DNA from: Dehalococcoidia bacterium
Lineage (GTDB): Bacteria > Chloroflexota > Dehalococcoidia > Lucifugimonadales > Lucifugimonadaceae
Assembly: GCA_022824185.1 (NCBI GenBank)
Contig: JAJEAU010000015.1
Coordinates: 92,268 to 156,267, forward strand
Reading direction: 5' to 3'
DNA: 64,000 bases
The notes below the pieces were generated by a model that saw only the letters and a program-made list of their open reading frames with translations, had not been told where the DNA came from and did not search any database. How positions within the stretch are numbered: the stretch's first letter is position 1; the number at the start of each line of letters is the position of its first letter. Below, piece by piece: positions 1 to 64,000 of the stretch. The translations under genes were made by a program, and so were the position numbers.

Positions 1-1
1 C

Positions 2-475
2 GTCGCCATCACCCACGCAAACGCCAAGTCATACTTCGACCACCGCCGCAACAAAACCGACAAAGCAATCAAAACGATGGCCGATAAAGGCGGCGTAATC
101 GGAGCAACCTGCATCCAAGGCTTCCTCCGAAACACCTACGACTCCACGATCGACGACTATCTCGACGCAATCGACCACCTAGTCGACATGGTTGGCGTCG
201 ACCACGTCGGCATCGGCACCGATCACACCCAAGACCAGCCAGAAGAGTTCTGGAAATACATCGGCGGTCAACAAGGCACCAAATACCCGTCAAGCTTCAC
301 CGGCCACAGCGGTATGCCGCTGGCTTGGGAGGATCAGTACCCGGTGGGGCTGAAGACGCCCGATCAGTTGCCGGTTATGTCTGAAGCGCTGTTGAACCGC
401 GGCTATTCGGACGATGACGTGATCAAGATCCTCGGCGGGAACTGGCTACGGTTGTTTGGAGAGGTTTGGAGGTAA
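2..475 (+). CDS. membrane dipeptidase (peptidase M19 family), C-terminal part, truncated by window start
   Basis: Frame is open from base 2 (VAITHANAKSYFDHRRN...GGVIGATCIQGFL...HVGIGTDH...ILGGNWLRLFGEVW), typical of M19 dipeptidase C-termini. Confidence 0.8.
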   Translation, partial: VAITHANAKSYFDHRRNKTDKAIKTMADKGGVIGATCIQGFLRNTYDSTIDDYLDAIDHLVDMVGVDHVGIGTDHTQDQPEEFWKYIGGQQGTKYPSSFTGHSGMPLAWEDQYPVGLKTPDQLPVMSEALLNRGYSDDDVIKILGGNWLRLFGEVWR

Positions 476-490
476 TGAACGCCCGAAACT

Positions 491-2182
491 CTATTCGGCT
501 ATTACATAGTGCGCACCACGCGCCCGTCCCCTGAGTTCTACCAATCCTTCGTCTCGCATCTCACGCATCAGTGCGACTGTTTGGTTGCGGCCGTATCCGG
601 TAATCTCCCTCACTACCGAGTTTGTGATCGACCCGCGTTCGGTAATCGTTTGAAGCACGAGGACCCGCGCTCTGCGAGCGTCGATTATGCCCGCCGACTC
701 ATCAGGTTCGATCCTGCCCCAACTTGCAAACTGTCGACCCAAACTGTAAGCAGATCCCTGCCCCCTGCCTCGAACCTCCAATAAACCGAGCGCGTTCAAC
801 GCGGCCAGACGCTCAGCGGCATCCGTTTCATCCACCTGCAAGAGTTCGGCGGCAGACCAACGATTCAATTCCACGCGCGTCATCAAGGATCGCATGATCA
901 TCAGATCTTCGAGCTCCAGTCTTTCACCGCTCAAACCTTGTTCAGCTACGAAGCGCGCGAATCCTTGATGCACAACGGTAGGCAGTGTCAGCTTTACAGT
1001 AGCGATGTCCGCTTCGTACCGCGGCAACCCCTTGCCTCCTCGAAGAGTTTCTTCGAAGATTCGATCGACCCCTAGACCCATACGGTTCACGAGGCCGATT
1101 TTCTGCAATGCGTCCGCCAAAAGATGGTTTCGGCGAACTGGTCGATGGCGCAACACGTTTTGTGGCGAGACGTCGCCGACGAAGCCGCCCGGGTTGCTCA
1201 GTTCGACGCGATCGTGGTACAGATTCAAGTGCACAGAATCGCCGAGGAAATAGTCGCGATGCACCAGAGCATTTAGAACAGCCTCCCGAATCACCAACCA
1301 GCTCAGATCAGGGATTTCAAAGTGATGGAATCCCAAAACCTCGATCGTCGTTAAACGCACGTTGGCATCAACAATTCTTCGGACTTCGTCCAGCGTTTTC
1401 AGCATGGGTTCTCGCAGGTCTCTACGGAAGTCGTACTTTGTGGGTTCTTGAAACCTTGCGACGATCAACTCGTGTTGCGGAATGGATCGAATTATGGCTG
1501 ATTTACGCCCCAACAGAAGAACGGCGGCCATGGTGATGCGCCGACCTTCCACTAAACCGAGTGCTTCGAGTAGTTCTTTATCGCCAAGTCCGTTCAATTC
1601 AAAGCCGACTTCCTCCTCCCGGATGATTCCGCGCAATCGATTTATCTCGGCAGGGTCAATGGCATCGGTATCCTCGCCTGCCACAATCTCGGAGGTAGCA
1701 TCTGCAACACCTCGGCTTGCAAGCATTGGCGCGAGGCTCGATCCTGTCAAGGGTTTCGATTCTTTGCCGACACGGATCCTTGCGATGCCGTCTGTGGTGG
1801 TGACCAACTGATTGCTGCTTGGCACCCTGACGATCAAGACGCGGCCTTCGGGTTCGATGACTTCCTCGACGTCGACGGTTATATGCGGGTCGGTGCCGTC
1901 GTAAATGTCTCGCTGGATATCGCTGATTTCGATTCGATGCACTCCTACGATCGCATCTGAGCGAGTGCGCTTGCCATCAGCAACGCCGAGTACCAAGTTT
2001 CCGCCATGTGCGTTGGCAAACGCGACTGCGGACTCTCGGATCGCTCGCGACTGTCGTCGGACCTCTGATCCTTGAGCATTTCCCGATTTGAACTCTAGAT
2101 ACTCTGACTCAAGCGCGTCGGCCGGTTCGCCATCTAGACGCTTGAGCATCTCGCGAATCTCTTCTGAGGTGAGGGCTGTCAT
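491..2182 (-). CDS. ATP-binding protein with N-terminal AlbA_2/Schlafen-type domain and C-terminal winged-helix region
   Basis: ESEYLEFKSGNAQGSEVRRQSRAIRESAVAFANAHGGNLVLGV (AlbA_2), REAVLNALVHRDY...NPGG (HATPase-like 'ATP-dependent DNA helicase RecG-related' family), HTH-like C-terminus. Confidence 0.8.
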   Translation of the reverse strand: MTALTSEEIREMLKRLDGEPADALESEYLEFKSGNAQGSEVRRQSRAIRESAVAFANAHGGNLVLGVADGKRTRSDAIVGVHRIEISDIQRDIYDGTDPHITVDVEEVIEPEGRVLIVRVPSSNQLVTTTDGIARIRVGKESKPLTGSSLAPMLASRGVADATSEIVAGEDTDAIDPAEINRLRGIIREEEVGFELNGLGDKELLEALGLVEGRRITMAAVLLLGRKSAIIRSIPQHELIVARFQEPTKYDFRRDLREPMLKTLDEVRRIVDANVRLTTIEVLGFHHFEIPDLSWLVIREAVLNALVHRDYFLGDSVHLNLYHDRVELSNPGGFVGDVSPQNVLRHRPVRRNHLLADALQKIGLVNRMGLGVDRIFEETLRGGKGLPRYEADIATVKLTLPTVVHQGFARFVAEQGLSGERLELEDLMIMRSLMTRVELNRWSAAELLQVDETDAAERLAALNALGLLEVRGRGQGSAYSLGRQFASWGRIEPDESAGIIDARRARVLVLQTITERGSITNSVVREITGYGRNQTVALMREMRDEGLVELRGRARGAHYVIAE

Positions 2183-2195
2183 CGGGTCGCAATCG

Positions 2196-2294
2196 AAAAT
2201 GATTCATTATTCATTCTTTTGATTCTAAGAATCATTCAATGCTGTTCCAACCAAAAATGATTCATTATTCATTCTTTTGATTCGGAGAATCATT
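2196..2294. repeat. two direct copies of a ~39-nt palindromic operator-like unit
   Basis: AAAATGATTCATTATTCATTCTTTTGATTC is exact at 2196-2225 and 2254-2283; each copy is bounded by AATGATTC...GAATCATT inverted ends (2198-2236 and 2256-2294). Confidence 0.85.
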
Positions 2295-2339
2295 CTTCGC
2301 CCTGGTGCCTAGGGCTTTGACCGGATGCAACAACCAGAA

Positions 2340-2364
2340 ACGCCCCGGATCATCTCCGGGGCGT
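2340..2364 (-). terminator. hairpin terminator downstream of glnA
   Basis: Perfect 10-bp stem ACGCCCCGGA-TCATC-TCCGGGGCGT immediately 3' of glnA; on the minus strand followed by TTCTGGTTGTTG. Confidence 0.65.
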
Positions 2365-2392
2365 CTCTCAAACTCTCGCCTGTTGCTGACGA

Positions 2393-3811
2393 CTAAGCGT
2401 CGTAGCTGAGGTAGAACTCGTAGGGGTGCGGTCGCAGGCGAATCGCGTCGACTTCGGTTTCGCGTTTGAAGTCGATGTAGGCCTCTAGGAGGTCTTCGGT
2501 GAAGACACCGCCCTTGGTGAGGAACTCGTGGTCCTCTTCCAAGGCGTTCAATGCCTCCTCAAGGGTGCCGGGCACCATGTTCAACGACTTGGGGTCGAAG
2601 GTGTAAAGGTCACCCTCGATTGGGTCGCCAGGGCTGGCACCGGTCTCGATGCCGTCCAATCCTGCCATCAGCATCGCGGCGAACGCGAAGTATGGGTTGC
2701 ATGACGGGTCCGGAGGTCGGAACTCTACGCGCTTGGCGGCCGGGTTGTCGAAGTACATCGCGATACGGGCAGCAGCCGAGCGGTTTCGAGCGGACAACGC
2801 CAAGATGGTTGGGGCTTCGTACCCTGGAACCAATCGCTTGTAGGAGTTGCTGCTCGGAGCCACGATGGCCATCAAAGCAGCCCCGTGCTTGACCAATCCG
2901 CCGATGTAGTTGAGCGCAAGGTCGCTCAAGCCGGCGTAGCCGTCACCCGCGAAGAGCGGTTTACCGTCTTTCCAGATCGACTGGTGGGTGTGCATACCGG
3001 AACCGTTGTCCTCGAAAAGAGGCTTCGGCATAAAGGTCGCGGTCTTGCCGTGCTTGGCGGCGGTGTTCTTGACGCAGTACTTGTAAGCCATGACCTTGTC
3101 AGCGGTTTCGACTAGAGGACCAAACCGGAAGTTGATCTCGCCCTGACCGGCCGTCGCGACTTCGTGGTGATGGCGCTCGATTTCGATACCGAAGTTCGCC
3201 ATGTGATCGCACATCTCAGAGCGGATCTCTGTCTGCGTGTCGAGCGGAGGCGTGGGGAAGTATCCGTGCTTGTGTCGGATCTTGAACCCTAGGTTCGGGC
3301 CTTCTCCCGAAAGGTCAGTGGCGTTTCCGGAGTTCCAGATCGCCTCTTCAGAATCGACCTCGTAGTGGGCGGTGTTCGCCGTGAGGTTGTAGGAAACGCT
3401 GTCGAAGATGAAGAACTCGGCTTCGGGCCCCCAGTATGAGACATCGCCGATCCCGGTATCGATCAGATGCTGCTCGGCATGCTTGGCGACGTATCGAGGG
3501 CTTCGGTGGTAGTCCTCTTTCGTGATCGGGTCTTGCACATCGGCGATCACAGTTATGGTGTTCGGGATGAACGGGTCCACCGCTACGGTGTTGATGTCCG
3601 GCACCAAGAGCATGTCGGATTCGTCGATCGACTGGAATGCTCGGATGCTGGAACCGTCGAATCCGACGCCGCCAGTGAACATCGAGGCGTTCACCTCGCG
3701 TTTAGGCAATGTCATGTGTTGCCACGTCCCAGGGACGTCAACGAACTTGATGTCGATCCATTCGGAGCCGGTATCGGCCATCAACTTCAGCACATCATCG
3801 GCAGTTTGCAT
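2393..3811 (-). CDS. glnA: type I glutamine synthetase
   Basis: Full-length 472 aa; VGFDGSSIRAFQSIDESDMLLVPD, GSGMHTHQSIWKDGKPLF, VPGYEAPTILALSARNRSAAARIAMY, KRVEFRPPDPSCNPYFAFAAMLMAGLDGI. Confidence 0.97.
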   Translation of the reverse strand: MQTADDVLKLMADTGSEWIDIKFVDVPGTWQHMTLPKREVNASMFTGGVGFDGSSIRAFQSIDESDMLLVPDINTVAVDPFIPNTITVIADVQDPITKEDYHRSPRYVAKHAEQHLIDTGIGDVSYWGPEAEFFIFDSVSYNLTANTAHYEVDSEEAIWNSGNATDLSGEGPNLGFKIRHKHGYFPTPPLDTQTEIRSEMCDHMANFGIEIERHHHEVATAGQGEINFRFGPLVETADKVMAYKYCVKNTAAKHGKTATFMPKPLFEDNGSGMHTHQSIWKDGKPLFAGDGYAGLSDLALNYIGGLVKHGAALMAIVAPSSNSYKRLVPGYEAPTILALSARNRSAAARIAMYFDNPAAKRVEFRPPDPSCNPYFAFAAMLMAGLDGIETGASPGDPIEGDLYTFDPKSLNMVPGTLEEALNALEEDHEFLTKGGVFTEDLLEAYIDFKRETEVDAIRLRPHPYEFYLSYDA

Positions 3812-4011
3812 CGGTTGTTTCTCCAGTTTTCGCGGTTAATTCGGCGCTACATTACACGCCTCACATATCCACGATAAATAATTTTTGTTTCGCGATTGTT
3901 TCACTTCGCTTCGGCGGTGGTTGCAAAGACGCGTCCGACGCATCGAATATCATTTGCCAAGAATGCCCGCCGGGCTTCGATCTCGTCCCCAAATACAACC
4001 TAAAACCCGCG

Positions 4012-4422
4012 TTGAATCCTCTCCACATGCAAGCCGTCAAAATGGGCGCCGCCGCTGTCGATGATTGGCGGACGGAGAACCCCGCTGACAGGCTCGACCT
4101 TTCGGGAGCGGATCTGAGGGGGATGAACTTCAGCGGATGGAACCTCTCGCGTGTCATCCTCGACAACGCCGATCTCACAGGAGCCTGTCTGAAAGGCGCC
4201 GATCTGTCCGAAGGATGGGCTAGACGCACAAAGTTCGTCAATGCCGACTTGAGCGACGCCGCTCTGTTTCGCACCAGCTTGGCGGGCGCAGACCTCAGCG
4301 ATGCCAATTTGAGCAACACCAACATGTACCGTTGCATACTCAGAGACGCCATCTTGAATGATGGGACAAACTTCAACGGCGCGTGGATGGCCAAGGTGAT
4401 CTGGCCCGATACAAACAAGTAG
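4012..4422 (+). CDS. pentapeptide repeat-containing protein
   Basis: A(D/N)LxX repeats: LDLSGADLRGMNFSGWNLSRVILDNADLTGACLKGADLSEG...ADLSDANLSNTNMYRC. Confidence 0.8.
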   Translation: MNPLHMQAVKMGAAAVDDWRTENPADRLDLSGADLRGMNFSGWNLSRVILDNADLTGACLKGADLSEGWARRTKFVNADLSDAALFRTSLAGADLSDANLSNTNMYRCILRDAILNDGTNFNGAWMAKVIWPDTNK

Positions 4423-4451
4423 GACCACCCAGAGCTAAGGAGAACAGTAAG

Positions 4452-5378
4452 ATGCAGATGGTCGATTTCGGAAAAACAGGGTACAAAGTCTCACGCCTTG
4501 GAGCGGGGCTCGCAGAGATCGGATCGGAACTCGACTTCGATGACGTCGAGCAAGCCGGAAACGTTCTCAACAACGCCCTCGACATGGGTATCAACTTCCT
4601 TGACACCGCAGCATGTTACGGAATATCCGAGGAACTCATCGGTCGAACGGTAGCGAACCGCCGAGACGAATACACACTCGTCACCAAAGCCGGCCACGCA
4701 CGTGGCGATGGCTTAGACGGTAGCGATTGGACTTACGAAACCGTCCGAGACTCTATTGACCGAAGTCTTCGACGCCTTAACACCGACTACGTCGATCTAG
4801 TCCAACTCCACTCTTGCGGCATCCCCGATCTAGAAAAAGGCGACATAATCCGAGGATTGGAAGACGCCCGAGACGCCGGCAAGACTCGCATGATTGGATA
4901 TTCCGGCGACAACGAAGCCGCTCACTGGGCTGTCGACTCTGGCATCTTCGACACCCTCCAGACCAGCTTCAACCCAGTCGAACAACGCGCCTACACCACA
5001 GGTCTGCTGGAAAAATGCGCAAATTCGGGCACGGGCGTAATTGTCAAGCGACCAATCGGCGGTGCCACATGGGGCATGGCCAAATCCGGCATGGACAGCT
5101 CTCGACGAAGCTACGACAACACCTACCTGGAACGCTGCGTCCGAGTTCAAGCCCAAGGCGATGTGCCTGGCGAGCCGGATGACCCGATCGTAGCGGCTAT
5201 GGGATTCACCCTTGCGCATCCGGAGATTCACGTCGCAATCATCGGCACAAAGAACCCGCGCCACATGGTCTCCAACATCGAGACGCTCGATGATGCGCTA
5301 AGCATTGACGGCACCTTCGTAGATGCCATGCATGATCGCTTCGCCGAACTCGACGACGACTGGCGGCAACTCACGTGA
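4452..5378 (+). CDS. aldo/keto reductase
   Basis: MVDFGKTGYKVSRLGAGLAEIG...GINFLDTAACYGISEELIGR...TLVTKAGH...DLVQLHSCG...; ATG 4452 preceded by AAGGAGA; the track start at 4383 is probably too early. Confidence 0.88.
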   Translation: MQMVDFGKTGYKVSRLGAGLAEIGSELDFDDVEQAGNVLNNALDMGINFLDTAACYGISEELIGRTVANRRDEYTLVTKAGHARGDGLDGSDWTYETVRDSIDRSLRRLNTDYVDLVQLHSCGIPDLEKGDIIRGLEDARDAGKTRMIGYSGDNEAAHWAVDSGIFDTLQTSFNPVEQRAYTTGLLEKCANSGTGVIVKRPIGGATWGMAKSGMDSSRRSYDNTYLERCVRVQAQGDVPGEPDDPIVAAMGFTLAHPEIHVAIIGTKNPRHMVSNIETLDDALSIDGTFVDAMHDRFAELDDDWRQLT

Positions 5379-6538
5379 AGATCGAACGCATCGAGATTCA
5401 CCCCCTCGTCGGCAAACTAGATCAACCATTCGGCTGGTCGCAACGTTGGACGAACGAACGCGGAACGCAGGTCGTCCGCATATTCGCCGACAACGGCGCG
5501 TACGGATGGGGCGAGACCGGCTGCGGCCCCAACGCGCTCGCCGATGCAGCCCGAAATCTAATCGGTGAAAACCCCGAACGAATCGGTGCCATCTGGCAGT
5601 CGATCGTGAACCCAAACTACCAGAGCGGTGGATACGCTGGCCCCGCATCAAACATCGCTAGCGCCGTGGACATGGCCCTCCATGACCTGGTCGGTCGTGT
5701 CAGAGGGAAACCTGTCTACGAACTCCTCGGCGGCAAGGTGCGAGATCGGATCTGCGCCTACGCCACCGGCCTCTATTACGTCCCCTCCGATCTCGAAGAC
5801 AAAACGTGGTCCGACTTCCGAGAAGAGGCTCAAGGCTACGTCGACGATGGTTTCTCCGGCATGAAGATGAAGATTGGCGGCTTGACCCTCAGGGAAGACA
5901 TCGATCGCATCTACGCCCTCCGAGAGCAAGTCGGTGACGAAGTCCGGATCATGGTCGACGCCAACGAAGCCTACGACCCGATGACCGCTATCCAAGCCTC
6001 CTATCAGATGGCCGATGCCGACGTAACCTGGTTCGAAGAACCGTGCTCATCACGGGCCGACGAAGACAACCTCCTCGTCACTAGCCGATCCCCTGTTCCC
6101 ACGTCTGGCGGCGAATCGGCGAGCACCCGACGCGAAGTCGCCCGGATCCTGAAAAACCGCGTCTTCGACATCATCCAACCCGAGATTGTGAACGTCGGAG
6201 GCATCTCCGAGTTAAAACTCTCGGCATCGATGGCCGAGGCTTGCAACGTCCGGTTCGTGCCACACTTCTGGAACACCGCCATCAGCTTCTCGGCCATCCT
6301 TCACACCCTCGCCACGGTTGCCCAATCTCCCCCGGCACACCCCAAAGAGCCGTACGTCAACGAACCCGTCACCGAGTTTGATCAGACGCCGCACCCGATC
6401 CGCGAGAACCTGACAGACCCGATCTTCAAACAGACCGAGAGCCACGTGACGGTGCCCGATAAACCCGGACTCGGCGTCGAAGTCGATGAGGACGCGCTCG
6501 CCCACTTCCGTCAAGGTGACGCCATCATCGTCCGATAG
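5375..6538 (+). CDS. mandelate racemase/muconate lactonizing enzyme family protein (enolase superfamily), copy 1
   Basis: MKMKIGG (KxK), IMVDANEAYD, TWFEEP, SGGESAS, VPHFWNT; GTG start in a GTGA overlap with the upstream aldo/keto reductase. Confidence 0.9.
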   Translation: MKIERIEIHPLVGKLDQPFGWSQRWTNERGTQVVRIFADNGAYGWGETGCGPNALADAARNLIGENPERIGAIWQSIVNPNYQSGGYAGPASNIASAVDMALHDLVGRVRGKPVYELLGGKVRDRICAYATGLYYVPSDLEDKTWSDFREEAQGYVDDGFSGMKMKIGGLTLREDIDRIYALREQVGDEVRIMVDANEAYDPMTAIQASYQMADADVTWFEEPCSSRADEDNLLVTSRSPVPTSGGESASTRREVARILKNRVFDIIQPEIVNVGGISELKLSASMAEACNVRFVPHFWNTAISFSAILHTLATVAQSPPAHPKEPYVNEPVTEFDQTPHPIRENLTDPIFKQTESHVTVPDKPGLGVEVDEDALAHFRQGDAIIVR

Positions 6539-6552
6539 GGCAATCGTTTGAC

Positions 6553-7716
6553 ATGAAAATCGAACGCATCGAACTCCACAATCTCGTAGGGAAGATCGAC
6601 GAACCCTACAAGTCGTCGATGGGCTGGAAAACGACCCGAAACACGCTCGCCGTCAAGGTCATCGCCGATGACGGCACCTATGGCTGGGGAGAAACCGGCG
6701 CCGGAGCCAATGACTTCGCCGATGTTGCCCGGGGCATCGTAGGGATGAATCCTGAGCGCTTCGGCAGCGTCTGGCAATCGATCGTCAACACTCGATACCA
6801 AGGCGGCGGGTACGCCGGTGTCGCATCCAATGTCGCGAGTGCCATCGACATCGCCCTGCACGATCTTGTCGGAAAATCTCGAGGGCTCCCGGTTTATGAG
6901 CTTCTTGGCGGAAAAGTCCGGGACAGAATCTTCACCTACGCCACCGGTCTTTTCTACACCGAGAAGGATGTCAACGATTCGACGTGGCCTGATCTCCGCG
7001 AAGAGGCACAGTCCCACGCCGAGGCCGGTTTCAAAGCGATGAAGATGAAAATCGGCGGATTGACGATGGATGAGGATGTCGATCGCGTCCACACGCTCCG
7101 GCGAACCGTGGGCGACGATATCCGTATCATGGTCGACGCCAACGAGGCATACGACGCTGGCACAGCCATCGCAATGTCACGCCGAATCGCCGACGCCAAC
7201 GTCGGTTGGTTCGAAGAACCCACGTCATCCCAAGCCCTTGACGACAACCTTCTGATAACGACGCAATCTCCTGTGCCGACCGCTGGCGGCGAGTCCGCTA
7301 GCACACGCCGAGATGTCGCACGGCTGCTTCGACGCCGCATCTTCGACATGATCCAACCCGAGATCATCTGCGTCGGCGGCATCTCAGAGCTCAAACTCTG
7401 TGCGCAGATGGCAGAAGCCTTCAACATCCAATTCGTCCCGCACTTCTTCAACACGCACATCAGCCTTGCGGCCATCCTCCACGTATTAGCGACCATCTCG
7501 CAGGCACCGCCCGCCCATCCGAAAGAACCGTTCGTCAACGAACCAGCAACGGAGTTCGACCAAACGGTCCATCCGGTGAGGAGCGCGTTAACCGATCCCT
7601 TCTTCACTCAGTCCGAAGGATGGGTGGACGTACCCGAAAAACCAGGTCTCGGCATCGAAGTCAACGAGGATGCGTTAGATCATTTCCGCGTCGGCGATGT
7701 CGTGGTCGCGGATTGA
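6553..7716 (+). CDS. mandelate racemase/muconate lactonizing enzyme family protein (enolase superfamily), copy 2
   Basis: Same length (387 aa) and colinear with copy 1; KMKIGG, IMVDANEAYD, WFEEP, GGESAS, VPHFFNT. Confidence 0.9.
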   Translation: MKIERIELHNLVGKIDEPYKSSMGWKTTRNTLAVKVIADDGTYGWGETGAGANDFADVARGIVGMNPERFGSVWQSIVNTRYQGGGYAGVASNVASAIDIALHDLVGKSRGLPVYELLGGKVRDRIFTYATGLFYTEKDVNDSTWPDLREEAQSHAEAGFKAMKMKIGGLTMDEDVDRVHTLRRTVGDDIRIMVDANEAYDAGTAIAMSRRIADANVGWFEEPTSSQALDDNLLITTQSPVPTAGGESASTRRDVARLLRRRIFDMIQPEIICVGGISELKLCAQMAEAFNIQFVPHFFNTHISLAAILHVLATISQAPPAHPKEPFVNEPATEFDQTVHPVRSALTDPFFTQSEGWVDVPEKPGLGIEVNEDALDHFRVGDVVVAD

Positions 7717-7771
7717 TTGCCCGATCCTGTCGTGCGACGATCGAGGGGCGGCGGCCACCGTTAGCATTTAG

Positions 7772-8923
7772 TTGATGTCCTCCACCGCCGACGCTCCTAC
7801 GCTACCCAAACCCTCGATACTTGATCTCTCCCGTTCCGATTTAGAGCGAGAGGTCGTAGACTCGTTCGGCCAGTCTCGTTATCGGGCGAAGCAGATCTGG
7901 CAAGCGATCCATCGAGAGTGCATCGCAGATTTCGACGCTATAACCACGCTCCCAAAACCTCTCAGGAGCCAACTATCTGAGCGATTCACAGTAGATCCAC
8001 TGCAAAAGGTGATGCATCTCACTTCCGCCGATGGCTCAACCGACAAGGCGTTGTTCCGACTGCCGGATGGGGAGTTGATCGAAACCGTATTGATGCGTTA
8101 CACCGCAGATGGTCACCGAAAGGCGCGCAAAACGGTATGCGTCTCAACGCAGGCGGGATGTGCCTTGGGTTGCACATTCTGTGCAACGGGACAACAGGGA
8201 TTTCGCCGACAGCTCAGCGTAGGTGAGATCGTTGCCCAGACCATATTCATGCAGCGAATAGCCATGGCGGAAGACCGCGCTGAGGTTGAAAGCAGACAGC
8301 GCGACCTCGGCAGCATCCAAGGCGTCACCAACGTCGTCTTCATGGGAATGGGCGAACCGCTCGCCAACTATAACAATTCGATGGCCGCGATCCGCGCGAT
8401 CAACGACGCCAACGGATTGGCCGTCGGGGCCCGGCACATCACGCTGTCGACGGTCGGCCTCGCACCTCAGATCATCCAACTCGCGAGCGAAAACATCCAG
8501 ATCAATTTGGCAGTCTCCCTCCACGCCCCCGACGATGAGACTCGTTCCGAGACGATGCCCATCAACCGCCGATACCCGATTTCAGTACTTCTCGACGCTT
8601 GTCGTCGATACGTAGAGATCACAGACCGCAGGATCTTCTTCGAATATGTCCTCTTAAAAGGACAGAACGACACAGTCGGCCATGCCCGCAAACTAGGACG
8701 CCTCCTTGCAGGTCTGCTTTGCCACGTCAACCTCATCCCCGTCAACCCCACATCCGACGGCCCGTATCAACGCACAAGTCGGGACGATGCTGAGCTATTT
8801 CAGATCGAGTTGCTTCGGTTCGGCGTTCCGTCGACGGTCCGCATTGAGAAAGGTATCGACATCGATGCTGGTTGTGGGCAGTTAAGGGAACGGGCGATCG
8901 ACGCCGAAGACCTCGGTTTGTGA
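7772..8923 (+). CDS. rlmN: 23S rRNA (adenine(2503)-C(2))-methyltransferase RlmN
   Basis: CVSTQAGCALGCTFCATGQQGFRRQLSVGEIVAQ, VFMGMGEPLANYNN, ITLSTVGLAPQI, INLAVSLHAPDDETR. TTG 7772 or ATG 7775 start. Confidence 0.96.
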   Translation: MMSSTADAPTLPKPSILDLSRSDLEREVVDSFGQSRYRAKQIWQAIHRECIADFDAITTLPKPLRSQLSERFTVDPLQKVMHLTSADGSTDKALFRLPDGELIETVLMRYTADGHRKARKTVCVSTQAGCALGCTFCATGQQGFRRQLSVGEIVAQTIFMQRIAMAEDRAEVESRQRDLGSIQGVTNVVFMGMGEPLANYNNSMAAIRAINDANGLAVGARHITLSTVGLAPQIIQLASENIQINLAVSLHAPDDETRSETMPINRRYPISVLLDACRRYVEITDRRIFFEYVLLKGQNDTVGHARKLGRLLAGLLCHVNLIPVNPTSDGPYQRTSRDDAELFQIELLRFGVPSTVRIEKGIDIDAGCGQLRERAIDAEDLGL

Positions 8924-9003
8924 GTGGCCATTTCGAAACGTCGGTCGGCCACTTTAACCCCTAGACGGCCCCTAGGCGCCGCCTGTTGCCGAGAAACCGG
9001 CAG

Positions 9004-10521
9004 CTAATCGCCGTCGGGTTGCCATCGAAGGACAGGCCTTCTCGCGGCGGTGGCTTCGTCTAACCGCGAAACGGGGAGGCTATGCGGCGCGTTCAAGACG
9101 GTTTCAGGCTCGGAGGAGATTTCGTCGTCGATGGCCTGCATGACGGATATGAACCGGTCGAGTGTCTCCTTCGATTCGGTCTCGGTTGGCTCGACCATCA
9201 GGGCTTCGGGAACGATGAGTGGGAAGTACATCGTCGGCGCGTGGATGCCGTAATCCAGAAGACGTTTGGCGATGTTCAACGCCGGAACGCCCCTGTCCGC
9301 CTGTCGTTTACCGCTCAGAACAGTCTCGTGCATGCAGATGCGGTCAACAGCAAGATCAAATCGGTCCCGCAATTGCGCTTGTATGTAGTTGGCATTGATG
9401 ACGGCGTTTTCCGAAACCGAACGTAACCCGTCGCCGCCGAGGGATTGCATATACGTATACGCCCTGACCAAGATGGAGAACGAACCGTGGAAGCCGTTGA
9501 TCTTGCCGATAGATTCAATGGGCCGGTACAAGCGGTAGCGATAACCACGCGGCCCAGCATCGGAACTCCGTGCTTGAACAACGACAGGATCGGGAAGGAA
9601 CGAAGCGAGCCGTCGAGTAACCATAACGGGGCCCGCGCCAGGTCCGCCACCTCCGTGCGGCGTTGAGAACGTCTTGTGGAGGTTTGAGTGACAGATGTCA
9701 ACTCCGACGTCGCCGAGTTTTACAAGGCCGAGCAGGGCATTGAGGTTTGCCCCGTCGGCGTAGACCAATCCGCCGGCATCATGGATGATCTGGTTGATCT
9801 CGATGATGTTCGGTTCGAATAGACCGAGGGTGCTCGGAATCGTGAGCATGAAGACGCACGTTTTGTCGTCCGCCTTTTCGCGGAGATCCTCGACGTCGAC
9901 ATTGCCGAATTCGTCGGTCTTGACGACGACAACATCTAGGCCGGCCATCGCTGCTGACGCGGGATTAGTGCCATGCGCGGAATCGGGGATCAAAGCGACG
10001 TTGCGGTGTGATTCGCCACGCGCCTCAAGCGCCGCTCGTGCGATGAGAAGACCTGCGTATTCGCCTTGCGCACCGGCCAATGGGGCTAGGCTGACTGCTG
10101 GGAGTCCGGTGGCTTCGCCGAGCCATTTCTGGAGTTCGTGCATCACCTCAAGGGCGCCTTGCACTGCGACATCATCTTGAAGCGGGTGGATATTGGCGAA
10201 ACCCCCGAGCGATGCCATCTGGTCGTTCAGCTTGGGGTTGTACTTCATCGTGCACGAACCGAGCGGGTAGAAGTTCGTATCAATCGAGAAGTTGAGTCGG
10301 CTGAGCAGCGTGAAGTATCGAATCACCTCAAGCTGATCGACTTCGGGGAGCTGCAAATCACCAACATCTCTGAGGAGATCTGCGTCGGGAAGATCTGAGA
10401 CTGGAACGTCAGGCTCGGGAAGAGCAACCGCGTGGTGTCCCGGAACCGAACGGTCCATCAGGAGCCGCCTGTCTTGCATGTCGGCGATACTCGAGTTGGG
10501 GGATACAGAAGGGGCGTTCAT
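9004..10521 (-). CDS. gcvPB: glycine dehydrogenase (decarboxylating) subunit 2
   Basis: FYPLGSCTMKYNPKLND, AHGTNPASAAMAG, NLHKTFSTPHGGGGPGAGP, MVEPTETESKETLDRF. Confidence 0.96.
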   Translation of the reverse strand: MNAPSVSPNSSIADMQDRRLLMDRSVPGHHAVALPEPDVPVSDLPDADLLRDVGDLQLPEVDQLEVIRYFTLLSRLNFSIDTNFYPLGSCTMKYNPKLNDQMASLGGFANIHPLQDDVAVQGALEVMHELQKWLGEATGLPAVSLAPLAGAQGEYAGLLIARAALEARGESHRNVALIPDSAHGTNPASAAMAGLDVVVVKTDEFGNVDVEDLREKADDKTCVFMLTIPSTLGLFEPNIIEINQIIHDAGGLVYADGANLNALLGLVKLGDVGVDICHSNLHKTFSTPHGGGGPGAGPVMVTRRLASFLPDPVVVQARSSDAGPRGYRYRLYRPIESIGKINGFHGSFSILVRAYTYMQSLGGDGLRSVSENAVINANYIQAQLRDRFDLAVDRICMHETVLSGKRQADRGVPALNIAKRLLDYGIHAPTMYFPLIVPEALMVEPTETESKETLDRFISVMQAIDDEISSEPETVLNAPHSLPVSRLDEATAARRPVLRWQPDGD

Positions 10522-11870
10522 GCGGCACCTCCTTTCCCGATCTCGGCCAAGGCGTTTACAAGGCGGTCGATGTCATGCCTGGAGTTCATCTCGGTAACGC
10601 AGAAGAGCATCCCACCAGGAACAACGTCGGCGATATCGAGCCCGCCGATGATGCCGCGTTCGGCGAGTTGGCGGTTGATCTCGGATGGGCCGACAGGTCC
10701 AGTTGCGACGAACTCGTTGAAAAAGACACGGCCGTTCGGGTTCGCATCCCAACCGTCCAATCCATTGATTTGATCCGCCAGATAGTGCGCCTTGTGGTAG
10801 GACAATTCCGCTACTTTACGCAGACCAGAAGGTCCCATCGTCGCGCAGTAAACCGCCACCATCAGGCCGATTAGCTGGGTTGACGTGCAGATGTTCGATG
10901 TGGCGCGTTCTCGGCGGATATGCTGCTCACGTGTTTGGAGCGTCAGAGTGTAGCCGGTCCGACCGTTGGTGTCGGCGGTCTCGCCGATGATCCGACCGGG
11001 TAACTGGCGAATGAAGCGCTGTTTGGCGGTGAAAAGTCCGACGTACGCCCCGCCGAAGGTCAGGGGAACGCCGAGGGGTTGACCCTCCGAGGTCGCGATG
11101 TCGACATCACATTGACCGGGGGCTTTGAACATGCCAAGGGCAATCGGATAGGTGTGCATCACCGAAAGAGCACCTGCGGCGTGCGCTGCGTCCGAGATTG
11201 CCCGAGCATCCTCGATCTCGCCTAGGAAATTCGGCGATTGAAATGCGATGCAGGCCGCGTCGTCTGGGATATCGCCATCGAGTACTTTATCGAGCCCAAT
11301 CGATTCGACGGTTACCTGCTGGTATCGGGAGTAGGCATCCGCTACTTCGAACAATCGTCGATCAGCCGAATCGAGGATAAGGATGCGGTTGCGCCTAGAC
11401 ACGCGTGCTGCCATGAGACCAGCTTCGGCAAAAGCGGTCGGGCCATCGTACATGCCTGCGTTCGCGACTTCCATGCCAAAAATCTGCGCGACGGCCGATT
11501 GGAATTCAAAGCCCGTCTGGAGTGTGCCTTGAGCGCCTTCTGGTTGGTACGGTGTGTACGAGGTCACGAACTCGCCGCGTTGAAGTACAGCGCCTACGGT
11601 TGACGGGATGAAATGTCGATACGCGCCCGCGCCGAGGAACGATGGTCGGGACCCTGCGTCCTGATTGATCGCCGCGAGTGCCTGCATCCGAGCCGCGACT
11701 TCTAGTTCGGATGCCGAAGCAGGGAGATCGAGACCAGGATTACGGTGATCCTCGGGAATATCGGTGATCAAGGCGTCGAAGTTCTCGACGCCGATGGTTG
11801 CGAGCATCTGCTCACGCTCAGACGGCGTGTTCGGAATGAAAGGGTGTGCGGAGATTCCGTTGCTCGACAC
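10518..11870 (-). CDS. gcvPA: glycine dehydrogenase (decarboxylating) subunit 1
   Basis: FIPNTPSEREQMLATIG, FLGAGAYRHFIPSTV, TSYTPYQPEGAQGTLQTGFEFQS, REQHIRRERATSNICTSTQL; 4-bp overlap with gcvPB. Confidence 0.96.
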   Translation of the reverse strand: MSSNGISAHPFIPNTPSEREQMLATIGVENFDALITDIPEDHRNPGLDLPASASELEVAARMQALAAINQDAGSRPSFLGAGAYRHFIPSTVGAVLQRGEFVTSYTPYQPEGAQGTLQTGFEFQSAVAQIFGMEVANAGMYDGPTAFAEAGLMAARVSRRNRILILDSADRRLFEVADAYSRYQQVTVESIGLDKVLDGDIPDDAACIAFQSPNFLGEIEDARAISDAAHAAGALSVMHTYPIALGMFKAPGQCDVDIATSEGQPLGVPLTFGGAYVGLFTAKQRFIRQLPGRIIGETADTNGRTGYTLTLQTREQHIRRERATSNICTSTQLIGLMVAVYCATMGPSGLRKVAELSYHKAHYLADQINGLDGWDANPNGRVFFNEFVATGPVGPSEINRQLAERGIIGGLDIADVVPGGMLFCVTEMNSRHDIDRLVNALAEIGKGGAA

Positions 11871-11873
11871 GCG

Positions 11874-12251
11874 TTACTCCAAAATCTCTTGGTAGGCCTC
11901 GGAGTCCATCAACGCGTCGAGTTCCGCTGGATCGTCGAGTTTGACCTCCATGATCCAACCGTCGCCGTATGGGTCTGAGTTGACGAGTTCAGGGGATTGC
12001 TCGAGGTCAGAGTTGACGGCGGTCACGGTTCCGCTCACGGGGGAGAAGAGATCGCTGACGGCTTTCACCGATTCGATCTCGCCGAACTTGTCGAACTGAT
12101 CGACTTTGGAACCGACCTCGGGCAGTTCGACGAATACGACGTCCCCAAGGGTGTCCTGAGCGTAGTGCGTGACGCCTACCTCAACGACATCGCCGTCGTT
12201 TCGGCGCGCCCATTCGTGCTCATCCGAGTATTTGAGATCATCTGGATACAA
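11874..12251 (-). CDS. gcvH: glycine cleavage system H protein
   Basis: DLKYSDEHEWARRNDGDVVEVGVTHYAQDTLGDVVFVELPEVGSKV...FGEIESVKAVSDLFSPVSG (lipoyl-Lys motif ESVKA). Confidence 0.96.
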   Translation of the reverse strand: MYPDDLKYSDEHEWARRNDGDVVEVGVTHYAQDTLGDVVFVELPEVGSKVDQFDKFGEIESVKAVSDLFSPVSGTVTAVNSDLEQSPELVNSDPYGDGWIMEVKLDDPAELDALMDSEAYQEILE

Positions 12252-12364
12252 CGCAGTTTTCCTCCGTCGCTACCTGTTTCGATAACCGCGTTTACTCTAA
12301 CAAATCCGAGTTACCAAACGTTGAAGCCAGAAGCCGATTTTGGACGCTCGTTAAGCGGTCCGAC

Positions 12365-13465
12365 TCAATACGAGTGTGGATGAAACGGCATCGCTACGAC
12401 CTCGGCTTCGACGGTTTTGCCTCGAACGTCTATCTGAACATCAGTGCCTAGCTCTGAGTGCTCGACGCCGATGTATCCCATGGCGATAGGCGACCCCAAG
12501 GTCGGCGAATGGGTCCCCGATGTGACTATCCCGATCTCCTCACCGTCTGCATAGATCCTGTGGCCTTGCCGCGCGATGCCGCGGGACCGCATCGCAAATC
12601 CGGACATCTTGCGAGTGGTGCCATTGTCACGGATATGGCGGAGAACATCGCCAAACAGATATTCGGATCGATTCGGTTTTACAGCCCAGCGTAGACCTGC
12701 CTCGTATGGGTTGTGTTCGGCGGTGATGTCGTTGCCGTGGAGCATGAATCCAGCTTCTAATCGGAGGGCGTCGCGCGCACCCAAACCGCATGGTGTAGCC
12801 CCGGCGTCGACCAGTAACGACCAGATTTCTGGAGCGTGGGAACTATCGAACATGATCTCGAAACCGTCCTCACCCGTGTAGCCGGTCCTCGCTGCCAGAA
12901 TTCTCTCCCCATCCAACGTCGCCTCCCCGGCGTGAAAACGGACGATACTGTTGGTTTCGTCGTTGGTAAGCTCGCCTAACAACGCGACGGCCTTGGGGCC
13001 TTGAACCGCGATCATGGCGATGTCATCCGTGCTGTCGATGAACCCTACGTCACCATCTTCGCGTTCAATGAACTCATCCATCTTCTCCGACAACCATTGC
13101 TTGTCGACTTCAGCGTTTCCGGCGTTGACGACGAGGAGATATCTGTCCTTTTCGAGGTTGTAGACGATCGCATCGTCGATGATGCCGCCCTTATCGTTGC
13201 AGATGAGGTGGTACCGTCCCTGCCCGTGCGTCAATCGCGACGCTCTGACGCTTAACACCGTGTCTAGGAAACGACCGGCGTCTACACCAGAGAAGATCAG
13301 TCTCGCCATGTGCGAAACGTCGAAGATCCCGACGTCTTCGCGGACTTGAGCGACTTCGTGGAGGATGCGCGTGGGATAGCGGACTGGCATCTCCCATCCG
13401 CCGAAATCGACCATCGTGGCATTGCTGGCGACGTGCGAATCGTACAGAGGGGTTTTTCTTATCAT
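12365..13465 (-). CDS. gcvT: glycine cleavage system aminomethyltransferase (T protein)
   Basis: TPLYDSHVASNATMVDFGGWEMPVRYP...FDVSHMARLIFSG...ARTGYTGEDGFEIMFD...GLGARDALRLEAGFMLHGNDI. Confidence 0.95.
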   Translation of the reverse strand: MIRKTPLYDSHVASNATMVDFGGWEMPVRYPTRILHEVAQVREDVGIFDVSHMARLIFSGVDAGRFLDTVLSVRASRLTHGQGRYHLICNDKGGIIDDAIVYNLEKDRYLLVVNAGNAEVDKQWLSEKMDEFIEREDGDVGFIDSTDDIAMIAVQGPKAVALLGELTNDETNSIVRFHAGEATLDGERILAARTGYTGEDGFEIMFDSSHAPEIWSLLVDAGATPCGLGARDALRLEAGFMLHGNDITAEHNPYEAGLRWAVKPNRSEYLFGDVLRHIRDNGTTRKMSGFAMRSRGIARQGHRIYADGEEIGIVTSGTHSPTLGSPIAMGYIGVEHSELGTDVQIDVRGKTVEAEVVAMPFHPHSY

Positions 13466-13499
13466 GTGGTCGGCCCGAAATAGGTGAGTGTGTCTACCT

Positions 13500-14660
13500 T
13501 TAATCGTATGGAAGATGCTCCAAGTGATGCCGCTTCAGGGTTGGCAACGGGAAGACTGGCGAAGTTTCCAAACCGAGCAGGTCGAAGTTCGGTGCGTTGA
13601 TCCGGTGTTGTGCAACATGGAAATTGCCCAGCCCTCGGGTGTCAGTTAAAGAGTTCAATGCGCGCAATTCCGGCATCCAGCGCCTTGCATATTGTTCACG
13701 GCTTCCCAGAGCTGTTGATCTTCTTAGATGTTCGGAGTATTGCCCTATGCCCAGATCGAATAGAAAGTCACGTTGGGTTTGAAGCGGGGCCATCTGTTCA
13801 ATACCTACGCTCTTGAGTGCGTTGTCGATTTCTGTGAAGTCGACATGAGAGGTGATGTCTTGTCGGCCGACATCCCGAAACGGGTTCTGGCCCAGGACAT
13901 GGCTTTGGTAACAGCGGAGCGAACCCTCACTTCTACCTGGGTGGTACAGAGTCTCTCGCGGATGGCCGTAGTCAATCGTCAGGATGTAACCGGATTGGAG
14001 GAATGCGCTGACGTCGTTTGCCCAGTCTCGGATGGCGAGATTCACTTCTCCTCTGTAGGTGTTTGGGAGGTATTGGGCCAATTCCCCGACTCTGTCGGTA
14101 ATGCCGCCATCGGACGGATGGCCCTCGACGAACCGGAGCGTGGAGTCGTGGTCGGCATCTACGAACAGTTCAAGCACTTCGCCGTTGCGTATTGCGAATA
14201 CATGCGTTGGAAACGCGTCAATGAGTTCGTTGCTGATGACGCAGCCAATCACCGGCGTTGGTTCTGAGAAATCGTCAACTGGACGCGTCGAGCCTCGAGG
14301 GCGAATATCTAAAGGGTGGTAGACGAGAGCGTCGGCGAAATCGTCGTGGGCGCCAGTGGAGATGGTCTCGAGGACGTCTTCAGCAAGGATGCCGTCGCCT
14401 GCACCTAGTTCGATGACGTGGAAACTATCAGGTTCGTCGAGTGCTTGCCAGGCCTTGAAAAGGTATCCGGCAATCAAGGCCCCAAATGCGGGATGCATTT
14501 GAGGAGATGTGGCGTAGTCGGTTCCCGGAGTTGTGAGCGATGAGTAGTAGCCATGCTCGCCGTAGAGGGCGATCTCCATGAAGCGAGCGAAGGTGATCGG
14601 ACCATTCGCCCGGATATCGGCTACGACGGATCGGTGTGCCGGTGTTTGCTCGTCCGGCAT
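13500..14660 (-). CDS. SAM-dependent methyltransferase, MidA/NDUFAF7-like (DUF185 family)
   Basis: GPITFARFMEIALYGEHGYYSS, FHVIELGAGDGILAEDVL, ISNELIDAFPTHVF, LTIDYGHPRETLYHPGRSEGSLRCYQSHVLGQNPFRDVGRQDITSHVDFTEI. Confidence 0.88.
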   Translation of the reverse strand: MPDEQTPAHRSVVADIRANGPITFARFMEIALYGEHGYYSSLTTPGTDYATSPQMHPAFGALIAGYLFKAWQALDEPDSFHVIELGAGDGILAEDVLETISTGAHDDFADALVYHPLDIRPRGSTRPVDDFSEPTPVIGCVISNELIDAFPTHVFAIRNGEVLELFVDADHDSTLRFVEGHPSDGGITDRVGELAQYLPNTYRGEVNLAIRDWANDVSAFLQSGYILTIDYGHPRETLYHPGRSEGSLRCYQSHVLGQNPFRDVGRQDITSHVDFTEIDNALKSVGIEQMAPLQTQRDFLFDLGIGQYSEHLRRSTALGSREQYARRWMPELRALNSLTDTRGLGNFHVAQHRINAPNFDLLGLETSPVFPLPTLKRHHLEHLPYD

Positions 14661-14673
14661 CGTTGAGTGTGGT

Positions 14674-15822
14674 TTAGCTGCGGTCGGAGATGGCGGTGTA
14701 TTCCCGCTCGCGCTCGCCGGTGTATTTCAGCAAGGGTCGGATGAGGATGTTGCGGCGGTACTGTTCGACGACCTGGATGATCCATCCGGGGACGCGTCCA
14801 ATCGCGAAGATCGGAACGAAGAGGTCTTGCGGTATGCCGTTGAGGTAGTAGATGACTCCCGCGAAGAAGTCGACGTTTGCGTGGACGCCTCTGCGTGCGT
14901 ACGGTGACATTGCGTCTTGGACGGCTGTGAGGATCTGGTACCACTCAGGCTCGCCAATCTCCTCGCTGAGGCGGCGGACGCCCTCTTTAAGATGACGTGC
15001 CCGAGGATCTTCCGATTTGTAGACGCGGTGTCCGAAGCCCATGACCGGGATGCGGCGTCGCAGGAGGTCCCGGACGTACCCTTCGGCGTTCTCTGGCGAA
15101 CCGATCTCTCGAGCCATCTGCATGACGTTTTCGGCCGCTCCGCCGTGAGATGGACCGGAGAGAGCGCCGATGGCTGCGGTTACTGCGCTGTAGGCGTCGG
15201 CTTTGGTGCCTGCGACTACGCGGGCGGTGAAAGCGCTGGCGTTTGATCCATGGTCAGCGTGAAGAATGAGGTCTTTGTCCATCAACTCGGCGGCATCGTC
15301 GGATGGGACTTTGCCATCGAGCATGTAAAGGAAATTTGCGGCGTGGTTGAGTTCCCAGTTTGGAGCGATCGGATCCTTTCCGCGTCGGATGTTGTAGTGG
15401 GCGGTAACGATCGTGGGGACCTGAGCGGTCAATCTCATGCCCTTGCGGAATGTGGCATCGACGTCGTCCCATTCAGCGTCGGCGTCAGGATCGAAGGAGG
15501 AAAGGGCAGAGACAGCCGTTCTGAGGACGTCCATTGGGTGGGAGTCTTTGACGGCTTCGATGATCGGGAATATTTGTTCGGGGAGTTCGCGTTGGTTGCG
15601 GAGATCCTCGTTGAAGGAATCGAGTTCGGCTTGAGTCGGCAATTCGCCGTGCAGAAGGAGGTAACCGGTTTCCTCAAAATTGGAGGCGGCAGCGAGATCG
15701 TGGATGTTGTAGCCCCGGTATTCGAGGACACCCTCGCTACCGTCGATGAAGGTGGTCTCGGTGCGATCGAAGTAGATTTCTCGCAGTCCACGATTGAGCC
15801 TGATCTCGTCGTCTTGAGGCAT
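14674..15822 (-). CDS. gltA: citrate synthase
   Basis: LLHGELPTQAELDSF, HADHGSNASAFTARVVAGT, LSGPSHGGAAENVMQM, VMGFGHRVYKSEDPRARHLKE; ATG 15822 (MPQDDEIRLNRGL) preferred over track start 15906. Confidence 0.93.
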   Translation of the reverse strand: MPQDDEIRLNRGLREIYFDRTETTFIDGSEGVLEYRGYNIHDLAAASNFEETGYLLLHGELPTQAELDSFNEDLRNQRELPEQIFPIIEAVKDSHPMDVLRTAVSALSSFDPDADAEWDDVDATFRKGMRLTAQVPTIVTAHYNIRRGKDPIAPNWELNHAANFLYMLDGKVPSDDAAELMDKDLILHADHGSNASAFTARVVAGTKADAYSAVTAAIGALSGPSHGGAAENVMQMAREIGSPENAEGYVRDLLRRRIPVMGFGHRVYKSEDPRARHLKEGVRRLSEEIGEPEWYQILTAVQDAMSPYARRGVHANVDFFAGVIYYLNGIPQDLFVPIFAIGRVPGWIIQVVEQYRRNILIRPLLKYTGEREREYTAISDRS

Positions 15823-15984
15823 TGAATATTTGTCCGGCTTGTTGGGTAATCTCTGGTTCCCGGTCGTCGAATTTCGATGCGGTGAAAGGACTCGCTGCAA
15901 CGTCACACACTTCCGATGGTATTCAACTTATTTTAGAGCATGGAAGGGTAGACTCCTGAACGGAGCAACATGGGCAGTTAAGTT

Positions 15985-16866
15985 GTGATCGTCGACGTTC
16001 ATTCGCATATCCCTACGCATGAGGGTGAGGTGCCATCCGAGGATGAGGTTTTTAACCCGTTGATCGGGACGGGGGTCAAGCTGGCCGGGTCGTTGGATGA
16101 GTACGTTTCGGCGATGGAGGTTGTTGACAGGGCGTTGGTGTTTGGGATCGCGCCTCGGCCAGATGGTGGCGGATCAGCCGGGTTGGATTGGGGTGCTGGT
16201 TGGGATGAGGGATTGAATCAGAACGATATCGCGGCACGGGTCGCCGCGGTCAATCCCGAGAAGTTCATTCCATTCATGTCGCTGCATCCTGAGCAGGAGG
16301 ATGTCGACGAGGAGTACGACCGCGCAACAGGCGAATTGGGTTGCCGCGGGATCAAACTAGCTTTGAGTTATCAGGCGGTTGATCCTATGAGCGATGCGGC
16401 ATTGCGGCTGTTCGGGAGATTGGAGACTGATGGCCTGCCGATCGTGTTTCACACCGGAATGTCGGTCGCTTCAGACGCGGTTTTGCGGTATGCACATCCG
16501 CTGGCGATGGACGAGGTGGCGATGCGGTTCCCTAGGTTGAAGATGGTGTTGGCGCACACTTCGCACCCCTGGTACGAGGACTGCATGGCGGTGGTACGCA
16601 AGCACCCCAACGTATGGACCGACATCTCGGGCGTGCCGTCGCGGCCTTGGATGGCTTGGCGCGCAATGCGCGTGTTCCACGAGTTCTCGGCGACGCACAA
16701 GATGCTGTTCGGATCAGATTGGACGCTGTGGACCCCGCAGGAGACGATGGATGGGTTGAGAGCGATACCGAAATTCGCGAGGGATCACAATCTGCCGCCG
16801 GTACCCGAGGATGAGATCGAAGCGATCATCAACCGAAACTCGTTGGAACTACTTGGTTTGGAGTGA
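15985..16866 (+). CDS. amidohydrolase family protein (metal-dependent TIM-barrel hydrolase)
   Basis: MIVDVHSHIPTHEG, GIKLALSYQAVDP, LPIVFHTGMS, PRLKMVLAHTSHPW, MLFGSDWTLWTP. Confidence 0.85.
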   Translation: MIVDVHSHIPTHEGEVPSEDEVFNPLIGTGVKLAGSLDEYVSAMEVVDRALVFGIAPRPDGGGSAGLDWGAGWDEGLNQNDIAARVAAVNPEKFIPFMSLHPEQEDVDEEYDRATGELGCRGIKLALSYQAVDPMSDAALRLFGRLETDGLPIVFHTGMSVASDAVLRYAHPLAMDEVAMRFPRLKMVLAHTSHPWYEDCMAVVRKHPNVWTDISGVPSRPWMAWRAMRVFHEFSATHKMLFGSDWTLWTPQETMDGLRAIPKFARDHNLPPVPEDEIEAIINRNSLELLGLE

Positions 16867-16877
16867 TGGATCGCGGC

Positions 16878-17255
16878 TCAGGTTTGAAAACCGATATTCT
16901 GAGCAACTTCGCGTTGGCGTACGTCTAAGGTGATGAACGCGATTTGGCTGGGGTCGGGCGACGCGAACAGCGCAACGGCGACATGCCAGAGGTCTGCGCC
17001 TCTGAGATATCCGGCGCTTAGTACAAGTTCAAACTCATCGGTCAATGGTCGATTTGGGTATATCCACGTGAAATTTGCAGTCAATGATTGATCGAATGGT
17101 CTCCGTTCGCGCTCCAGCGTCGACCGGATTTCGGCCTCGACCAAATTCGACGCGATCAGGTCTGCATACTCGTCTAAGCGACGCGCAACGTCTTGATGGC
17201 CGTCTTGACCGAGTGCGATTGCAAGAATTGCCGAGGAGTCGATGTAGGCGTTCAA
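16878..17255 (-). CDS. PIN-domain toxin (VapC-like)
   Basis: MNAYIDSSAILAIALGQ...ASNLVEAEIRS...GADLWHVAVALFA...FITLDVRQREVAQNIGF: PIN acidic residues; partner antitoxin gene overlaps. Confidence 0.85.
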   Translation of the reverse strand: MNAYIDSSAILAIALGQDGHQDVARRLDEYADLIASNLVEAEIRSTLERERRPFDQSLTANFTWIYPNRPLTDEFELVLSAGYLRGADLWHVAVALFASPDPSQIAFITLDVRQREVAQNIGFQT

Positions 17256-17530
17256 AATCGGTTTCGGTCTTCCAAGAACCTTTGCAGAGCCCCGGGTACG
17301 TGTTCACCCACCTTTATCGGGATTCGAGGACCTTTAGGGCGTTGTAAAGCGCCCTGGCGTTCGAGTTCGTCCAACCTTTCCTCAATGGTTTGGGGAGCTT
17401 TCTGGATGGGTCGGATTTCGGCGACGGGAGTTCCGCGATAGGACACTGTAACGGTGTCGCCCTCACGGACTCGACGGATCACTTCGGAGAATTTCGACTT
17501 GGCTTCGTATGTTGAGTATGTGGCGGGCAT
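17252..17530 (-). CDS. Phd/YefM-type antitoxin
   Basis: YSTYEAKSKFSEVIRRVREGDTVTVSYRGTPVAEIRP; 4-bp overlap with the PIN gene. Confidence 0.85.
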   Translation of the reverse strand: MPATYSTYEAKSKFSEVIRRVREGDTVTVSYRGTPVAEIRPIQKAPQTIEERLDELERQGALQRPKGPRIPIKVGEHVPGALQRFLEDRNRF

Positions 17531-17681
17531 GGTTCCTATGTTAGCTGGTCAGACCGGTCGATTGCATTTCGTCTTCGGGCGTGCGACTGCGAGGTCCGCT
17601 TTGACGCTGAGTTTTCATTCGGCAATCGAGTGACGCTTAAACTGTGCATCGTCTGATTCACTAAAAATAGGCTAGGAATCG

Positions 17682-18473
17682 ATGGGCGAACAGCTACCTC
17701 TCATATCCAATCCCGCCAAAGAGAAGCTCAAGGCAGGAGAACCGATACTTGGCGTCAATGTGTTTGAGGCGTTAACACCATCGGTGGTCAAGATTGCCGC
17801 GAACGCAGGTTTCGACATGTTGATGGTGGATGCGGAGCACGCGTTGAACGACGATGGCCGTTTGGCGATGTTCCTGACGCTGGTTCGGGACAACGGGATG
17901 GCACCGGTTGTGACGGTTATCGCGCCTGAGAGGTCGTTGGTTTCGAGGGTGTTGGATGCTGGGGCGATGGGGATCATCCTTTCGCATTCTGAGACGGCGG
18001 ATCAGATGAGGGAGTTGGTGAATTGGGTGAAGTATGCGCCGGAAGGAGCACGAGGGTTGGCGATGGGTGCGAACGCGGGGTATGACGGGTCGGATGTTGC
18101 TCGGTATTGTCGGGAAGCCAACGAGGCGATGCTGGTGCTGCCGAAGATCGAGTCGCCGCTGGGGGTGGAGAATGCGGGGGCTATGATGGATGTTGAAGGG
18201 GTGGACGCGGTAGTGTTTGGTCCGGGAGATTTATCCGCAAAGATGGGTTTTCACGGCGAGTGGGAACACCCTGAGGTTTTGGCGGCGATCAACAGCGTAG
18301 TTGATGCGGCGATTGAGCGCGGGTTGGCGGTGGAGCCGGCGATAATGCCGAGTGATGCGTCCGAATATCGGCGGGAGTTGATCCGCGGAGCGCGGATATT
18401 TGGGGCTACTCGACAGACGGAGTATGACTTGCTGAGGGGAGCATACGAAGGGGTATTGGGGGTTTATCGGTAG
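17682..18473 (+). CDS. HpcH/HpaI aldolase/citrate lyase family protein
   Basis: AGEPILGVNVFEALTPSVVKIAANAGFDMLMVDAEHALND, RVLDAGAMGIILSH, VLPKIESPLGVENAGAM, GVDAVVFGPGDLSAKMGF. Confidence 0.88.
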   Translation: MGEQLPLISNPAKEKLKAGEPILGVNVFEALTPSVVKIAANAGFDMLMVDAEHALNDDGRLAMFLTLVRDNGMAPVVTVIAPERSLVSRVLDAGAMGIILSHSETADQMRELVNWVKYAPEGARGLAMGANAGYDGSDVARYCREANEAMLVLPKIESPLGVENAGAMMDVEGVDAVVFGPGDLSAKMGFHGEWEHPEVLAAINSVVDAAIERGLAVEPAIMPSDASEYRRELIRGARIFGATRQTEYDLLRGAYEGVLGVYR

Positions 18474-18539
18474 GGGTGCGTATTGGGATGGGGTGGTATT
18501 GTGATGGTTAGAGGTTTGGCGTTGATTGCGCCTTGCTGG

Positions 18540-18851
18540 ATGATGACTACCAAAGCGACATTGAGCCGTGACGAGGTTGTCCGAATCCTTCGGAGCGAGA
18601 GAGAGGTCCTGAAGGAGCGGTTCGGCGTGACTGCGATGTACCTTTTTGGTTCATTTGCCCGTGATGAGGCGACGGAGGCGAGCGATGTTGATGTCTTGGT
18701 GGAGTTCGAGGGGAAACCGTCGTTGATGACCTACAGCGGAACCCAAATCCACTTAGAGGCGGTCTTCGGCCGTTCTGTGGACGTTGCGCAACTTGATGAT
18801 TTTCGTAAAGAGTTGCGTCCATACGTGGAACGGGATTTGATGGAGGTTTGA
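18540..18851 (+). CDS. mntA: MNT-type minimal nucleotidyltransferase (antitoxin of HEPN/MNT pair)
   Basis: MYLFGSFARDEATEASDVDVLVEFEGKPSLMTY: GSFxR...SDxDxLVEF signature; ATG 18540 more plausible than track start 18483. Confidence 0.85.
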   Translation: MMTTKATLSRDEVVRILRSEREVLKERFGVTAMYLFGSFARDEATEASDVDVLVEFEGKPSLMTYSGTQIHLEAVFGRSVDVAQLDDFRKELRPYVERDLMEV

Positions 18852-18852
18852 A

Positions 18853-19209
18853 GTGGCTGCGGGTGAGCGTGAATGGAAAATGTTCGTCGCGGATATGGTG
18901 AGATTCTACGAAAGGGTAATAGCAAATTCTTCAAACACTCAAAAGAGTTCATTTGTCGCAGATCCGATCCTATACGACGCCACGATCTGGAATATCGTAA
19001 AGATCGGCGAAGCGGCCGTTAAAGTGCCGGAAGAAGTTCGCACTCAGTTTCCGGAAATCAGATGGCAACAAATCATCGGTATGAGAAACCAATTGATCCA
19101 CGGCTACTTCAGTTCGCGCGATGACATCATATGGCAGACCATCACAAATGACATCCCAGAATTGCTCGACAACCTGAACGAGCTATCGAAACGCATCAAT
19201 GATGGGTAG
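18853..19209 (+). CDS. hepT: HEPN-domain (DUF86) RNase toxin, HepT-like
   Basis: IWNIVKIGEAAVKVPEEVRTQFPEIRWQQIIGMRNQLIHGYFSSRDDIIW, with RX4HXY motif RNQLIHGY; starts 1 nt after the MNT gene. Confidence 0.88.
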   Translation: MAAGEREWKMFVADMVRFYERVIANSSNTQKSSFVADPILYDATIWNIVKIGEAAVKVPEEVRTQFPEIRWQQIIGMRNQLIHGYFSSRDDIIWQTITNDIPELLDNLNELSKRINDG

Positions 19210-19238
19210 GGAAAACCCGATGCTTACGGCGTGTCGGT

Positions 19239-19262
19239 GGGGCGACCATAAGGGATCGCCCC
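19239..19262. terminator. hairpin between convergent hepT-like gene and thrS
   Basis: GGGGCGA-CCATAAGGGA-TCGCCCC, perfect 7-bp GC-rich stem. Confidence 0.55.
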
Positions 19263-19278
19263 TACTACGGAGTTCCGA

Positions 19279-21072
19279 CTACAAGGTCAGGTTCTTGACC
19301 TCTTCGGTCAACTTGGCGATGATCTCCTCGACCTTGATCGCGCCTAGATTCTCGCCAGTGCGTGTTCTGAGTGCTGCCGCGTCGTCCTCGATTTCACGGT
19401 CGCCCACTACCAGCATGTAGTTGATCTTCTGCAACTGGGCGTCTCGAATCTTGGCGTTCATGCGTTCGCTGGCGTCGTTGACTTCCACTCGTAATCCGGC
19501 ATTTCTCATCTTGGATGCGACGGCGTACGCGTAGTCGTTGTGACGGTCAGCGATGGGGACCAACATGGCCTGGGTCGGTGATAACCAGAGTGGGAGGTTG
19601 CCGCCGAGATGCTCGATGAGGACGCCGATGAAGCGTTCGAGAGATCCGAGCATCGCGCGGTGGATCATGACGGGTCGCTCGCGGTCGCTTTCGGCGTTTA
19701 CGTATGTCAGGTCGAACCGTTCAGGTTGGTTGAAGTCGATCTGCACGGTGCCTAGTTGCCACTCGCGACCTAGCGCATCGGGCACGAACATGTCGATCTT
19801 AGGTCCGTAGAAAGCGCCTTCGCCTTCGGCCGTCTCAAACTCGCCACCGCGTTCCTGCAAGACCGCTTCGAGCGCCGACTCAGCGCCGTCCCACAGTTCG
19901 TCGGATCCGACTCGCTTGTCGGGCCTGAGCGAGAGGACGAAGCGCGTGGAGTCGAATCCGAAGACTTCGTAGCTTTCGTTGAGCATGTCGATAAAGCCGT
20001 TAACTTCGTCGGCGATCTGGTCTTCTCGGCAGAAGATGTGGGCGTCGTCTTGGACGAACGAGCGCACGCGGGTCAGACCGGCGGTCACGCCCGAAAGCTC
20101 GTAACGGTGGAGGCGTCCGAAGTCGGCGTAGCGGATCGGCAACTCGCGGTATGAGTGCAACGACTTCGAGTACATGACTGCGTGCGACGGGCAGTTCATG
20201 GGCTTCATGCCGTATTCCTGCTCGTCAATCTCGAGCATGTACATGTTCTCGATGTAGTTGTCGTAGTGCCCGGAAGTCTTAAAGAGATCCGTGTTGAACA
20301 TCTGCGGAGTGATCACTTCGTCGTACCCGTAGCGCTGGTACAGCCCACGGACGTAATCGACGAGCGTGTTGTATACGAATGCTCCTTTGGGTCTGAAGAA
20401 TGGGTTCGCCGGGGCTAATTGGTCGAAGAAGAATAGACCCATCTGCGCACCCAACCGCCGATGGTCGCGTTGCTGCGCCTGCTCTCGCTGCTTGAGATAG
20501 ACCCGCATCTTGTCGCGTGATTCCCAGGCCGTACCGTAGATACGCTGGAGCATCGGGTTGGCTTCGGTGCCGCGCCAGTACGCTCCCGCTGTGGAAAGGA
20601 GCTTGAAGGCTGAGATTTGACCGGTGGTATCGACGTGACCACCGCGACACAGGTCGTCGAAAGCCCCGTTGGAGTGGCTGGTGAAGGTGACCTTTTCGTC
20701 TTCGGGGATGCCGTCGATGAGTTCTTGTTTGTAGCGGTTGTCGGCAACGAGTTCGCGGGCTTCGTCCCTGGATACCTCTCGCTCTACAAATGCGGTATTG
20801 GCGCGGATCGAGGCCTGCATCTCCTTCTCAATGGCGGATAGGTCGTCGGGCGTAAAGGGCCGTTCCACATCGAAGTCGTAGTAAAAACCGTCTCGGATCG
20901 GAGGGCCGATCGTCAGTTTGGCTTCGGGGAAGAGCTTTAACACGGCCTCTGCGAGGACGTGTGCTGCGGAGTGTCGAAGGTTGTCTCGGTACTCTGCCTG
21001 TTGTTCGGGACTGAGGTCTCGGAAGCGTTTTCGCTTGGGTTTTGTCGGTACTTGTTGGTCGCTGGCTGCCAT
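19279..21072 (-). CDS. thrS: threonyl-tRNA synthetase
   Basis: RHSAAHVLAEAVLKLFPEAKLTIGPPIRDGFYYDFD, GMKPMNCPSHAVMY, RELPIRYADFGRLHRYELSG, RVRSFVQDDAHIFCRE, EREWQLGTVQIDFNQPERFDLTY. Confidence 0.97.
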   Translation of the reverse strand: MAASDQQVPTKPKRKRFRDLSPEQQAEYRDNLRHSAAHVLAEAVLKLFPEAKLTIGPPIRDGFYYDFDVERPFTPDDLSAIEKEMQASIRANTAFVEREVSRDEARELVADNRYKQELIDGIPEDEKVTFTSHSNGAFDDLCRGGHVDTTGQISAFKLLSTAGAYWRGTEANPMLQRIYGTAWESRDKMRVYLKQREQAQQRDHRRLGAQMGLFFFDQLAPANPFFRPKGAFVYNTLVDYVRGLYQRYGYDEVITPQMFNTDLFKTSGHYDNYIENMYMLEIDEQEYGMKPMNCPSHAVMYSKSLHSYRELPIRYADFGRLHRYELSGVTAGLTRVRSFVQDDAHIFCREDQIADEVNGFIDMLNESYEVFGFDSTRFVLSLRPDKRVGSDELWDGAESALEAVLQERGGEFETAEGEGAFYGPKIDMFVPDALGREWQLGTVQIDFNQPERFDLTYVNAESDRERPVMIHRAMLGSLERFIGVLIEHLGGNLPLWLSPTQAMLVPIADRHNDYAYAVASKMRNAGLRVEVNDASERMNAKIRDAQLQKINYMLVVGDREIEDDAAALRTRTGENLGAIKVEEIIAKLTEEVKNLTL

Positions 21073-21437
21073 GTCGCTTACCTGTCAACGGATATTGGTT
21101 TGCACGGCGACGGGCGGGCGCGTTTCATCCGCGTGGCTGAGGCACGAGTTGGATGAGTGCGAAATGATGCCCCGTCGCCGCTTGATCGAGGGATTTGGCG
21201 CGGGGCCTGCGAAACTAACGGGCCCGCGCCCACATAGTGAGGGTGCGACGCCGCTTGGGGTCGCCCTCGCTCGATGTGGATGTTGTGAACCTGTTGTTCA
21301 TGTGGAGTGCAGCTTTTCTGGTTGCGTGCTGATGAAATTAAGTTTAATGCACGGCGTATTCAGCAAATGAACAGGTCGTTGGCAATAATGATCCGATTCT
21401 GTCAGATGCGCGAAGTCAAAGACGGTTGGCATAACTC

Positions 21438-22622
21438 ATGAAGAAGATCGAATCGAAGGTGCCGATTCGCACTGTCGTTAGTCGGTATATGCCGGCGGTT
21501 GCGGTTTGCGCCATGGCGATGATCGGCTTGGTCGCATGTGCCGACGAGAGAGTGATCGAGTTGGAGGCGACGGTCGAAACCGTCGAGAGATCGATTGACG
21601 CCCTGTCCGCTGTGAACCGTGATCTGAAGACCGAAAACGCGGAACTCCGCAAGCGGTTGGAGACCATGGACGCCATGCTCGAGCAGCGCAAGGGCATCGA
21701 TCCCAAAGGTGACACGGGCCAGACCGACAAGGCGCAATGGTTGAAAAAAGAAGGGGAGCACATAGACAGGACCGCAAGGTTGGCCGAGGAAGCGGGTGGC
21801 GTGGTCCACTACATCGAACATGCCGGTCGCGGGGATACCACCGTTTTGTTGACGCCGGAAGATTTTTTGGACGGGGAGACGCCTCTGATAGTTTCGCTGC
21901 ACGGCTTTGGGGGAAATTCCGCCGACCATGCCGAGTACTTCCCCCTGCATAAGAGAGTCAACAGCCACGGTTTCACTCTGCTAATGCCGACCGGTTCGCG
22001 TAACGCCGAGGGATATCGGTTCTGGAATCCTACCGACGAGTGTTGTCAAGGCGGCAAAAGCGGAGAGGATGACGTTGCCTATCTGACGGAACTGGTGGCA
22101 AATGCGAGCGAGATCAGGGATTTTGGGCCGATCTTTTTCTTCGGATACTCCAACGGCGGGTTCATGGCACACCACATGGCCTGCAAGGGTTTGCCCGGGC
22201 TCCGCGCCGTGGTCAGTTTGGCAGGGACGAGTTACGTAGATGAAGCAAGTTGCGAAGGCTCGTCACCCGTGTCCGTCTTACACATTCACGGAACCGATGA
22301 CGGTGTGATTAAGTTCGAAGGCGATGCAACGGAGGCGGATTCGAGGGCTGATGGCGAGTCAGCCTTTTACGTTGGTGCTCAGGAGATGGTCGCACGCTGG
22401 AGCAGAATGGCAGGTTGCGAATGGCCTGAGGATCTGGAGCCCTATGCCATGGTCGACTTGGATAGTTGGGTCGATGGTTTAGAGACAAATTTGTACAGGT
22501 TGGAATCGGGTTGCGCCGATGGGCTCAGCATCGAGTTGTGGGAAGGCGTCGGCAGCAGTCATTCGCCGGGATATGGAGAAGCCTTTATCGACGCCGTCTT
22601 AGATTGGCTGTTGGCTCAATAG
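21438..22622 (+). CDS. putative lipoprotein with coiled-coil and PHB-depolymerase/feruloyl-esterase-like alpha/beta hydrolase domain
   Basis: Lipobox-like MIGLVAC; coiled coil VIELEATVETVERSIDALSAVNRDLKTENAELRKRLE; PLIVSLHGFGGNSADH...FFFGYSNGGFMAHHMAC (GxSxGG). Confidence 0.8.
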   Translation: MKKIESKVPIRTVVSRYMPAVAVCAMAMIGLVACADERVIELEATVETVERSIDALSAVNRDLKTENAELRKRLETMDAMLEQRKGIDPKGDTGQTDKAQWLKKEGEHIDRTARLAEEAGGVVHYIEHAGRGDTTVLLTPEDFLDGETPLIVSLHGFGGNSADHAEYFPLHKRVNSHGFTLLMPTGSRNAEGYRFWNPTDECCQGGKSGEDDVAYLTELVANASEIRDFGPIFFFGYSNGGFMAHHMACKGLPGLRAVVSLAGTSYVDEASCEGSSPVSVLHIHGTDDGVIKFEGDATEADSRADGESAFYVGAQEMVARWSRMAGCEWPEDLEPYAMVDLDSWVDGLETNLYRLESGCADGLSIELWEGVGSSHSPGYGEAFIDAVLDWLLAQ

Positions 22623-22649
22623 CGATCGATTCAACCTGCTCGCGGACTC

Positions 22650-22691
22650 GGAGATTCCGCCTACCGGGTCGACCCTGCAGGCGGAATCTCC
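22650..22691. terminator. long palindrome/bidirectional terminator-like hairpin
   Basis: GGAGATTCCGCCT (22650-22662) pairs perfectly with AGGCGGAATCTCC (22679-22691); the loop contains GGGTCGACCC. Lies between convergent genes. Confidence 0.6.
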
Positions 22692-22722
22692 GCTATGTTG
22701 GCGAAAGCCTGGTTGTGATTGG

Positions 22723-25257
22723 CTACTCAAGCGAGTTTTCGAGCGGAATCTCGATCTCGCCGCTGCGGATCCAGACACCCTCAGAAATTCCGGCGGGGAC
22801 GTAGCGGATACCCGGGAGGATGACTTCGCCGCCCGTGTTCACGAAACCGAGTTCGAGCCGGCCGTCTGCTAAGCGTCGCGTTCTGATCTTGCCAATTGAA
22901 CTCTCGTCAACGAGGACGTCGCTGCTCGAATACCAAACACCAGCTGTGGCATCGGCAGACAAGAATCTGACGTCGGGCAACACCTGACCGCCACCGACAA
23001 TCTCGACGCCGTGTTCGGACCTGCCGTCATCCCAAAGCTGGACTACGATTCGCAACCTCGTGGGTTGTGGCGCAGGTTCGGTGGCGGGAGCGATCAACGA
23101 ACTGAGTTCGTCGTAGTCTGCAGGAGACAACAGGTTCACAAAGTTGTCATTGTCGTCGTCGATCGATGCGATCGAGCATAGCGCGGCGTCGATTGTCGAG
23201 CCGTACAACGGCAATGCAACTCGCAACTCAGCGTCGACGCCAACCAATTCGTCAACATTGTCGACTCCCGCTGTCGCAAGCGAACTTCTCAGGGCGGCGT
23301 CGCCCCCTCGGCACCGCGCATCGGCGGACAAGCTCTCGACCATTGCTTTGACTTCGGGATCGTTCCAGCCGCTTTCGGCAGAGCGTGCGGCAGTCACGAT
23401 TTCACCAGCAATGATTGTCGGCGCCAGGACGCTTTCGGTGTAGTTGAGCAGAGAATGGACCGCAAGGGCCTCGGAGAACCACAGTGCGTCTCCGTCTTTC
23501 CAGCTGCCATGTACCCGTTTCAGCGTATTGTCTACGGTGGCATAACGAGAAGCTGCGGCGGCGCCATTGCTGATCAGGAGATCCTCGATGGCTGCCGGAT
23601 CGATAGCCGTCCCGCTAGCTATGGAGTCGGCCAAACCGGAGTTTCCGATCGCTTCTGCGAAGTGTTCGGCGAACTCGATCGATATGGTCTGCGACGAGGG
23701 ATCGAACACGCTCACGGTCGAAACTTCCTCGACTTCAGGCAGGTCTGCGATTGCTGGTCGCTCGAAGATGCCGTCCAAGAATTCGTTGCCGACACCAACG
23801 GTGTAGATCGCCTTGGCTCGCGTGGTTGCATCGATTTCTGCATCGGCGACGGCGGAGCTCGTTACGAGCACTGTCACTTCGCCGTCATCGTCGGTTTCGG
23901 ATGAAACGGTGTAGTCCGTGTCGTCGACTGAAACGACTGTCTCATCGAAGGTTCTTCCACTCAATACGGTCAGTTCCCGCCATTGGCTGTGGAATCCGAT
24001 CTCCTCGCCGGTGCTGTCGTGAACCACGACTACCAACCAGACCCACGAGGTGCCAGAGGAACGCATCGTGATCTCAAACGGACGCACTTGGTCAGATTCG
24101 GTGCTTGTCGCGCTCGCGCTCGCATCGTTGGTGTGGTGCGCGACGCCAGCTCCCCATCCATCTTCTGGATCGATGGTCAGTTCAGTCGTGTCGTAGTTTC
24201 GCGGTGCGATCGCGTAGACATCAATCGTCCCGTCCTCTTCAGTCATTGGACCGTTGCCCACGTTGCCGATCCGGTAGTGGACGTCGAACGGCACGCCGAC
24301 GATGGCTTCGTCCGGAATGACACCCGCTTCGATCTTGAGTTGGAAACCGCTCTCCTGCCTCTCTTGTTCATCGATCAGATGAATCACGAGCTCGAAGTCG
24401 GCGGACGCGAGTTGAGCGTCGCGTTCCCAATAGGTAGTTGCCTCGACGAGATATGTGCCTGCTTCGAGGTATCGTTCAATGCGGGAATTTCGTCGTTCGC
24501 CACCGTCGTCGTTTGCGGAGATCAGGCCGCGAGTCGGCGAGATCAGTGACATTACCGAGTCTCCTTCCGTCGACCTAAGGTCCAACCGCACGCGACCACC
24601 GGTGGCGAGTTCGAACGTGTAGCCAAATGCCGGGTGTTGTACGACGAAGCGTGAGCCGCAAGTGTCGAGCGTCCATGTTCCTGTAGTTTCGAGGTCGGTT
24701 CCGAGTTCCAGTAGTCCAAGATGTTCGGGTTCGCAACCTTGAACACGGCTGATGGTGAGTTCGAAATCGGCGGGACCTTGTCGGCGCCCACCAACAGTTG
24801 TAGCTTCAATTGAGTACGCGCCCGGGATCAGATCACGTTCGATGCGAGCGTCCAGACTGCCCCCGCCGTCGTCGTTGTCCGTGATCCGGTTACCTTCGGC
24901 GTCGAGTAGATATAGGTAGGAGTCGGCGAGCTCGGATTTCAGGTCGATCCTGATCCGTCCGGCGCTTTCCAACTCGAAGTGGTAGTCGTGAGCATCGCTG
25001 TCGAGGTGGAAACTCGAATCGCAATCTTCGGTGGACCATCGGCCCTCGGCGTTTAGAGTGGCGTCCGCTGCGGAACTCAATGCCCCAAGGTCGATGGATT
25101 CGCAACCTGGAACGTCTTGGGCCGAGGTGGGAGTGCTTCCGGCCAGAAATACCACTGGAACCATCGCCAAAACAGCGATACCTGCCACCAACATAATCGG
25201 TAAATTAGGTGCTCCCGCCCACAACGCGGTGTTGCCGATACCAAATTTGAATTTCAT
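22723..25257 (-). CDS. secreted protein with two PPC-like N-terminal domains and duplicated C-terminal motif
   Basis: Signal/TM segment MLVAGIAVLAMVPVVFLAGSTPTSAQ; two tandem GCExxxLG...DYHFEL/GYTFEL...NDDGG...RIER...AGxYxxEATT domains. Start placed at ATG 25257 (MKFKFGIG). Confidence 0.7.
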   Translation of the reverse strand: MKFKFGIGNTALWAGAPNLPIMLVAGIAVLAMVPVVFLAGSTPTSAQDVPGCESIDLGALSSAADATLNAEGRWSTEDCDSSFHLDSDAHDYHFELESAGRIRIDLKSELADSYLYLLDAEGNRITDNDDGGGSLDARIERDLIPGAYSIEATTVGGRRQGPADFELTISRVQGCEPEHLGLLELGTDLETTGTWTLDTCGSRFVVQHPAFGYTFELATGGRVRLDLRSTEGDSVMSLISPTRGLISANDDGGERRNSRIERYLEAGTYLVEATTYWERDAQLASADFELVIHLIDEQERQESGFQLKIEAGVIPDEAIVGVPFDVHYRIGNVGNGPMTEEDGTIDVYAIAPRNYDTTELTIDPEDGWGAGVAHHTNDASASATSTESDQVRPFEITMRSSGTSWVWLVVVVHDSTGEEIGFHSQWRELTVLSGRTFDETVVSVDDTDYTVSSETDDDGEVTVLVTSSAVADAEIDATTRAKAIYTVGVGNEFLDGIFERPAIADLPEVEEVSTVSVFDPSSQTISIEFAEHFAEAIGNSGLADSIASGTAIDPAAIEDLLISNGAAAASRYATVDNTLKRVHGSWKDGDALWFSEALAVHSLLNYTESVLAPTIIAGEIVTAARSAESGWNDPEVKAMVESLSADARCRGGDAALRSSLATAGVDNVDELVGVDAELRVALPLYGSTIDAALCSIASIDDDNDNFVNLLSPADYDELSSLIAPATEPAPQPTRLRIVVQLWDDGRSEHGVEIVGGGQVLPDVRFLSADATAGVWYSSSDVLVDESSIGKIRTRRLADGRLELGFVNTGGEVILPGIRYVPAGISEGVWIRSGEIEIPLENSLE

Positions 25258-25493
25258 GTTGCGATGGTGCCTTTCTGAGTGAGCAGATGCTCTTTTCGAT
25301 GTCGTCGTTGAGGTCGCCGAAACCGATCCGCGACAATATTTCATTTTCTAATCGATACGTTGTCCCGTGACTTTTGACCGCGCCGAATTCTTCCGGATTC
25401 CATATTTGGTCGGCGAGTTATGCGTTCCGCACCGGAGATCAAGACTGACGCATTTATTAAGCCTGCAACCTGATCTTGGGAACGAGCAAAAAC

Positions 25494-26654
25494 TCAAGAT
25501 TTCCTAAGTAGCGGTTGCCCTGCCCGATACGTTGCGACGCGCCACAGCCATTCGGAAGGACCGAAGAGGAATCGGCTCAGCCATGCCTGAGACCACCAAA
25601 ACTGCAGAACCCACACCGCGATCACGAATACCAGAACCGCACTCCGATTGAACCACTCGACATTCTCGAGCAGCATCGTCAACACGACGACTCCCAGCAC
25701 CGTCTGCATCAGGTAGTTCGTCAACGCCATTCTGCCAACTGCCCGAAGGCGCTCCTTAAACCAGCTGTCCGCGCCTTTGCTCCAAAGGATGATGAGGCTC
25801 ATGTAACCAAGCGACGCTGGGATCGTGCCCAAGGTGTTCGGGATCTGGCCGATAAACGCGATCTCCCTTGCGTAGTCGTTCGTCGCAGTCACGTAGACAC
25901 CCGCAGCGGCGAGCGGCAAACCGACCGCCAAACCAATGATCGCGATTGCCAGATAGGTCTTCACCGGCAGATCACCGTTAATGAACCCCGTGCGATAAAA
26001 ACCAGCACCGACAAGGATCAGACCCAATGCCCGCAGGAAGAAGCCGGACACGACGAGCCCGTCGAAATATTCCTGTTCGGTGGGAGCGATGACCACGTTC
26101 GGCTCCCAACTGCTTGACAGCGAAACGTCCGTGACGTCAGCGATGTATTGCGCAAGCACCGAAGCGCCAATCGACGACATGAAGACCACGACACCGATAG
26201 AGATTAGCGCCCAGTTCGGTAGTTTCCGCATCGCCAACAGAAACACCGAAGAGATCGCGTAGGCCATCAACACATCGCCTTCCCACAGCAATGAGTGCAG
26301 CACCCCGATCAGAAGGAGTAGCCCATTCCGCCACAAGTTCAGCCACACCGCTCGTCTGCCGCGCGCACTGGCACGATCGATGAAGAGGATCATCCCGGCA
26401 CCGAACAGCAGCGAGAACAGCCCCATGAACTTCTGATCGATAAAGACCTCGCCGAACATCCCTACGACCCAATCGAGCCACATCTCCGAACCCTTCAGGC
26501 TCAGGTTGAAGTACGATGCCGTCCCGAACTTGAACGCCACTGCGTTCATCAACAGGATGCCGAGTACGGCGATGCCTCGTATCAGATCGAGGCTTGTGAT
26601 GCGCGCGGATTCGCCAACTGGGCCTAGAGCGGTGGGTTGTGAACTCGACGCCAA
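25494..26654 (-). CDS. DUF418 domain-containing membrane protein (YeiB-like)
   Basis: RITSLDLIRGIAVLGILLMNAVAF, FSLLFGAGMILFIDRA, MALTNYLMQTVLG, WSQAWLSRFLFGPSEWLWRVATY. Confidence 0.9.
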   Translation of the reverse strand: MASSSQPTALGPVGESARITSLDLIRGIAVLGILLMNAVAFKFGTASYFNLSLKGSEMWLDWVVGMFGEVFIDQKFMGLFSLLFGAGMILFIDRASARGRRAVWLNLWRNGLLLLIGVLHSLLWEGDVLMAYAISSVFLLAMRKLPNWALISIGVVVFMSSIGASVLAQYIADVTDVSLSSSWEPNVVIAPTEQEYFDGLVVSGFFLRALGLILVGAGFYRTGFINGDLPVKTYLAIAIIGLAVGLPLAAAGVYVTATNDYAREIAFIGQIPNTLGTIPASLGYMSLIILWSKGADSWFKERLRAVGRMALTNYLMQTVLGVVVLTMLLENVEWFNRSAVLVFVIAVWVLQFWWSQAWLSRFLFGPSEWLWRVATYRAGQPLLRKS

Positions 26655-26743
26655 GTTTTCGACCTCACCCTGAGTTCGGTTTAGTCCGAGTGAATCGATC
26701 CCGCCACGGTACAGAGGGTCCCCTCATGGCATCGGTTGAGAAG

Positions 26744-26820
26744 TGGTGGGCGATGGAGGATTCGAACCTCCGACCTCGTCGATGTCAACGACGCGCTCTA
26801 GCCAACTGAGCTAACCGCCC
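26744..26820 (-). tRNA. tRNA-Val (anticodon GAC)
   Basis: Reverse complement GGGCGGT-TA-GCTCAGTTGGCTAGAGC-G-CGTCG-TTGACAT-CGACG-AGGTC-GGAGGTTCGAATCCTCC-ATCGCCC-ACCA folds as a full cloverleaf with encoded CCA. Confidence 0.96.
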
Positions 26821-27025
26821 TTGAGTGATGGGTTCAGATTATATATCCGGGGGCGTCAAACACCTTGTGCAATAGTGGCTACGGAGAGGCTATCGTCAGG
26901 CAGATTGAAACTCTCGCCCTGTTTGATTAGACTTGGAGTCAACTCCTCCCCCGCGTATAGATCCAATCGGCGGTGTTGATATTCGGGGGGTTTTCGTTTA
27001 ACTCGCCGACACGTAGCGCCTCGAA

Positions 27026-27310
27026 TCATTGCGCAATCAACTCCGCTGCTCGATTGCGTATCCTCGACGGTAGTCTGTCGCTGGCGATGCAGTCGATCAG
27101 CGCGTCTTTGCCCCTTCCAGCTTTGATGATCCTTCTGATGCCGTTTACTCTCGTGCTCAAGGCGACGGAATAGTCGACTCCACGATCGCTATCGATGCGT
27201 CGGGCGATAATGTCATCTGTCATGTTGCGATCGGCGACATCCGCGTAGTACTGGACGAAACATTCTTTGCCGATCGACCTCAGTTGGCGATCGAGTTGCT
27301 CATCAGTCAT
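27026..27310 (-). CDS. small hypothetical protein
   Basis: 94-aa ORF in the gap between tRNA genes; no family recognised. Confidence 0.35.
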   Translation of the reverse strand: MTDEQLDRQLRSIGKECFVQYYADVADRNMTDDIIARRIDSDRGVDYSVALSTRVNGIRRIIKAGRGKDALIDCIASDRLPSRIRNRAAELIAQ

Positions 27311-27343
27311 GGTCCTAACTGCTCCCGAATCGATCCCAAGAAA

Positions 27344-27419
27344 TGGCGCGCTTGGCGGGATTTGAACCCACGACCTCAGCCTTCGCAGGGCTGCGCTCTA
27401 TCCACTGAGCTACAAGCGC
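27344..27419 (-). tRNA. tRNA-Arg (anticodon GCG)
   Basis: Reverse complement GCGCTTG-TA-GCTCAGTGGATAGAGC-G-CAGCC-CTGCGAA-GGCTG-AGGTC-GTGGGTTCAAATCCCGC-CAAGCGC-GCCA; cloverleaf with encoded CCA. Confidence 0.95.
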
Positions 27420-27472
27420 GCGTTCGGTGCCTCTCCTCCACCTTCCACGACTTCGAGTCTACCCCATTGAGA

Positions 27473-27558
27473 TGGTGCCGAGGGCGGGAGTCGAACCCGC
27501 ACGTCCTTGCGGACACTACGCCCTGAACGTAGCGCGTCTACCGTTTCGCCACCTCGGC
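27473..27558 (-). tRNA. tRNA-Leu (anticodon CAG)
   Basis: Reverse complement GCCGAGGTGGCGAAACGGTAGACGCG-CTACG-TTCAGGG-CGTAG-...variable arm TGTCCGCAAGGACG...-CCTCGGC-ACCA. Confidence 0.95.
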
Positions 27559-27590
27559 TCACGGCACTGAACCCAATGGTAATCGACGGG

Positions 27591-28475
27591 TTAATCGACC
27601 CCTAGGATGTCAAGCGCATCCCGATTAATGATCCCCTCAATCTCGTCTTCGGGGATGACAGGCAGGTGGTGGTCCTTGGCGAATTTGCTGAGTCCGCGCA
27701 GGGCGTCGATGTTGTCCTGCGGACGCGTCACTGGCCAATCGGATGCGAAGAAGACCTTCTGGAGCGATCCCCATTCGGAGAACTTCAACATGCCCTCCCA
27801 GAACGAGTAGGGGCGGTAGAACTGCGCAGAGACGTCGGCCCAGACGTTGGGGTGCTTTCTCACGACGGACAGGCAATCGACCTGCCAAGGGTGGGCCAAG
27901 TGGGCCAAAATCATCTTCAATCTGGGGAACGCCATCGCCACCTTTTCAGTGGTCAACGGATGGGCGTACGTGAGCGGCGCTTCCGTCATCGGCGAAGTGC
28001 CTTGGTGGAAGATGATCGGGATGCCGTCGTGCTCTAGACGGGCGAACATTCGGAATGCCTCAGGCGATGTCGGGTCGAAGTCCTGATAGTTCGGGCCGAG
28101 TTTAATGCCCTTGCATCCGAGATCACCAACGCACCGGTCGTATTCGTCCTCCCAGTTTGGGTCTAGCGGGTGGATCGACATGAAAGGTATGGCTTTATTG
28201 GGGTTCTTCTTGGCAGTGATCGAGGCGATGTCGTTATGATTCAACGAAGGATCCCAACCGCCTTGGCGCAACACTCGCTCTTCCGGTCGCCACGGGCGAG
28301 GGGCAATACCAAAGATGAAGGTCTTGTCGACCGGGGACATGTCGTTGTAGTAGTCGTCGATGCTGTTGGTGAGCTGGACGGTCTGGCCGGATCGCATCGT
28401 CGACTCGGTCAGCATCTCGTCTTCAGGTACGGTGTCCGGGTGGCTGGGCAGGTGGGTGTGTACATCGACGATCAT
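27591..28475 (-). CDS. amidohydrolase family protein, paralog of 15985-16866
   Basis: MIVDVHTHLPSHPD...FIFGIAPRPW...GIKLGPNYQDFDP...IPIIFHQGTSP...PRLKMILAHLAHPW...VFFASDWPVTRP. Confidence 0.85.
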   Translation of the reverse strand: MIVDVHTHLPSHPDTVPEDEMLTESTMRSGQTVQLTNSIDDYYNDMSPVDKTFIFGIAPRPWRPEERVLRQGGWDPSLNHNDIASITAKKNPNKAIPFMSIHPLDPNWEDEYDRCVGDLGCKGIKLGPNYQDFDPTSPEAFRMFARLEHDGIPIIFHQGTSPMTEAPLTYAHPLTTEKVAMAFPRLKMILAHLAHPWQVDCLSVVRKHPNVWADVSAQFYRPYSFWEGMLKFSEWGSLQKVFFASDWPVTRPQDNIDALRGLSKFAKDHHLPVIPEDEIEGIINRDALDILGVD

Positions 28476-28587
28476 GGCAGTGATTCTCGCTTTGATTCAG
28501 TTGCTGGTTTGCGACGTGTGGCTGGTAGCATCGATAAGGTTACAAGCAACATTGATCAATTGAACGATTCGGGGGAACGGATAGCAG

Positions 28588-30150
28588 ATGGACATCGTAA
28601 TCCTTGGCACTGGTCTAGCTGTAATTGCAGTTTTGGTGCTATTTTCGATCTTTCGGCAGATCCGCGGAACGTCTTCTGATGTTCAACGGGACGAAGAGGC
28701 GCTGAACCAAGCCAGATCGGACAACGCCGTCCTCGAATCCAGGCTCCAATCGACACAGGAGCAACTGAACGATACGCAGCGACAGTTGGATGTGTTGCGC
28801 GGCGTAGAAATCGAAAACACGCGATTGCACGAAGGGTTAGCGAACGAGAAGGCGGTGGCGACGCGCAATGCTGAGGTGCAGAAGGCCGCAGAGGCCAGAA
28901 GAGACGAATTACAGGCCGAGGTGCAAAAGTTAACTGCAGAAGTGCGGGGTTTGAAGACGGAACTCGGAAGCAAGGATGAATCCCTTAGAGACGAGTTGAA
29001 CGAGAACGCCGAACTTCGAAAACAGACCGCCGAACTCACCGATCAAGTCAATAAGCTGACGGCTAAAGTCTCGAACCTGAACACTCAACTCGAGAATGCC
29101 GAGGAGCGGCTAGGCGAACGCGATGTAGTTGAGAAGCGATTCTCCGACGCGTTCAAAACTCTGTCATCCGATGTGTTGAAGGCTCAAGGTGAAACGTTCA
29201 AATCCGGCGCAGACGCAACTTTGAAATCTCGACAAGAAGCTGTCGAAAAGCTGATCAAACCATTGAACGAACAGATCGTGAAACTGGAGGAAGCGCGAGC
29301 AGAGAGCACGGGTGCTTTGAGCAACGAACTCAAACGTCTTTCCGAACAGACGAACAATCTGACAACAGCCATGAGCAGGCCAGAATTCCGTGGACGTTGG
29401 GCAGAAATCCAAGTCGAACGGGTTTTGGAATTATCAGGCCTCAAGCGGGGCATCGATTACGAAACTCAATATGTGGACGATCAAGGGACTCGGCCGGACT
29501 TCGTAATTCGCATGCCTAACGAACGGATATTGGTGCTCGACTCCAAGATTTCGCTTCCTGCGTTGCAGCAGGCCGCTGGCGCAACCACCGAGAATCAACG
29601 AACGCAAGCGCTTGACGAACACGCCAGGCAAGTCAGACGGCACGCGGATCAACTCGCCACGAAAAGATACTGGGACAACCTAGAGAAATCGCCAGAATTT
29701 GTTGTGATGGTGATACCTGATTTCGCTTATCAACCAGCAGTGGAGCGCGATTCCGAATTGTTGGATCGGGCCCTTGACAAAAAAGTCATTATCGTCACGC
29801 CCCATATGCTATTCGCGCTGTTGCAAATCGTTGAGAGGAACTGGAGGGAAGAACGTAGTCGCGAAAACCTCGAAGAAGTTTTGGTTCTCGGGAAGGAACT
29901 CTACGAACGATTGGGAGTACTAGCCAACCGCATCAAGTCAATGGGCGATTCTCTCGAGACCACGCTCACGCGGTATGACGCAGTGGTCGGTTCGTGGGAT
30001 CGGCGCATCGCTCCTACGATTTCCCGATTCCAAGAACTGGATGTGAGAGTCGGTGACGATCCTCCCGAGTTAGTCCCCATCGAAGACCCAACTCCCCGAG
30101 TATTGCAGCGAGAACTCGCTTCGCCAAGCCAGAACGGCGACGCGTCCTAA
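28588..30150 (+). CDS. rmuC: DNA recombination protein RmuC
   Basis: N-terminal TM plus long coiled coil, then NNLTTAMSRPEFRGRWAEIQVERVLELSGLKRGIDYETQ...RPDFVIRMPNERILVLDSKISL...YWDNLEKSPEFVVMVIP. Confidence 0.93.
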   Translation: MDIVILGTGLAVIAVLVLFSIFRQIRGTSSDVQRDEEALNQARSDNAVLESRLQSTQEQLNDTQRQLDVLRGVEIENTRLHEGLANEKAVATRNAEVQKAAEARRDELQAEVQKLTAEVRGLKTELGSKDESLRDELNENAELRKQTAELTDQVNKLTAKVSNLNTQLENAEERLGERDVVEKRFSDAFKTLSSDVLKAQGETFKSGADATLKSRQEAVEKLIKPLNEQIVKLEEARAESTGALSNELKRLSEQTNNLTTAMSRPEFRGRWAEIQVERVLELSGLKRGIDYETQYVDDQGTRPDFVIRMPNERILVLDSKISLPALQQAAGATTENQRTQALDEHARQVRRHADQLATKRYWDNLEKSPEFVVMVIPDFAYQPAVERDSELLDRALDKKVIIVTPHMLFALLQIVERNWREERSRENLEEVLVLGKELYERLGVLANRIKSMGDSLETTLTRYDAVVGSWDRRIAPTISRFQELDVRVGDDPPELVPIEDPTPRVLQRELASPSQNGDAS

Positions 30151-30153
30151 CCC

Positions 30154-30960
30154 CTAAACCATCACCTGCCCGCCATCACATTGGATGGTCTGGCCGGTTA
30201 TGTTCTTCGCGTCCTCCGATGCCAAGAATGCGGCCAACGCACCGATATCCGAAGGCGTCTGAGGCCTGCCAAGAGGAATCACCTCCGCTGCTGCTTCTTC
30301 GAACACGTCCAAGTGGGCACGACCGACTACGTCCGCGTCGCCCCGTTCATCTCTCCGTTCCATCCACTCCTGGTGGAAAGCGGTCCAGATCCTACCTGGA
30401 GCAATCGCGTTGGCGTTGATGTTGTCCACCGCGAATTCCCGCGCCAATGCCTGCGTGTAGGCGATTACGGCCATCTTCGTGGTGGCGTAATAACCGGTCA
30501 CGTAACGGGCGGCTCGGGCGGCGACCGAGGATATGTTGATGATCTTGCCGTACTGCTGCTCGCGCATCTGAGGCAGGATCGCCTCGGTCACATCCGCCAA
30601 TCCCTTCACGTTCACCTTCCAAGTGAACTCCCAGTCGACATCCCGAAACTCCGTGCCCGTCGAACCTGGTGCGCCCGAGACACCGGCGTTGTTTGCCAAG
30701 ATGTCGATCCGGCCCGCCGCGTCGTAAGCCAACGCAACCGCCTCGGAGATGCTCTTCTGGTCGGTAACATCCATGTGCACAGCGTAGCCCTTGCAGCCCA
30801 TCTCTGTGACCTTCGCCACCGCTGCGGCCGCGTTCTCATCGTTCAAATCAGCGATGATGATGTTCGCCCCCTGCCCAGCCATTCGCTCGACAATCCCTAG
30901 TCCCAATCCTTGACCGCCACCGGTCACCAAAGCAGTTCGACCCGTCAAATCAGCTAGCAT
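30154..30960 (-). CDS. SDR family oxidoreductase
   Basis: TALVTGGGQGLGLGIVERMAGQGANIIIADL, DILANNAGVSG, YYATTKMAVIAYTQALAREFA, TGQTIQCDGGQVM. Confidence 0.9.
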   Translation of the reverse strand: MLADLTGRTALVTGGGQGLGLGIVERMAGQGANIIIADLNDENAAAAVAKVTEMGCKGYAVHMDVTDQKSISEAVALAYDAAGRIDILANNAGVSGAPGSTGTEFRDVDWEFTWKVNVKGLADVTEAILPQMREQQYGKIINISSVAARAARYVTGYYATTKMAVIAYTQALAREFAVDNINANAIAPGRIWTAFHQEWMERRDERGDADVVGRAHLDVFEEAAAEVIPLGRPQTPSDIGALAAFLASEDAKNITGQTIQCDGGQVMV

Positions 30961-31070
30961 GTCACAGTTTTTCCTCTTGGTTGGTGGGCTTCTAGGGTGT
31001 CAGCCCCGTTTGAGATGGTGCATAATTCTAAAACCGTTCAACCGCCCGCCTCCTCTGGAGACCCTCGCCC

Positions 31071-32084
31071 GTGTCACTCCCGCTTAATCACGTAACCAAC
31101 TACGAACCCGTCCCCGGATGGGCAAAAATCCCACACGGCATCTGGCTACGCGAAGCCACTTCTGTGACCGTCGATTCCAACGACAACGTCTACGTCTTCA
31201 ACCGCGGCAATATGCCCGTCCTGGTCTTCAATCCCGATGGAAACGTCATCAACATGTGGGGCAACGACGACCCGCAGGGGGCAGTCCGCATCACCGAAGA
31301 CCCGTATGGCAACAGTCTCCAGTTCTGGGAAGGGTGGTTCATGCGGGCCCACGGGATCACCTGCGACTTCGAAGACAACCTGTGGCTAGTCGACGACGTC
31401 GCCAATCTGATCCACAAATACACTACCCACGGCCAACATCTACTCACCATCGGCACCGGCGAGGAGGTCCCACGGCAGAGCGGCAAGATGTTCAACCGTC
31501 CCACCGACGCCGACGTCAACCCCGCAACTGGCGATGTCTTCATCTCCGACGGCTACGGAAACTCACGTGTCCACCGCATGGACGCCGAGGGCAATCACAT
31601 CATGTCATGGGGCGATCCCGGGACCGACGACGGGAAGTTCAACCTGCCCCACAACATCTCCGTCCTCGACGACGACCTGGTGATCGTCTGCGACCGTGAG
31701 AGCAGCCGGGTCCAGGTCTTCACCACAGACGGCGAATTTGTACGCCAATGGCCCGTCCACAAAGCGACCGGTATCGAGGTCATCGGCAAAGGAGCCGACG
31801 CAGTCATCTACGTAGGCGAGCAGGGGCCTGCCCCGGTCCAGCGAGGCGTCGCCGACATCGGCAACCGCGTCAGCATCTACGACTGGGAGGGCAACATGCT
31901 CGACCGCTTCGGCAACCCGCACTTCGGACAGGGTCCCGACCAGTTCCTATGGCCGCATTCGGTGGGTGTCGACTCTCGAGGCGACGTCTACGTCGCAGAA
32001 GTCGCGTTCGTCGAATGGGGGCGGCACCAAGACCCGCCCGTCGATAATCCGGCTAGTTTGCGGAAATGGCGGCGGAAGGGCTAA
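31071..32084 (+). CDS. NHL-repeat / six-bladed beta-propeller protein (peptidyl-alpha-hydroxyglycine lyase-like)
   Basis: Repeated blades: VTVDSNDNVYVFNRGNMPVLVFNPDGNVINMWG; AHGITCDFEDNLWLVDD; DADVNPATGDVFISDGYGNSRVHRMDAEGNHIMSWG. Confidence 0.85.
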   Translation: MSLPLNHVTNYEPVPGWAKIPHGIWLREATSVTVDSNDNVYVFNRGNMPVLVFNPDGNVINMWGNDDPQGAVRITEDPYGNSLQFWEGWFMRAHGITCDFEDNLWLVDDVANLIHKYTTHGQHLLTIGTGEEVPRQSGKMFNRPTDADVNPATGDVFISDGYGNSRVHRMDAEGNHIMSWGDPGTDDGKFNLPHNISVLDDDLVIVCDRESSRVQVFTTDGEFVRQWPVHKATGIEVIGKGADAVIYVGEQGPAPVQRGVADIGNRVSIYDWEGNMLDRFGNPHFGQGPDQFLWPHSVGVDSRGDVYVAEVAFVEWGRHQDPPVDNPASLRKWRRKG

Positions 32085-33288
32085 CCGGGTCGACGCCAAA
32101 TCTATCGCCGCTTTCGAAACCATCCAGCACATCCGACAACCCGTCAACTGGCGAAACCAGAGCATCCGTCCTCTGCTGCGTTGATACCCCGCCATAGACC
32201 AGCGCCTTGGACCAAATCTCTGGAACGATCTTGGCGACTCGATTCAACGCGGAGAAGTAATCAGATGCGACCGTCGCACCAGCCTTAATCTCGATCGCTG
32301 ACAAACCGTAACCGGTCTGGTACAGCACGTCGCATTCCAGCTGCTGCGAATCTCGGTAGAAAAAAAGGTTGGCTCGCTGGCCACGATTGAACCTATATTT
32401 CAGGATCTCAGCGATCACCAGATTCTCGAACAGTGCGCCACGGAGAGGATGTGTGGCTATCTGGCTTGAATTCTGGATTCCTAGCAAGTAGCTCGCCAAT
32501 CCCACATCGTGGAAATACAGCTTGGGCGATTTGACCAGACGCTTCCTGATGTTGGCGTGGTAGGGCTGGAGTTGGAACACGATGTAGCTAGTTTCCAGTA
32601 CGCTCAGCCAATGCTTCGCAGTTGTATGAGACACTCCCGCGTCGGAACCCAACGACACGAGATTGACCAGCTGGCCTACTCTTCCTGCGCAAAGACGGAC
32701 GAACCGCCGAAAACTCGACATGTTGCGAATCTCGCTTACTTGGCGGACGTCCCGCTCAACGTAAGTTTCGAAATAGTCACCGTGCGCCAGTACGGGATCC
32801 ATCCCTTGGTCCAAGATCCGAGGGTAGAAACCAGCGTGCAACATCTCATCGATGTCGTTGTTTGCACCAGCGCGCCGTCTCTCGGCCAACGACAACGGCA
32901 ACAGTTGCAGCAATGACGTACGACCCGCCAGAGATTGCGTGATCGACTCCAGCAGTTGGAACTGGGCGCTACCCGTCAATATGAACAATCCGTTCCGCCC
33001 CAACTCATCCCCCATCACCTGCAGGTACGAAAACAACATCGGGACACGTTGTATCTCGTCTAAGATTGCGCCGTTCCCGAACTGTGCGAGAAAACCGCGC
33101 GGATCCATTTCTGCAAACTCGCGATTGTCCGGCGCCTCCATGTTGACGTACTGCAGATCCGGGAATGCCGTGCGACACAGCGTCGTCTTGCCGGACTGGC
33201 GCGGGCCAGTAACGGTCACGAACGGGTACTGCTTGAACAGCGAGACGAGATGTGATGTGATGTCGCGCTTAATCATGACCTTCAGCAT
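32053..33288 (-). CDS. AAA ATPase with C-terminal DUF4143 domain
   Basis: FVTVTGPRQSGKTTLCRTAFPDLQYVNMEAPDNREFAEMDPRGFLAQFGNGAILDEIQRVPMLFSYLQ...LTGSAQFQLLESITQSLAGRTSLLQLLPLSLAE...CDVLYQTGYGLSAIEIKAG. ATG 33276 is an alternative start. Confidence 0.92.
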   Translation of the reverse strand: MLKVMIKRDITSHLVSLFKQYPFVTVTGPRQSGKTTLCRTAFPDLQYVNMEAPDNREFAEMDPRGFLAQFGNGAILDEIQRVPMLFSYLQVMGDELGRNGLFILTGSAQFQLLESITQSLAGRTSLLQLLPLSLAERRRAGANNDIDEMLHAGFYPRILDQGMDPVLAHGDYFETYVERDVRQVSEIRNMSSFRRFVRLCAGRVGQLVNLVSLGSDAGVSHTTAKHWLSVLETSYIVFQLQPYHANIRKRLVKSPKLYFHDVGLASYLLGIQNSSQIATHPLRGALFENLVIAEILKYRFNRGQRANLFFYRDSQQLECDVLYQTGYGLSAIEIKAGATVASDYFSALNRVAKIVPEIWSKALVYGGVSTQQRTDALVSPVDGLSDVLDGFESGDRFGVDPVSPSAAISAN

Positions 33289-33299
33289 AGCCTAGATTT

Positions 33300-33483
33300 G
33301 TGCAATCTGCAAGTACTACTTTCATTTTGCATGTTTGATCACCGATAATGTACTGCATATTGCAAGTTGTATATTCAATCCGCGCAACATCACCCCAGTG
33401 ATCATCACGTGGCCAAGCGAGCGAATTACATGCATCTAGCCGATTGCCGCGTGCAATCTGAAAGTGCTACTTTCAATTTGCAC
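33300..33483. repeat. three imperfect copies of a ~33-nt palindromic element upstream of the DUF4143 gene
   Basis: GTGCAATCTGCAAGTACTACTTTCATTTTGCAT (33300-33332), TGCATATTGCAAGTTGTATATTCAATCCGCGC (33354-33385, degenerate), GTGCAATCTGAAAGTGCTACTTTCAATTTGCAC (33451-33483, near-perfect dyad). Confidence 0.75.
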
Positions 33484-33496
33484 GGCTCTCTTTCCC

Positions 33497-33718
33497 TCAC
33501 CCCTCTTCAACACCCAAAAAACGCTCCAAAATCCCACGCGCCTCCTCAACACGCTCCTCAGGTGCCATCAACCTGACCGGCAGCGCCGAAATTCCCAGGA
33601 AAGGTATCCCGTCCGACTTCACCGCGCACGGACAGCCCTCGTTCCGAACCAACCCCGCCCAAGTCTCCGCCGTCAACTGGTCCGGCGCTGTCGCGAACTC
33701 GACCCAGCGGTCTCGCAT
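33497..33718 (-). CDS. small DUF2007-like (putative signal-transducing) protein
   Basis: RWVEFATAPDQLTAETWAGLVRNEGCPCAVKSD...LPVRLMAPEERVEEARGILERFL; ATG 33718 sits next to the dnaE stop. Confidence 0.55.
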   Translation of the reverse strand: MRDRWVEFATAPDQLTAETWAGLVRNEGCPCAVKSDGIPFLGISALPVRLMAPEERVEEARGILERFLGVEEG

Positions 33719-33719
33719 A

Positions 33720-36700
33720 TCAGGTAGATGCGCTAGCGTGCATCTCGACGTTTGCGTCGCCAACGATAGCGGCGAGTTCGGATTGCAACTCTTCTGTAGG
33801 CTCGACGCTGAAGAATGGGAAGTCCATCGAGACCGTCTTGCCCGAAATCACAACCTTGGCAAGTACCTTTCCATCGCCCTTGTGCTCGCCCAAAGTCAAG
33901 AGCACCTGATGGATCACCTCGCGTGATGGCGAAGCGTCGCCATCGCAATCGAACAACAGCGTGACTACAGGTTCATCCGGAGATTCGTGATCAATTGTTG
34001 CCATGTGACTACCGTTAGTCTGCACCTCAATCGGACGCGACGAGGTGACATCATGATACGCCGCTCCGTTCGAGTGCCCGTTGGTGGTTCCATTCGCATT
34101 GCCATTTGCCGCAGCGGCGGCCGACGGCATGTAAGCTTCCGCGTCGTTGACTGTAACCGAAACCCCGCCGTTGAACATCCTGATCGAACCAGATGCCACG
34201 GCAAACACATCCTCGAACCAGATGCCGCGTGTCCGCTCGAGCGTGTTCGACCACACAGTCAACTCGACCTCATCATCGAGCAACGCCAACTTCGCCGTCA
34301 CGAACGGATCGCCGTTCCGCGTAAACCGGTTGTCTATCGATACGATCTTCCCGACGACCTTCACACGGGCGCCTTCTCTGGACAATCTCTCATCGCTCGC
34401 AAGCTTGACGAAATCTGAACCCTCGTTCTCGATCGCGGCACGCTTTTCGATCTCTTCCTGGCTCTCTGTAATCACCAACCCGAACAGCTCCTTCTCCCAT
34501 TCGCGCTGCGTCTTCTGATCGACCCCACCATTCTCCTCAGGCGGGTTGAACTCTATGCCCCAAAAAGATTCGTTGGAGTCATCGCCACCGAACATCGAAT
34601 GCTGTCCAGACGAACGCGCCGCGCCAGTCTTCCGCATGTGAGTTATCAGTTGACCGGCGTGGTCGAGCAACTGTTGACGCGGTGCCATCGAATCGAACGC
34701 ACCCGCCATGATCAGCGACCGGAGCGAAGACTCGGGCGGCGTATTCTCGGCAAGTCGGTCGCAGAAGTCGGATACATCAGCAAACTGCCCCTTCCCATCG
34801 CCTTCGCGGATCTCCACGATCTCCGCCACCGTCGACGGTCCAACCCCACGAATCGACGAAAGCCCATAGCGAATACCCCCATGCTCCCCGACGTTCTCGT
34901 CCACCGTGAAAGAAGTCCTCGACACATTGACATCCGGCGGCAAAACCTCAATTCCCCGCTTCTTAGCCTCCGAAACGCATCGCTGGACGCGCTCCGGCGA
35001 ACCAGCAGCAGAATCGAGCATCGCAACAAAATACTCGATCGGGTAGTTCGCCTTGAAGTAAGTCGTCCAGTAAGTGATGTAGGCATACGACACCGCGTGC
35101 GCCTTGTTGAAGCCGTATCCTGCGAAGGGGAGGATATACGTAAACAGATCGCGAGCTTCCTGTTCCGAGTGCCCTTTCTTGATCGCACCCTCAACAAACT
35201 TCCGCTCCTCCTCGCGCATGATCGCTGGCACTTTCTTGCCCATCGCTTTACGCAAGATGTCCGCCTCACCCAACGTGTATCCGGCGAAGTCTTGCGCCGT
35301 CAGCATCACCTGATCCTGGTAGACGATCACTCCGTACGTCGTATCCAGGAGATGTGCGATATCAGGGTGGGGATACTCGATCGGTTGATGTCCATGCTTG
35401 CGTGCAATCAAGCTATCGATGTGCTGCATCGGCCCGGGCCGATATAGTGCGATCATCGCAGCGATGTCATCAATCGAAGTCGGTTTCAAGTCCTTGATAT
35501 ACCGCGTCATCCCGGCACCCTCGAGTTGGAACGACCCGAACGTGTCACCTTCTGCCATTAGCTTGAACGTCGCCTCATCATCCAGCGGTACCTGCTCCTC
35601 GTCGTACAGATCGATCTCCTCGCCGCGGTGCTCGGCGATGATCTTCAGGCAACGGTCGAGGACAGCCAGGTTGGTTAGCCCCAGGAAGTCCCACTTGAGC
35701 AATCCGGCGAATTCGATCGGGTACATCGAATACTGCGTCGCGGCGAGCCCGGTGTCGTTACCTTTCTGTGGACGTTGGAGCGCCGTGTATTGCACGAGCG
35801 GATCATCCGAAATCACCACCCCCGCCGCGTGCGTGCTCACATTACGAACCCGACCTTCGACACCCATCGCCTTCTCGAGGACTTCGGCAGCAACCGAATT
35901 CTGCCTGATCAGCTGCTGGAGTTCCACGCTGTCGTCTTTGACGGTTCGCAGATTGAACTCCTTAGGCGGAGCCTCATCCTCGTCATCGTTCGACATCGGC
36001 GAGTAATTCGCCACGACTCGGACGAGATTGTTGCTAGCGGCGTTGATATCCGCGTTCTCGATTGCTCCGTCTTCCATCACCCGCGCCGCATCCCGGATCG
36101 CCGCACGAGCCTTCATCGTTCCGAACGTCGTTATCTGGGCGACCCGATCCGGCCCGTACCGCTCCAAGCAATACTGGATCACCTCCCCACGACGGTCATC
36201 CGCAAACTCCATATCGATATCGGGCATCTCCCGACGTTCGACATTCAGGAACCGCTCGAAGAAAAGCCCGTAAGGCAGTGGATCAAAGTCCGTAACCTGC
36301 AGGCAGTACAACACCAGGCTCGACGCCGCCGAACCCCTCACTGTCGACAGTATCCCCTCCCGTTTGACGAACTTGAAGATGTCCCACACCACGAGGAAAT
36401 AGTCCGCAAAATCAGTCTCGGTGATGATGTAGAGCTCTTTTTCCAACCGCTCCTTCACCGCATCCGAAATCCCTCCGAAACGATCCATCGCCCCCTCGTA
36501 GCAGATCTGCCTCAGATAGTCCGCCGAGGACATCCCGTTTGGCGTCGGATACTGCGGCAACTTCGTCCGGCGTTGCGTCAGTTCGAGATTGCATCGCTCA
36601 GCGACAACCAGCGAATTCCGCAACGCTTCGGGGTGCTCAGGGAACACCTGAGTCATCTCCGCCGCCGACTTCACGTAGTAGCTGTGATCCTCCATCCTCA

Positions 36701-37424
36701 GGCGTCGCTCATCCGCCAACTTGCTCGATGTGACAATCGCCGTCAGCGTATCCTGATGCGGCGCGTCCTCCGGATAGACGTAGTGACAGTCATTCGTCAC
36801 CACCAAATCGATCCCCATCTCATCCGACAACTCGCAGACAGCCCTGTTCACCACGTCCTGACCCGGCACATTCTCGTGGTGCATCAACTCAAGGTAGTAC
36901 CGGTCCCCAAAAACCTCCTTGTACCAACCCGCCGTACCACGCGCCGCCGTCAAATCTCCGCCCGTCCTGAGCACATCACGAGCCAACTCTCCCGAAAGAC
37001 ACCCCGACAGAACAACCAACCCCTCAGAATGTTCCTCCAACAGATCCCGATCCACACGCGGCCGATAGTAAAAACCCTCCAAATGAGCCTTCGTTGCCAG
37101 CTGCAGAAGGTTTCTGTAACCCGTCAGATCCTCCGCAAGCAGCGTGATATGCGGCTGCGATCCGCCGCTAGCTCCCTCCGCCGCCGTCCGCTCATGCCTC
37201 GACCCAAAAGCGACATACCCCTCCATCCCGATGATCGGCTTTATCTCCGCCGACTTGGCTGCCTTGTAGAAATCGATCGCCGCGTAGACGTTACCGTGGT
37301 CCGTCAACGCCATCGCCGGCTGACCCAACTCCGCCGCACGCTTCACCATGTCCTCGACGTGCCCGTACCCGTCAAGCAAGGAATACTCAGAGTGGTTGTG
37401 CAGGTGAACGAACTGGTCAGACAA
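33720..37424 (-). CDS. dnaE: DNA polymerase III subunit alpha
   Basis: PHP start VHLHNHSEYSLLDGYGHVEDMVKRA; VRGSAASSLVLYCLQVTDFDPLPYGLFFERFLN; PDIDMEFADDRRGEVIQY; GYGFNKAHAVSYAYI; 1234 aa. Confidence 0.97.
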   Translation of the reverse strand: MSDQFVHLHNHSEYSLLDGYGHVEDMVKRAAELGQPAMALTDHGNVYAAIDFYKAAKSAEIKPIIGMEGYVAFGSRHERTAAEGASGGSQPHITLLAEDLTGYRNLLQLATKAHLEGFYYRPRVDRDLLEEHSEGLVVLSGCLSGELARDVLRTGGDLTAARGTAGWYKEVFGDRYYLELMHHENVPGQDVVNRAVCELSDEMGIDLVVTNDCHYVYPEDAPHQDTLTAIVTSSKLADERRLRMEDHSYYVKSAAEMTQVFPEHPEALRNSLVVAERCNLELTQRRTKLPQYPTPNGMSSADYLRQICYEGAMDRFGGISDAVKERLEKELYIITETDFADYFLVVWDIFKFVKREGILSTVRGSAASSLVLYCLQVTDFDPLPYGLFFERFLNVERREMPDIDMEFADDRRGEVIQYCLERYGPDRVAQITTFGTMKARAAIRDAARVMEDGAIENADINAASNNLVRVVANYSPMSNDDEDEAPPKEFNLRTVKDDSVELQQLIRQNSVAAEVLEKAMGVEGRVRNVSTHAAGVVISDDPLVQYTALQRPQKGNDTGLAATQYSMYPIEFAGLLKWDFLGLTNLAVLDRCLKIIAEHRGEEIDLYDEEQVPLDDEATFKLMAEGDTFGSFQLEGAGMTRYIKDLKPTSIDDIAAMIALYRPGPMQHIDSLIARKHGHQPIEYPHPDIAHLLDTTYGVIVYQDQVMLTAQDFAGYTLGEADILRKAMGKKVPAIMREEERKFVEGAIKKGHSEQEARDLFTYILPFAGYGFNKAHAVSYAYITYWTTYFKANYPIEYFVAMLDSAAGSPERVQRCVSEAKKRGIEVLPPDVNVSRTSFTVDENVGEHGGIRYGLSSIRGVGPSTVAEIVEIREGDGKGQFADVSDFCDRLAENTPPESSLRSLIMAGAFDSMAPRQQLLDHAGQLITHMRKTGAARSSGQHSMFGGDDSNESFWGIEFNPPEENGGVDQKTQREWEKELFGLVITESQEEIEKRAAIENEGSDFVKLASDERLSREGARVKVVGKIVSIDNRFTRNGDPFVTAKLALLDDEVELTVWSNTLERTRGIWFEDVFAVASGSIRMFNGGVSVTVNDAEAYMPSAAAAANGNANGTTNGHSNGAAYHDVTSSRPIEVQTNGSHMATIDHESPDEPVVTLLFDCDGDASPSREVIHQVLLTLGEHKGDGKVLAKVVISGKTVSMDFPFFSVEPTEELQSELAAIVGDANVEMHASAST

Positions 37425-37571
37425 CGGTTACCTGCACCTCCGGGTGAGTTGGGAAAATCGGGCGGTCATCACCCCCAAAATCGATCAATAAAGTATAGCC
37501 CCAACCCTACTCGTACGCGTGGCACAACGTGTATCCTAGCGGCAGTGAAATCCGACCTCAGGTGAGACGAA

Positions 37572-38771
37572 ATGACGCTTCCATCTCTCGAAGAACTCGA
37601 ACTAGATCCTTACGGCGCGCTAGGCGTTCGAAAGTTCATCAACGCAACCTGCCACCACACGAACATGGGCGGTACCCTGATACCCGAAACGACGTTGAAG
37701 GCTATGCGCACCGCCGCCGAAAATTACGTCGACCTGAGGGAACTCCAAAAATCCGCCGGTCGCATCATATCCGACGTCACTCATGCTGATGACGGCTACA
37801 TCGTCTCGGGCTGCGCCGCCGGTCTTATGGTCTCCGCTGCCGCAATCATCACCGGAACCGACGAAGCACTGATCGAGCAACTCCCATACGTCCAAGGCGG
37901 GCAAGTCCCCTGCGTCGCCAAACGCTTCGCCCGAGCCAAGAACTACAAGGGCGAAGAATACGTGAACCACGGCTACGCGATGGCCGTCAAAACCGCCGGA
38001 GTCAAATTCATCGAAATCGGCGAACCCGACCCGGATGGACGACCCACCAAAGTCGTCTCAGCCGAAGAGTACGAGCAGGCCTTCATCGACAACCCCGACG
38101 CCAAAATGGTCTACTGGGTCGGATACGCACCCCCAGAAGACATCGCCCTAGAAGACGTCATCGACATCGCACACGCACACGGCGCACGCGTGATCATCGA
38201 CGCATCCAACTGCCTACCACCACGCGAAAACCTCTACCGCTTCATCGACATCGGGGCCGACGTCGTTAATTTCAGCGGCGGCAAGGGCATCCAAGGCCCT
38301 CAAGGCGCAGGCATCATCGCCGGCAGCCAAGACATCATCGACGCCATCGCCATGCAGTCCGCACCGTCACACGGCATCGGACGCGTCGCCAAAGTCTCCA
38401 AAGAAGAGGTAGTAGGCCAGATCGCGTCCTTCATCTGGTGGGTTCAACAAGACGACGAGGAGCGCATGACGGAGCACCACCGCAAGACTGGGATGCTCCA
38501 CAACAGTGTCGCTGGCCTCGCAGGGTTGTCCGACTCCTACATCGAGTTCCCCGACGAAGACAACCGCCCGATGCCGAACGTGCACGTCAAAGTCGACCCT
38601 GCGACGGGCAAAGACGCCGAATGGCTCATCGGCGAACTCCGAGACGGCGACCCTGCAATCGCCGTAGTCGGACACGCCAGAGACCCCCAAATCGTCCGCA
38701 TCGACGTCCGCCTACTTAGAGACGATGAGATCATGGAGATCTCTAGGCGCTTGCACGAAACCCTCGGATGA
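37572..38771 (+). CDS. SelA-like PLP-dependent enzyme (aminotransferase class V-fold)
   Basis: LGVRKFINATCHHTNMGGTLIPE, HADDGYIVSGCAAGLMVSAAAIITG, VVNFSGGKGIQGPQGAGIIAGSQDII (PLP Lys context). Confidence 0.85.
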   Translation: MTLPSLEELELDPYGALGVRKFINATCHHTNMGGTLIPETTLKAMRTAAENYVDLRELQKSAGRIISDVTHADDGYIVSGCAAGLMVSAAAIITGTDEALIEQLPYVQGGQVPCVAKRFARAKNYKGEEYVNHGYAMAVKTAGVKFIEIGEPDPDGRPTKVVSAEEYEQAFIDNPDAKMVYWVGYAPPEDIALEDVIDIAHAHGARVIIDASNCLPPRENLYRFIDIGADVVNFSGGKGIQGPQGAGIIAGSQDIIDAIAMQSAPSHGIGRVAKVSKEEVVGQIASFIWWVQQDDEERMTEHHRKTGMLHNSVAGLAGLSDSYIEFPDEDNRPMPNVHVKVDPATGKDAEWLIGELRDGDPAIAVVGHARDPQIVRIDVRLLRDDEIMEISRRLHETLG

Positions 38772-40735
38772 TCCTGCCACATCCAGACTCCCAAGGAATG
38801 GCTAAGCCAGCCTCGGATTTCGACCCCTACGCGCACTACCAGGAGGCAATGATCCCCATGCGCGACGGAGTCCGTCTAGCTACGGACATCCACTTCCCGG
38901 TTGACGAAAACGGCGATGCCATCACCGATCCCGCGCCCGTCCTCCTCGTCCGCACCTCGTACGACAAATCCAAAGAGGAGTGGGAAACCGTTCGCGACTA
39001 CTACCCCCAGCACGGCTACGTATTCGTCAACCAAGACCTCCGCTCCCGCTTCCGCTCGGAAGGCGACGGCCGCTACTACCACACCTGCAACCCTTGGGAG
39101 GGCGAAGACGGATTCGACACCATCGAGTGGATAGCCGAACAACCCTGGTGCAACGGAAAGATCGGCACCTTAGGAAGCTCACACCGCGGAATCGTCCAGA
39201 CCGTCGCGGCTCTCCATCGACCTCCTCACCTCGTCGCCCAGTGGGTTGAACAGGCACCGACCAACATCTACGCCCACGAAGCCCGGGAGGGCGGCGCGAT
39301 GTGCTTCCACATGGCCGCGGCGATCCACAACCACGCTCTCGACTCTCACGAACTCCGCGACAACCCTGAAGGCGTCCTAGCCGTCGCCGAAACCTTCCAA
39401 AATATGCGGGAGTTCCTCTCCAACACTCCTTGGAAGCGAGGCGAAATCGCGCTGGCCGCTGCGCCGTGCATGGAAAAGACTCTCTTCAACTACTACACCA
39501 GAGGCGACTACGACGAGTGGTGGGCTAACGAGAACCTCGACCAAACGCCATACCTCGACCGCCATGCCGACATCCCCGTCATCCTCACGGGCGGATGGTG
39601 GGACCCCTTCGCCGGAGGCACCGCCGACCTCTTCGTCGACCTCACCCAACGCAACAAAAATTCTACCCACTTGGTCTTCGGACCTTGGGCACACGGCACA
39701 CAACGCACAGATGCAACCCACGAGGGCGAAGTCGATTTCGGTCCCGACGCCCGATGGGGCATGGCCAAATTCAACCCCATACGCCGCAGATGGTTCGACC
39801 GCTGGTTGAAAGACGAACAAAACGGCGTCGATGACGACGCCCCGATCCTCCTCTTCGTAATGGGCGGTGGTGAGGGCACAAAGAACGCCGACGGCCGCTT
39901 GAACCACGGCGGATACTGGCGAACCGAGCAAGAGTGGCCACTCGCCAGAACGCACTTTACCAACTTCTACCTCCACGCCGATGGCAACCTGTCCACCGAA
40001 CACCCCCAACCCGACGCAGCGTCCATCACCTACACCTTCGATCCCAACAACCCCGTCCCCACCCTCGGAGGAAGCGTCGCCGGCTTCAGCGCGATGGACA
40101 AACACGAAGAAGGCGGACCAACATTCACCGAGGCCCCGCCACCGGGACAACAGGCCGACACCATCCTTCAACACGCCTACTCCCTAGTCACTCCCGGCCC
40201 GATGCACCAAACCGAGCGCCCCGGACTCTTGGCATGCAATTCGCCATACGGACCGCTCGCCGACCGTCCAGACGTCTTGGTTTTCCAGACCCCGCCGCTA
40301 GAGCAAGACGTCGAGATAACAGGCCCAATCGAACTCAACCTCTGGGTCTCGTCAACCGCACCAGACACCGACTTCACCGCCAAACTGCTAGACATCTACC
40401 CGCCCAGCGACGACTATCCCGACGGTTTCCACATGAACCTAGTCGACTCCATCCTCCGCTGCCGCTACCGCAACTCTTGGACCGAACCCGAGCTGATGTC
40501 GCCCACGGAGAAGTACCTGATCAAAATCCCGCTTCCACCGACGAGCAACCTTTTCAAGACCGGCCACCGCATCCGTGTCGACATCTCCAGCAGCAACTTC
40601 CCACGCTTCGACATAAACCCCAACACTGGCGAACCCATGGGACGTCACACCCTGACGCAAACCGCACGAAACACGCTCTATCTCGGCAAACCTCATCTGT
40701 CGCACATTGTTCTCCCAGTCATCCCCTCTTTTTAG
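38768..40735 (+). CDS. CocE/NonD family hydrolase (X-Pro dipeptidyl-peptidase-like)
   Basis: MIPMRDGVRLATDIHFPVDENG, YVFVNQDLRSRFRSEG, GKIGTLGSSHRGIVQTVAALHRPPHL, ILTGGWWDPFAGG, VFGPWAHG; ATGA overlap with the upstream gene. Confidence 0.92.
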   Translation: MILPHPDSQGMAKPASDFDPYAHYQEAMIPMRDGVRLATDIHFPVDENGDAITDPAPVLLVRTSYDKSKEEWETVRDYYPQHGYVFVNQDLRSRFRSEGDGRYYHTCNPWEGEDGFDTIEWIAEQPWCNGKIGTLGSSHRGIVQTVAALHRPPHLVAQWVEQAPTNIYAHEAREGGAMCFHMAAAIHNHALDSHELRDNPEGVLAVAETFQNMREFLSNTPWKRGEIALAAAPCMEKTLFNYYTRGDYDEWWANENLDQTPYLDRHADIPVILTGGWWDPFAGGTADLFVDLTQRNKNSTHLVFGPWAHGTQRTDATHEGEVDFGPDARWGMAKFNPIRRRWFDRWLKDEQNGVDDDAPILLFVMGGGEGTKNADGRLNHGGYWRTEQEWPLARTHFTNFYLHADGNLSTEHPQPDAASITYTFDPNNPVPTLGGSVAGFSAMDKHEEGGPTFTEAPPPGQQADTILQHAYSLVTPGPMHQTERPGLLACNSPYGPLADRPDVLVFQTPPLEQDVEITGPIELNLWVSSTAPDTDFTAKLLDIYPPSDDYPDGFHMNLVDSILRCRYRNSWTEPELMSPTEKYLIKIPLPPTSNLFKTGHRIRVDISSSNFPRFDINPNTGEPMGRHTLTQTARNTLYLGKPHLSHIVLPVIPSF

Positions 40736-40810
40736 GGTTGCCACAAAACCAATTGTGCGAAGCCGAGGATGGATGAATTCACGCCGAGGCGGGATCACCC
40801 AAACCACCTT

Positions 40811-40832
40811 CAACCCTAAACCGTAGGGTTTT
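40811..40832 (+). terminator. short hairpin plus T-tract downstream of CocE-like gene
   Basis: AACCCTA-AACCG-TAGGGTT followed by TTAG. Confidence 0.45.
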
Positions 40833-40891
40833 AGTAATGGTTGCTGCCCACAACGTAGCTCGCGCACCACAAGCCAAAGGACAAGAAACCA

Positions 40892-41815
40892 TTGCAGACC
40901 TCAGCACGCTGGACCGTTGCCGATATACCCGACTTAACGGGCCAAACCGCGATCGTCACAGGCGGCAACAGTGGTGTGGGCTTCGAAACCGCGATCGAAC
41001 TGGCACGGCATGGTGCGACCACCATCATCGCTTGTCGCTCAGCCTCGCGCGCCGAAGCAGCTCTAAGCAAGATCGAAGAAGCTGCCCCATCTTCTCAGAC
41101 TAGGTCTATGCTCCTAGATTTGGGTGACTTGGCCTCGGTCGACGCATTCTCGAAGAGCTTTACAACCGAATACGAAACACTGGACCTGCTGATCAACAAC
41201 GCCGGCATCATGGCGACCCCGTACCGCACCACCAAAGACGGCTTCGAATCGCAGGTCGGCACAAATCACCTCGGGCACTTCGCCCTCACCGCCAAGCTGA
41301 TGCCAGCGCTCACCGCCGCGCAATCTTCGCGTCTCGTAAACGTCAGCAGCATAGGACATCGCAGCGGCGACATGGACACCGACGATCTGCTGCTGGACCG
41401 CTCCAACTACAAGCGCTGGCGCGCCTACTACCGATCGAAGCTCGCCAACCTCCTTTTCACCTATGAAATGCATCGACGCTTGCAAACCGCGGGAATCGAA
41501 AACCTCTCGTCTCTGGCAGCCCATCCCGGAGTGGCGCGCACCAATCTCGCACAAGGAATGGGATTCATCGGCACCCTTCTCAAACCAATCGCGTTCCTCT
41601 TCATCCAGAGCGCCCAAATGGGAGCGCTGCCGATCTTGAGAGCGACCACCGATCCGAACGCCCATGGTGGCCAATACTACGGACCAGACAAACCCCACGA
41701 GCGAAGCGGCTACCCGCAAGTCGTGTCGTCATCTCCCGATTCACACAACGAGCAAGACGCGCGCCGGCTATGGGAACAATCCGAGGAACTGACTGGTATC
41801 AAGTTCACCATCTGA
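40892..41815 (+). CDS. SDR family oxidoreductase (retinol-dehydrogenase-like)
   Basis: QTAIVTGGNSGVGFETAIELARHGATTIIACRS, LLINNAGIMATPYRTTKDGFESQVGTNHLGHFALTAKL, YYRSKLANLLFTYEMHRRL. Confidence 0.9.
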   Translation: MQTSARWTVADIPDLTGQTAIVTGGNSGVGFETAIELARHGATTIIACRSASRAEAALSKIEEAAPSSQTRSMLLDLGDLASVDAFSKSFTTEYETLDLLINNAGIMATPYRTTKDGFESQVGTNHLGHFALTAKLMPALTAAQSSRLVNVSSIGHRSGDMDTDDLLLDRSNYKRWRAYYRSKLANLLFTYEMHRRLQTAGIENLSSLAAHPGVARTNLAQGMGFIGTLLKPIAFLFIQSAQMGALPILRATTDPNAHGGQYYGPDKPHERSGYPQVVSSSPDSHNEQDARRLWEQSEELTGIKFTI

Positions 41816-41885
41816 CCCAAGGCAAAGGCGAGATCGGAGAGGTCATTTCCCTTTCACGGAGCCCAAAACATCCACCTCTTCCCCT

Positions 41886-44417
41886 TCACGCGTAACTCGC
41901 AACCTCCCGCGGAACAACCCGTATCGCCTCCCGTTTCAACTCTCGGTGCTCCTTCATCTTCAAGTCGAAATCCCGATCCAACAACTCCTCAGCAACCCCA
42001 CGCGCCTTCCCTAGCATCTCCAGATCATCAAACCGCGCAAACCGCCAACCCGACCAACCGCTCTGCACCTCCGCCAAGTTCCGACCAGGCCCTCGTAGCT
42101 CCAAATCCTTCTGAGCCAAATCAAACCCGTCGATATTCTCGACGACCGCCTGCAGCCGGGCCTGCGCCAACTCGCCCTCAGCATCCGAGACCAAAACGCA
42201 AGTTCCGCCAAACTCTCCACGCCCGACACGCCCCCTTATCTGATGCAGCTGCGACAGTCCGAAGTGGTCCGCAGTCATGATCACCATCACAGTCGCATTC
42301 GGAATATCCACTCCAACCTCGATCACCGGCGTCGCCACCAACACATCCATCTCGCGCCCCCTGAACGACTCCATCACCGACTGCTTCTCCGCCAGACTCA
42401 TCCGTCCATGCAACAACCCAACCCTGAGATCCGCGAAAACATCCCCGTTCAACTTCTCAAACTCAACCACTGCAGAAGCACCTGACACATTCTCCGAGGG
42501 ATCGATCAACGGGCAGACCACAAACGCCTGTCGTCCCTCCCTAACCTCGCTCCGCACTTTTCCGTAAGCCTCTACAACCTCGAAAGGCGTTTGAGCCCAT
42601 ATAGTCTCGATCTTCTGCCTGCCCCGCGGCATCGCCCTTAGCGTCGACAACTCCATCTCCCCGTACATCGTCATGTGCAACGTCCGAGGTATCGGAGTAG
42701 CCGACATCGCCAGCAAATGCGGACGCGGCGACCGATTGGTCAAGACCGCCCTCTGCTCCGTCCCAAACCGCTGCTGTTCATCCACCACTACCAGCGCCAA
42801 CTCCTCAAAATCTACACCTTCCTGCAACAGGGCGTGAGTCCCAACCACAAGATCCACCTCACCGTCCGCGCACATCTTCTGCATCGTCTGCTTCTCGCGC
42901 TGAGACAGACTTCCAGTCAACAGCCCGACACGCAGATTCCGCCCCCTCTTCTCAACTCGATACAGCGGCGACTCGTAAACCGGCCCATACCCGCTCAACC
43001 CTTCCCGACACTCCAGCTGCTCCAACATGCTCAGGAAGTGCTGTTCCGCCAAAACCTCCGTCGGAGCCATCATCGCCGCCTGCATACCATTCGAACCCGA
43101 TACCGAGAGCATCGCCGCAATCGCAACCACCGTCTTACCGCTTCCCACCTCGCCCTGCAACAGCCTTGCCATGGGAAACCCTGACGCCATATCCGCCAAG
43201 ATCGTCGCAACTCCTTCACTCTGATCGCCCGTCAACTCAAACCCCAACGACGAAACGAACTCCTTCACGATCCCCCGATCCGGTGAAAGCTCCACCGCCT
43301 CTACCGTCCTCCGCCACCGAGCGCGCCGCCGTATCGCAGCGATCTGGTTATACAAAAACTCATCAAACGCGAACCGTCGTATTGCCGACCATCGTTGCAG
43401 CGTCGCCAGCGGCCGATGCATCGCCTCAAACGCATCCGTCAGTCCCATCAAACCATGCTCATCAAGAACCCACTTAGGCAGCGTCTCGTCCACCAAAGGC
43501 AACCCTTTATCCAAACACTGCATCACTGCATTCCGCACCGTGCGTTGATTCAAACCCGCACTCAACGGATACACCGGAACAATCGCCCCCGCATGAACAA
43601 ATCCCTTCTGGTTCTCCCGGCCTCCACGAGTTATGTCGTCGTACTCCGGGTTCTCCATCGTCGGACGCCCTCGAAACTCTCCGACCCTTCCGCTCACAAC
43701 GATCTGATCTCCGTGCTCCCACCTCGAAGCCATATACGGCATGTTGAACCAGGTGATCGTCAGATTGCCCGTCCCGTCCCGGATCCGAACCCGCGCCGAT
43801 CCCCTCGGACCACCAAACCGATTGAATTCCGATGTAACCACATGCCCCTCGACCGTAGCCTCCTCACCAGCCGCCAGATCCACGATATTCGACCGCATCG
43901 AGTAATCAACCATCCGCAACGGGAAGTGCCATAAAACGTCCCTCAACGTCGACAACCCCAAAGCCGCCAACGCCTTCCTGTGCGAAACATGGAGGTATCG
44001 CAACGATGCCACCGGAGCATCAAGCCCTGTCTTCGGCGCCTGCGCCGCCGAAACCCGACTGCGCGCTTTCGCCTTCGGAGGCGCGTCAACATTGGCATCC
44101 GCCATAGGCGAAATCTCTCCCGATTTCCCCTTCGACCGCCTAGCAGTCGTCCCTTCAGGTCGTCGGGAATTCGACCCATGCAACCGCCGGTACGCCGCCG
44201 CAGCCCAAGACCGTCTTTCAGCAGCCGTCATCAACGCGTACCGCCGACCATCCATCGGCGCCAATCCTCGGATCGCTCCCGCAATCCGATCAAATCGCGG
44301 CCACAACGTATCCAACCCACCACCAATCACAGCACTGTTGTCAAAGCCGTTCTTGGCCTCGACCTTAAGCACACTCACCAGAAGCTCAGTCTGGCGCTCA
44401 ACAACGGGATCAGCCAT
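41886..44417 (-). CDS. recG: ATP-dependent DNA helicase RecG
   Basis: LLQGEVGSGKTVVAIAAML, MAPTEVLAEQHF, VVDEQQRFGTEQRAVL, LAMSATPIPRTLHMTMYGEMELS, LLHGRMSLAEKQSVMESF, QIRGRVGRGEFGG. Confidence 0.96.
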   Translation of the reverse strand: MADPVVERQTELLVSVLKVEAKNGFDNSAVIGGGLDTLWPRFDRIAGAIRGLAPMDGRRYALMTAAERRSWAAAAYRRLHGSNSRRPEGTTARRSKGKSGEISPMADANVDAPPKAKARSRVSAAQAPKTGLDAPVASLRYLHVSHRKALAALGLSTLRDVLWHFPLRMVDYSMRSNIVDLAAGEEATVEGHVVTSEFNRFGGPRGSARVRIRDGTGNLTITWFNMPYMASRWEHGDQIVVSGRVGEFRGRPTMENPEYDDITRGGRENQKGFVHAGAIVPVYPLSAGLNQRTVRNAVMQCLDKGLPLVDETLPKWVLDEHGLMGLTDAFEAMHRPLATLQRWSAIRRFAFDEFLYNQIAAIRRRARWRRTVEAVELSPDRGIVKEFVSSLGFELTGDQSEGVATILADMASGFPMARLLQGEVGSGKTVVAIAAMLSVSGSNGMQAAMMAPTEVLAEQHFLSMLEQLECREGLSGYGPVYESPLYRVEKRGRNLRVGLLTGSLSQREKQTMQKMCADGEVDLVVGTHALLQEGVDFEELALVVVDEQQRFGTEQRAVLTNRSPRPHLLAMSATPIPRTLHMTMYGEMELSTLRAMPRGRQKIETIWAQTPFEVVEAYGKVRSEVREGRQAFVVCPLIDPSENVSGASAVVEFEKLNGDVFADLRVGLLHGRMSLAEKQSVMESFRGREMDVLVATPVIEVGVDIPNATVMVIMTADHFGLSQLHQIRGRVGRGEFGGTCVLVSDAEGELAQARLQAVVENIDGFDLAQKDLELRGPGRNLAEVQSGWSGWRFARFDDLEMLGKARGVAEELLDRDFDLKMKEHRELKREAIRVVPREVASYA

Positions 44418-44499
44418 CCATCAAATTCAACGAATCTCTAACAACGACGTAAACAACCTTACGTCAGACAACGCCTACCTCCGACCAAAAGCTAACGCG

Positions 44500-44934
44500 T
44501 CAACCCGCGACCGGATGCGGATCGATGTAAACAACAGCCTCCCCGTTCATCACTTCGGCGTCCGACTGATTCGTGCACGAAACACCAAGCTTCACGATAG
44601 GTTTGTCATCCCGCACTGAAGTCACGGTGCAAGTCGCTGTGATTTCGTCAGCGATATAGACCGGATTGACGAAATTGGTCGTCAAGCCAAGGAAGATGAT
44701 CGTCGCATCCTGCCCAGCCATCTTCACCCCCAAAACGGCCGAAACCATACCCACAAGGAGAGCGCCATGCGCGATGCGTTTGCCGAACCTGGTCTGTGCG
44801 GCGTAATCGTCCTCAAGATGCAGCGGCTGGGTATCGCCGCTCAGAACCGCAAACTCACGGACAATCTCGTCGGTGATCGTACGGGTCACCGAGGCTGAGG
44901 AACCAAGGGTGAAATTGGAGGGGATGGTGGTCAT
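44500..44934 (-). CDS. MaoC family (R)-specific enoyl-CoA hydratase/dehydratase
   Basis: FAVLSGDTQPLHLEDDYAAQTRFGKRIAHGALLVGMVSAVLG: hot-dog hydratase motif. Confidence 0.9.
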   Translation of the reverse strand: MTTIPSNFTLGSSASVTRTITDEIVREFAVLSGDTQPLHLEDDYAAQTRFGKRIAHGALLVGMVSAVLGVKMAGQDATIIFLGLTTNFVNPVYIADEITATCTVTSVRDDKPIVKLGVSCTNQSDAEVMNGEAVVYIDPHPVAG

Positions 44935-44986
44935 GGAGGGAGGAGTTTCTTCGGTACGAGATCATTTGGCCTGATCCGCGAGAGCA

Positions 44987-45379
44987 TCACAGCGATTCGA
45001 TCGTGACACCTTCGATCCGTTCAAAGTCCTTGCGATTGTTCGTCAATATCTTCAAGTCGTGGTGAACTGCGGTGCAACCGATCAGCAAGTCGAAATCGCC
45101 TATGGGCGTTCCTAGAGTTTGAAGGCGCGCCCGCTGCTCACCAAACAGTCGGCATATCTCTTCGTTCAGACCGATGATCGCGAAATCGCTCAAAAATTCC
45201 AATAGGACAACCTCGGCGTTGGCAGGCTCCGATGACCTGAATACGCCATGGTAAAGTTCAGCAACTGAAATCTCGCTGATGGCGATACCATCTGGCGCTC
45301 TTAGTGCCAACCGGTCCGCGACGGATCGTGACCCTCTAAGGACGTGAATCGCCCAATCGGAATCGACGAGGTATTTCAC
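44987..45379 (-). CDS. VapC-like PIN-domain toxin
   Basis: VKYLVDSDWAIHVLRG, ISEISVAELYHGVFRS, GDFDLLIGCTAVHHDLKILTNNRKDFERI; GTG 45379 in a GTGA overlap with the antitoxin. Confidence 0.88.
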   Translation of the reverse strand: MKYLVDSDWAIHVLRGSRSVADRLALRAPDGIAISEISVAELYHGVFRSSEPANAEVVLLEFLSDFAIIGLNEEICRLFGEQRARLQTLGTPIGDFDLLIGCTAVHHDLKILTNNRKDFERIEGVTIESL

Positions 45380-45624
45380 TTCAACTCTGGTAATGGTCGG
45401 CTGCGGGACGCCGCAGCCCGATATGCGTAGATCTCCTCGATCAATTGATCGCAGTCCACGATACCTTTCCAACCACCAAAACTCGATCGCAATCCCTCAA
45501 ATTCGGGATGCGCGTCTTCGCGCTCTGACACGTTGATGACCACTTCGGCGCCGTCGTCAAGATCAACCGGATTTGCTGGTTTAAATACGCCGTTCGAGTA
45601 TGTTGCTTTGAGGTTTTCGATCAT
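45376..45624 (-). CDS. AF2212/DUF104-like antitoxin
   Basis: MIENLKATYSNGVFKPANPVDLDDGAEVVINV: N-terminal antitoxin signature. Confidence 0.82.
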   Translation of the reverse strand: MIENLKATYSNGVFKPANPVDLDDGAEVVINVSEREDAHPEFEGLRSSFGGWKGIVDCDQLIEEIYAYRAAASRSRPLPELK

Positions 45625-45758
45625 GGTCGGTGCGGCAACAAGTTGATGTCAATCTCGTGTCTCCAGTATACGGAGATCACCTACGGCAATTCGAGACGGA
45701 ATCTACGAGAGATAATGCGATTCAGCTCCTTCCCTAAGGGCCGCCGCGCCAGTTCATC

Positions 45759-46709
45759 CTACTGCCTCTGCGCAACATATGACCCAATAATCACCAGAAC
45801 CGCACCAGCCCACAACTCTGGCCCAATCGCCTCGCCCAGTATCAACCAAGCAAGAATCGCGGTCGTGATAGGCGATGAAAGTGAAATCAGCGTAACTCGA
45901 CTGGGCAAATAGTTGCTCAGCAACCATGTCTGAGCCAGGAACGCGAACCCTGCGATTATCACCCCCTGGTAGAACAGCGACACTCCCAGAACAAGCGTGT
46001 AACGCATCGGATCGGGTTCGAAAATCAGCGAACCGACTAGAAAAGTCGCCGATCCGAAGATGCCTTGGGCCATCAGCATCTTCAACAACGAAATGTTCTG
46101 CCCAAGCTGCGACAGATAGACCTGTCTCAACCCGAGCAAGACCGCCGAACACATGATCAACAGGTCCCCGAGCCAAGGGTTGATCGCATCGATCCCTTCC
46201 GTGCCTGCCATGACGCTACGCACGAAAACCGTCGCCGCCCCCATGTAGGCAATCATTGCACCGACAACTCGACGCTTCGAAAGCCGATCGCTAGGTATCA
46301 AAAAGTGCGAAAACACTCCTGCCCAAAGCGGGAATGTGGTGATGAATATCCCGGTGTGACCAGCCGTCGTGAAATACTGACCCAGGTTCATGAACGCCGT
46401 CTGAACGGAGAACAGAATCCCAAGAATAAAGAGCGGGAAATACTCAGTTCGCTCAACCCTGAAACTCTGGCGCGTCACGATCGCCCAGACGAGCACGACC
46501 ACCATGCCCAAGATGAAGCGCATGAAGCCGAGCCGCAACGGCGGCGAATCTTCCAAACCCGCCTTTACTGCGATCGGGAGTCCCGCCCACAGCGATGCCA
46601 GCGTGAAAGCGAGACTGCCCGCGCTCAGGTTGAGCGGCTTACGACGATCTACTGGCGCCGATCTCGAAGATTTGGTCTCGAGGGGCTCGGGTTCCGGTCG
46701 AGTGGTCAG
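45759..46709 (-). CDS. EamA/DMT-family transporter; probable non-AUG (CTG) start
   Basis: EamA TM pattern; frame extends in phase upstream of track start 46556 through PLNLSAGSLAFTLASLWAGLPIAVKAGLEDSPPLRLGFMRF to a CTG overlapping the upstream stop (CTGA). Confidence 0.75.
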   Translation of the reverse strand: MTTRPEPEPLETKSSRSAPVDRRKPLNLSAGSLAFTLASLWAGLPIAVKAGLEDSPPLRLGFMRFILGMVVVLVWAIVTRQSFRVERTEYFPLFILGILFSVQTAFMNLGQYFTTAGHTGIFITTFPLWAGVFSHFLIPSDRLSKRRVVGAMIAYMGAATVFVRSVMAGTEGIDAINPWLGDLLIMCSAVLLGLRQVYLSQLGQNISLLKMLMAQGIFGSATFLVGSLIFEPDPMRYTLVLGVSLFYQGVIIAGFAFLAQTWLLSNYLPSRVTLISLSSPITTAILAWLILGEAIGPELWAGAVLVIIGSYVAQRQ

Positions 46710-47653
46710 CCTTCTAACCGTTTCAGATATTGCCCGACCCAGTCGAAGTCGACGAGGTCAACGTACGCATCCATCAAGGCCTTAGTCACCGGTCCGGGCA
46801 CATCACCATCACCGACGCTAGAGCCTTGAACAGTTCGCACGGGGCAGATGCAAAGAGATGTCGATGTCAGGAATACCTCGTCGGATGTCGTCGCATCGAA
46901 CATATCCAAGTCGGTCTCGACGACGTCGAGATCAATCTCCCCGGCAAGTTCGATCGCCGTCTCCCGAGATATACCGCCAAGGACAAACTGGGCTTTAGGG
47001 GTGTACGCCACGCCGTCCTTCACGACGAAGATGTTCGATCCGATCCCCTCGGTAAGAAATCCCCGGTTATCGAGCAGAACCGCCCACGCCTCAGCATCAA
47101 ACTCCTTGGCCTCGAGGTCGGCCATGATGAGATTCAGGTAGTTATGCGATTTGGCTCTCGGGCTTAACGATTCAGGGCTAACCCGGCGAGTCGACGGTAC
47201 CCACACGTCAATCCCGTCTCGATATAGACGCGCTCGGGGCTCCAATGGAAGCGGCGTGCACTCGATTATGACCGTCGGCCCTCCATCGGTGGCCCACATA
47301 TCTCCGCCGACGAGGTCTATCCCTCGGGAAACGCGCTGACCAACCCAATAGTCGTCGTCGTCTCCGAGGAGCTTCAAGTTCTCCTCGACCACCTGCATCG
47401 TGGCATCCCGCATCTCCTGTTTGGATATCCCGGGATCAATGCGAACGTAGGAGAGCGAGTTGTAGAAACGGTCGAGGTGTTCGTCGAGTTTGAAAATCCG
47501 GTGGCCGAATGTTCGCGTCATATCGAACACCGCATCGCCATACTTGAAGCCGCGATCCCTAAACGGGACCAACGCTTGGCTTTCTGGCACGATCTCGCCG
47601 TTAAAGTAGGCGACGCGCTCGTTCGTTCGGGTGACTTTGGCGTTAGACACCAT
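46706..47653 (-). CDS. class IV aminotransferase (branched-chain / D-amino acid aminotransferase-like)
   Basis: AYFNGEIVPESQALVPFRDRGFKYGDAVFDMTR, AKSHNYLNLIMADLEAKE, DNRGFLTEGIGSNIFVVKDG, FLTSTSLCICPVRTVQG. Confidence 0.9.
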   Translation of the reverse strand: MVSNAKVTRTNERVAYFNGEIVPESQALVPFRDRGFKYGDAVFDMTRTFGHRIFKLDEHLDRFYNSLSYVRIDPGISKQEMRDATMQVVEENLKLLGDDDDYWVGQRVSRGIDLVGGDMWATDGGPTVIIECTPLPLEPRARLYRDGIDVWVPSTRRVSPESLSPRAKSHNYLNLIMADLEAKEFDAEAWAVLLDNRGFLTEGIGSNIFVVKDGVAYTPKAQFVLGGISRETAIELAGEIDLDVVETDLDMFDATTSDEVFLTSTSLCICPVRTVQGSSVGDGDVPGPVTKALMDAYVDLVDFDWVGQYLKRLEG

Positions 47654-47760
47654 CGCGGCAATCCTTTGCGACTTTTCAATCGTCTAGAGTTATGTTACAG
47701 CCCGTGTGAAGCGAAGGGTCGGTTCTGCGCGTCGCGCCGCTCAGAACCGCCACTTTACGT

Positions 47761-50700
47761 ATGGAAGCACAATCTGCCCGTTCCAAGATCGACACCACGG
47801 AAGAGCTTGTGTCGGACGATTCTCCGCGAAACGTAGATGACGTTGACTCGGGTGACGAGAACGCGTTCGAGATCCCAGAGTGGAATCCCCAAATCACGAT
47901 CCGATTAGGCCCGATAGGTGACGCCACCGAGGACGCCAAGGCGAGCGAGGACCACCCCCAGACGCCCGTCAACGACGGATCAAAAAATCGCGCGGCAAAA
48001 CCCAAGCGCATCGATCTTATAAACGTCCTGCTCGCGTTGATCCTGATACTGTCGCTAGGGTTGCGGGTCATCGGCACCGATTGGGACCAGGGCGGGTTGT
48101 ACCACCCGGACGAGCGAGACTTTTTGGGCCGTGCGGAGCGCCTGGACTTCGGGCAGTTGACCGAACCGGGCCTTCTGACCGTCGAATCGCGCCTCAACCC
48201 CCAGTGGTTCAACTACGGCAGTCTGCCCCTGTACGCGTTGGCTGGTGTCAGGGCATTGTCGCTGCCCTTTACGGACAGCGATTGGAACCTGTTCGACCTC
48301 CGATTCCCCGGTAGGAACCTTGCGGCGTTGGCCGACACGGTCACGGTTCTGTTCGTTTTCCTATTGGCTACGCGATTGGTCGGCGATCGACGCGCCGGAT
48401 TGATCGCCGCGTTGATCGCCGCGTTGGCGGTGATCCACATCCAAAACGCACACTACACCGCTGTCGACGCGCCGATGACGATGTTCATTATCGCCACTAT
48501 CTACTTCTCGGTGAGGATGCTGCAGGAACGGCAGCAGAAAGATGCGATGCTAGCCGGAGCGATGCTGGGTTTCGCGATCGCAACAAAGGTTACCGCCGCA
48601 CCAGTCGCCGTCGTCGTGGCCACAGCACACGTCCTCATGCTCGTCGGCCCAAGCATCATCGCGGGCAAGGCGAGGGAGGTCACTCCTGATGATGTGAAAT
48701 CAGTCTTGAGATTCGGCGTGTTGTCGGGAGCCACAGCCGTGATCGCCCTATTGATCACCCAGCCGTACATGGTGATCGACTGGGACACCTATTTCGGACA
48801 TATCTACAGGCAGTCGGAAATGGTGCGCCGAATAGTCGATTTTCCCTTCACGCGGCAGTACATCGACACGCCAGCGTATTGGTACCAGATCCGACAGCTC
48901 TCCACTTGGGGTTTAGGCATTTCGTTGGGGATCGCCGTCTGGTTAGGCTTGATCTGGGCGTTGGCGCGGACTGTTTGGAAGCGAGACTTGGCGTTTCTGG
49001 TGGTCCTATCGTTCTTGCTGCCTTATCTGCTGTTAAACGGACAGCTCGAGGTCAAGTTCCTGCGCTACATGCTCCCGGCGACGCCATTGTTGATCGTTTT
49101 CACAGGGTGCGCGATCTGGTGGGTCTACAGTTGGGTATTCCCAAGAATCCGCTGGCTGGCCAGGATTCCGATCTATGCGGCAGGCGCGGTGGCGTTCCTG
49201 CTGCTGGCCCACTACACCATCGCGTATCTGAACGTCTTCACGGGACCCCATCCTGCTCAAGAAGTCTCAAGCTATCTGAGGCAAAACGCCGAGGCCGGGA
49301 CGATGGTCATACAGGAGCACTGGGAAGAAGGTATCCCAAACATCCCCTCGTTCAACATGCACCAAAAGTTGAATATGTACGAGAACGACACCAATTCGAA
49401 GTTCTCATCCGTGGCAAGGTTGATGTCTGAAGCGGACTACTTTGTGCTCTTCAGCAATCGTCTAGCGGCTACGATTCCACGATTGCCCGAAAGATACCCA
49501 GTCTCATCTCGGTTCTACGAGATGCTCTTCAACGGAGAACTCGGATACGAGGTTGTCTACTCCTCCGTCAGGGTCCCGGAATTCCTAGGCATCGTCTACT
49601 GGGACGATCCCTATGCCCGAGTGCCCTTCGATGTCCCAGAAGGCTACGAAAAACCCCGAGGGTCTCTTTACAACTGGGACTGGTTCGGATGGGCGGACGA
49701 GAGTTTCACCGTTTACGAACACCCCCACGCAATCGTCTTCAAAAACGTCGAGGAGCTGAGCCAGATCAGACTCCTCGGCAGAATCTACGAGGACGGTCGC
49801 CCCGATGACTTGAACCGAGTCTTGACCGAAAGCGTCGGCCTGGTCTATGACGACACCCAACTGAACACTCAGCAATCAGGCGGAAGTTGGGACGGCGTCT
49901 ATTTCCTGCGAAACCTGCCCAACGAGTACGCGTGGCTCGTCTGGCTGTTGGCAGTTCAATTGATCGCGCTGGCGGCGTGGCCCTTGACCTACATGGTTTT
50001 CAGACCATTGACCGACAGAGGGTATCTCTTCAGCAAACCACTGGGACTGTTGATCGTGGCAACCATCGCTTGGTTGCTCGCGAGCTTCGGAATCTTGGGT
50101 TTCAGCGCTCTCAGCGTCGCCGTCTCGATTTTGGCGTTGGCGTTGGTCTCGTTGGTCGTGTTGTCTCGGATAGGGGAGGAAATCTGGTACTTCGTCAAGG
50201 CCAATCTGAAAACCATCGCGATCGCAGAGGCCATCTTTTTGGTCGCGTTCCTCGCCTTCCTCGCCATACGGTTGGCAAACCCAGATCTATGGCACGCGTG
50301 GCGAGGCGGCGAAAAACCGATGGACTTCGCGTACCTCAACGCGATCACACGATCCACGATCATGCCGCCCTACGATCCATGGTTCGCAGGCGGGTACCTC
50401 AACTACTACTACTACGGCCAGTTCATCATCGCATCGTTGATACGGATCACGGGCATCGTCCCGACCGTCGCGTACAACTTGGCGGTGCCATTGATCTTTG
50501 CGCTGTCGGCGACGACGATCTACTCGGTCGGTTACAACCTGATTGCGATGGCGATGCGATCCCGAGGCGAGATCCGGTTGGGCAAGGTCCCGATCCTGTT
50601 CGGATTGTTGGCTGCCGCATTGGCAGTACTAGCGGCGAATATCGACGGGCTCGCTCAGGTCCTAAGCGGGTTATACGAGTCGTACATCCAAGGCGGCGAA

Positions 50701-52257
50701 TTCCCGCGGTTCGACTACTGGCGGAGTACCCGCGTCTTCGAGCATGGAACCGGCGGTAACGAAATCACCGAGTTCCCATTCTTCACATTCCTCTACGCCG
50801 ACCTTCATGCTCACATGATCGCGATTCCGTTCGCAGTCTTGGCGTTGGGACTGTCGGTCGTCGCATTCCTCAGAGTCGGCATGGTGCGGTTGTCGAGGTT
50901 TGAGACACTGCTGTCGCTGGTGATACTCGGTGTTTCCGTCGGTTCCTTGCGATTGATCAACTCATGGGACTATCCGACCCAGCTAATCTTGGCAGCCGGA
51001 TTCATTTTCGCCGGGGAGTTCTTGTACGGGCACAAAGGCAAGATCGTCGGCTTTGGACAGGCGCTGGTAAAGATCGCGCTCGTCGGCATCGTCGGCTACG
51101 TCGTCTACTTGCCATTCCACTCAAACTTCGAGCTGTTCAACAGTGGAGTCCAACCAAGTCAGTTCCAGACGGCCTTTTGGCGCTTCTTATTGATACACGC
51201 TCTCTTCGTATTCGCAGTCGGCTCTTGGTTAGTGATCGAGTGGCAACGCGGCACATTCAGATACGGCGAGATCATCGGCAAGTTCCGCGATGACTACGGA
51301 TACCCGAACTGGGCATCGTCGGTGATCGTCGGAGCATTCGTGCTGGTCTGGTTGGCCATGGTCGTCTCCTACCCGCACTACATCACCGTGGTTGCAACCC
51401 TCACAGCATCGCTGATTCTCGGCCTCACCGGCTTGATGGCGTATCTGAGACGACATCCAGGTCAGCGATACATCATCATCACGGTGGCATTGGTAATCAT
51501 GTCGTTGCTCATGATTGCCGGCGTCGACGTCGTCACAGTCACAAACGACATCGGACGCCAGAACACGATCTTCAAGTTCTACATCCAAGCATGGTGGCTC
51601 CTGGCGATAGCGTCCACCTACGCGATCTGGCGCATCTGGGACGTCGGCGCCTTCGTCGTCAAACAGTGGACCGCGGTAAAGGCCGCCTGGGTGGGCACCT
51701 TCGCCCTCTTGATGGTAGGCGTCTTCATCTATCCCGTCATGGCAACCGACGTCAGGTTGGACGACCGATTCAACGACATCGGTCCCGGCGTCGATGGTGA
51801 GGCCTACATGGACACCGCTGTCTACTCGCGCAGAGGCATCGAGTTGGAGTTCGCGACCGACCGCCACGGCATCGAGTGGTTGCGCGAAAACGTCCAAGGC
51901 TCACCCGTCGTAGTTGAAGCCCAGTGGGACCTCTACACCTGGGCCAACAGAATCTCGATCTACACTGGCATGCCCACAGTCCTCGGCTGGGACTGGCACC
52001 AAACCCAGCAACGGCACGATTATCGCTGGGAGGTTCAACGTCGCCGCCAAGCCATCAACGACTTCTACACAACGAGAAACATCGAAGATGCGCGCGGCTT
52101 TTTAGATGAATTCAACGTCAAATACGTATACGTCGGCGAGTTGGAACGCGGAGCCTATCCGACGAGCGGCATCGCTAAATTCGATAACATGCCAGAACTC
52201 AACCTTCACCCAGTCTTCGAGAGGGGACCGGTCAAAATTTACGAATACCGCGGATGA
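47761..52257 (+). CDS. giant membrane protein: GT39-type glycosyltransferase region plus DUF2298 (Chlor_Arch_YYY) region
   Basis: 1498 aa, many TM segments; N-half GLYHPDERDF...HYTAVDAPMTMFIIATIYF (GT39-like); C-half GGYLNYYYYGQFIIASLIRITGIVPTVAYNLA (DUF2298 YYY motif). Confidence 0.85.
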   Translation: MEAQSARSKIDTTEELVSDDSPRNVDDVDSGDENAFEIPEWNPQITIRLGPIGDATEDAKASEDHPQTPVNDGSKNRAAKPKRIDLINVLLALILILSLGLRVIGTDWDQGGLYHPDERDFLGRAERLDFGQLTEPGLLTVESRLNPQWFNYGSLPLYALAGVRALSLPFTDSDWNLFDLRFPGRNLAALADTVTVLFVFLLATRLVGDRRAGLIAALIAALAVIHIQNAHYTAVDAPMTMFIIATIYFSVRMLQERQQKDAMLAGAMLGFAIATKVTAAPVAVVVATAHVLMLVGPSIIAGKAREVTPDDVKSVLRFGVLSGATAVIALLITQPYMVIDWDTYFGHIYRQSEMVRRIVDFPFTRQYIDTPAYWYQIRQLSTWGLGISLGIAVWLGLIWALARTVWKRDLAFLVVLSFLLPYLLLNGQLEVKFLRYMLPATPLLIVFTGCAIWWVYSWVFPRIRWLARIPIYAAGAVAFLLLAHYTIAYLNVFTGPHPAQEVSSYLRQNAEAGTMVIQEHWEEGIPNIPSFNMHQKLNMYENDTNSKFSSVARLMSEADYFVLFSNRLAATIPRLPERYPVSSRFYEMLFNGELGYEVVYSSVRVPEFLGIVYWDDPYARVPFDVPEGYEKPRGSLYNWDWFGWADESFTVYEHPHAIVFKNVEELSQIRLLGRIYEDGRPDDLNRVLTESVGLVYDDTQLNTQQSGGSWDGVYFLRNLPNEYAWLVWLLAVQLIALAAWPLTYMVFRPLTDRGYLFSKPLGLLIVATIAWLLASFGILGFSALSVAVSILALALVSLVVLSRIGEEIWYFVKANLKTIAIAEAIFLVAFLAFLAIRLANPDLWHAWRGGEKPMDFAYLNAITRSTIMPPYDPWFAGGYLNYYYYGQFIIASLIRITGIVPTVAYNLAVPLIFALSATTIYSVGYNLIAMAMRSRGEIRLGKVPILFGLLAAALAVLAANIDGLAQVLSGLYESYIQGGEFPRFDYWRSTRVFEHGTGGNEITEFPFFTFLYADLHAHMIAIPFAVLALGLSVVAFLRVGMVRLSRFETLLSLVILGVSVGSLRLINSWDYPTQLILAAGFIFAGEFLYGHKGKIVGFGQALVKIALVGIVGYVVYLPFHSNFELFNSGVQPSQFQTAFWRFLLIHALFVFAVGSWLVIEWQRGTFRYGEIIGKFRDDYGYPNWASSVIVGAFVLVWLAMVVSYPHYITVVATLTASLILGLTGLMAYLRRHPGQRYIIITVALVIMSLLMIAGVDVVTVTNDIGRQNTIFKFYIQAWWLLAIASTYAIWRIWDVGAFVVKQWTAVKAAWVGTFALLMVGVFIYPVMATDVRLDDRFNDIGPGVDGEAYMDTAVYSRRGIELEFATDRHGIEWLRENVQGSPVVVEAQWDLYTWANRISIYTGMPTVLGWDWHQTQQRHDYRWEVQRRRQAINDFYTTRNIEDARGFLDEFNVKYVYVGELERGAYPTSGIAKFDNMPELNLHPVFERGPVKIYEYRG

Positions 52258-52279
52258 GGTTGGTACGATTTAGGTAGCG

Positions 52280-53020
52280 ATGGCCCCTCAAATCTCAGAT
52301 ACCGTTTCGGACGCCTTCAAAGCAGCAGTCGATTTCGTATTGCCCTTGATCTGCGTCCATTGCGGGGACGAAGGCTCGCTGTTGTGCGTCGCCTGCATAT
52401 CCAATGCCCCCAATGTGCCTCGCGATGCCTGCGTGAAATGCGCCGAACCGACCCGAGAGTTTCTGAGGATGTGCGGGAGTTGCGTCGCATTACCGCCGCC
52501 TTTGGATCGACTGATCACAAGATTCCGATACGGCGGTCCGGTCCGCGACGCCGTACACGCATTGAAATACCGGGGCATCACGGCAATCGCCCCAGCGATG
52601 GCAGAGGAGATGTCTCGAAACACATTCTTCACGCGGACGAATATCGATTGTGTCGTCCCAGTGCCGATGCACCGGGACCGACTAAACGAACGTGGCTACA
52701 ACCAAGCGGCAATTCTGGCCCAAAAGTTAGCTGAAAGCCAAGATTTCCCGTACATCGAAGACGCGTTGACCAAGGTGCGCTCAACGGTCTCACAGGTCGA
52801 GCTCACCAAGCACGAACGAGCGTTATCTCTCCGCAACGCATTCGAAGCCAAATACGATTTCGGTGGCGCCCACGTATTACTTATTGACGATGTCTGCACC
52901 ACCGGCAACACCCTCATGAACTGCGCCGCGACATTGAAGCGAGCCGGAGCGCGACGAGTATCAGCCGTCGTGTTCGCCAAGGAGATGCTTGCGGAAGGTC
53001 CCGAGATTCCGGCAATATGA
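52280..53020 (+). CDS. ComF family phosphoribosyltransferase-like protein
   Basis: CysX2Cys zinc-finger pattern at the N-terminus (CVHCGDEGSLLCVAC); ALKYRG; VVPVPMHRDRLNERGYNQA; HVLLIDDVCTTGNTLMNCA. Confidence 0.92.
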   Translation: MAPQISDTVSDAFKAAVDFVLPLICVHCGDEGSLLCVACISNAPNVPRDACVKCAEPTREFLRMCGSCVALPPPLDRLITRFRYGGPVRDAVHALKYRGITAIAPAMAEEMSRNTFFTRTNIDCVVPVPMHRDRLNERGYNQAAILAQKLAESQDFPYIEDALTKVRSTVSQVELTKHERALSLRNAFEAKYDFGGAHVLLIDDVCTTGNTLMNCAATLKRAGARRVSAVVFAKEMLAEGPEIPAI

Positions 53021-53733
53021 TACGCAATATCAAAACCGTGTTGTTTGACGTCTACGGGACTCTGGCCACCTGGTACCCGGATCGCTACGTACTGCACGCG
53101 AACGCAGCAGGCAAGTTCGGAATCGAGGTAACCAAATCAGGTATCGACGCCGGTTACGCCGTCGCCGAGGCATATATGACGCGCCAGAACTCCGATACAC
53201 CCATCCGACTCATGTCGTTCGACGAGCGCAACCAGTTCTTCGCCCGGTTCGAGCAGATGGTCCTCGCAGGATGCGGCATCGAGGTCGACATCGATCTGGC
53301 GAACCGCATCTGGCAAGAGGTGGCGAAACAGGAATACGAGATGGTCCTCTTCGACGACGTCCTAGGCAACCTTGACGCCTTGCGCGAACGCGGCTACATC
53401 GTCGGGATCGTCTCCAACGTTCCCAGCGCGGGCGACCAACTCGCCGATGAACTGGGATTATCCAGCAGCATCGACTTCGCAGTCACGAGCAGCGAAGTCG
53501 GAGTTGAAAAACCAAATCGCCGCATTTTCGACGAAGCACTGCGCCGCGCTGACGACACACCGCCGGGCAAAGCAGTAATGGTCGGCGACCAAATCGATTC
53601 CGACGTCAAAGGCGCAGTAGGAGCTGGAATCCAACCAATCCTCCTCGACCGAAACGACAATCACATTGACTTCTTGGAACACCCCCGCATCAAGTGCCTC
53701 GAACAGCTTCAAGAGCTGCTGGCGCACAATTGA
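53017..53733 (+). CDS. HAD family hydrolase
   Basis: VLFDVYGTLATWYPD, VGIVSNVPS, GVEKPNRRIFDEAL, VMVGDQIDSDVKGAVGAGIQPILLDR. Confidence 0.92.
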   Translation: MIRNIKTVLFDVYGTLATWYPDRYVLHANAAGKFGIEVTKSGIDAGYAVAEAYMTRQNSDTPIRLMSFDERNQFFARFEQMVLAGCGIEVDIDLANRIWQEVAKQEYEMVLFDDVLGNLDALRERGYIVGIVSNVPSAGDQLADELGLSSSIDFAVTSSEVGVEKPNRRIFDEALRRADDTPPGKAVMVGDQIDSDVKGAVGAGIQPILLDRNDNHIDFLEHPRIKCLEQLQELLAHN

Positions 53734-53777
53734 CAGGGAGTTTTCCAACCTACCCTAGACAGCGAACCCAGAAACAC

Positions 53778-54449
53778 ATGACGATGAACAAAACCCAACG
53801 CCTGCAACGCTGGTACGACGACAACGCCACCGCCGACAGTCTCCTATTCGGCGAGTTCATGCACCTCGGCGCAAACCAGACGATCTTGAAAGTAGGACTG
53901 CACGGAATCGAACCTGGCCAAAGCTCTGTAGTGCTCGACATGGCCTGCGCCGTCGGTGGAAACGCTCGTTGGTTGGCATCGCTCTACGGTTGCACCGTCT
54001 ATGGCAACGACATTGACGAAGACGCAATCGCCACTGCAAATGATCTGGCGCAAATCGAAAACGTCTCCGACCAATGCAACTTCATCGTCGCCCCGGTCGA
54101 GCAAACCGGACTAGAACCAAACTCCGTGGATTTGGTGGTCTCCACCGACGTCTACGACATCGAAGAAGTCGCCAGGGTCCTAAAACCCGGCGGCCGTTTC
54201 CTCCTAAGCGCCCTCTTCAGACTTGACGCCCCCGATCCCGACGAAATCGCCACCAAACACGGCCTCGCAATCGAACTGAGGCGCGATGTCACCGAACTCG
54301 CCCAGACATTTCTCCACTCAAAAGAGGAAGAAGCAAGGCTCCTCCAAAAATCCGGCATCATCTCAGACCGCCAACTGATACAAGTTATCAACGACGCGTT
54401 GAGGCGACGAGGCGGCCACCATCTGCTAGTTAGGTGGCGAAAAGAGTAG
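53778..54449 (+). CDS. class I SAM-dependent methyltransferase
   Basis: VVLDMACAVGGNARWLASLYGCTVYGNDIDEDAIATAN, EVARVLKPGGRFLLSALF; ATG 53778 preferred. Confidence 0.85.
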   Translation: MTMNKTQRLQRWYDDNATADSLLFGEFMHLGANQTILKVGLHGIEPGQSSVVLDMACAVGGNARWLASLYGCTVYGNDIDEDAIATANDLAQIENVSDQCNFIVAPVEQTGLEPNSVDLVVSTDVYDIEEVARVLKPGGRFLLSALFRLDAPDPDEIATKHGLAIELRRDVTELAQTFLHSKEEEARLLQKSGIISDRQLIQVINDALRRRGGHHLLVRWRKE

Positions 54450-54511
54450 CAATTGAAGGTAAGCGCTACGCAGACCAGAAACTTGGTGAACGGGGCCCTT
54501 TGGGCCGCCCC

Positions 54512-55537
54512 CTACGGATAAATCGCCAACCCCTCCAAACCCGTAGCCTCCGGCAACCCAAGCATCAGATTCATATTCTGAACTCCCGCCCCTGCGGCTC
54601 CCTTCACCAGATTGTCCAGCGCTGTCACCACGATCAACCGGCCACTGTACGCATCTACATTCACGTTGATCAGAATGTGATTCGAACCCCAAGTCTCCTT
54701 GGTCGATGGCGCCGAACCGACAACCCGCACAAACGGCTCGTCAGCATAGAACTCCCGATATAGATCCGTAGTCTCCTGCTGACTGATCCCGTTCGTCAGT
54801 GTGGCGTAGTGCGTGCCCAAAATTCCCCGTGTCATCGGTGCCAGATGCGGCACGAACGTCACCTTGACCTCGCCGTGCCTCGAGAGGTTGCTCAACTCCT
54901 GCGACATCTCGGGCATGTGACGGTGACCGCTGAGACCGTACGCCGACATGCTGTCGTTGATCTCGTTGAAGTTGTAGAGCACATCACCTTTGCGACCTGC
55001 ACCAGAAACACCAGATTTCGAATCGCTGATCACGTCGGTCTCAACGATGTCGGCGTCGAATGCCGGAGCAAGCCCCAGAATCGTACCCGTCGGATAGCAA
55101 CCAGGATTGGCAATCAAACGACTGCGCTTGACATCTTCGCGGTGCAACTCGGGAAGCCCATAAACCGCGTTCTCGATGTATTCAGGACACGGATGAGCCG
55201 TCTTGTACCACGTCTCAAAGACATTCACGTCCTTCAAACGAAAGTCGGCGCTGATGTCGACGCACCTAACATCCTCTTCGATGAACGGGCTGAGCGCCTC
55301 GGCACTCGCCGCATGGGGCAGCGCTGAGAAGACAAAATCGACCGAATCATCCAACGACGGCGATATCTCCATATCGGCATCCAGCAGATGCGGGAACACC
55401 TCGCTCAACTGCTTCCCCGCCGCACTGCGACCGGTGACCTGCGCTATCTCAACATCGGGATGTCGGTGCAGGATGCGCGCCAGTTCGGAACCGGCATATC
55501 CGGTTACGTTGATGATGCCGACACGCGTCTTGGACAT
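54512..55537 (-). CDS. argC: N-acetyl-gamma-glutamyl-phosphate reductase
   Basis: RVGIINVTGYAGSELARILHRHPDVEI, RLIANPGCYPTGTILGLAP, SKSGVSGAGRKG, GHRHMPEMSQEL. Confidence 0.96.
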   Translation of the reverse strand: MSKTRVGIINVTGYAGSELARILHRHPDVEIAQVTGRSAAGKQLSEVFPHLLDADMEISPSLDDSVDFVFSALPHAASAEALSPFIEEDVRCVDISADFRLKDVNVFETWYKTAHPCPEYIENAVYGLPELHREDVKRSRLIANPGCYPTGTILGLAPAFDADIVETDVISDSKSGVSGAGRKGDVLYNFNEINDSMSAYGLSGHRHMPEMSQELSNLSRHGEVKVTFVPHLAPMTRGILGTHYATLTNGISQQETTDLYREFYADEPFVRVVGSAPSTKETWGSNHILINVNVDAYSGRLIVVTALDNLVKGAAGAGVQNMNLMLGLPEATGLEGLAIYP

Positions 55538-55588
55538 CGGAAAGCCTCTCTCGCAGTTGAGATTTTGTGATTAGGGACTCTTCAGATT

Positions 55589-55993
55589 CTATTCCGCAGG
55601 CCGTCTCCGCTGCTTCACATACTCAACCACAGCATGGATCCCATCCGGCGGCGCGCCTAATTCGATCGCACGCCTGATGTCCTCCTCGGCCAACTCATCC
55701 TGAAAAAGTGCCGTCCGAGCCACTGCACGATTGCCCAGTGCGTCGGAACTGTCAGGGTTCAACTCGACCGCCCGATCAAGATTGACCACCGCCTGCTCAA
55801 AGAAGCCGATGCTCAGATAAGCGGTGCCCAAATTGAACTGAATTGTCGCGTTGTCGGGATCCAACCAAGCCGCCTCCTCGAAGTCCCTCGCCGCCGCGTC
55901 CGGCTGACCCAACTGAGCCGATTTCAGACCACGAGCGAAAAACTCGTCTGCCGTAGTAGGTTCGGGGGTTGCAGCTTCGTCAGCCATGAACAT
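55589..55993 (-). CDS. tetratricopeptide repeat protein
   Basis: AARDFEEAAWLDPDNATIQFNLGTAYLSIGFFEQAVVNLDRAVELNPDSSDALGNRAVA. Confidence 0.85.
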   Translation of the reverse strand: MFMADEAATPEPTTADEFFARGLKSAQLGQPDAAARDFEEAAWLDPDNATIQFNLGTAYLSIGFFEQAVVNLDRAVELNPDSSDALGNRAVARTALFQDELAEEDIRRAIELGAPPDGIHAVVEYVKQRRRPAE

Positions 55994-56045
55994 AAGCCGA
56001 TGATTACACTTTCATCGACGCAGATTCAAGGATAAGCCTCCACCC

Positions 56046-56954
56046 ATGAAAATCGCACTCATTGGCCAATCGGCGTTCGGCAAAGCCGTCCTCGAAGCGC
56101 TCGCAGCCCGCGCCGAACACGAAATCGTCGGCATATTCGCCGCTCCCGACCGCAGCCGAAGCCGAGAACCACTCGCAACGGCGGCCGAAGACATGAATTT
56201 CCCCGTCTGGCAATTCAAGCGGATGCGAGACCAAGAATGCATCGACGTCTTCCAGTCCCTCAACGCCGACCTTTGCGTCATGGCATACGTCACCGACATC
56301 GTCCCAAACGAAATAATCAACTCCCCAACCCAAGGCACGATCCAATACCACCCATCGCTGCTCCCTCTCCATCGAGGGCCAAGCTCCATCAACTGGGCAA
56401 TCATCCAAGGCGACACCGAAACAGGACTCTCCATCTTCTGGCCCGACGAAGGCTTGGACACCGGACCCATCCTCCTCCAGAAAAAGGTCGATATCGCCTC
56501 CGAAGACTCCGTCGGTTCCCTCTACTTCAACCACCTGTTCCCGATGGGCGTCGAAGCAATCATCGAGTCTGTCGACCTAGTCGCGGCCAGCAACGCACCC
56601 AAAACCATCCAAGACGAATCAGCCGCAACCTACGAGGGATGGTGCGGCGCAAAGGAAGCCCACATCGATTGGTCGAAAGGCGCCACCGAAGTCCACAACC
56701 TCATACGCGGCTGCGACCCACAACCAGGAGCTTGGTCGACACTCAACGACCAAAAAGTCGCCTTCTTCGGCAGCAAAATCGCTTCTCTCGACAAATCCGA
56801 CACCCAGCCCGGCACAATCTCCGACATCGACGACGCCGGTATGACCATCGCATGTGGAGTAGGTTCCGTGAAAATCCGGCGCGGACGCATCGAGCGAGGC
56901 CCCAAATCAAACGCCGCCGATCTTGGCCTGTCCCTCGGAAACCGCTTCAGCTAA
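56046..56954 (+). CDS. formyltransferase/10-formyl-THF hydrolase-like protein (resembles ALDH1L N-terminal domain)
   Basis: TIQYHPSLLPLHRGPSSINWAIIQGDTETGLSIFWPDEGLDTGPILLQKKVDI...ATYEGWCGAKEAHIDWSKGATEVHNLIRGCDPQPGAWS. Confidence 0.85.
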   Translation: MKIALIGQSAFGKAVLEALAARAEHEIVGIFAAPDRSRSREPLATAAEDMNFPVWQFKRMRDQECIDVFQSLNADLCVMAYVTDIVPNEIINSPTQGTIQYHPSLLPLHRGPSSINWAIIQGDTETGLSIFWPDEGLDTGPILLQKKVDIASEDSVGSLYFNHLFPMGVEAIIESVDLVAASNAPKTIQDESAATYEGWCGAKEAHIDWSKGATEVHNLIRGCDPQPGAWSTLNDQKVAFFGSKIASLDKSDTQPGTISDIDDAGMTIACGVGSVKIRRGRIERGPKSNAADLGLSLGNRFS

Positions 56955-57879
56955 CCCCAAACCAATCCACAACCAGCTCCGTCACCCGCTCTCCTGCCTC
57001 CAACTGCACAACGTGACCGCAGTCCTCGATCACTTCGAGACGCGCATCTGGTATCGTCGCAACGGCCTTCCGACTATGACGCGTCGGCACAATCAGGTCC
57101 GAATCCCCCCAGATCAACAACACCGACGCCCGAATTTTCGAAAGATCATCGTCTTCCAAAATCTCACGCTGCCCCCAAAAGCCCGCAAAACTCCGCAATC
57201 CCTCATGAAACGACGCCGTCGCACCATTCCTGCAACCCACCTGGAAGTGCATCTCCTTGAACGCCTCGCGCTCATCCGACGGTCCTGATTTCTGCGCCTC
57301 GAACCGATCAAAGAAGAAGTAGCGATCGCTGCGCGACCCGTATCGCACCAACGGCCGCATTATCGGCACCGACGCCAACCTCAGCAACCAGTTGAGACCA
57401 CGTCCAAACCCTGGCGACGACATCAACACCGCACGCCGAAACCTCTCTGGCTCTCTGATCAGAGCACCTAAAGACCCAACCGCACCCATCGAGTGACCCG
57501 CGATATCAGCCTCTTCGATCTCCAACTGATCCATCACGCCCAAAATCACGTCTGCAATCTGCTCCCTGGGCGCATAGATCCGCGCCGGCATGTCCGACAG
57601 CCCAAACATCGGCACATCAGGCACGATCACTCTGTGGTCTTCGGCCAAAGCCGCGATCTGTCGATGCCATGCCGGTCCCCCACTACCTGCGCCGTGCACC
57701 AGCAACACCGGCGGACCATCCCCAAACTCCATCACATGCACCCGCTCAAACTCGCCTGCCGTGACATACCGCCCCTCGTACCGCAAGCCGGAAAACGACA
57801 TCAACCGATCCCCAGCATCTCGGATCCCGGCCAGACTCGCATCCCAAGCCTTCGATGATTCTTCAACGGTGATTCCCAA
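56947..57879 (-). CDS. alpha/beta fold hydrolase
   Basis: PPVLLVHGAGSGGPAWHRQIAALAEDHRVIVPDVPMFGLSD, DIAGHSMGAVGSL, LLIWGDSDLIVPTRHS, VIEDCGHVVQLEAGERV. Confidence 0.9.
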   Translation of the reverse strand: MGITVEESSKAWDASLAGIRDAGDRLMSFSGLRYEGRYVTAGEFERVHVMEFGDGPPVLLVHGAGSGGPAWHRQIAALAEDHRVIVPDVPMFGLSDMPARIYAPREQIADVILGVMDQLEIEEADIAGHSMGAVGSLGALIREPERFRRAVLMSSPGFGRGLNWLLRLASVPIMRPLVRYGSRSDRYFFFDRFEAQKSGPSDEREAFKEMHFQVGCRNGATASFHEGLRSFAGFWGQREILEDDDLSKIRASVLLIWGDSDLIVPTRHSRKAVATIPDARLEVIEDCGHVVQLEAGERVTELVVDWFGVS

Positions 57880-57940
57880 AACGCAACTACCTGACCAACA
57901 ACTCTGACGATAGATACGCCAAGTCTAGAATTGGGGTTGC

Positions 57941-60424
57941 ATGTCATTATCTCCCAAAGAAACGCCAATCAATCCCGTGCCGGATCAACACGATGCACCC
58001 CCACCTGACGCTCGCGACGCCATGCTCCTCGAGGCCGAAGAGCTGCTGGAATTCGACCGCGTCCGAGAGATGTTGGCCCATGAAGCGCGCTTCTTCATGT
58101 CGCGCGAAATCATCCGGGATTCTCGCCCGGCACGTCACCCCGAGGACGTCGCTAGACTCCAAGACGAAACATCCGAAGCGACCCACCTCCTCAACACAAA
58201 AGGCGACATCGGACTCGCCGGAATGCGAGACCCGCGCGAACCCCTGCGCCGCGCCATGCTCGGAGGCGTCCTCAGCGGCTCGGAACTCCTCATCCTATGC
58301 AGCATCTACCAGTCGATGTGGATCGCTAGAAACACCGTCTTCGCCATCGAAGACGACGTCCCGATACTCGCTGACGTGGCTTCTCTCATCCACGACCTCA
58401 GACCCATCCGAGCAGAAATCGTAAAGGCCCTATCTGACTCCGGCGACATCCTAGATTCAGCCACACCACGACTAGCACAACTACGCGAACGTTCCCGCAA
58501 CGCTTACCAGAGAGCCATGCGGATGATGGAGCGAATCGTCGCGCGAGACAACTCCCGCTCTTCCCTCCAGTCCAACGTCATCGCCTCACGCAACGACCGC
58601 CTCGTCTTGGAGGTCAAATCCTCAGAACGCAGCTCGCTGCCGGGGATAATCCACGACATTTCCGCCAGCGGACAGACCGCCTTCATCGAACCCTTCCAAG
58701 TCGTCGGCGCGACCAACGAATGGCGGCAAATGGCACTCGAAGCCGAGAAGGAAGAAGAACGCCTGCTCCGCAAATTCTCCCGCGCCATCGCCGCGCAAGG
58801 CGAGGACGCGATGGCTTCCATGCAAGCCGCCGCAACCCTCGACGCAATCGTAGCCAGAGGCCGTTTGTCGTTAAAAATAGCTGGAATACGACCTATCTCA
58901 TCTTCTGAATCCGAGGCTCAAGATCTAAACCGTCTGTTCCTAATCGAAGCAAGGCACCCCTTGCTTGGCGAAGATGCAGTCCCAATCACCATAAACCTCG
59001 ATTCCAAACGCCGCGGCCTAGTCATAACCGGCCCAAACACCGGCGGAAAGACCGTCGCCATCAAAACCCTCGGCCTCATGGCCCTGATGCACCAAACCGG
59101 CATCCGAATACCCGCACGCGAATCCTCGGAACTCCCCGTATTCGACGGCATCTACGCTGACATCGGAGACGCCCAGAGCATCGATCGCTCGGTCTCCACC
59201 TTTTCTTCTCACATGGAACGTGTGATCAACATCATCGACCGCGCATCAAACCACTCCCTAGTACTACTCGACGAACTTGGCACCGGTACCGACCCCGAAG
59301 AAGGCTCCGCGCTCGCCCGCGCAATCCTCGATTCACTCGTCCAACGCGGCGCTTGGACATGCATCACAACCCATCACCGTCAGGTCTCTGAACACGCGGC
59401 AAGACACGAGAATCTCAACAACGCATCGGTCGAACTCGACCCTGAAACCATGCTCCCAAACTACCGCGTGATCATGGACCTCCCCGGCCAGAGTTACGCC
59501 ATGCAAGTCGCCCAAAGACTTGGCCTCGAACAACCAATCCTCGACCACGCCGAAACCCTCCTGGACCCCCTGAGATCCCAGACTGAATCCTTGCTGAAAT
59601 CCCTCCAACGCGAACGCGACGCAGTCCGAGAAATCCAGGAACAAATCGCCATCGACCGCGCAGAAGCCGAAAAACTCCGAGCCCAAGCCGAGGCCAATCT
59701 CGCAACATCCGAAACCGAGCGAGACAAGTCGATCGAGCAGACCCGCGACCAGCTTAAACAAGAGGCCCAACGCGTCCGCCGACAGCTCCGACGCTTAATG
59801 CGCGAAGCCGAACGCAACCAAGGATGGCAGGAAGCCCGGCAATCCGCCTCCGAAATCGTCACCAATGTAAACCGCGCCGACTGGATGAGTGAAGACGGCA
59901 CCGACGCCAAACCATCCCGCCGCCAACGCCCTAATCAACCACCCGCTGACGAATCCCCACAGTTCTCCGTCGGTGACACCGTCCGCGTTGAAAGCCTAGG
60001 CCTATCTGGCGAAATCGTCGAGATCGACCGCGACAACCGCGCAGTCATTCTAGCCGGAACCATGCGATTCCAAGCGCGTCCCCACATGATGACACTAGTC
60101 AAACAAGCCTCGGCTCAACCTGACACCGACACCTTCCAACCCCGACGTGACGGAACCCCCAGAATCAGTTCCGTTGCCGACGCGGCCGGAGATCTCGACG
60201 TCCGCGGCTCCCGCGTCCACATGGTCGAGTCCATGATCCCTCAGTTCATCGACCGCGCCTTCATGCAAGGCCTCACCAGCGTCCGCATCATCCACGGCGA
60301 AGGCACCGGCGCACTCCGCCAAGCCGTCCGAGACATCCTAGCCCGAGAACCACACGTCGAAACCTTCCAGCCAGCGCCAAGAAACGCCGGAGGCAACGGC
60401 GTCACCATCGCCATGCTCGGATAA
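57941..60424 (+). CDS. mutS2: endonuclease MutS2
   Basis: GLVITGPNTGGKTVAIKTLGLMALMHQTG, DIGDAQSIDRSVSTFSSHMERVI, LVLLDELGTGTDPEEGSALARAIL; C-terminal Smr domain LDVRGSRVHMVESMIPQFIDRA...RIIHGEGTGALRQAV. Confidence 0.96.
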   Translation: MSLSPKETPINPVPDQHDAPPPDARDAMLLEAEELLEFDRVREMLAHEARFFMSREIIRDSRPARHPEDVARLQDETSEATHLLNTKGDIGLAGMRDPREPLRRAMLGGVLSGSELLILCSIYQSMWIARNTVFAIEDDVPILADVASLIHDLRPIRAEIVKALSDSGDILDSATPRLAQLRERSRNAYQRAMRMMERIVARDNSRSSLQSNVIASRNDRLVLEVKSSERSSLPGIIHDISASGQTAFIEPFQVVGATNEWRQMALEAEKEEERLLRKFSRAIAAQGEDAMASMQAAATLDAIVARGRLSLKIAGIRPISSSESEAQDLNRLFLIEARHPLLGEDAVPITINLDSKRRGLVITGPNTGGKTVAIKTLGLMALMHQTGIRIPARESSELPVFDGIYADIGDAQSIDRSVSTFSSHMERVINIIDRASNHSLVLLDELGTGTDPEEGSALARAILDSLVQRGAWTCITTHHRQVSEHAARHENLNNASVELDPETMLPNYRVIMDLPGQSYAMQVAQRLGLEQPILDHAETLLDPLRSQTESLLKSLQRERDAVREIQEQIAIDRAEAEKLRAQAEANLATSETERDKSIEQTRDQLKQEAQRVRRQLRRLMREAERNQGWQEARQSASEIVTNVNRADWMSEDGTDAKPSRRQRPNQPPADESPQFSVGDTVRVESLGLSGEIVEIDRDNRAVILAGTMRFQARPHMMTLVKQASAQPDTDTFQPRRDGTPRISSVADAAGDLDVRGSRVHMVESMIPQFIDRAFMQGLTSVRIIHGEGTGALRQAVRDILAREPHVETFQPAPRNAGGNGVTIAMLG

Positions 60425-60490
60425 TTCGACACCCTTGACCAACGCCTCCCCATCAAAACTCCGTCCCAACACATCAAGCAAAACCAGCCC

Positions 60491-60511
60491 CCCTTCGCAA
60501 AGCGAAAAGGG
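60491..60511. terminator. imperfect hairpin between convergent mutS2 and R-M gene
   Basis: CCCTTCGC-AAA-GCGAAAAGGG with an AA bulge. Confidence 0.35.
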
Positions 60512-60554
60512 CGCGAAGACGACGCCTGACGATTAACCATTTATTCTCATCCCC

Positions 60555-63404
60555 TCACAACCTCACATTACAAACCACCGGCTCTGAAGCCAACAACACC
60601 CGCAACCCCCGCAAATCCGGCAATCCCAGAATCTCCGACACCCCCTCATCCAACGCCGACCGCGCAGCACAATCCGCCATCCCCGGCAACCGTTCAAATT
60701 CCGCATCCGCCAACTCATCGAAAAGGTCTGACAACCCGCTGAGTTGCGACGTAGTAATCTGACTAGGATCCAATACAGGCAGGATTCTAAGTTCTGATTT
60801 CTTGAACTTAACCCAAGGTCCCCGTGTGGTCGTACGGATTCCGAGCAACGCAAGAATTCCCAAGCTCGAGTTCATCCATACCGCGACCGCCTTTTCATGA
60901 TCAGGGTCGTTAAGTCTTAACGGCCACCATACGTTTGACAGAACATTCTCGGAAGAGCGCATCGTCACAACCCTTACGGTTTCTAACCAAATACGTTCGC
61001 AAATCAAAATCCGTCCAGCCTTCGGCCACAGAGTATCAATCGGTTTTAGCCGTCTACCCGGTCGAGGTGACGCCAAAGGTGCGAGATATTTGTCCGGGAT
61101 TGTTGAAATAGTGCGGCGTACATCCGTGTTGTGGTTTTCGACCATACGGTAAGCAGTTACAGTATTTGTAGGTTCGAAGCCGTCACGAACGTCTCGAATG
61201 TCCGGACCAATCTCACTTATCTGATCCAAACGACACATCGGCACACTGCCAACCGAAGCTTCGCCAGGCACCCAAACCTCGCCATCTTCCAAAAGCCTCA
61301 ACGCGCTTCGCACAACATCAGCCCGAGCGAACTGTACACCCGACCACTGCTTACCCTTGAGCTTCGATTCCGGAACCGAAAACACCTCGCCTACATGCTG
61401 GGCATCAACCTCTAGCAGGGCAGTGCCCGTATCCTCAATCCTCGCCGGCTCAGTTGTGTTGATCGCTTCAGCTACACGATGGGCGTCTAATATCCCTTTG
61501 GGGTTCTCCCAAAGGTTGACGAATGTGGTCCGATGTTCCTCTCCATCCCCGTTATCAGGACGCCGAGTCGCGATCAATAACGCTTCGGACAATTCCGTGC
61601 TGTCCGAAAAGTTCCAACGCGAAGGATCATGCGACGCCACTACCACGTCCAACATATAGTCGTTCTCTATCAACGCCCGCGTCTGCGACCACGAAGGACC
61701 TGTGCAAACTGTCAACGGCAAAACCAACGCCAAACGCCCTTCGCCAGGCCGCAATTTCGGCGATGCTGCCGCTACGAACGCAGCACCAAGCCCCGCGGTC
61801 GACGACGCCTGCATCGACCGCAAGCGACGCGACAACTCCCGTTGAAGCCTCGTTCTTTCCGCTCTCGGTAAACTCCCAAATAGTAGGTTCCCGCCAACTG
61901 ACCTAGTAAACGGCGGATTCATTATCGCCAGATCCAACTCCGGCAGTCTCGCCGTTTCTCCTTCTTTTACCCCGCGCGAGCCTCTCCCAGATACTCGCCT
62001 AGCATCTCGCGTCGTGATGCCAGTCTGTTCAGGCGACATTGCATACTGCACAGCAGCTTCGTTTGAGTTCAGGAACTCTAACGACCCCAGCAGGACATTC
62101 GAACCCTCGACCCCAAGTGCCATCTCGTAAAGCCTCATGTGCTCGAATTTGATGTCAGGGTTGAGCATTGCAAGGCTCGTCGCTGCGAAATGCACCGCCG
62201 ATAGCTGTACGTCGTAGCCGTACAAAGCTCTTTCAACCATCTCTTTGTGAAGAGCCGCAGCTTCAGTTCCTCCCGCATCCGTGTGTTTCCGCTCCACCTC
62301 GGCAGCCACTGCCATCAGCAACGTCCCAGTGCCGCACGCTAGATCCGCGATATTGAGTGATGCCGGATACTCGTGGTCGGACCAGTCGACACCCTCAGGC
62401 CAGTCATCGAATACCAATCTTGACAGCATTGTCGCCGCGGGAACAGATGTATAGTACGCCCCAGTGAACTTGGCATCCGTTAGGAGCGTGTGAAACAACC
62501 GCCCTGCAAGATCATGCCCTTCTAGGGTCCGCGTGTCCTTTACAGCCTTTACCAAAGGTTCGATGACCGGAAGTTGCACTTCTGGAGGACCGTCCTTGAG
62601 CACATCCACGATGTTCCCGGCCAACTCAAAAACTGGCACGTAGTCGATTTTGTCCATGACGTAGGTCCACGCGTCGTGCAACCCGTCGAGGTCTTTTCTC
62701 AATGCTTCGTTTACGGTGGCTACATCATCGTCTACCGCAGCGAGACGATCTTGAAACGCCAACGCGTTGAAAAGCACCAGACACCCGATACGTAGAGCTG
62801 CCGCGCGATCCTTTTCCTTGTCAGATTTGGCGATAATATCCGAAGTCCGCCGCGCGATTCTGGCGTGTCCAGCAATCTTCTGAGCCGACTCTTCAAGCGC
62901 GTAACCCACGACACCGGCCGCAGCCTGAACACGGTCAACACCCTCAATCTCCAATGGAAGAACTCGCAAGTGATCCGCGAGGTCAACAACAGACCCGGTC
63001 CGTACACGATGCTCGTTTTCTACATCCCCGCGAACCCCGTGTAGCCACCATTCAATGTCACCGGCATTCTCCAAACACGAAAACACGTCTGCTGCTTGAC
63101 GAAACTCCTCGGGATATACAACGCCCAATATCCCTAACTCATCTGGAAAAGCATCCAATCTCTCGTTTAGCTGTGACTCCAAATCATTGCGCGAACCGCC
63201 GTACTTGCATTCCATCAAAACGTTGTCGCCGGTTCTCAACTCAACACGAATGTCCGGGACACCTTGCCGACTACGTCGCTCAGCGCGTGCGTCGATTCCG
63301 CGATCCTTCAGCATGCGAGCCAAGGCGACGTTAAACGCCTCCTCGCGATTAGTTTCCGATCTGTCTCTTCTAGGCATGTCCAGCTGTGGCACTTCCCGCC
63401 CCAT
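60555..63404 (-). CDS. single-polypeptide restriction enzyme/N6-adenine DNA methyltransferase (type IIG-like)
   Basis: N-terminal nuclease-like PDIRVELRTGDNVLMECKYG (PD...ExK), MTase motif I DLACGTGTLLMAVAAEVE, motif IV LAIMNPPFTRSVGG; ~950 aa. Confidence 0.82.
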   Translation of the reverse strand: MGREVPQLDMPRRDRSETNREEAFNVALARMLKDRGIDARAERRSRQGVPDIRVELRTGDNVLMECKYGGSRNDLESQLNERLDAFPDELGILGVVYPEEFRQAADVFSCLENAGDIEWWLHGVRGDVENEHRVRTGSVVDLADHLRVLPLEIEGVDRVQAAAGVVGYALEESAQKIAGHARIARRTSDIIAKSDKEKDRAAALRIGCLVLFNALAFQDRLAAVDDDVATVNEALRKDLDGLHDAWTYVMDKIDYVPVFELAGNIVDVLKDGPPEVQLPVIEPLVKAVKDTRTLEGHDLAGRLFHTLLTDAKFTGAYYTSVPAATMLSRLVFDDWPEGVDWSDHEYPASLNIADLACGTGTLLMAVAAEVERKHTDAGGTEAAALHKEMVERALYGYDVQLSAVHFAATSLAMLNPDIKFEHMRLYEMALGVEGSNVLLGSLEFLNSNEAAVQYAMSPEQTGITTRDARRVSGRGSRGVKEGETARLPELDLAIMNPPFTRSVGGNLLFGSLPRAERTRLQRELSRRLRSMQASSTAGLGAAFVAAASPKLRPGEGRLALVLPLTVCTGPSWSQTRALIENDYMLDVVVASHDPSRWNFSDSTELSEALLIATRRPDNGDGEEHRTTFVNLWENPKGILDAHRVAEAINTTEPARIEDTGTALLEVDAQHVGEVFSVPESKLKGKQWSGVQFARADVVRSALRLLEDGEVWVPGEASVGSVPMCRLDQISEIGPDIRDVRDGFEPTNTVTAYRMVENHNTDVRRTISTIPDKYLAPLASPRPGRRLKPIDTLWPKAGRILICERIWLETVRVVTMRSSENVLSNVWWPLRLNDPDHEKAVAVWMNSSLGILALLGIRTTTRGPWVKFKKSELRILPVLDPSQITTSQLSGLSDLFDELADAEFERLPGMADCAARSALDEGVSEILGLPDLRGLRVLLASEPVVCNVRL

Positions 63405-63519
63405 CAGGGCTAAAATCCGTAATTGAATTCACTACATCGAAACATGATTCTACGCTGAAGCCCCGTTACCTTTTCCCCAAATGGCAGAGATATCCCCACC
63501 ACCTCCACAACCCAGCGCA

Positions 63520-63720
63520 ATTCAAACAACACACAAATCCAAAACCCCGAAAATCATCCCAGAATCCTCAAACCCAGACCAACACGACTTCCAAAAATCA
63601 ACACGAACCCAACGAATCCCGCAACTCACATCCATACAACAAACGAATCAAAACCATCTAACCCCACATACACAACGAATCCCGCAAATTCCCAACAACA
63701 TCCCAAAACAACTTGACAAC
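63520..63720. other. A/C-rich, G-poor intergenic tract with 15-nt direct repeat
   Basis: Hand count gives 11 G in 63541-63720 (180 nt). CAACGAATCCCGCAA occurs at 63610-63624 and 63673-63687. Confidence 0.7.
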
Positions 63721-63753
63721 CACCACAACCGTGCTGTTACACTGAGAATCAGT
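63713..63753 (+). promoter_or_regulatory. putative sigma70-type promoter with operator dyad
   Basis: TTGACA at 63713-63718; candidate -10 GTTACA (63736, 17-nt spacer) or TACACT (63738, 19-nt spacer); perfect dyad ACTGA-GAA-TCAGT at 63741-63753. Confidence 0.45.
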
Positions 63754-63772
63754 CAGATCGAGATATGACATG

Positions 63773-63950
63773 CGTCGTGGCGACGGTCGCGGCAACCCCA
63801 GCCCTCGAGGCCATCGGGATCGTGTTGGAAGTCGGAAGAAACCCGCAACGCGGGAGGAGGACCAGCTTCCTTGGCGTCACCCCGCAGCTCCTGACGAGCG
63901 AGCTGAAAGGCCTTGCTGAGACGCCTCAGTCGAAAGACTGTGGAGGGATC
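63773..63950 (+). other. hairpin-rich leader / candidate structured RNA
   Basis: CGTCG-TGG-CGACG (63773-63785), CCCGC-AAC-GCGGG (63842-63854), CAGCTC-N9-GAGCTG (63885-63905), CTGAG-ACGC-CTCAG (63916-63929), CAGTC-GAAA-GACTG (63927-63940). Confidence 0.45.
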
Positions 63951-63956
63951 CGACAT

Positions 63957-64000
63957 ATGAAGCGTGCCCGGGACTGGTTCACGGACGCGGCCGACGGTTA
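63957..64000 (+). CDS. start of an unidentified ORF truncated by window end
   Basis: GGAGGG at 63942-63947, 9 nt before ATG 63957; MKRARDWFTDAADG... runs off the window. The same frame is open upstream to ATG 63765. Confidence 0.4.
   Translation, partial: MKRARDWFTDAADG

Follow-up and report, generated by a model that had tools for sequence, protein, structure and literature searches.

Candidate multi-copy structured RNA genes in one genus of uncultured Dehalococcoidia

The window, a 64,000-nt stretch of contig C17 in genome G000 (positions 92268–156267), probably ends in the start of a multi-copy, non-coding, and highly structured RNA gene of ~0.8–1.0 kb, whose product would be abundant and trans-acting, in the manner of the large bacterial RNAs OLE, ROOL, and GOLLD. 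This gene, referred to as class A, belongs to a previously undescribed group of large folded RNAs, with dozens of copies spread over the genomes of one genus of uncultured Dehalococcoidia. It is demonstrated below that the element is a repeat present in several copies, does not code for protein, has a covarying structure, shares its promoter signature with other classes, and changes class at orthologous sites. The original prediction of an undescribed element, a structured RNA behind a promoter-like signature, was borne out by covarying stems and the lack of an Rfam match; its reading as a leader ahead of an ORF cut by the window edge had to be given up.

Class A copies and their coding capacity

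The right edge of the window coincides with the end of C17, and its final ~290 bases represent the 5′-most quarter of a non-coding RNA gene of ~1 kb, which the contig end truncates (63742–64000, + strand; assigned from sister-copy identity and covariation). The last 294–301 bases of the window recur at 94–96% identity at the start of C9, the end of C1, and the start of C20 in G000, and the end of C22 shares the first 195 of these bases with 98% identity. Class A 5′ halves were found at five G000 contig ends (C17, C9, C1, C20, and C22) and 3′ halves at six contig starts (C4, C5, C6, C16, C18, and C21), and therefore the genome carries at least six copies. A decayed 3′ fragment is present at C21:179595.

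C20 and C18 overlap exactly over 141 bp, and several other contig-to-contig overlaps in the assembly have the same size; one complete unit was therefore readable, the full-length G000 copy being C20 and C18 joined over this assembly overlap. The joined unit begins with the promoter, continues as a GC-rich stretch of ~980 nt, and closes with two small hairpins followed by a tail (TTAAACGCGTC in general and TAAACGCGTC in this copy). As the 3′ hairpins have no U-tract, their role as a terminator is only putative.

Full-length homologues with distinct flanks occur in at least 12 copies in G006 (same-genus MAG JAJEGY01, Dehalococcoidia), and scanning GTDB contigs for the exact pattern returned 12 sites in Dehalococcoidia bacterium p16x57bins.56 (JAJEGY01), which places the lineage in Chloroflexota, Dehalococcoidia. 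In G000, class A copies precede the 16S rRNA gene (C18) and the 23S rRNA gene (C21), and class A also lies upstream of the 23S rRNA gene on C32 of G006, as judged by the shared flank. An RNA element was observed immediately 5′ of each rRNA gene (16S, L027:890–2390; 23S, L029:354 onward).

The supposed ORF proved to be a chance frame. The GGAGGG motif (63942–63947) and the ATG at 63957, proposed as a ribosome-binding site and start codon, are present, but they serve no gene: in C9, C1, and C20 the frame runs for 14 codons and meets a TAA stop one base beyond the window, reading ...GACGGTTAA (GGCGGTTAA in C9). The 14-codon product 'MKRARDWFTDAADG', tentatively ascribed to a HEPN-domain protein or a reverse transcriptase, is missing from relatives, and with no ORF downstream both candidates were ruled out. 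We give almost no credence to the idea that the start of class A is protein-coding sequence from ATG 63765, through ATG 63957 (63765–64000, + strand). That frame does stay open through 63957 in the G000 copies, but it is lost in the G006 copies, and the five G000 copies differ along it by 31 non-synonymous and three synonymous changes, distributed over the codon positions as 8/16/11 with no third-position bias. The codon-periodic, mostly synonymous substitution pattern of a protein-coding gene was not seen in this frame. The original prediction had named coding conservation from ATG 63765 without covarying stems as the finding that would count against it; the opposite was obtained, with no coding and with covarying stems. 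As judged from the sister-copy stop and the substitution pattern, class A is probably an RNA gene without a protein product.

Secondary structure and covariation

The folding energy of positions 63742–64000 was −96.3 kcal/mol, compared with −97.1 kcal/mol for shuffled sequences (z 0.17). The 5′ part is thus unremarkable by energy, and the impression of many hairpins, which had led to the description of a hairpin-rich leader, is what such composition gives. It is the covariation between copies that exceeds chance instead. For the 5′ domain, the structure on 12 copies from two species has 13 helices comprising 68 pairs. Of its cells, 91.5% are paired, and 14 pairs carry both-side changes (40 cells); slid controls gave 2–15 cells and 34–47% paired, although the structures were derived from the alignments on which they were scored and so hold an advantage over slid versions. 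The observed cell count or score was reached by 0 of 500 shuffles, a test made liberal by the relatedness of the alignment rows. Counting independently in Python, with 13 copies, led to the same result. For the 3′ domain, eight copies and 54 pairs gave 92.7% paired vs. 32–46% in slid versions, and both-side changes at seven pairs (14 cells vs. 0–2). The compensatory changes, by their number and their spread in the alignments, make a stronger point than the slid and shuffle statistics, and on this sequence comparison the secondary structure is backed by covariation in both halves of class A. An eight-row alignment was used in place of one with 14 rows and many gaps, for which RNAalifold yielded a poor structure. 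Covariation was scored for class A, and a class B alignment was folded.

The clearest single case is the GAAA-capped hairpin noted originally (CAGTC-GAAA-GACTG, 63927–63940), which is conserved with double changes and extended by a CCUC/GAGG pairing to CCUC-AGUC-GAAA-GACU-(GUG)-GAGG (63924–63946, + strand; 100% paired). Its inner stem reads AGUC/GACU in C17 and C9, GCCU/AGGU in C20, and AUCU/AGGU in C1, so that three of the four inner pairs are altered on both sides among copies otherwise ~95% identical. The hairpin is an insert absent from the G006 copies. The neighboring CTGAG/CTCAG hairpin (63916–63920/63925–63929) is present in the window but varies between copies (CTCAT in C1 and CTCGC in C20), and since no conserved pair of hairpins remains, the proposed mutually exclusive arrangement falls away.

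Promoter signature, further RNA classes, and exchange at shared sites

The TTGACA box reported in the original prediction was confirmed at 63713–63718 (+ strand) as the −35 box of the class A promoter, invariant across class A copies of both species. By inspection, the putative −10 box is TACACT (63738–63743, + strand; 19-nt spacing), kept in all five G000 copies, with GTTACA (63736–63741; 17 nt) as an alternative. The −10 box is weak, and a strict sigma-70 scan made no call for the class A promoter. A 13-nt dyad (ACTGA-GAA-TCAGT, 63741–63753), taken for an operator, does exist; it is not a conserved operator, as it lies across the −10/start region, is disrupted in two copies (C9 and C20; ACTGGGAATCAGT), and is absent from the second species.

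An upstream signature, AGTTCARACAA-N1-6-TTGACA, gave 17 matches in G000, G004, G005, and G006 and none in a reversed control. It was found only in these four genomes, which are those carrying the RNAs, and the matches inspected (part of the 17) all sit on members of the RNA classes. Upstream of the window copy and of C9 the sequence is a variant one (CATCCCAAAACAACTTGACA in the window), and these two fall outside the 17 matches. Directly 5′ of the promoter lies an A/C-rich, G-poor tract (63480–63712, or 63420–63712 in its wider delimitation; no strand assigned), and the abrupt change from this tract to GC-rich sequence was confirmed (GC skew down to −0.74). Comparable tracts stand ahead of other copies and come in two versions, one in C17 and C9 and the other in C1, C20, and C22. 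The A-tract upstream sequence AACAAAATCCCAAAAATCCC..AGTTCAGACAA was also seen as a direct repeat just 3′ of two class B elements (right flanks of L090 and L092). Elsewhere in the window, a 949-aa ORF (60555–63404, − strand) contains the DLACGTGTLL and NPPF motifs of N6-adenine methyltransferases and has no Pfam match at E 0.001.

Five further classes were distinguished. Class B, RNA-like and ~0.8–1 kb long, has six copies in G000 (C10:259522, C12:73684, C15:51911, C18:64041, C7:91938, and C17:83021), seven in G006 (loci L174–L195), and one divergent copy in G005; it contains long near-invariant blocks (GGATGTAGCTGCA..GGTTC, TACTGCTTAAGCC, and CACGAGCCAGA). Class C has six full copies (C1: 226249, 819437, 919390, 1192959, 1918219, and 2296588) and two partial copies in the single-contig genome G005, and is similar in G004; these sister species hold no class A. 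Since G005 is a single contig, its six full copies show that assembly did not create the multi-copy dispersal observed in the genus. Class D is the commonest cause of assembly breaks: contig ends of G000 (L012, L018, L021, L022, L028, L030, L040, L046–L050, and L059) carry ten of its 5′ halves and between nine and eleven of its 3′ halves. Class E, a distant relative of class B (E 3e-50), has three 5′ and three 3′ halves at the ends of G000 C5, C6, C10, C11, C15, and C21, and class F has one copy, upstream of the 16S rRNA gene in G006. A hairpin with loop GUCUGGCGA is common to B, C, and D, and the string CGAGCCA to B, C, D, E, and F. Class A has none of the internal motifs common to the other classes, and C, D, and F score weakly against one another's profiles; it is therefore not shown that all classes go back to one origin. 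In G000, 36 of the 46 contig ends fall in class A, D, or E copies. Most contig breaks thus lie in these RNA genes, which explains why G000 assembles poorly and implies that RNAs of this kind readily go unnoticed when metagenomes are assembled.

The sites of G000 and G006 were compared by their flanking genes (identity ~75–95%, or rRNA), covering the flanks examined and not a full census. The same class occupies four shared sites: L191/L192 (B), L015/L081 (A), upstream of 23S (A), and L182/L245 (B). At L015/L081, the two class A copies have opposite orientations relative to the flanking gene. Seven shared sites hold different classes: L188/L087 (B–A), upstream of 16S (A–F), L012+L040/L085 (D–B), L018/L244 (D–A), L028/L131 (D–A), L042/L192 (E–B), and L048/L183 (D–B). 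L192 is counted at two sites, as a rearrangement separates its two flanks in G000. The gene at L182 has no element in G004 and G005, and the gene at L173 has one in G000 and none in G006, G005, G004, or G002; as the flanks are rearranged, the empty-site junctions are not cleanly readable. The comparison of flanks demonstrates, at the level of sequence, that the elements exchange class at orthologous sites.

Known RNAs and competing explanations

Rfam cmscan returned no match to the element in the window at the gathering threshold, in the C20-side part and the G006 copies up to E=1, or in the C18-side part up to E=0.5. Among the members of classes A–F, only rRNA scored above threshold, with sX6 and whalefall-1 as weak sub-threshold chance matches. 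R1, a covariance model built on the 3′ domain, detected class A in two of 247 genomes of the order, G000 and G006, and a search of 36 relatives with laxer filters gave no more than marginal scores outside these two. No convincing class A was found in other genera, where weak family-level matches were ~30 bases long. Being confined to two species, class A does not allow deep conservation to be demonstrated. A literature search on large ncRNAs in SAR202/Dehalococcoidia returned nothing relevant.

Few large ornate bacterial RNAs are known, among them OLE, ROOL, and GOLLD, and what they do is poorly understood (PMC12286853). Class A resembles them in its size, its extensive fold supported by covariation, and its lack of coding capacity, while the Rfam models of OLE, ROOL, GOLLD, and HEARO did not match the window, C20, C18, or the G006 copies. 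ROOL is a large structured ncRNA of unknown function; in Ligilactobacillus salivarius it is as abundant as 16S rRNA, and an lncRNA of that species equated with ROOL is even more plentiful than 16S rRNA (PMC12286853, PMC5643018). ROOL is encoded by prophages, phages, and a megaplasmid, often near tRNA islands, whereas class A is dispersed in many copies on chromosomal contigs. Many GOLLD RNAs exceed 800 nt and have an elaborate structure of unknown function (PMC12286853); their size is similar, but they are phage-associated, unlike this dispersed family of one genus. No viral contig carried the exact class A or B pattern (0 matches in IMG/VR, exact patterns only). OLE, in the cited accounts, is a large structured ncRNA working in an RNP complex (PMC10898510) and is hosted by Gram-positive extremophiles and anaerobes (PMC9723947).

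REP and MITE-type repeats are likewise multi-copy, non-coding, structured, and present or absent between species. Class A differs from them in its much greater length, its own promoter signature, and its complex covarying fold, and several unrelated classes here stand under one promoter type. It is nevertheless quite possible, if short of an even chance, that class A is a non-autonomous selfish mobile element, in which the RNA or its DNA form moves and the structure serves mobility; this is compatible with a structural RNA. Many near-identical copies in intergenic sites, the L173 slot filled only in G000, the L182 slot empty in G004 and G005, the differences in class and orientation at orthologous sites, and the decayed fragment on C21 point this way, and high copy number with presence/absence suits a selfish element equally well. 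Against it, no reverse transcriptase (PF00078) was found in G000, G005, or G006, and the position upstream of 23S is kept in both species. Inspection of the ends by eye revealed neither a terminal inverted repeat nor a constant target duplication; the G000 left and right ends placed side by side showed no constant inverted ends, although each copy's two ends are split over contigs. The compensatory changes preserve pairs, which shows that the fold of the RNA is under selection across copies.

A cis-acting leader or switch for a downstream gene is very unlikely. Some copies do lie upstream of same-direction genes, such as those for 16S and 23S rRNA, but the downstream genes vary by copy, with no common one and no conserved position before one gene family; moreover, the element is reversed toward the same gene at L015 vs. 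L081, has its own 3′ hairpins, and in the window precedes a frame that is over after 14 codons. There is equally little probability that class A is a degenerate intron, whether of group I or of group II, or belongs to some other known kind of ribozyme element. Its size, structure, and multi-copy dispersal would suit ORF-less introns, but the Rfam searches above gave no intron or ribozyme match, G000 encodes no RVT_1 domain, and the copies are intergenic with their own promoter.

Under the preferred reading of class A as a structural RNA gene, transcription would start from its own sigma-70-type promoter at 63713, proceed at a high level, and terminate ~1 kb downstream at the two small hairpins and the tail. 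By analogy with OLE, ROOL, and GOLLD, the RNA may work in trans, either structurally or as the scaffold of an RNP, and its many copies may provide dosage, as for rRNA, spreading and swapping through recombination between shared ends. Only tentatively, and with more doubt than confidence, we propose that the classes form a modular set of large RNAs under one promoter type, exchanging fixed chromosomal slots at ~25 copies per genome, as lineage-specific, dosage-amplified structural RNAs without a known bacterial counterpart.

The genus thus combines several large RNA classes, many copies, and a shared promoter signature, and class A extends the known set by new structural RNAs that covariation supports. 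The presence of different classes at the same sites amounts to a natural experiment on what such RNAs require. A REP-like hairpin repeat (CCCTCTCC..GGAGAGGG / CCCCTCCTTCAGGAGGGGG) was also observed in variable arms of the RNAs (L093, L088, L084, and L087) and at many intergenic loci.
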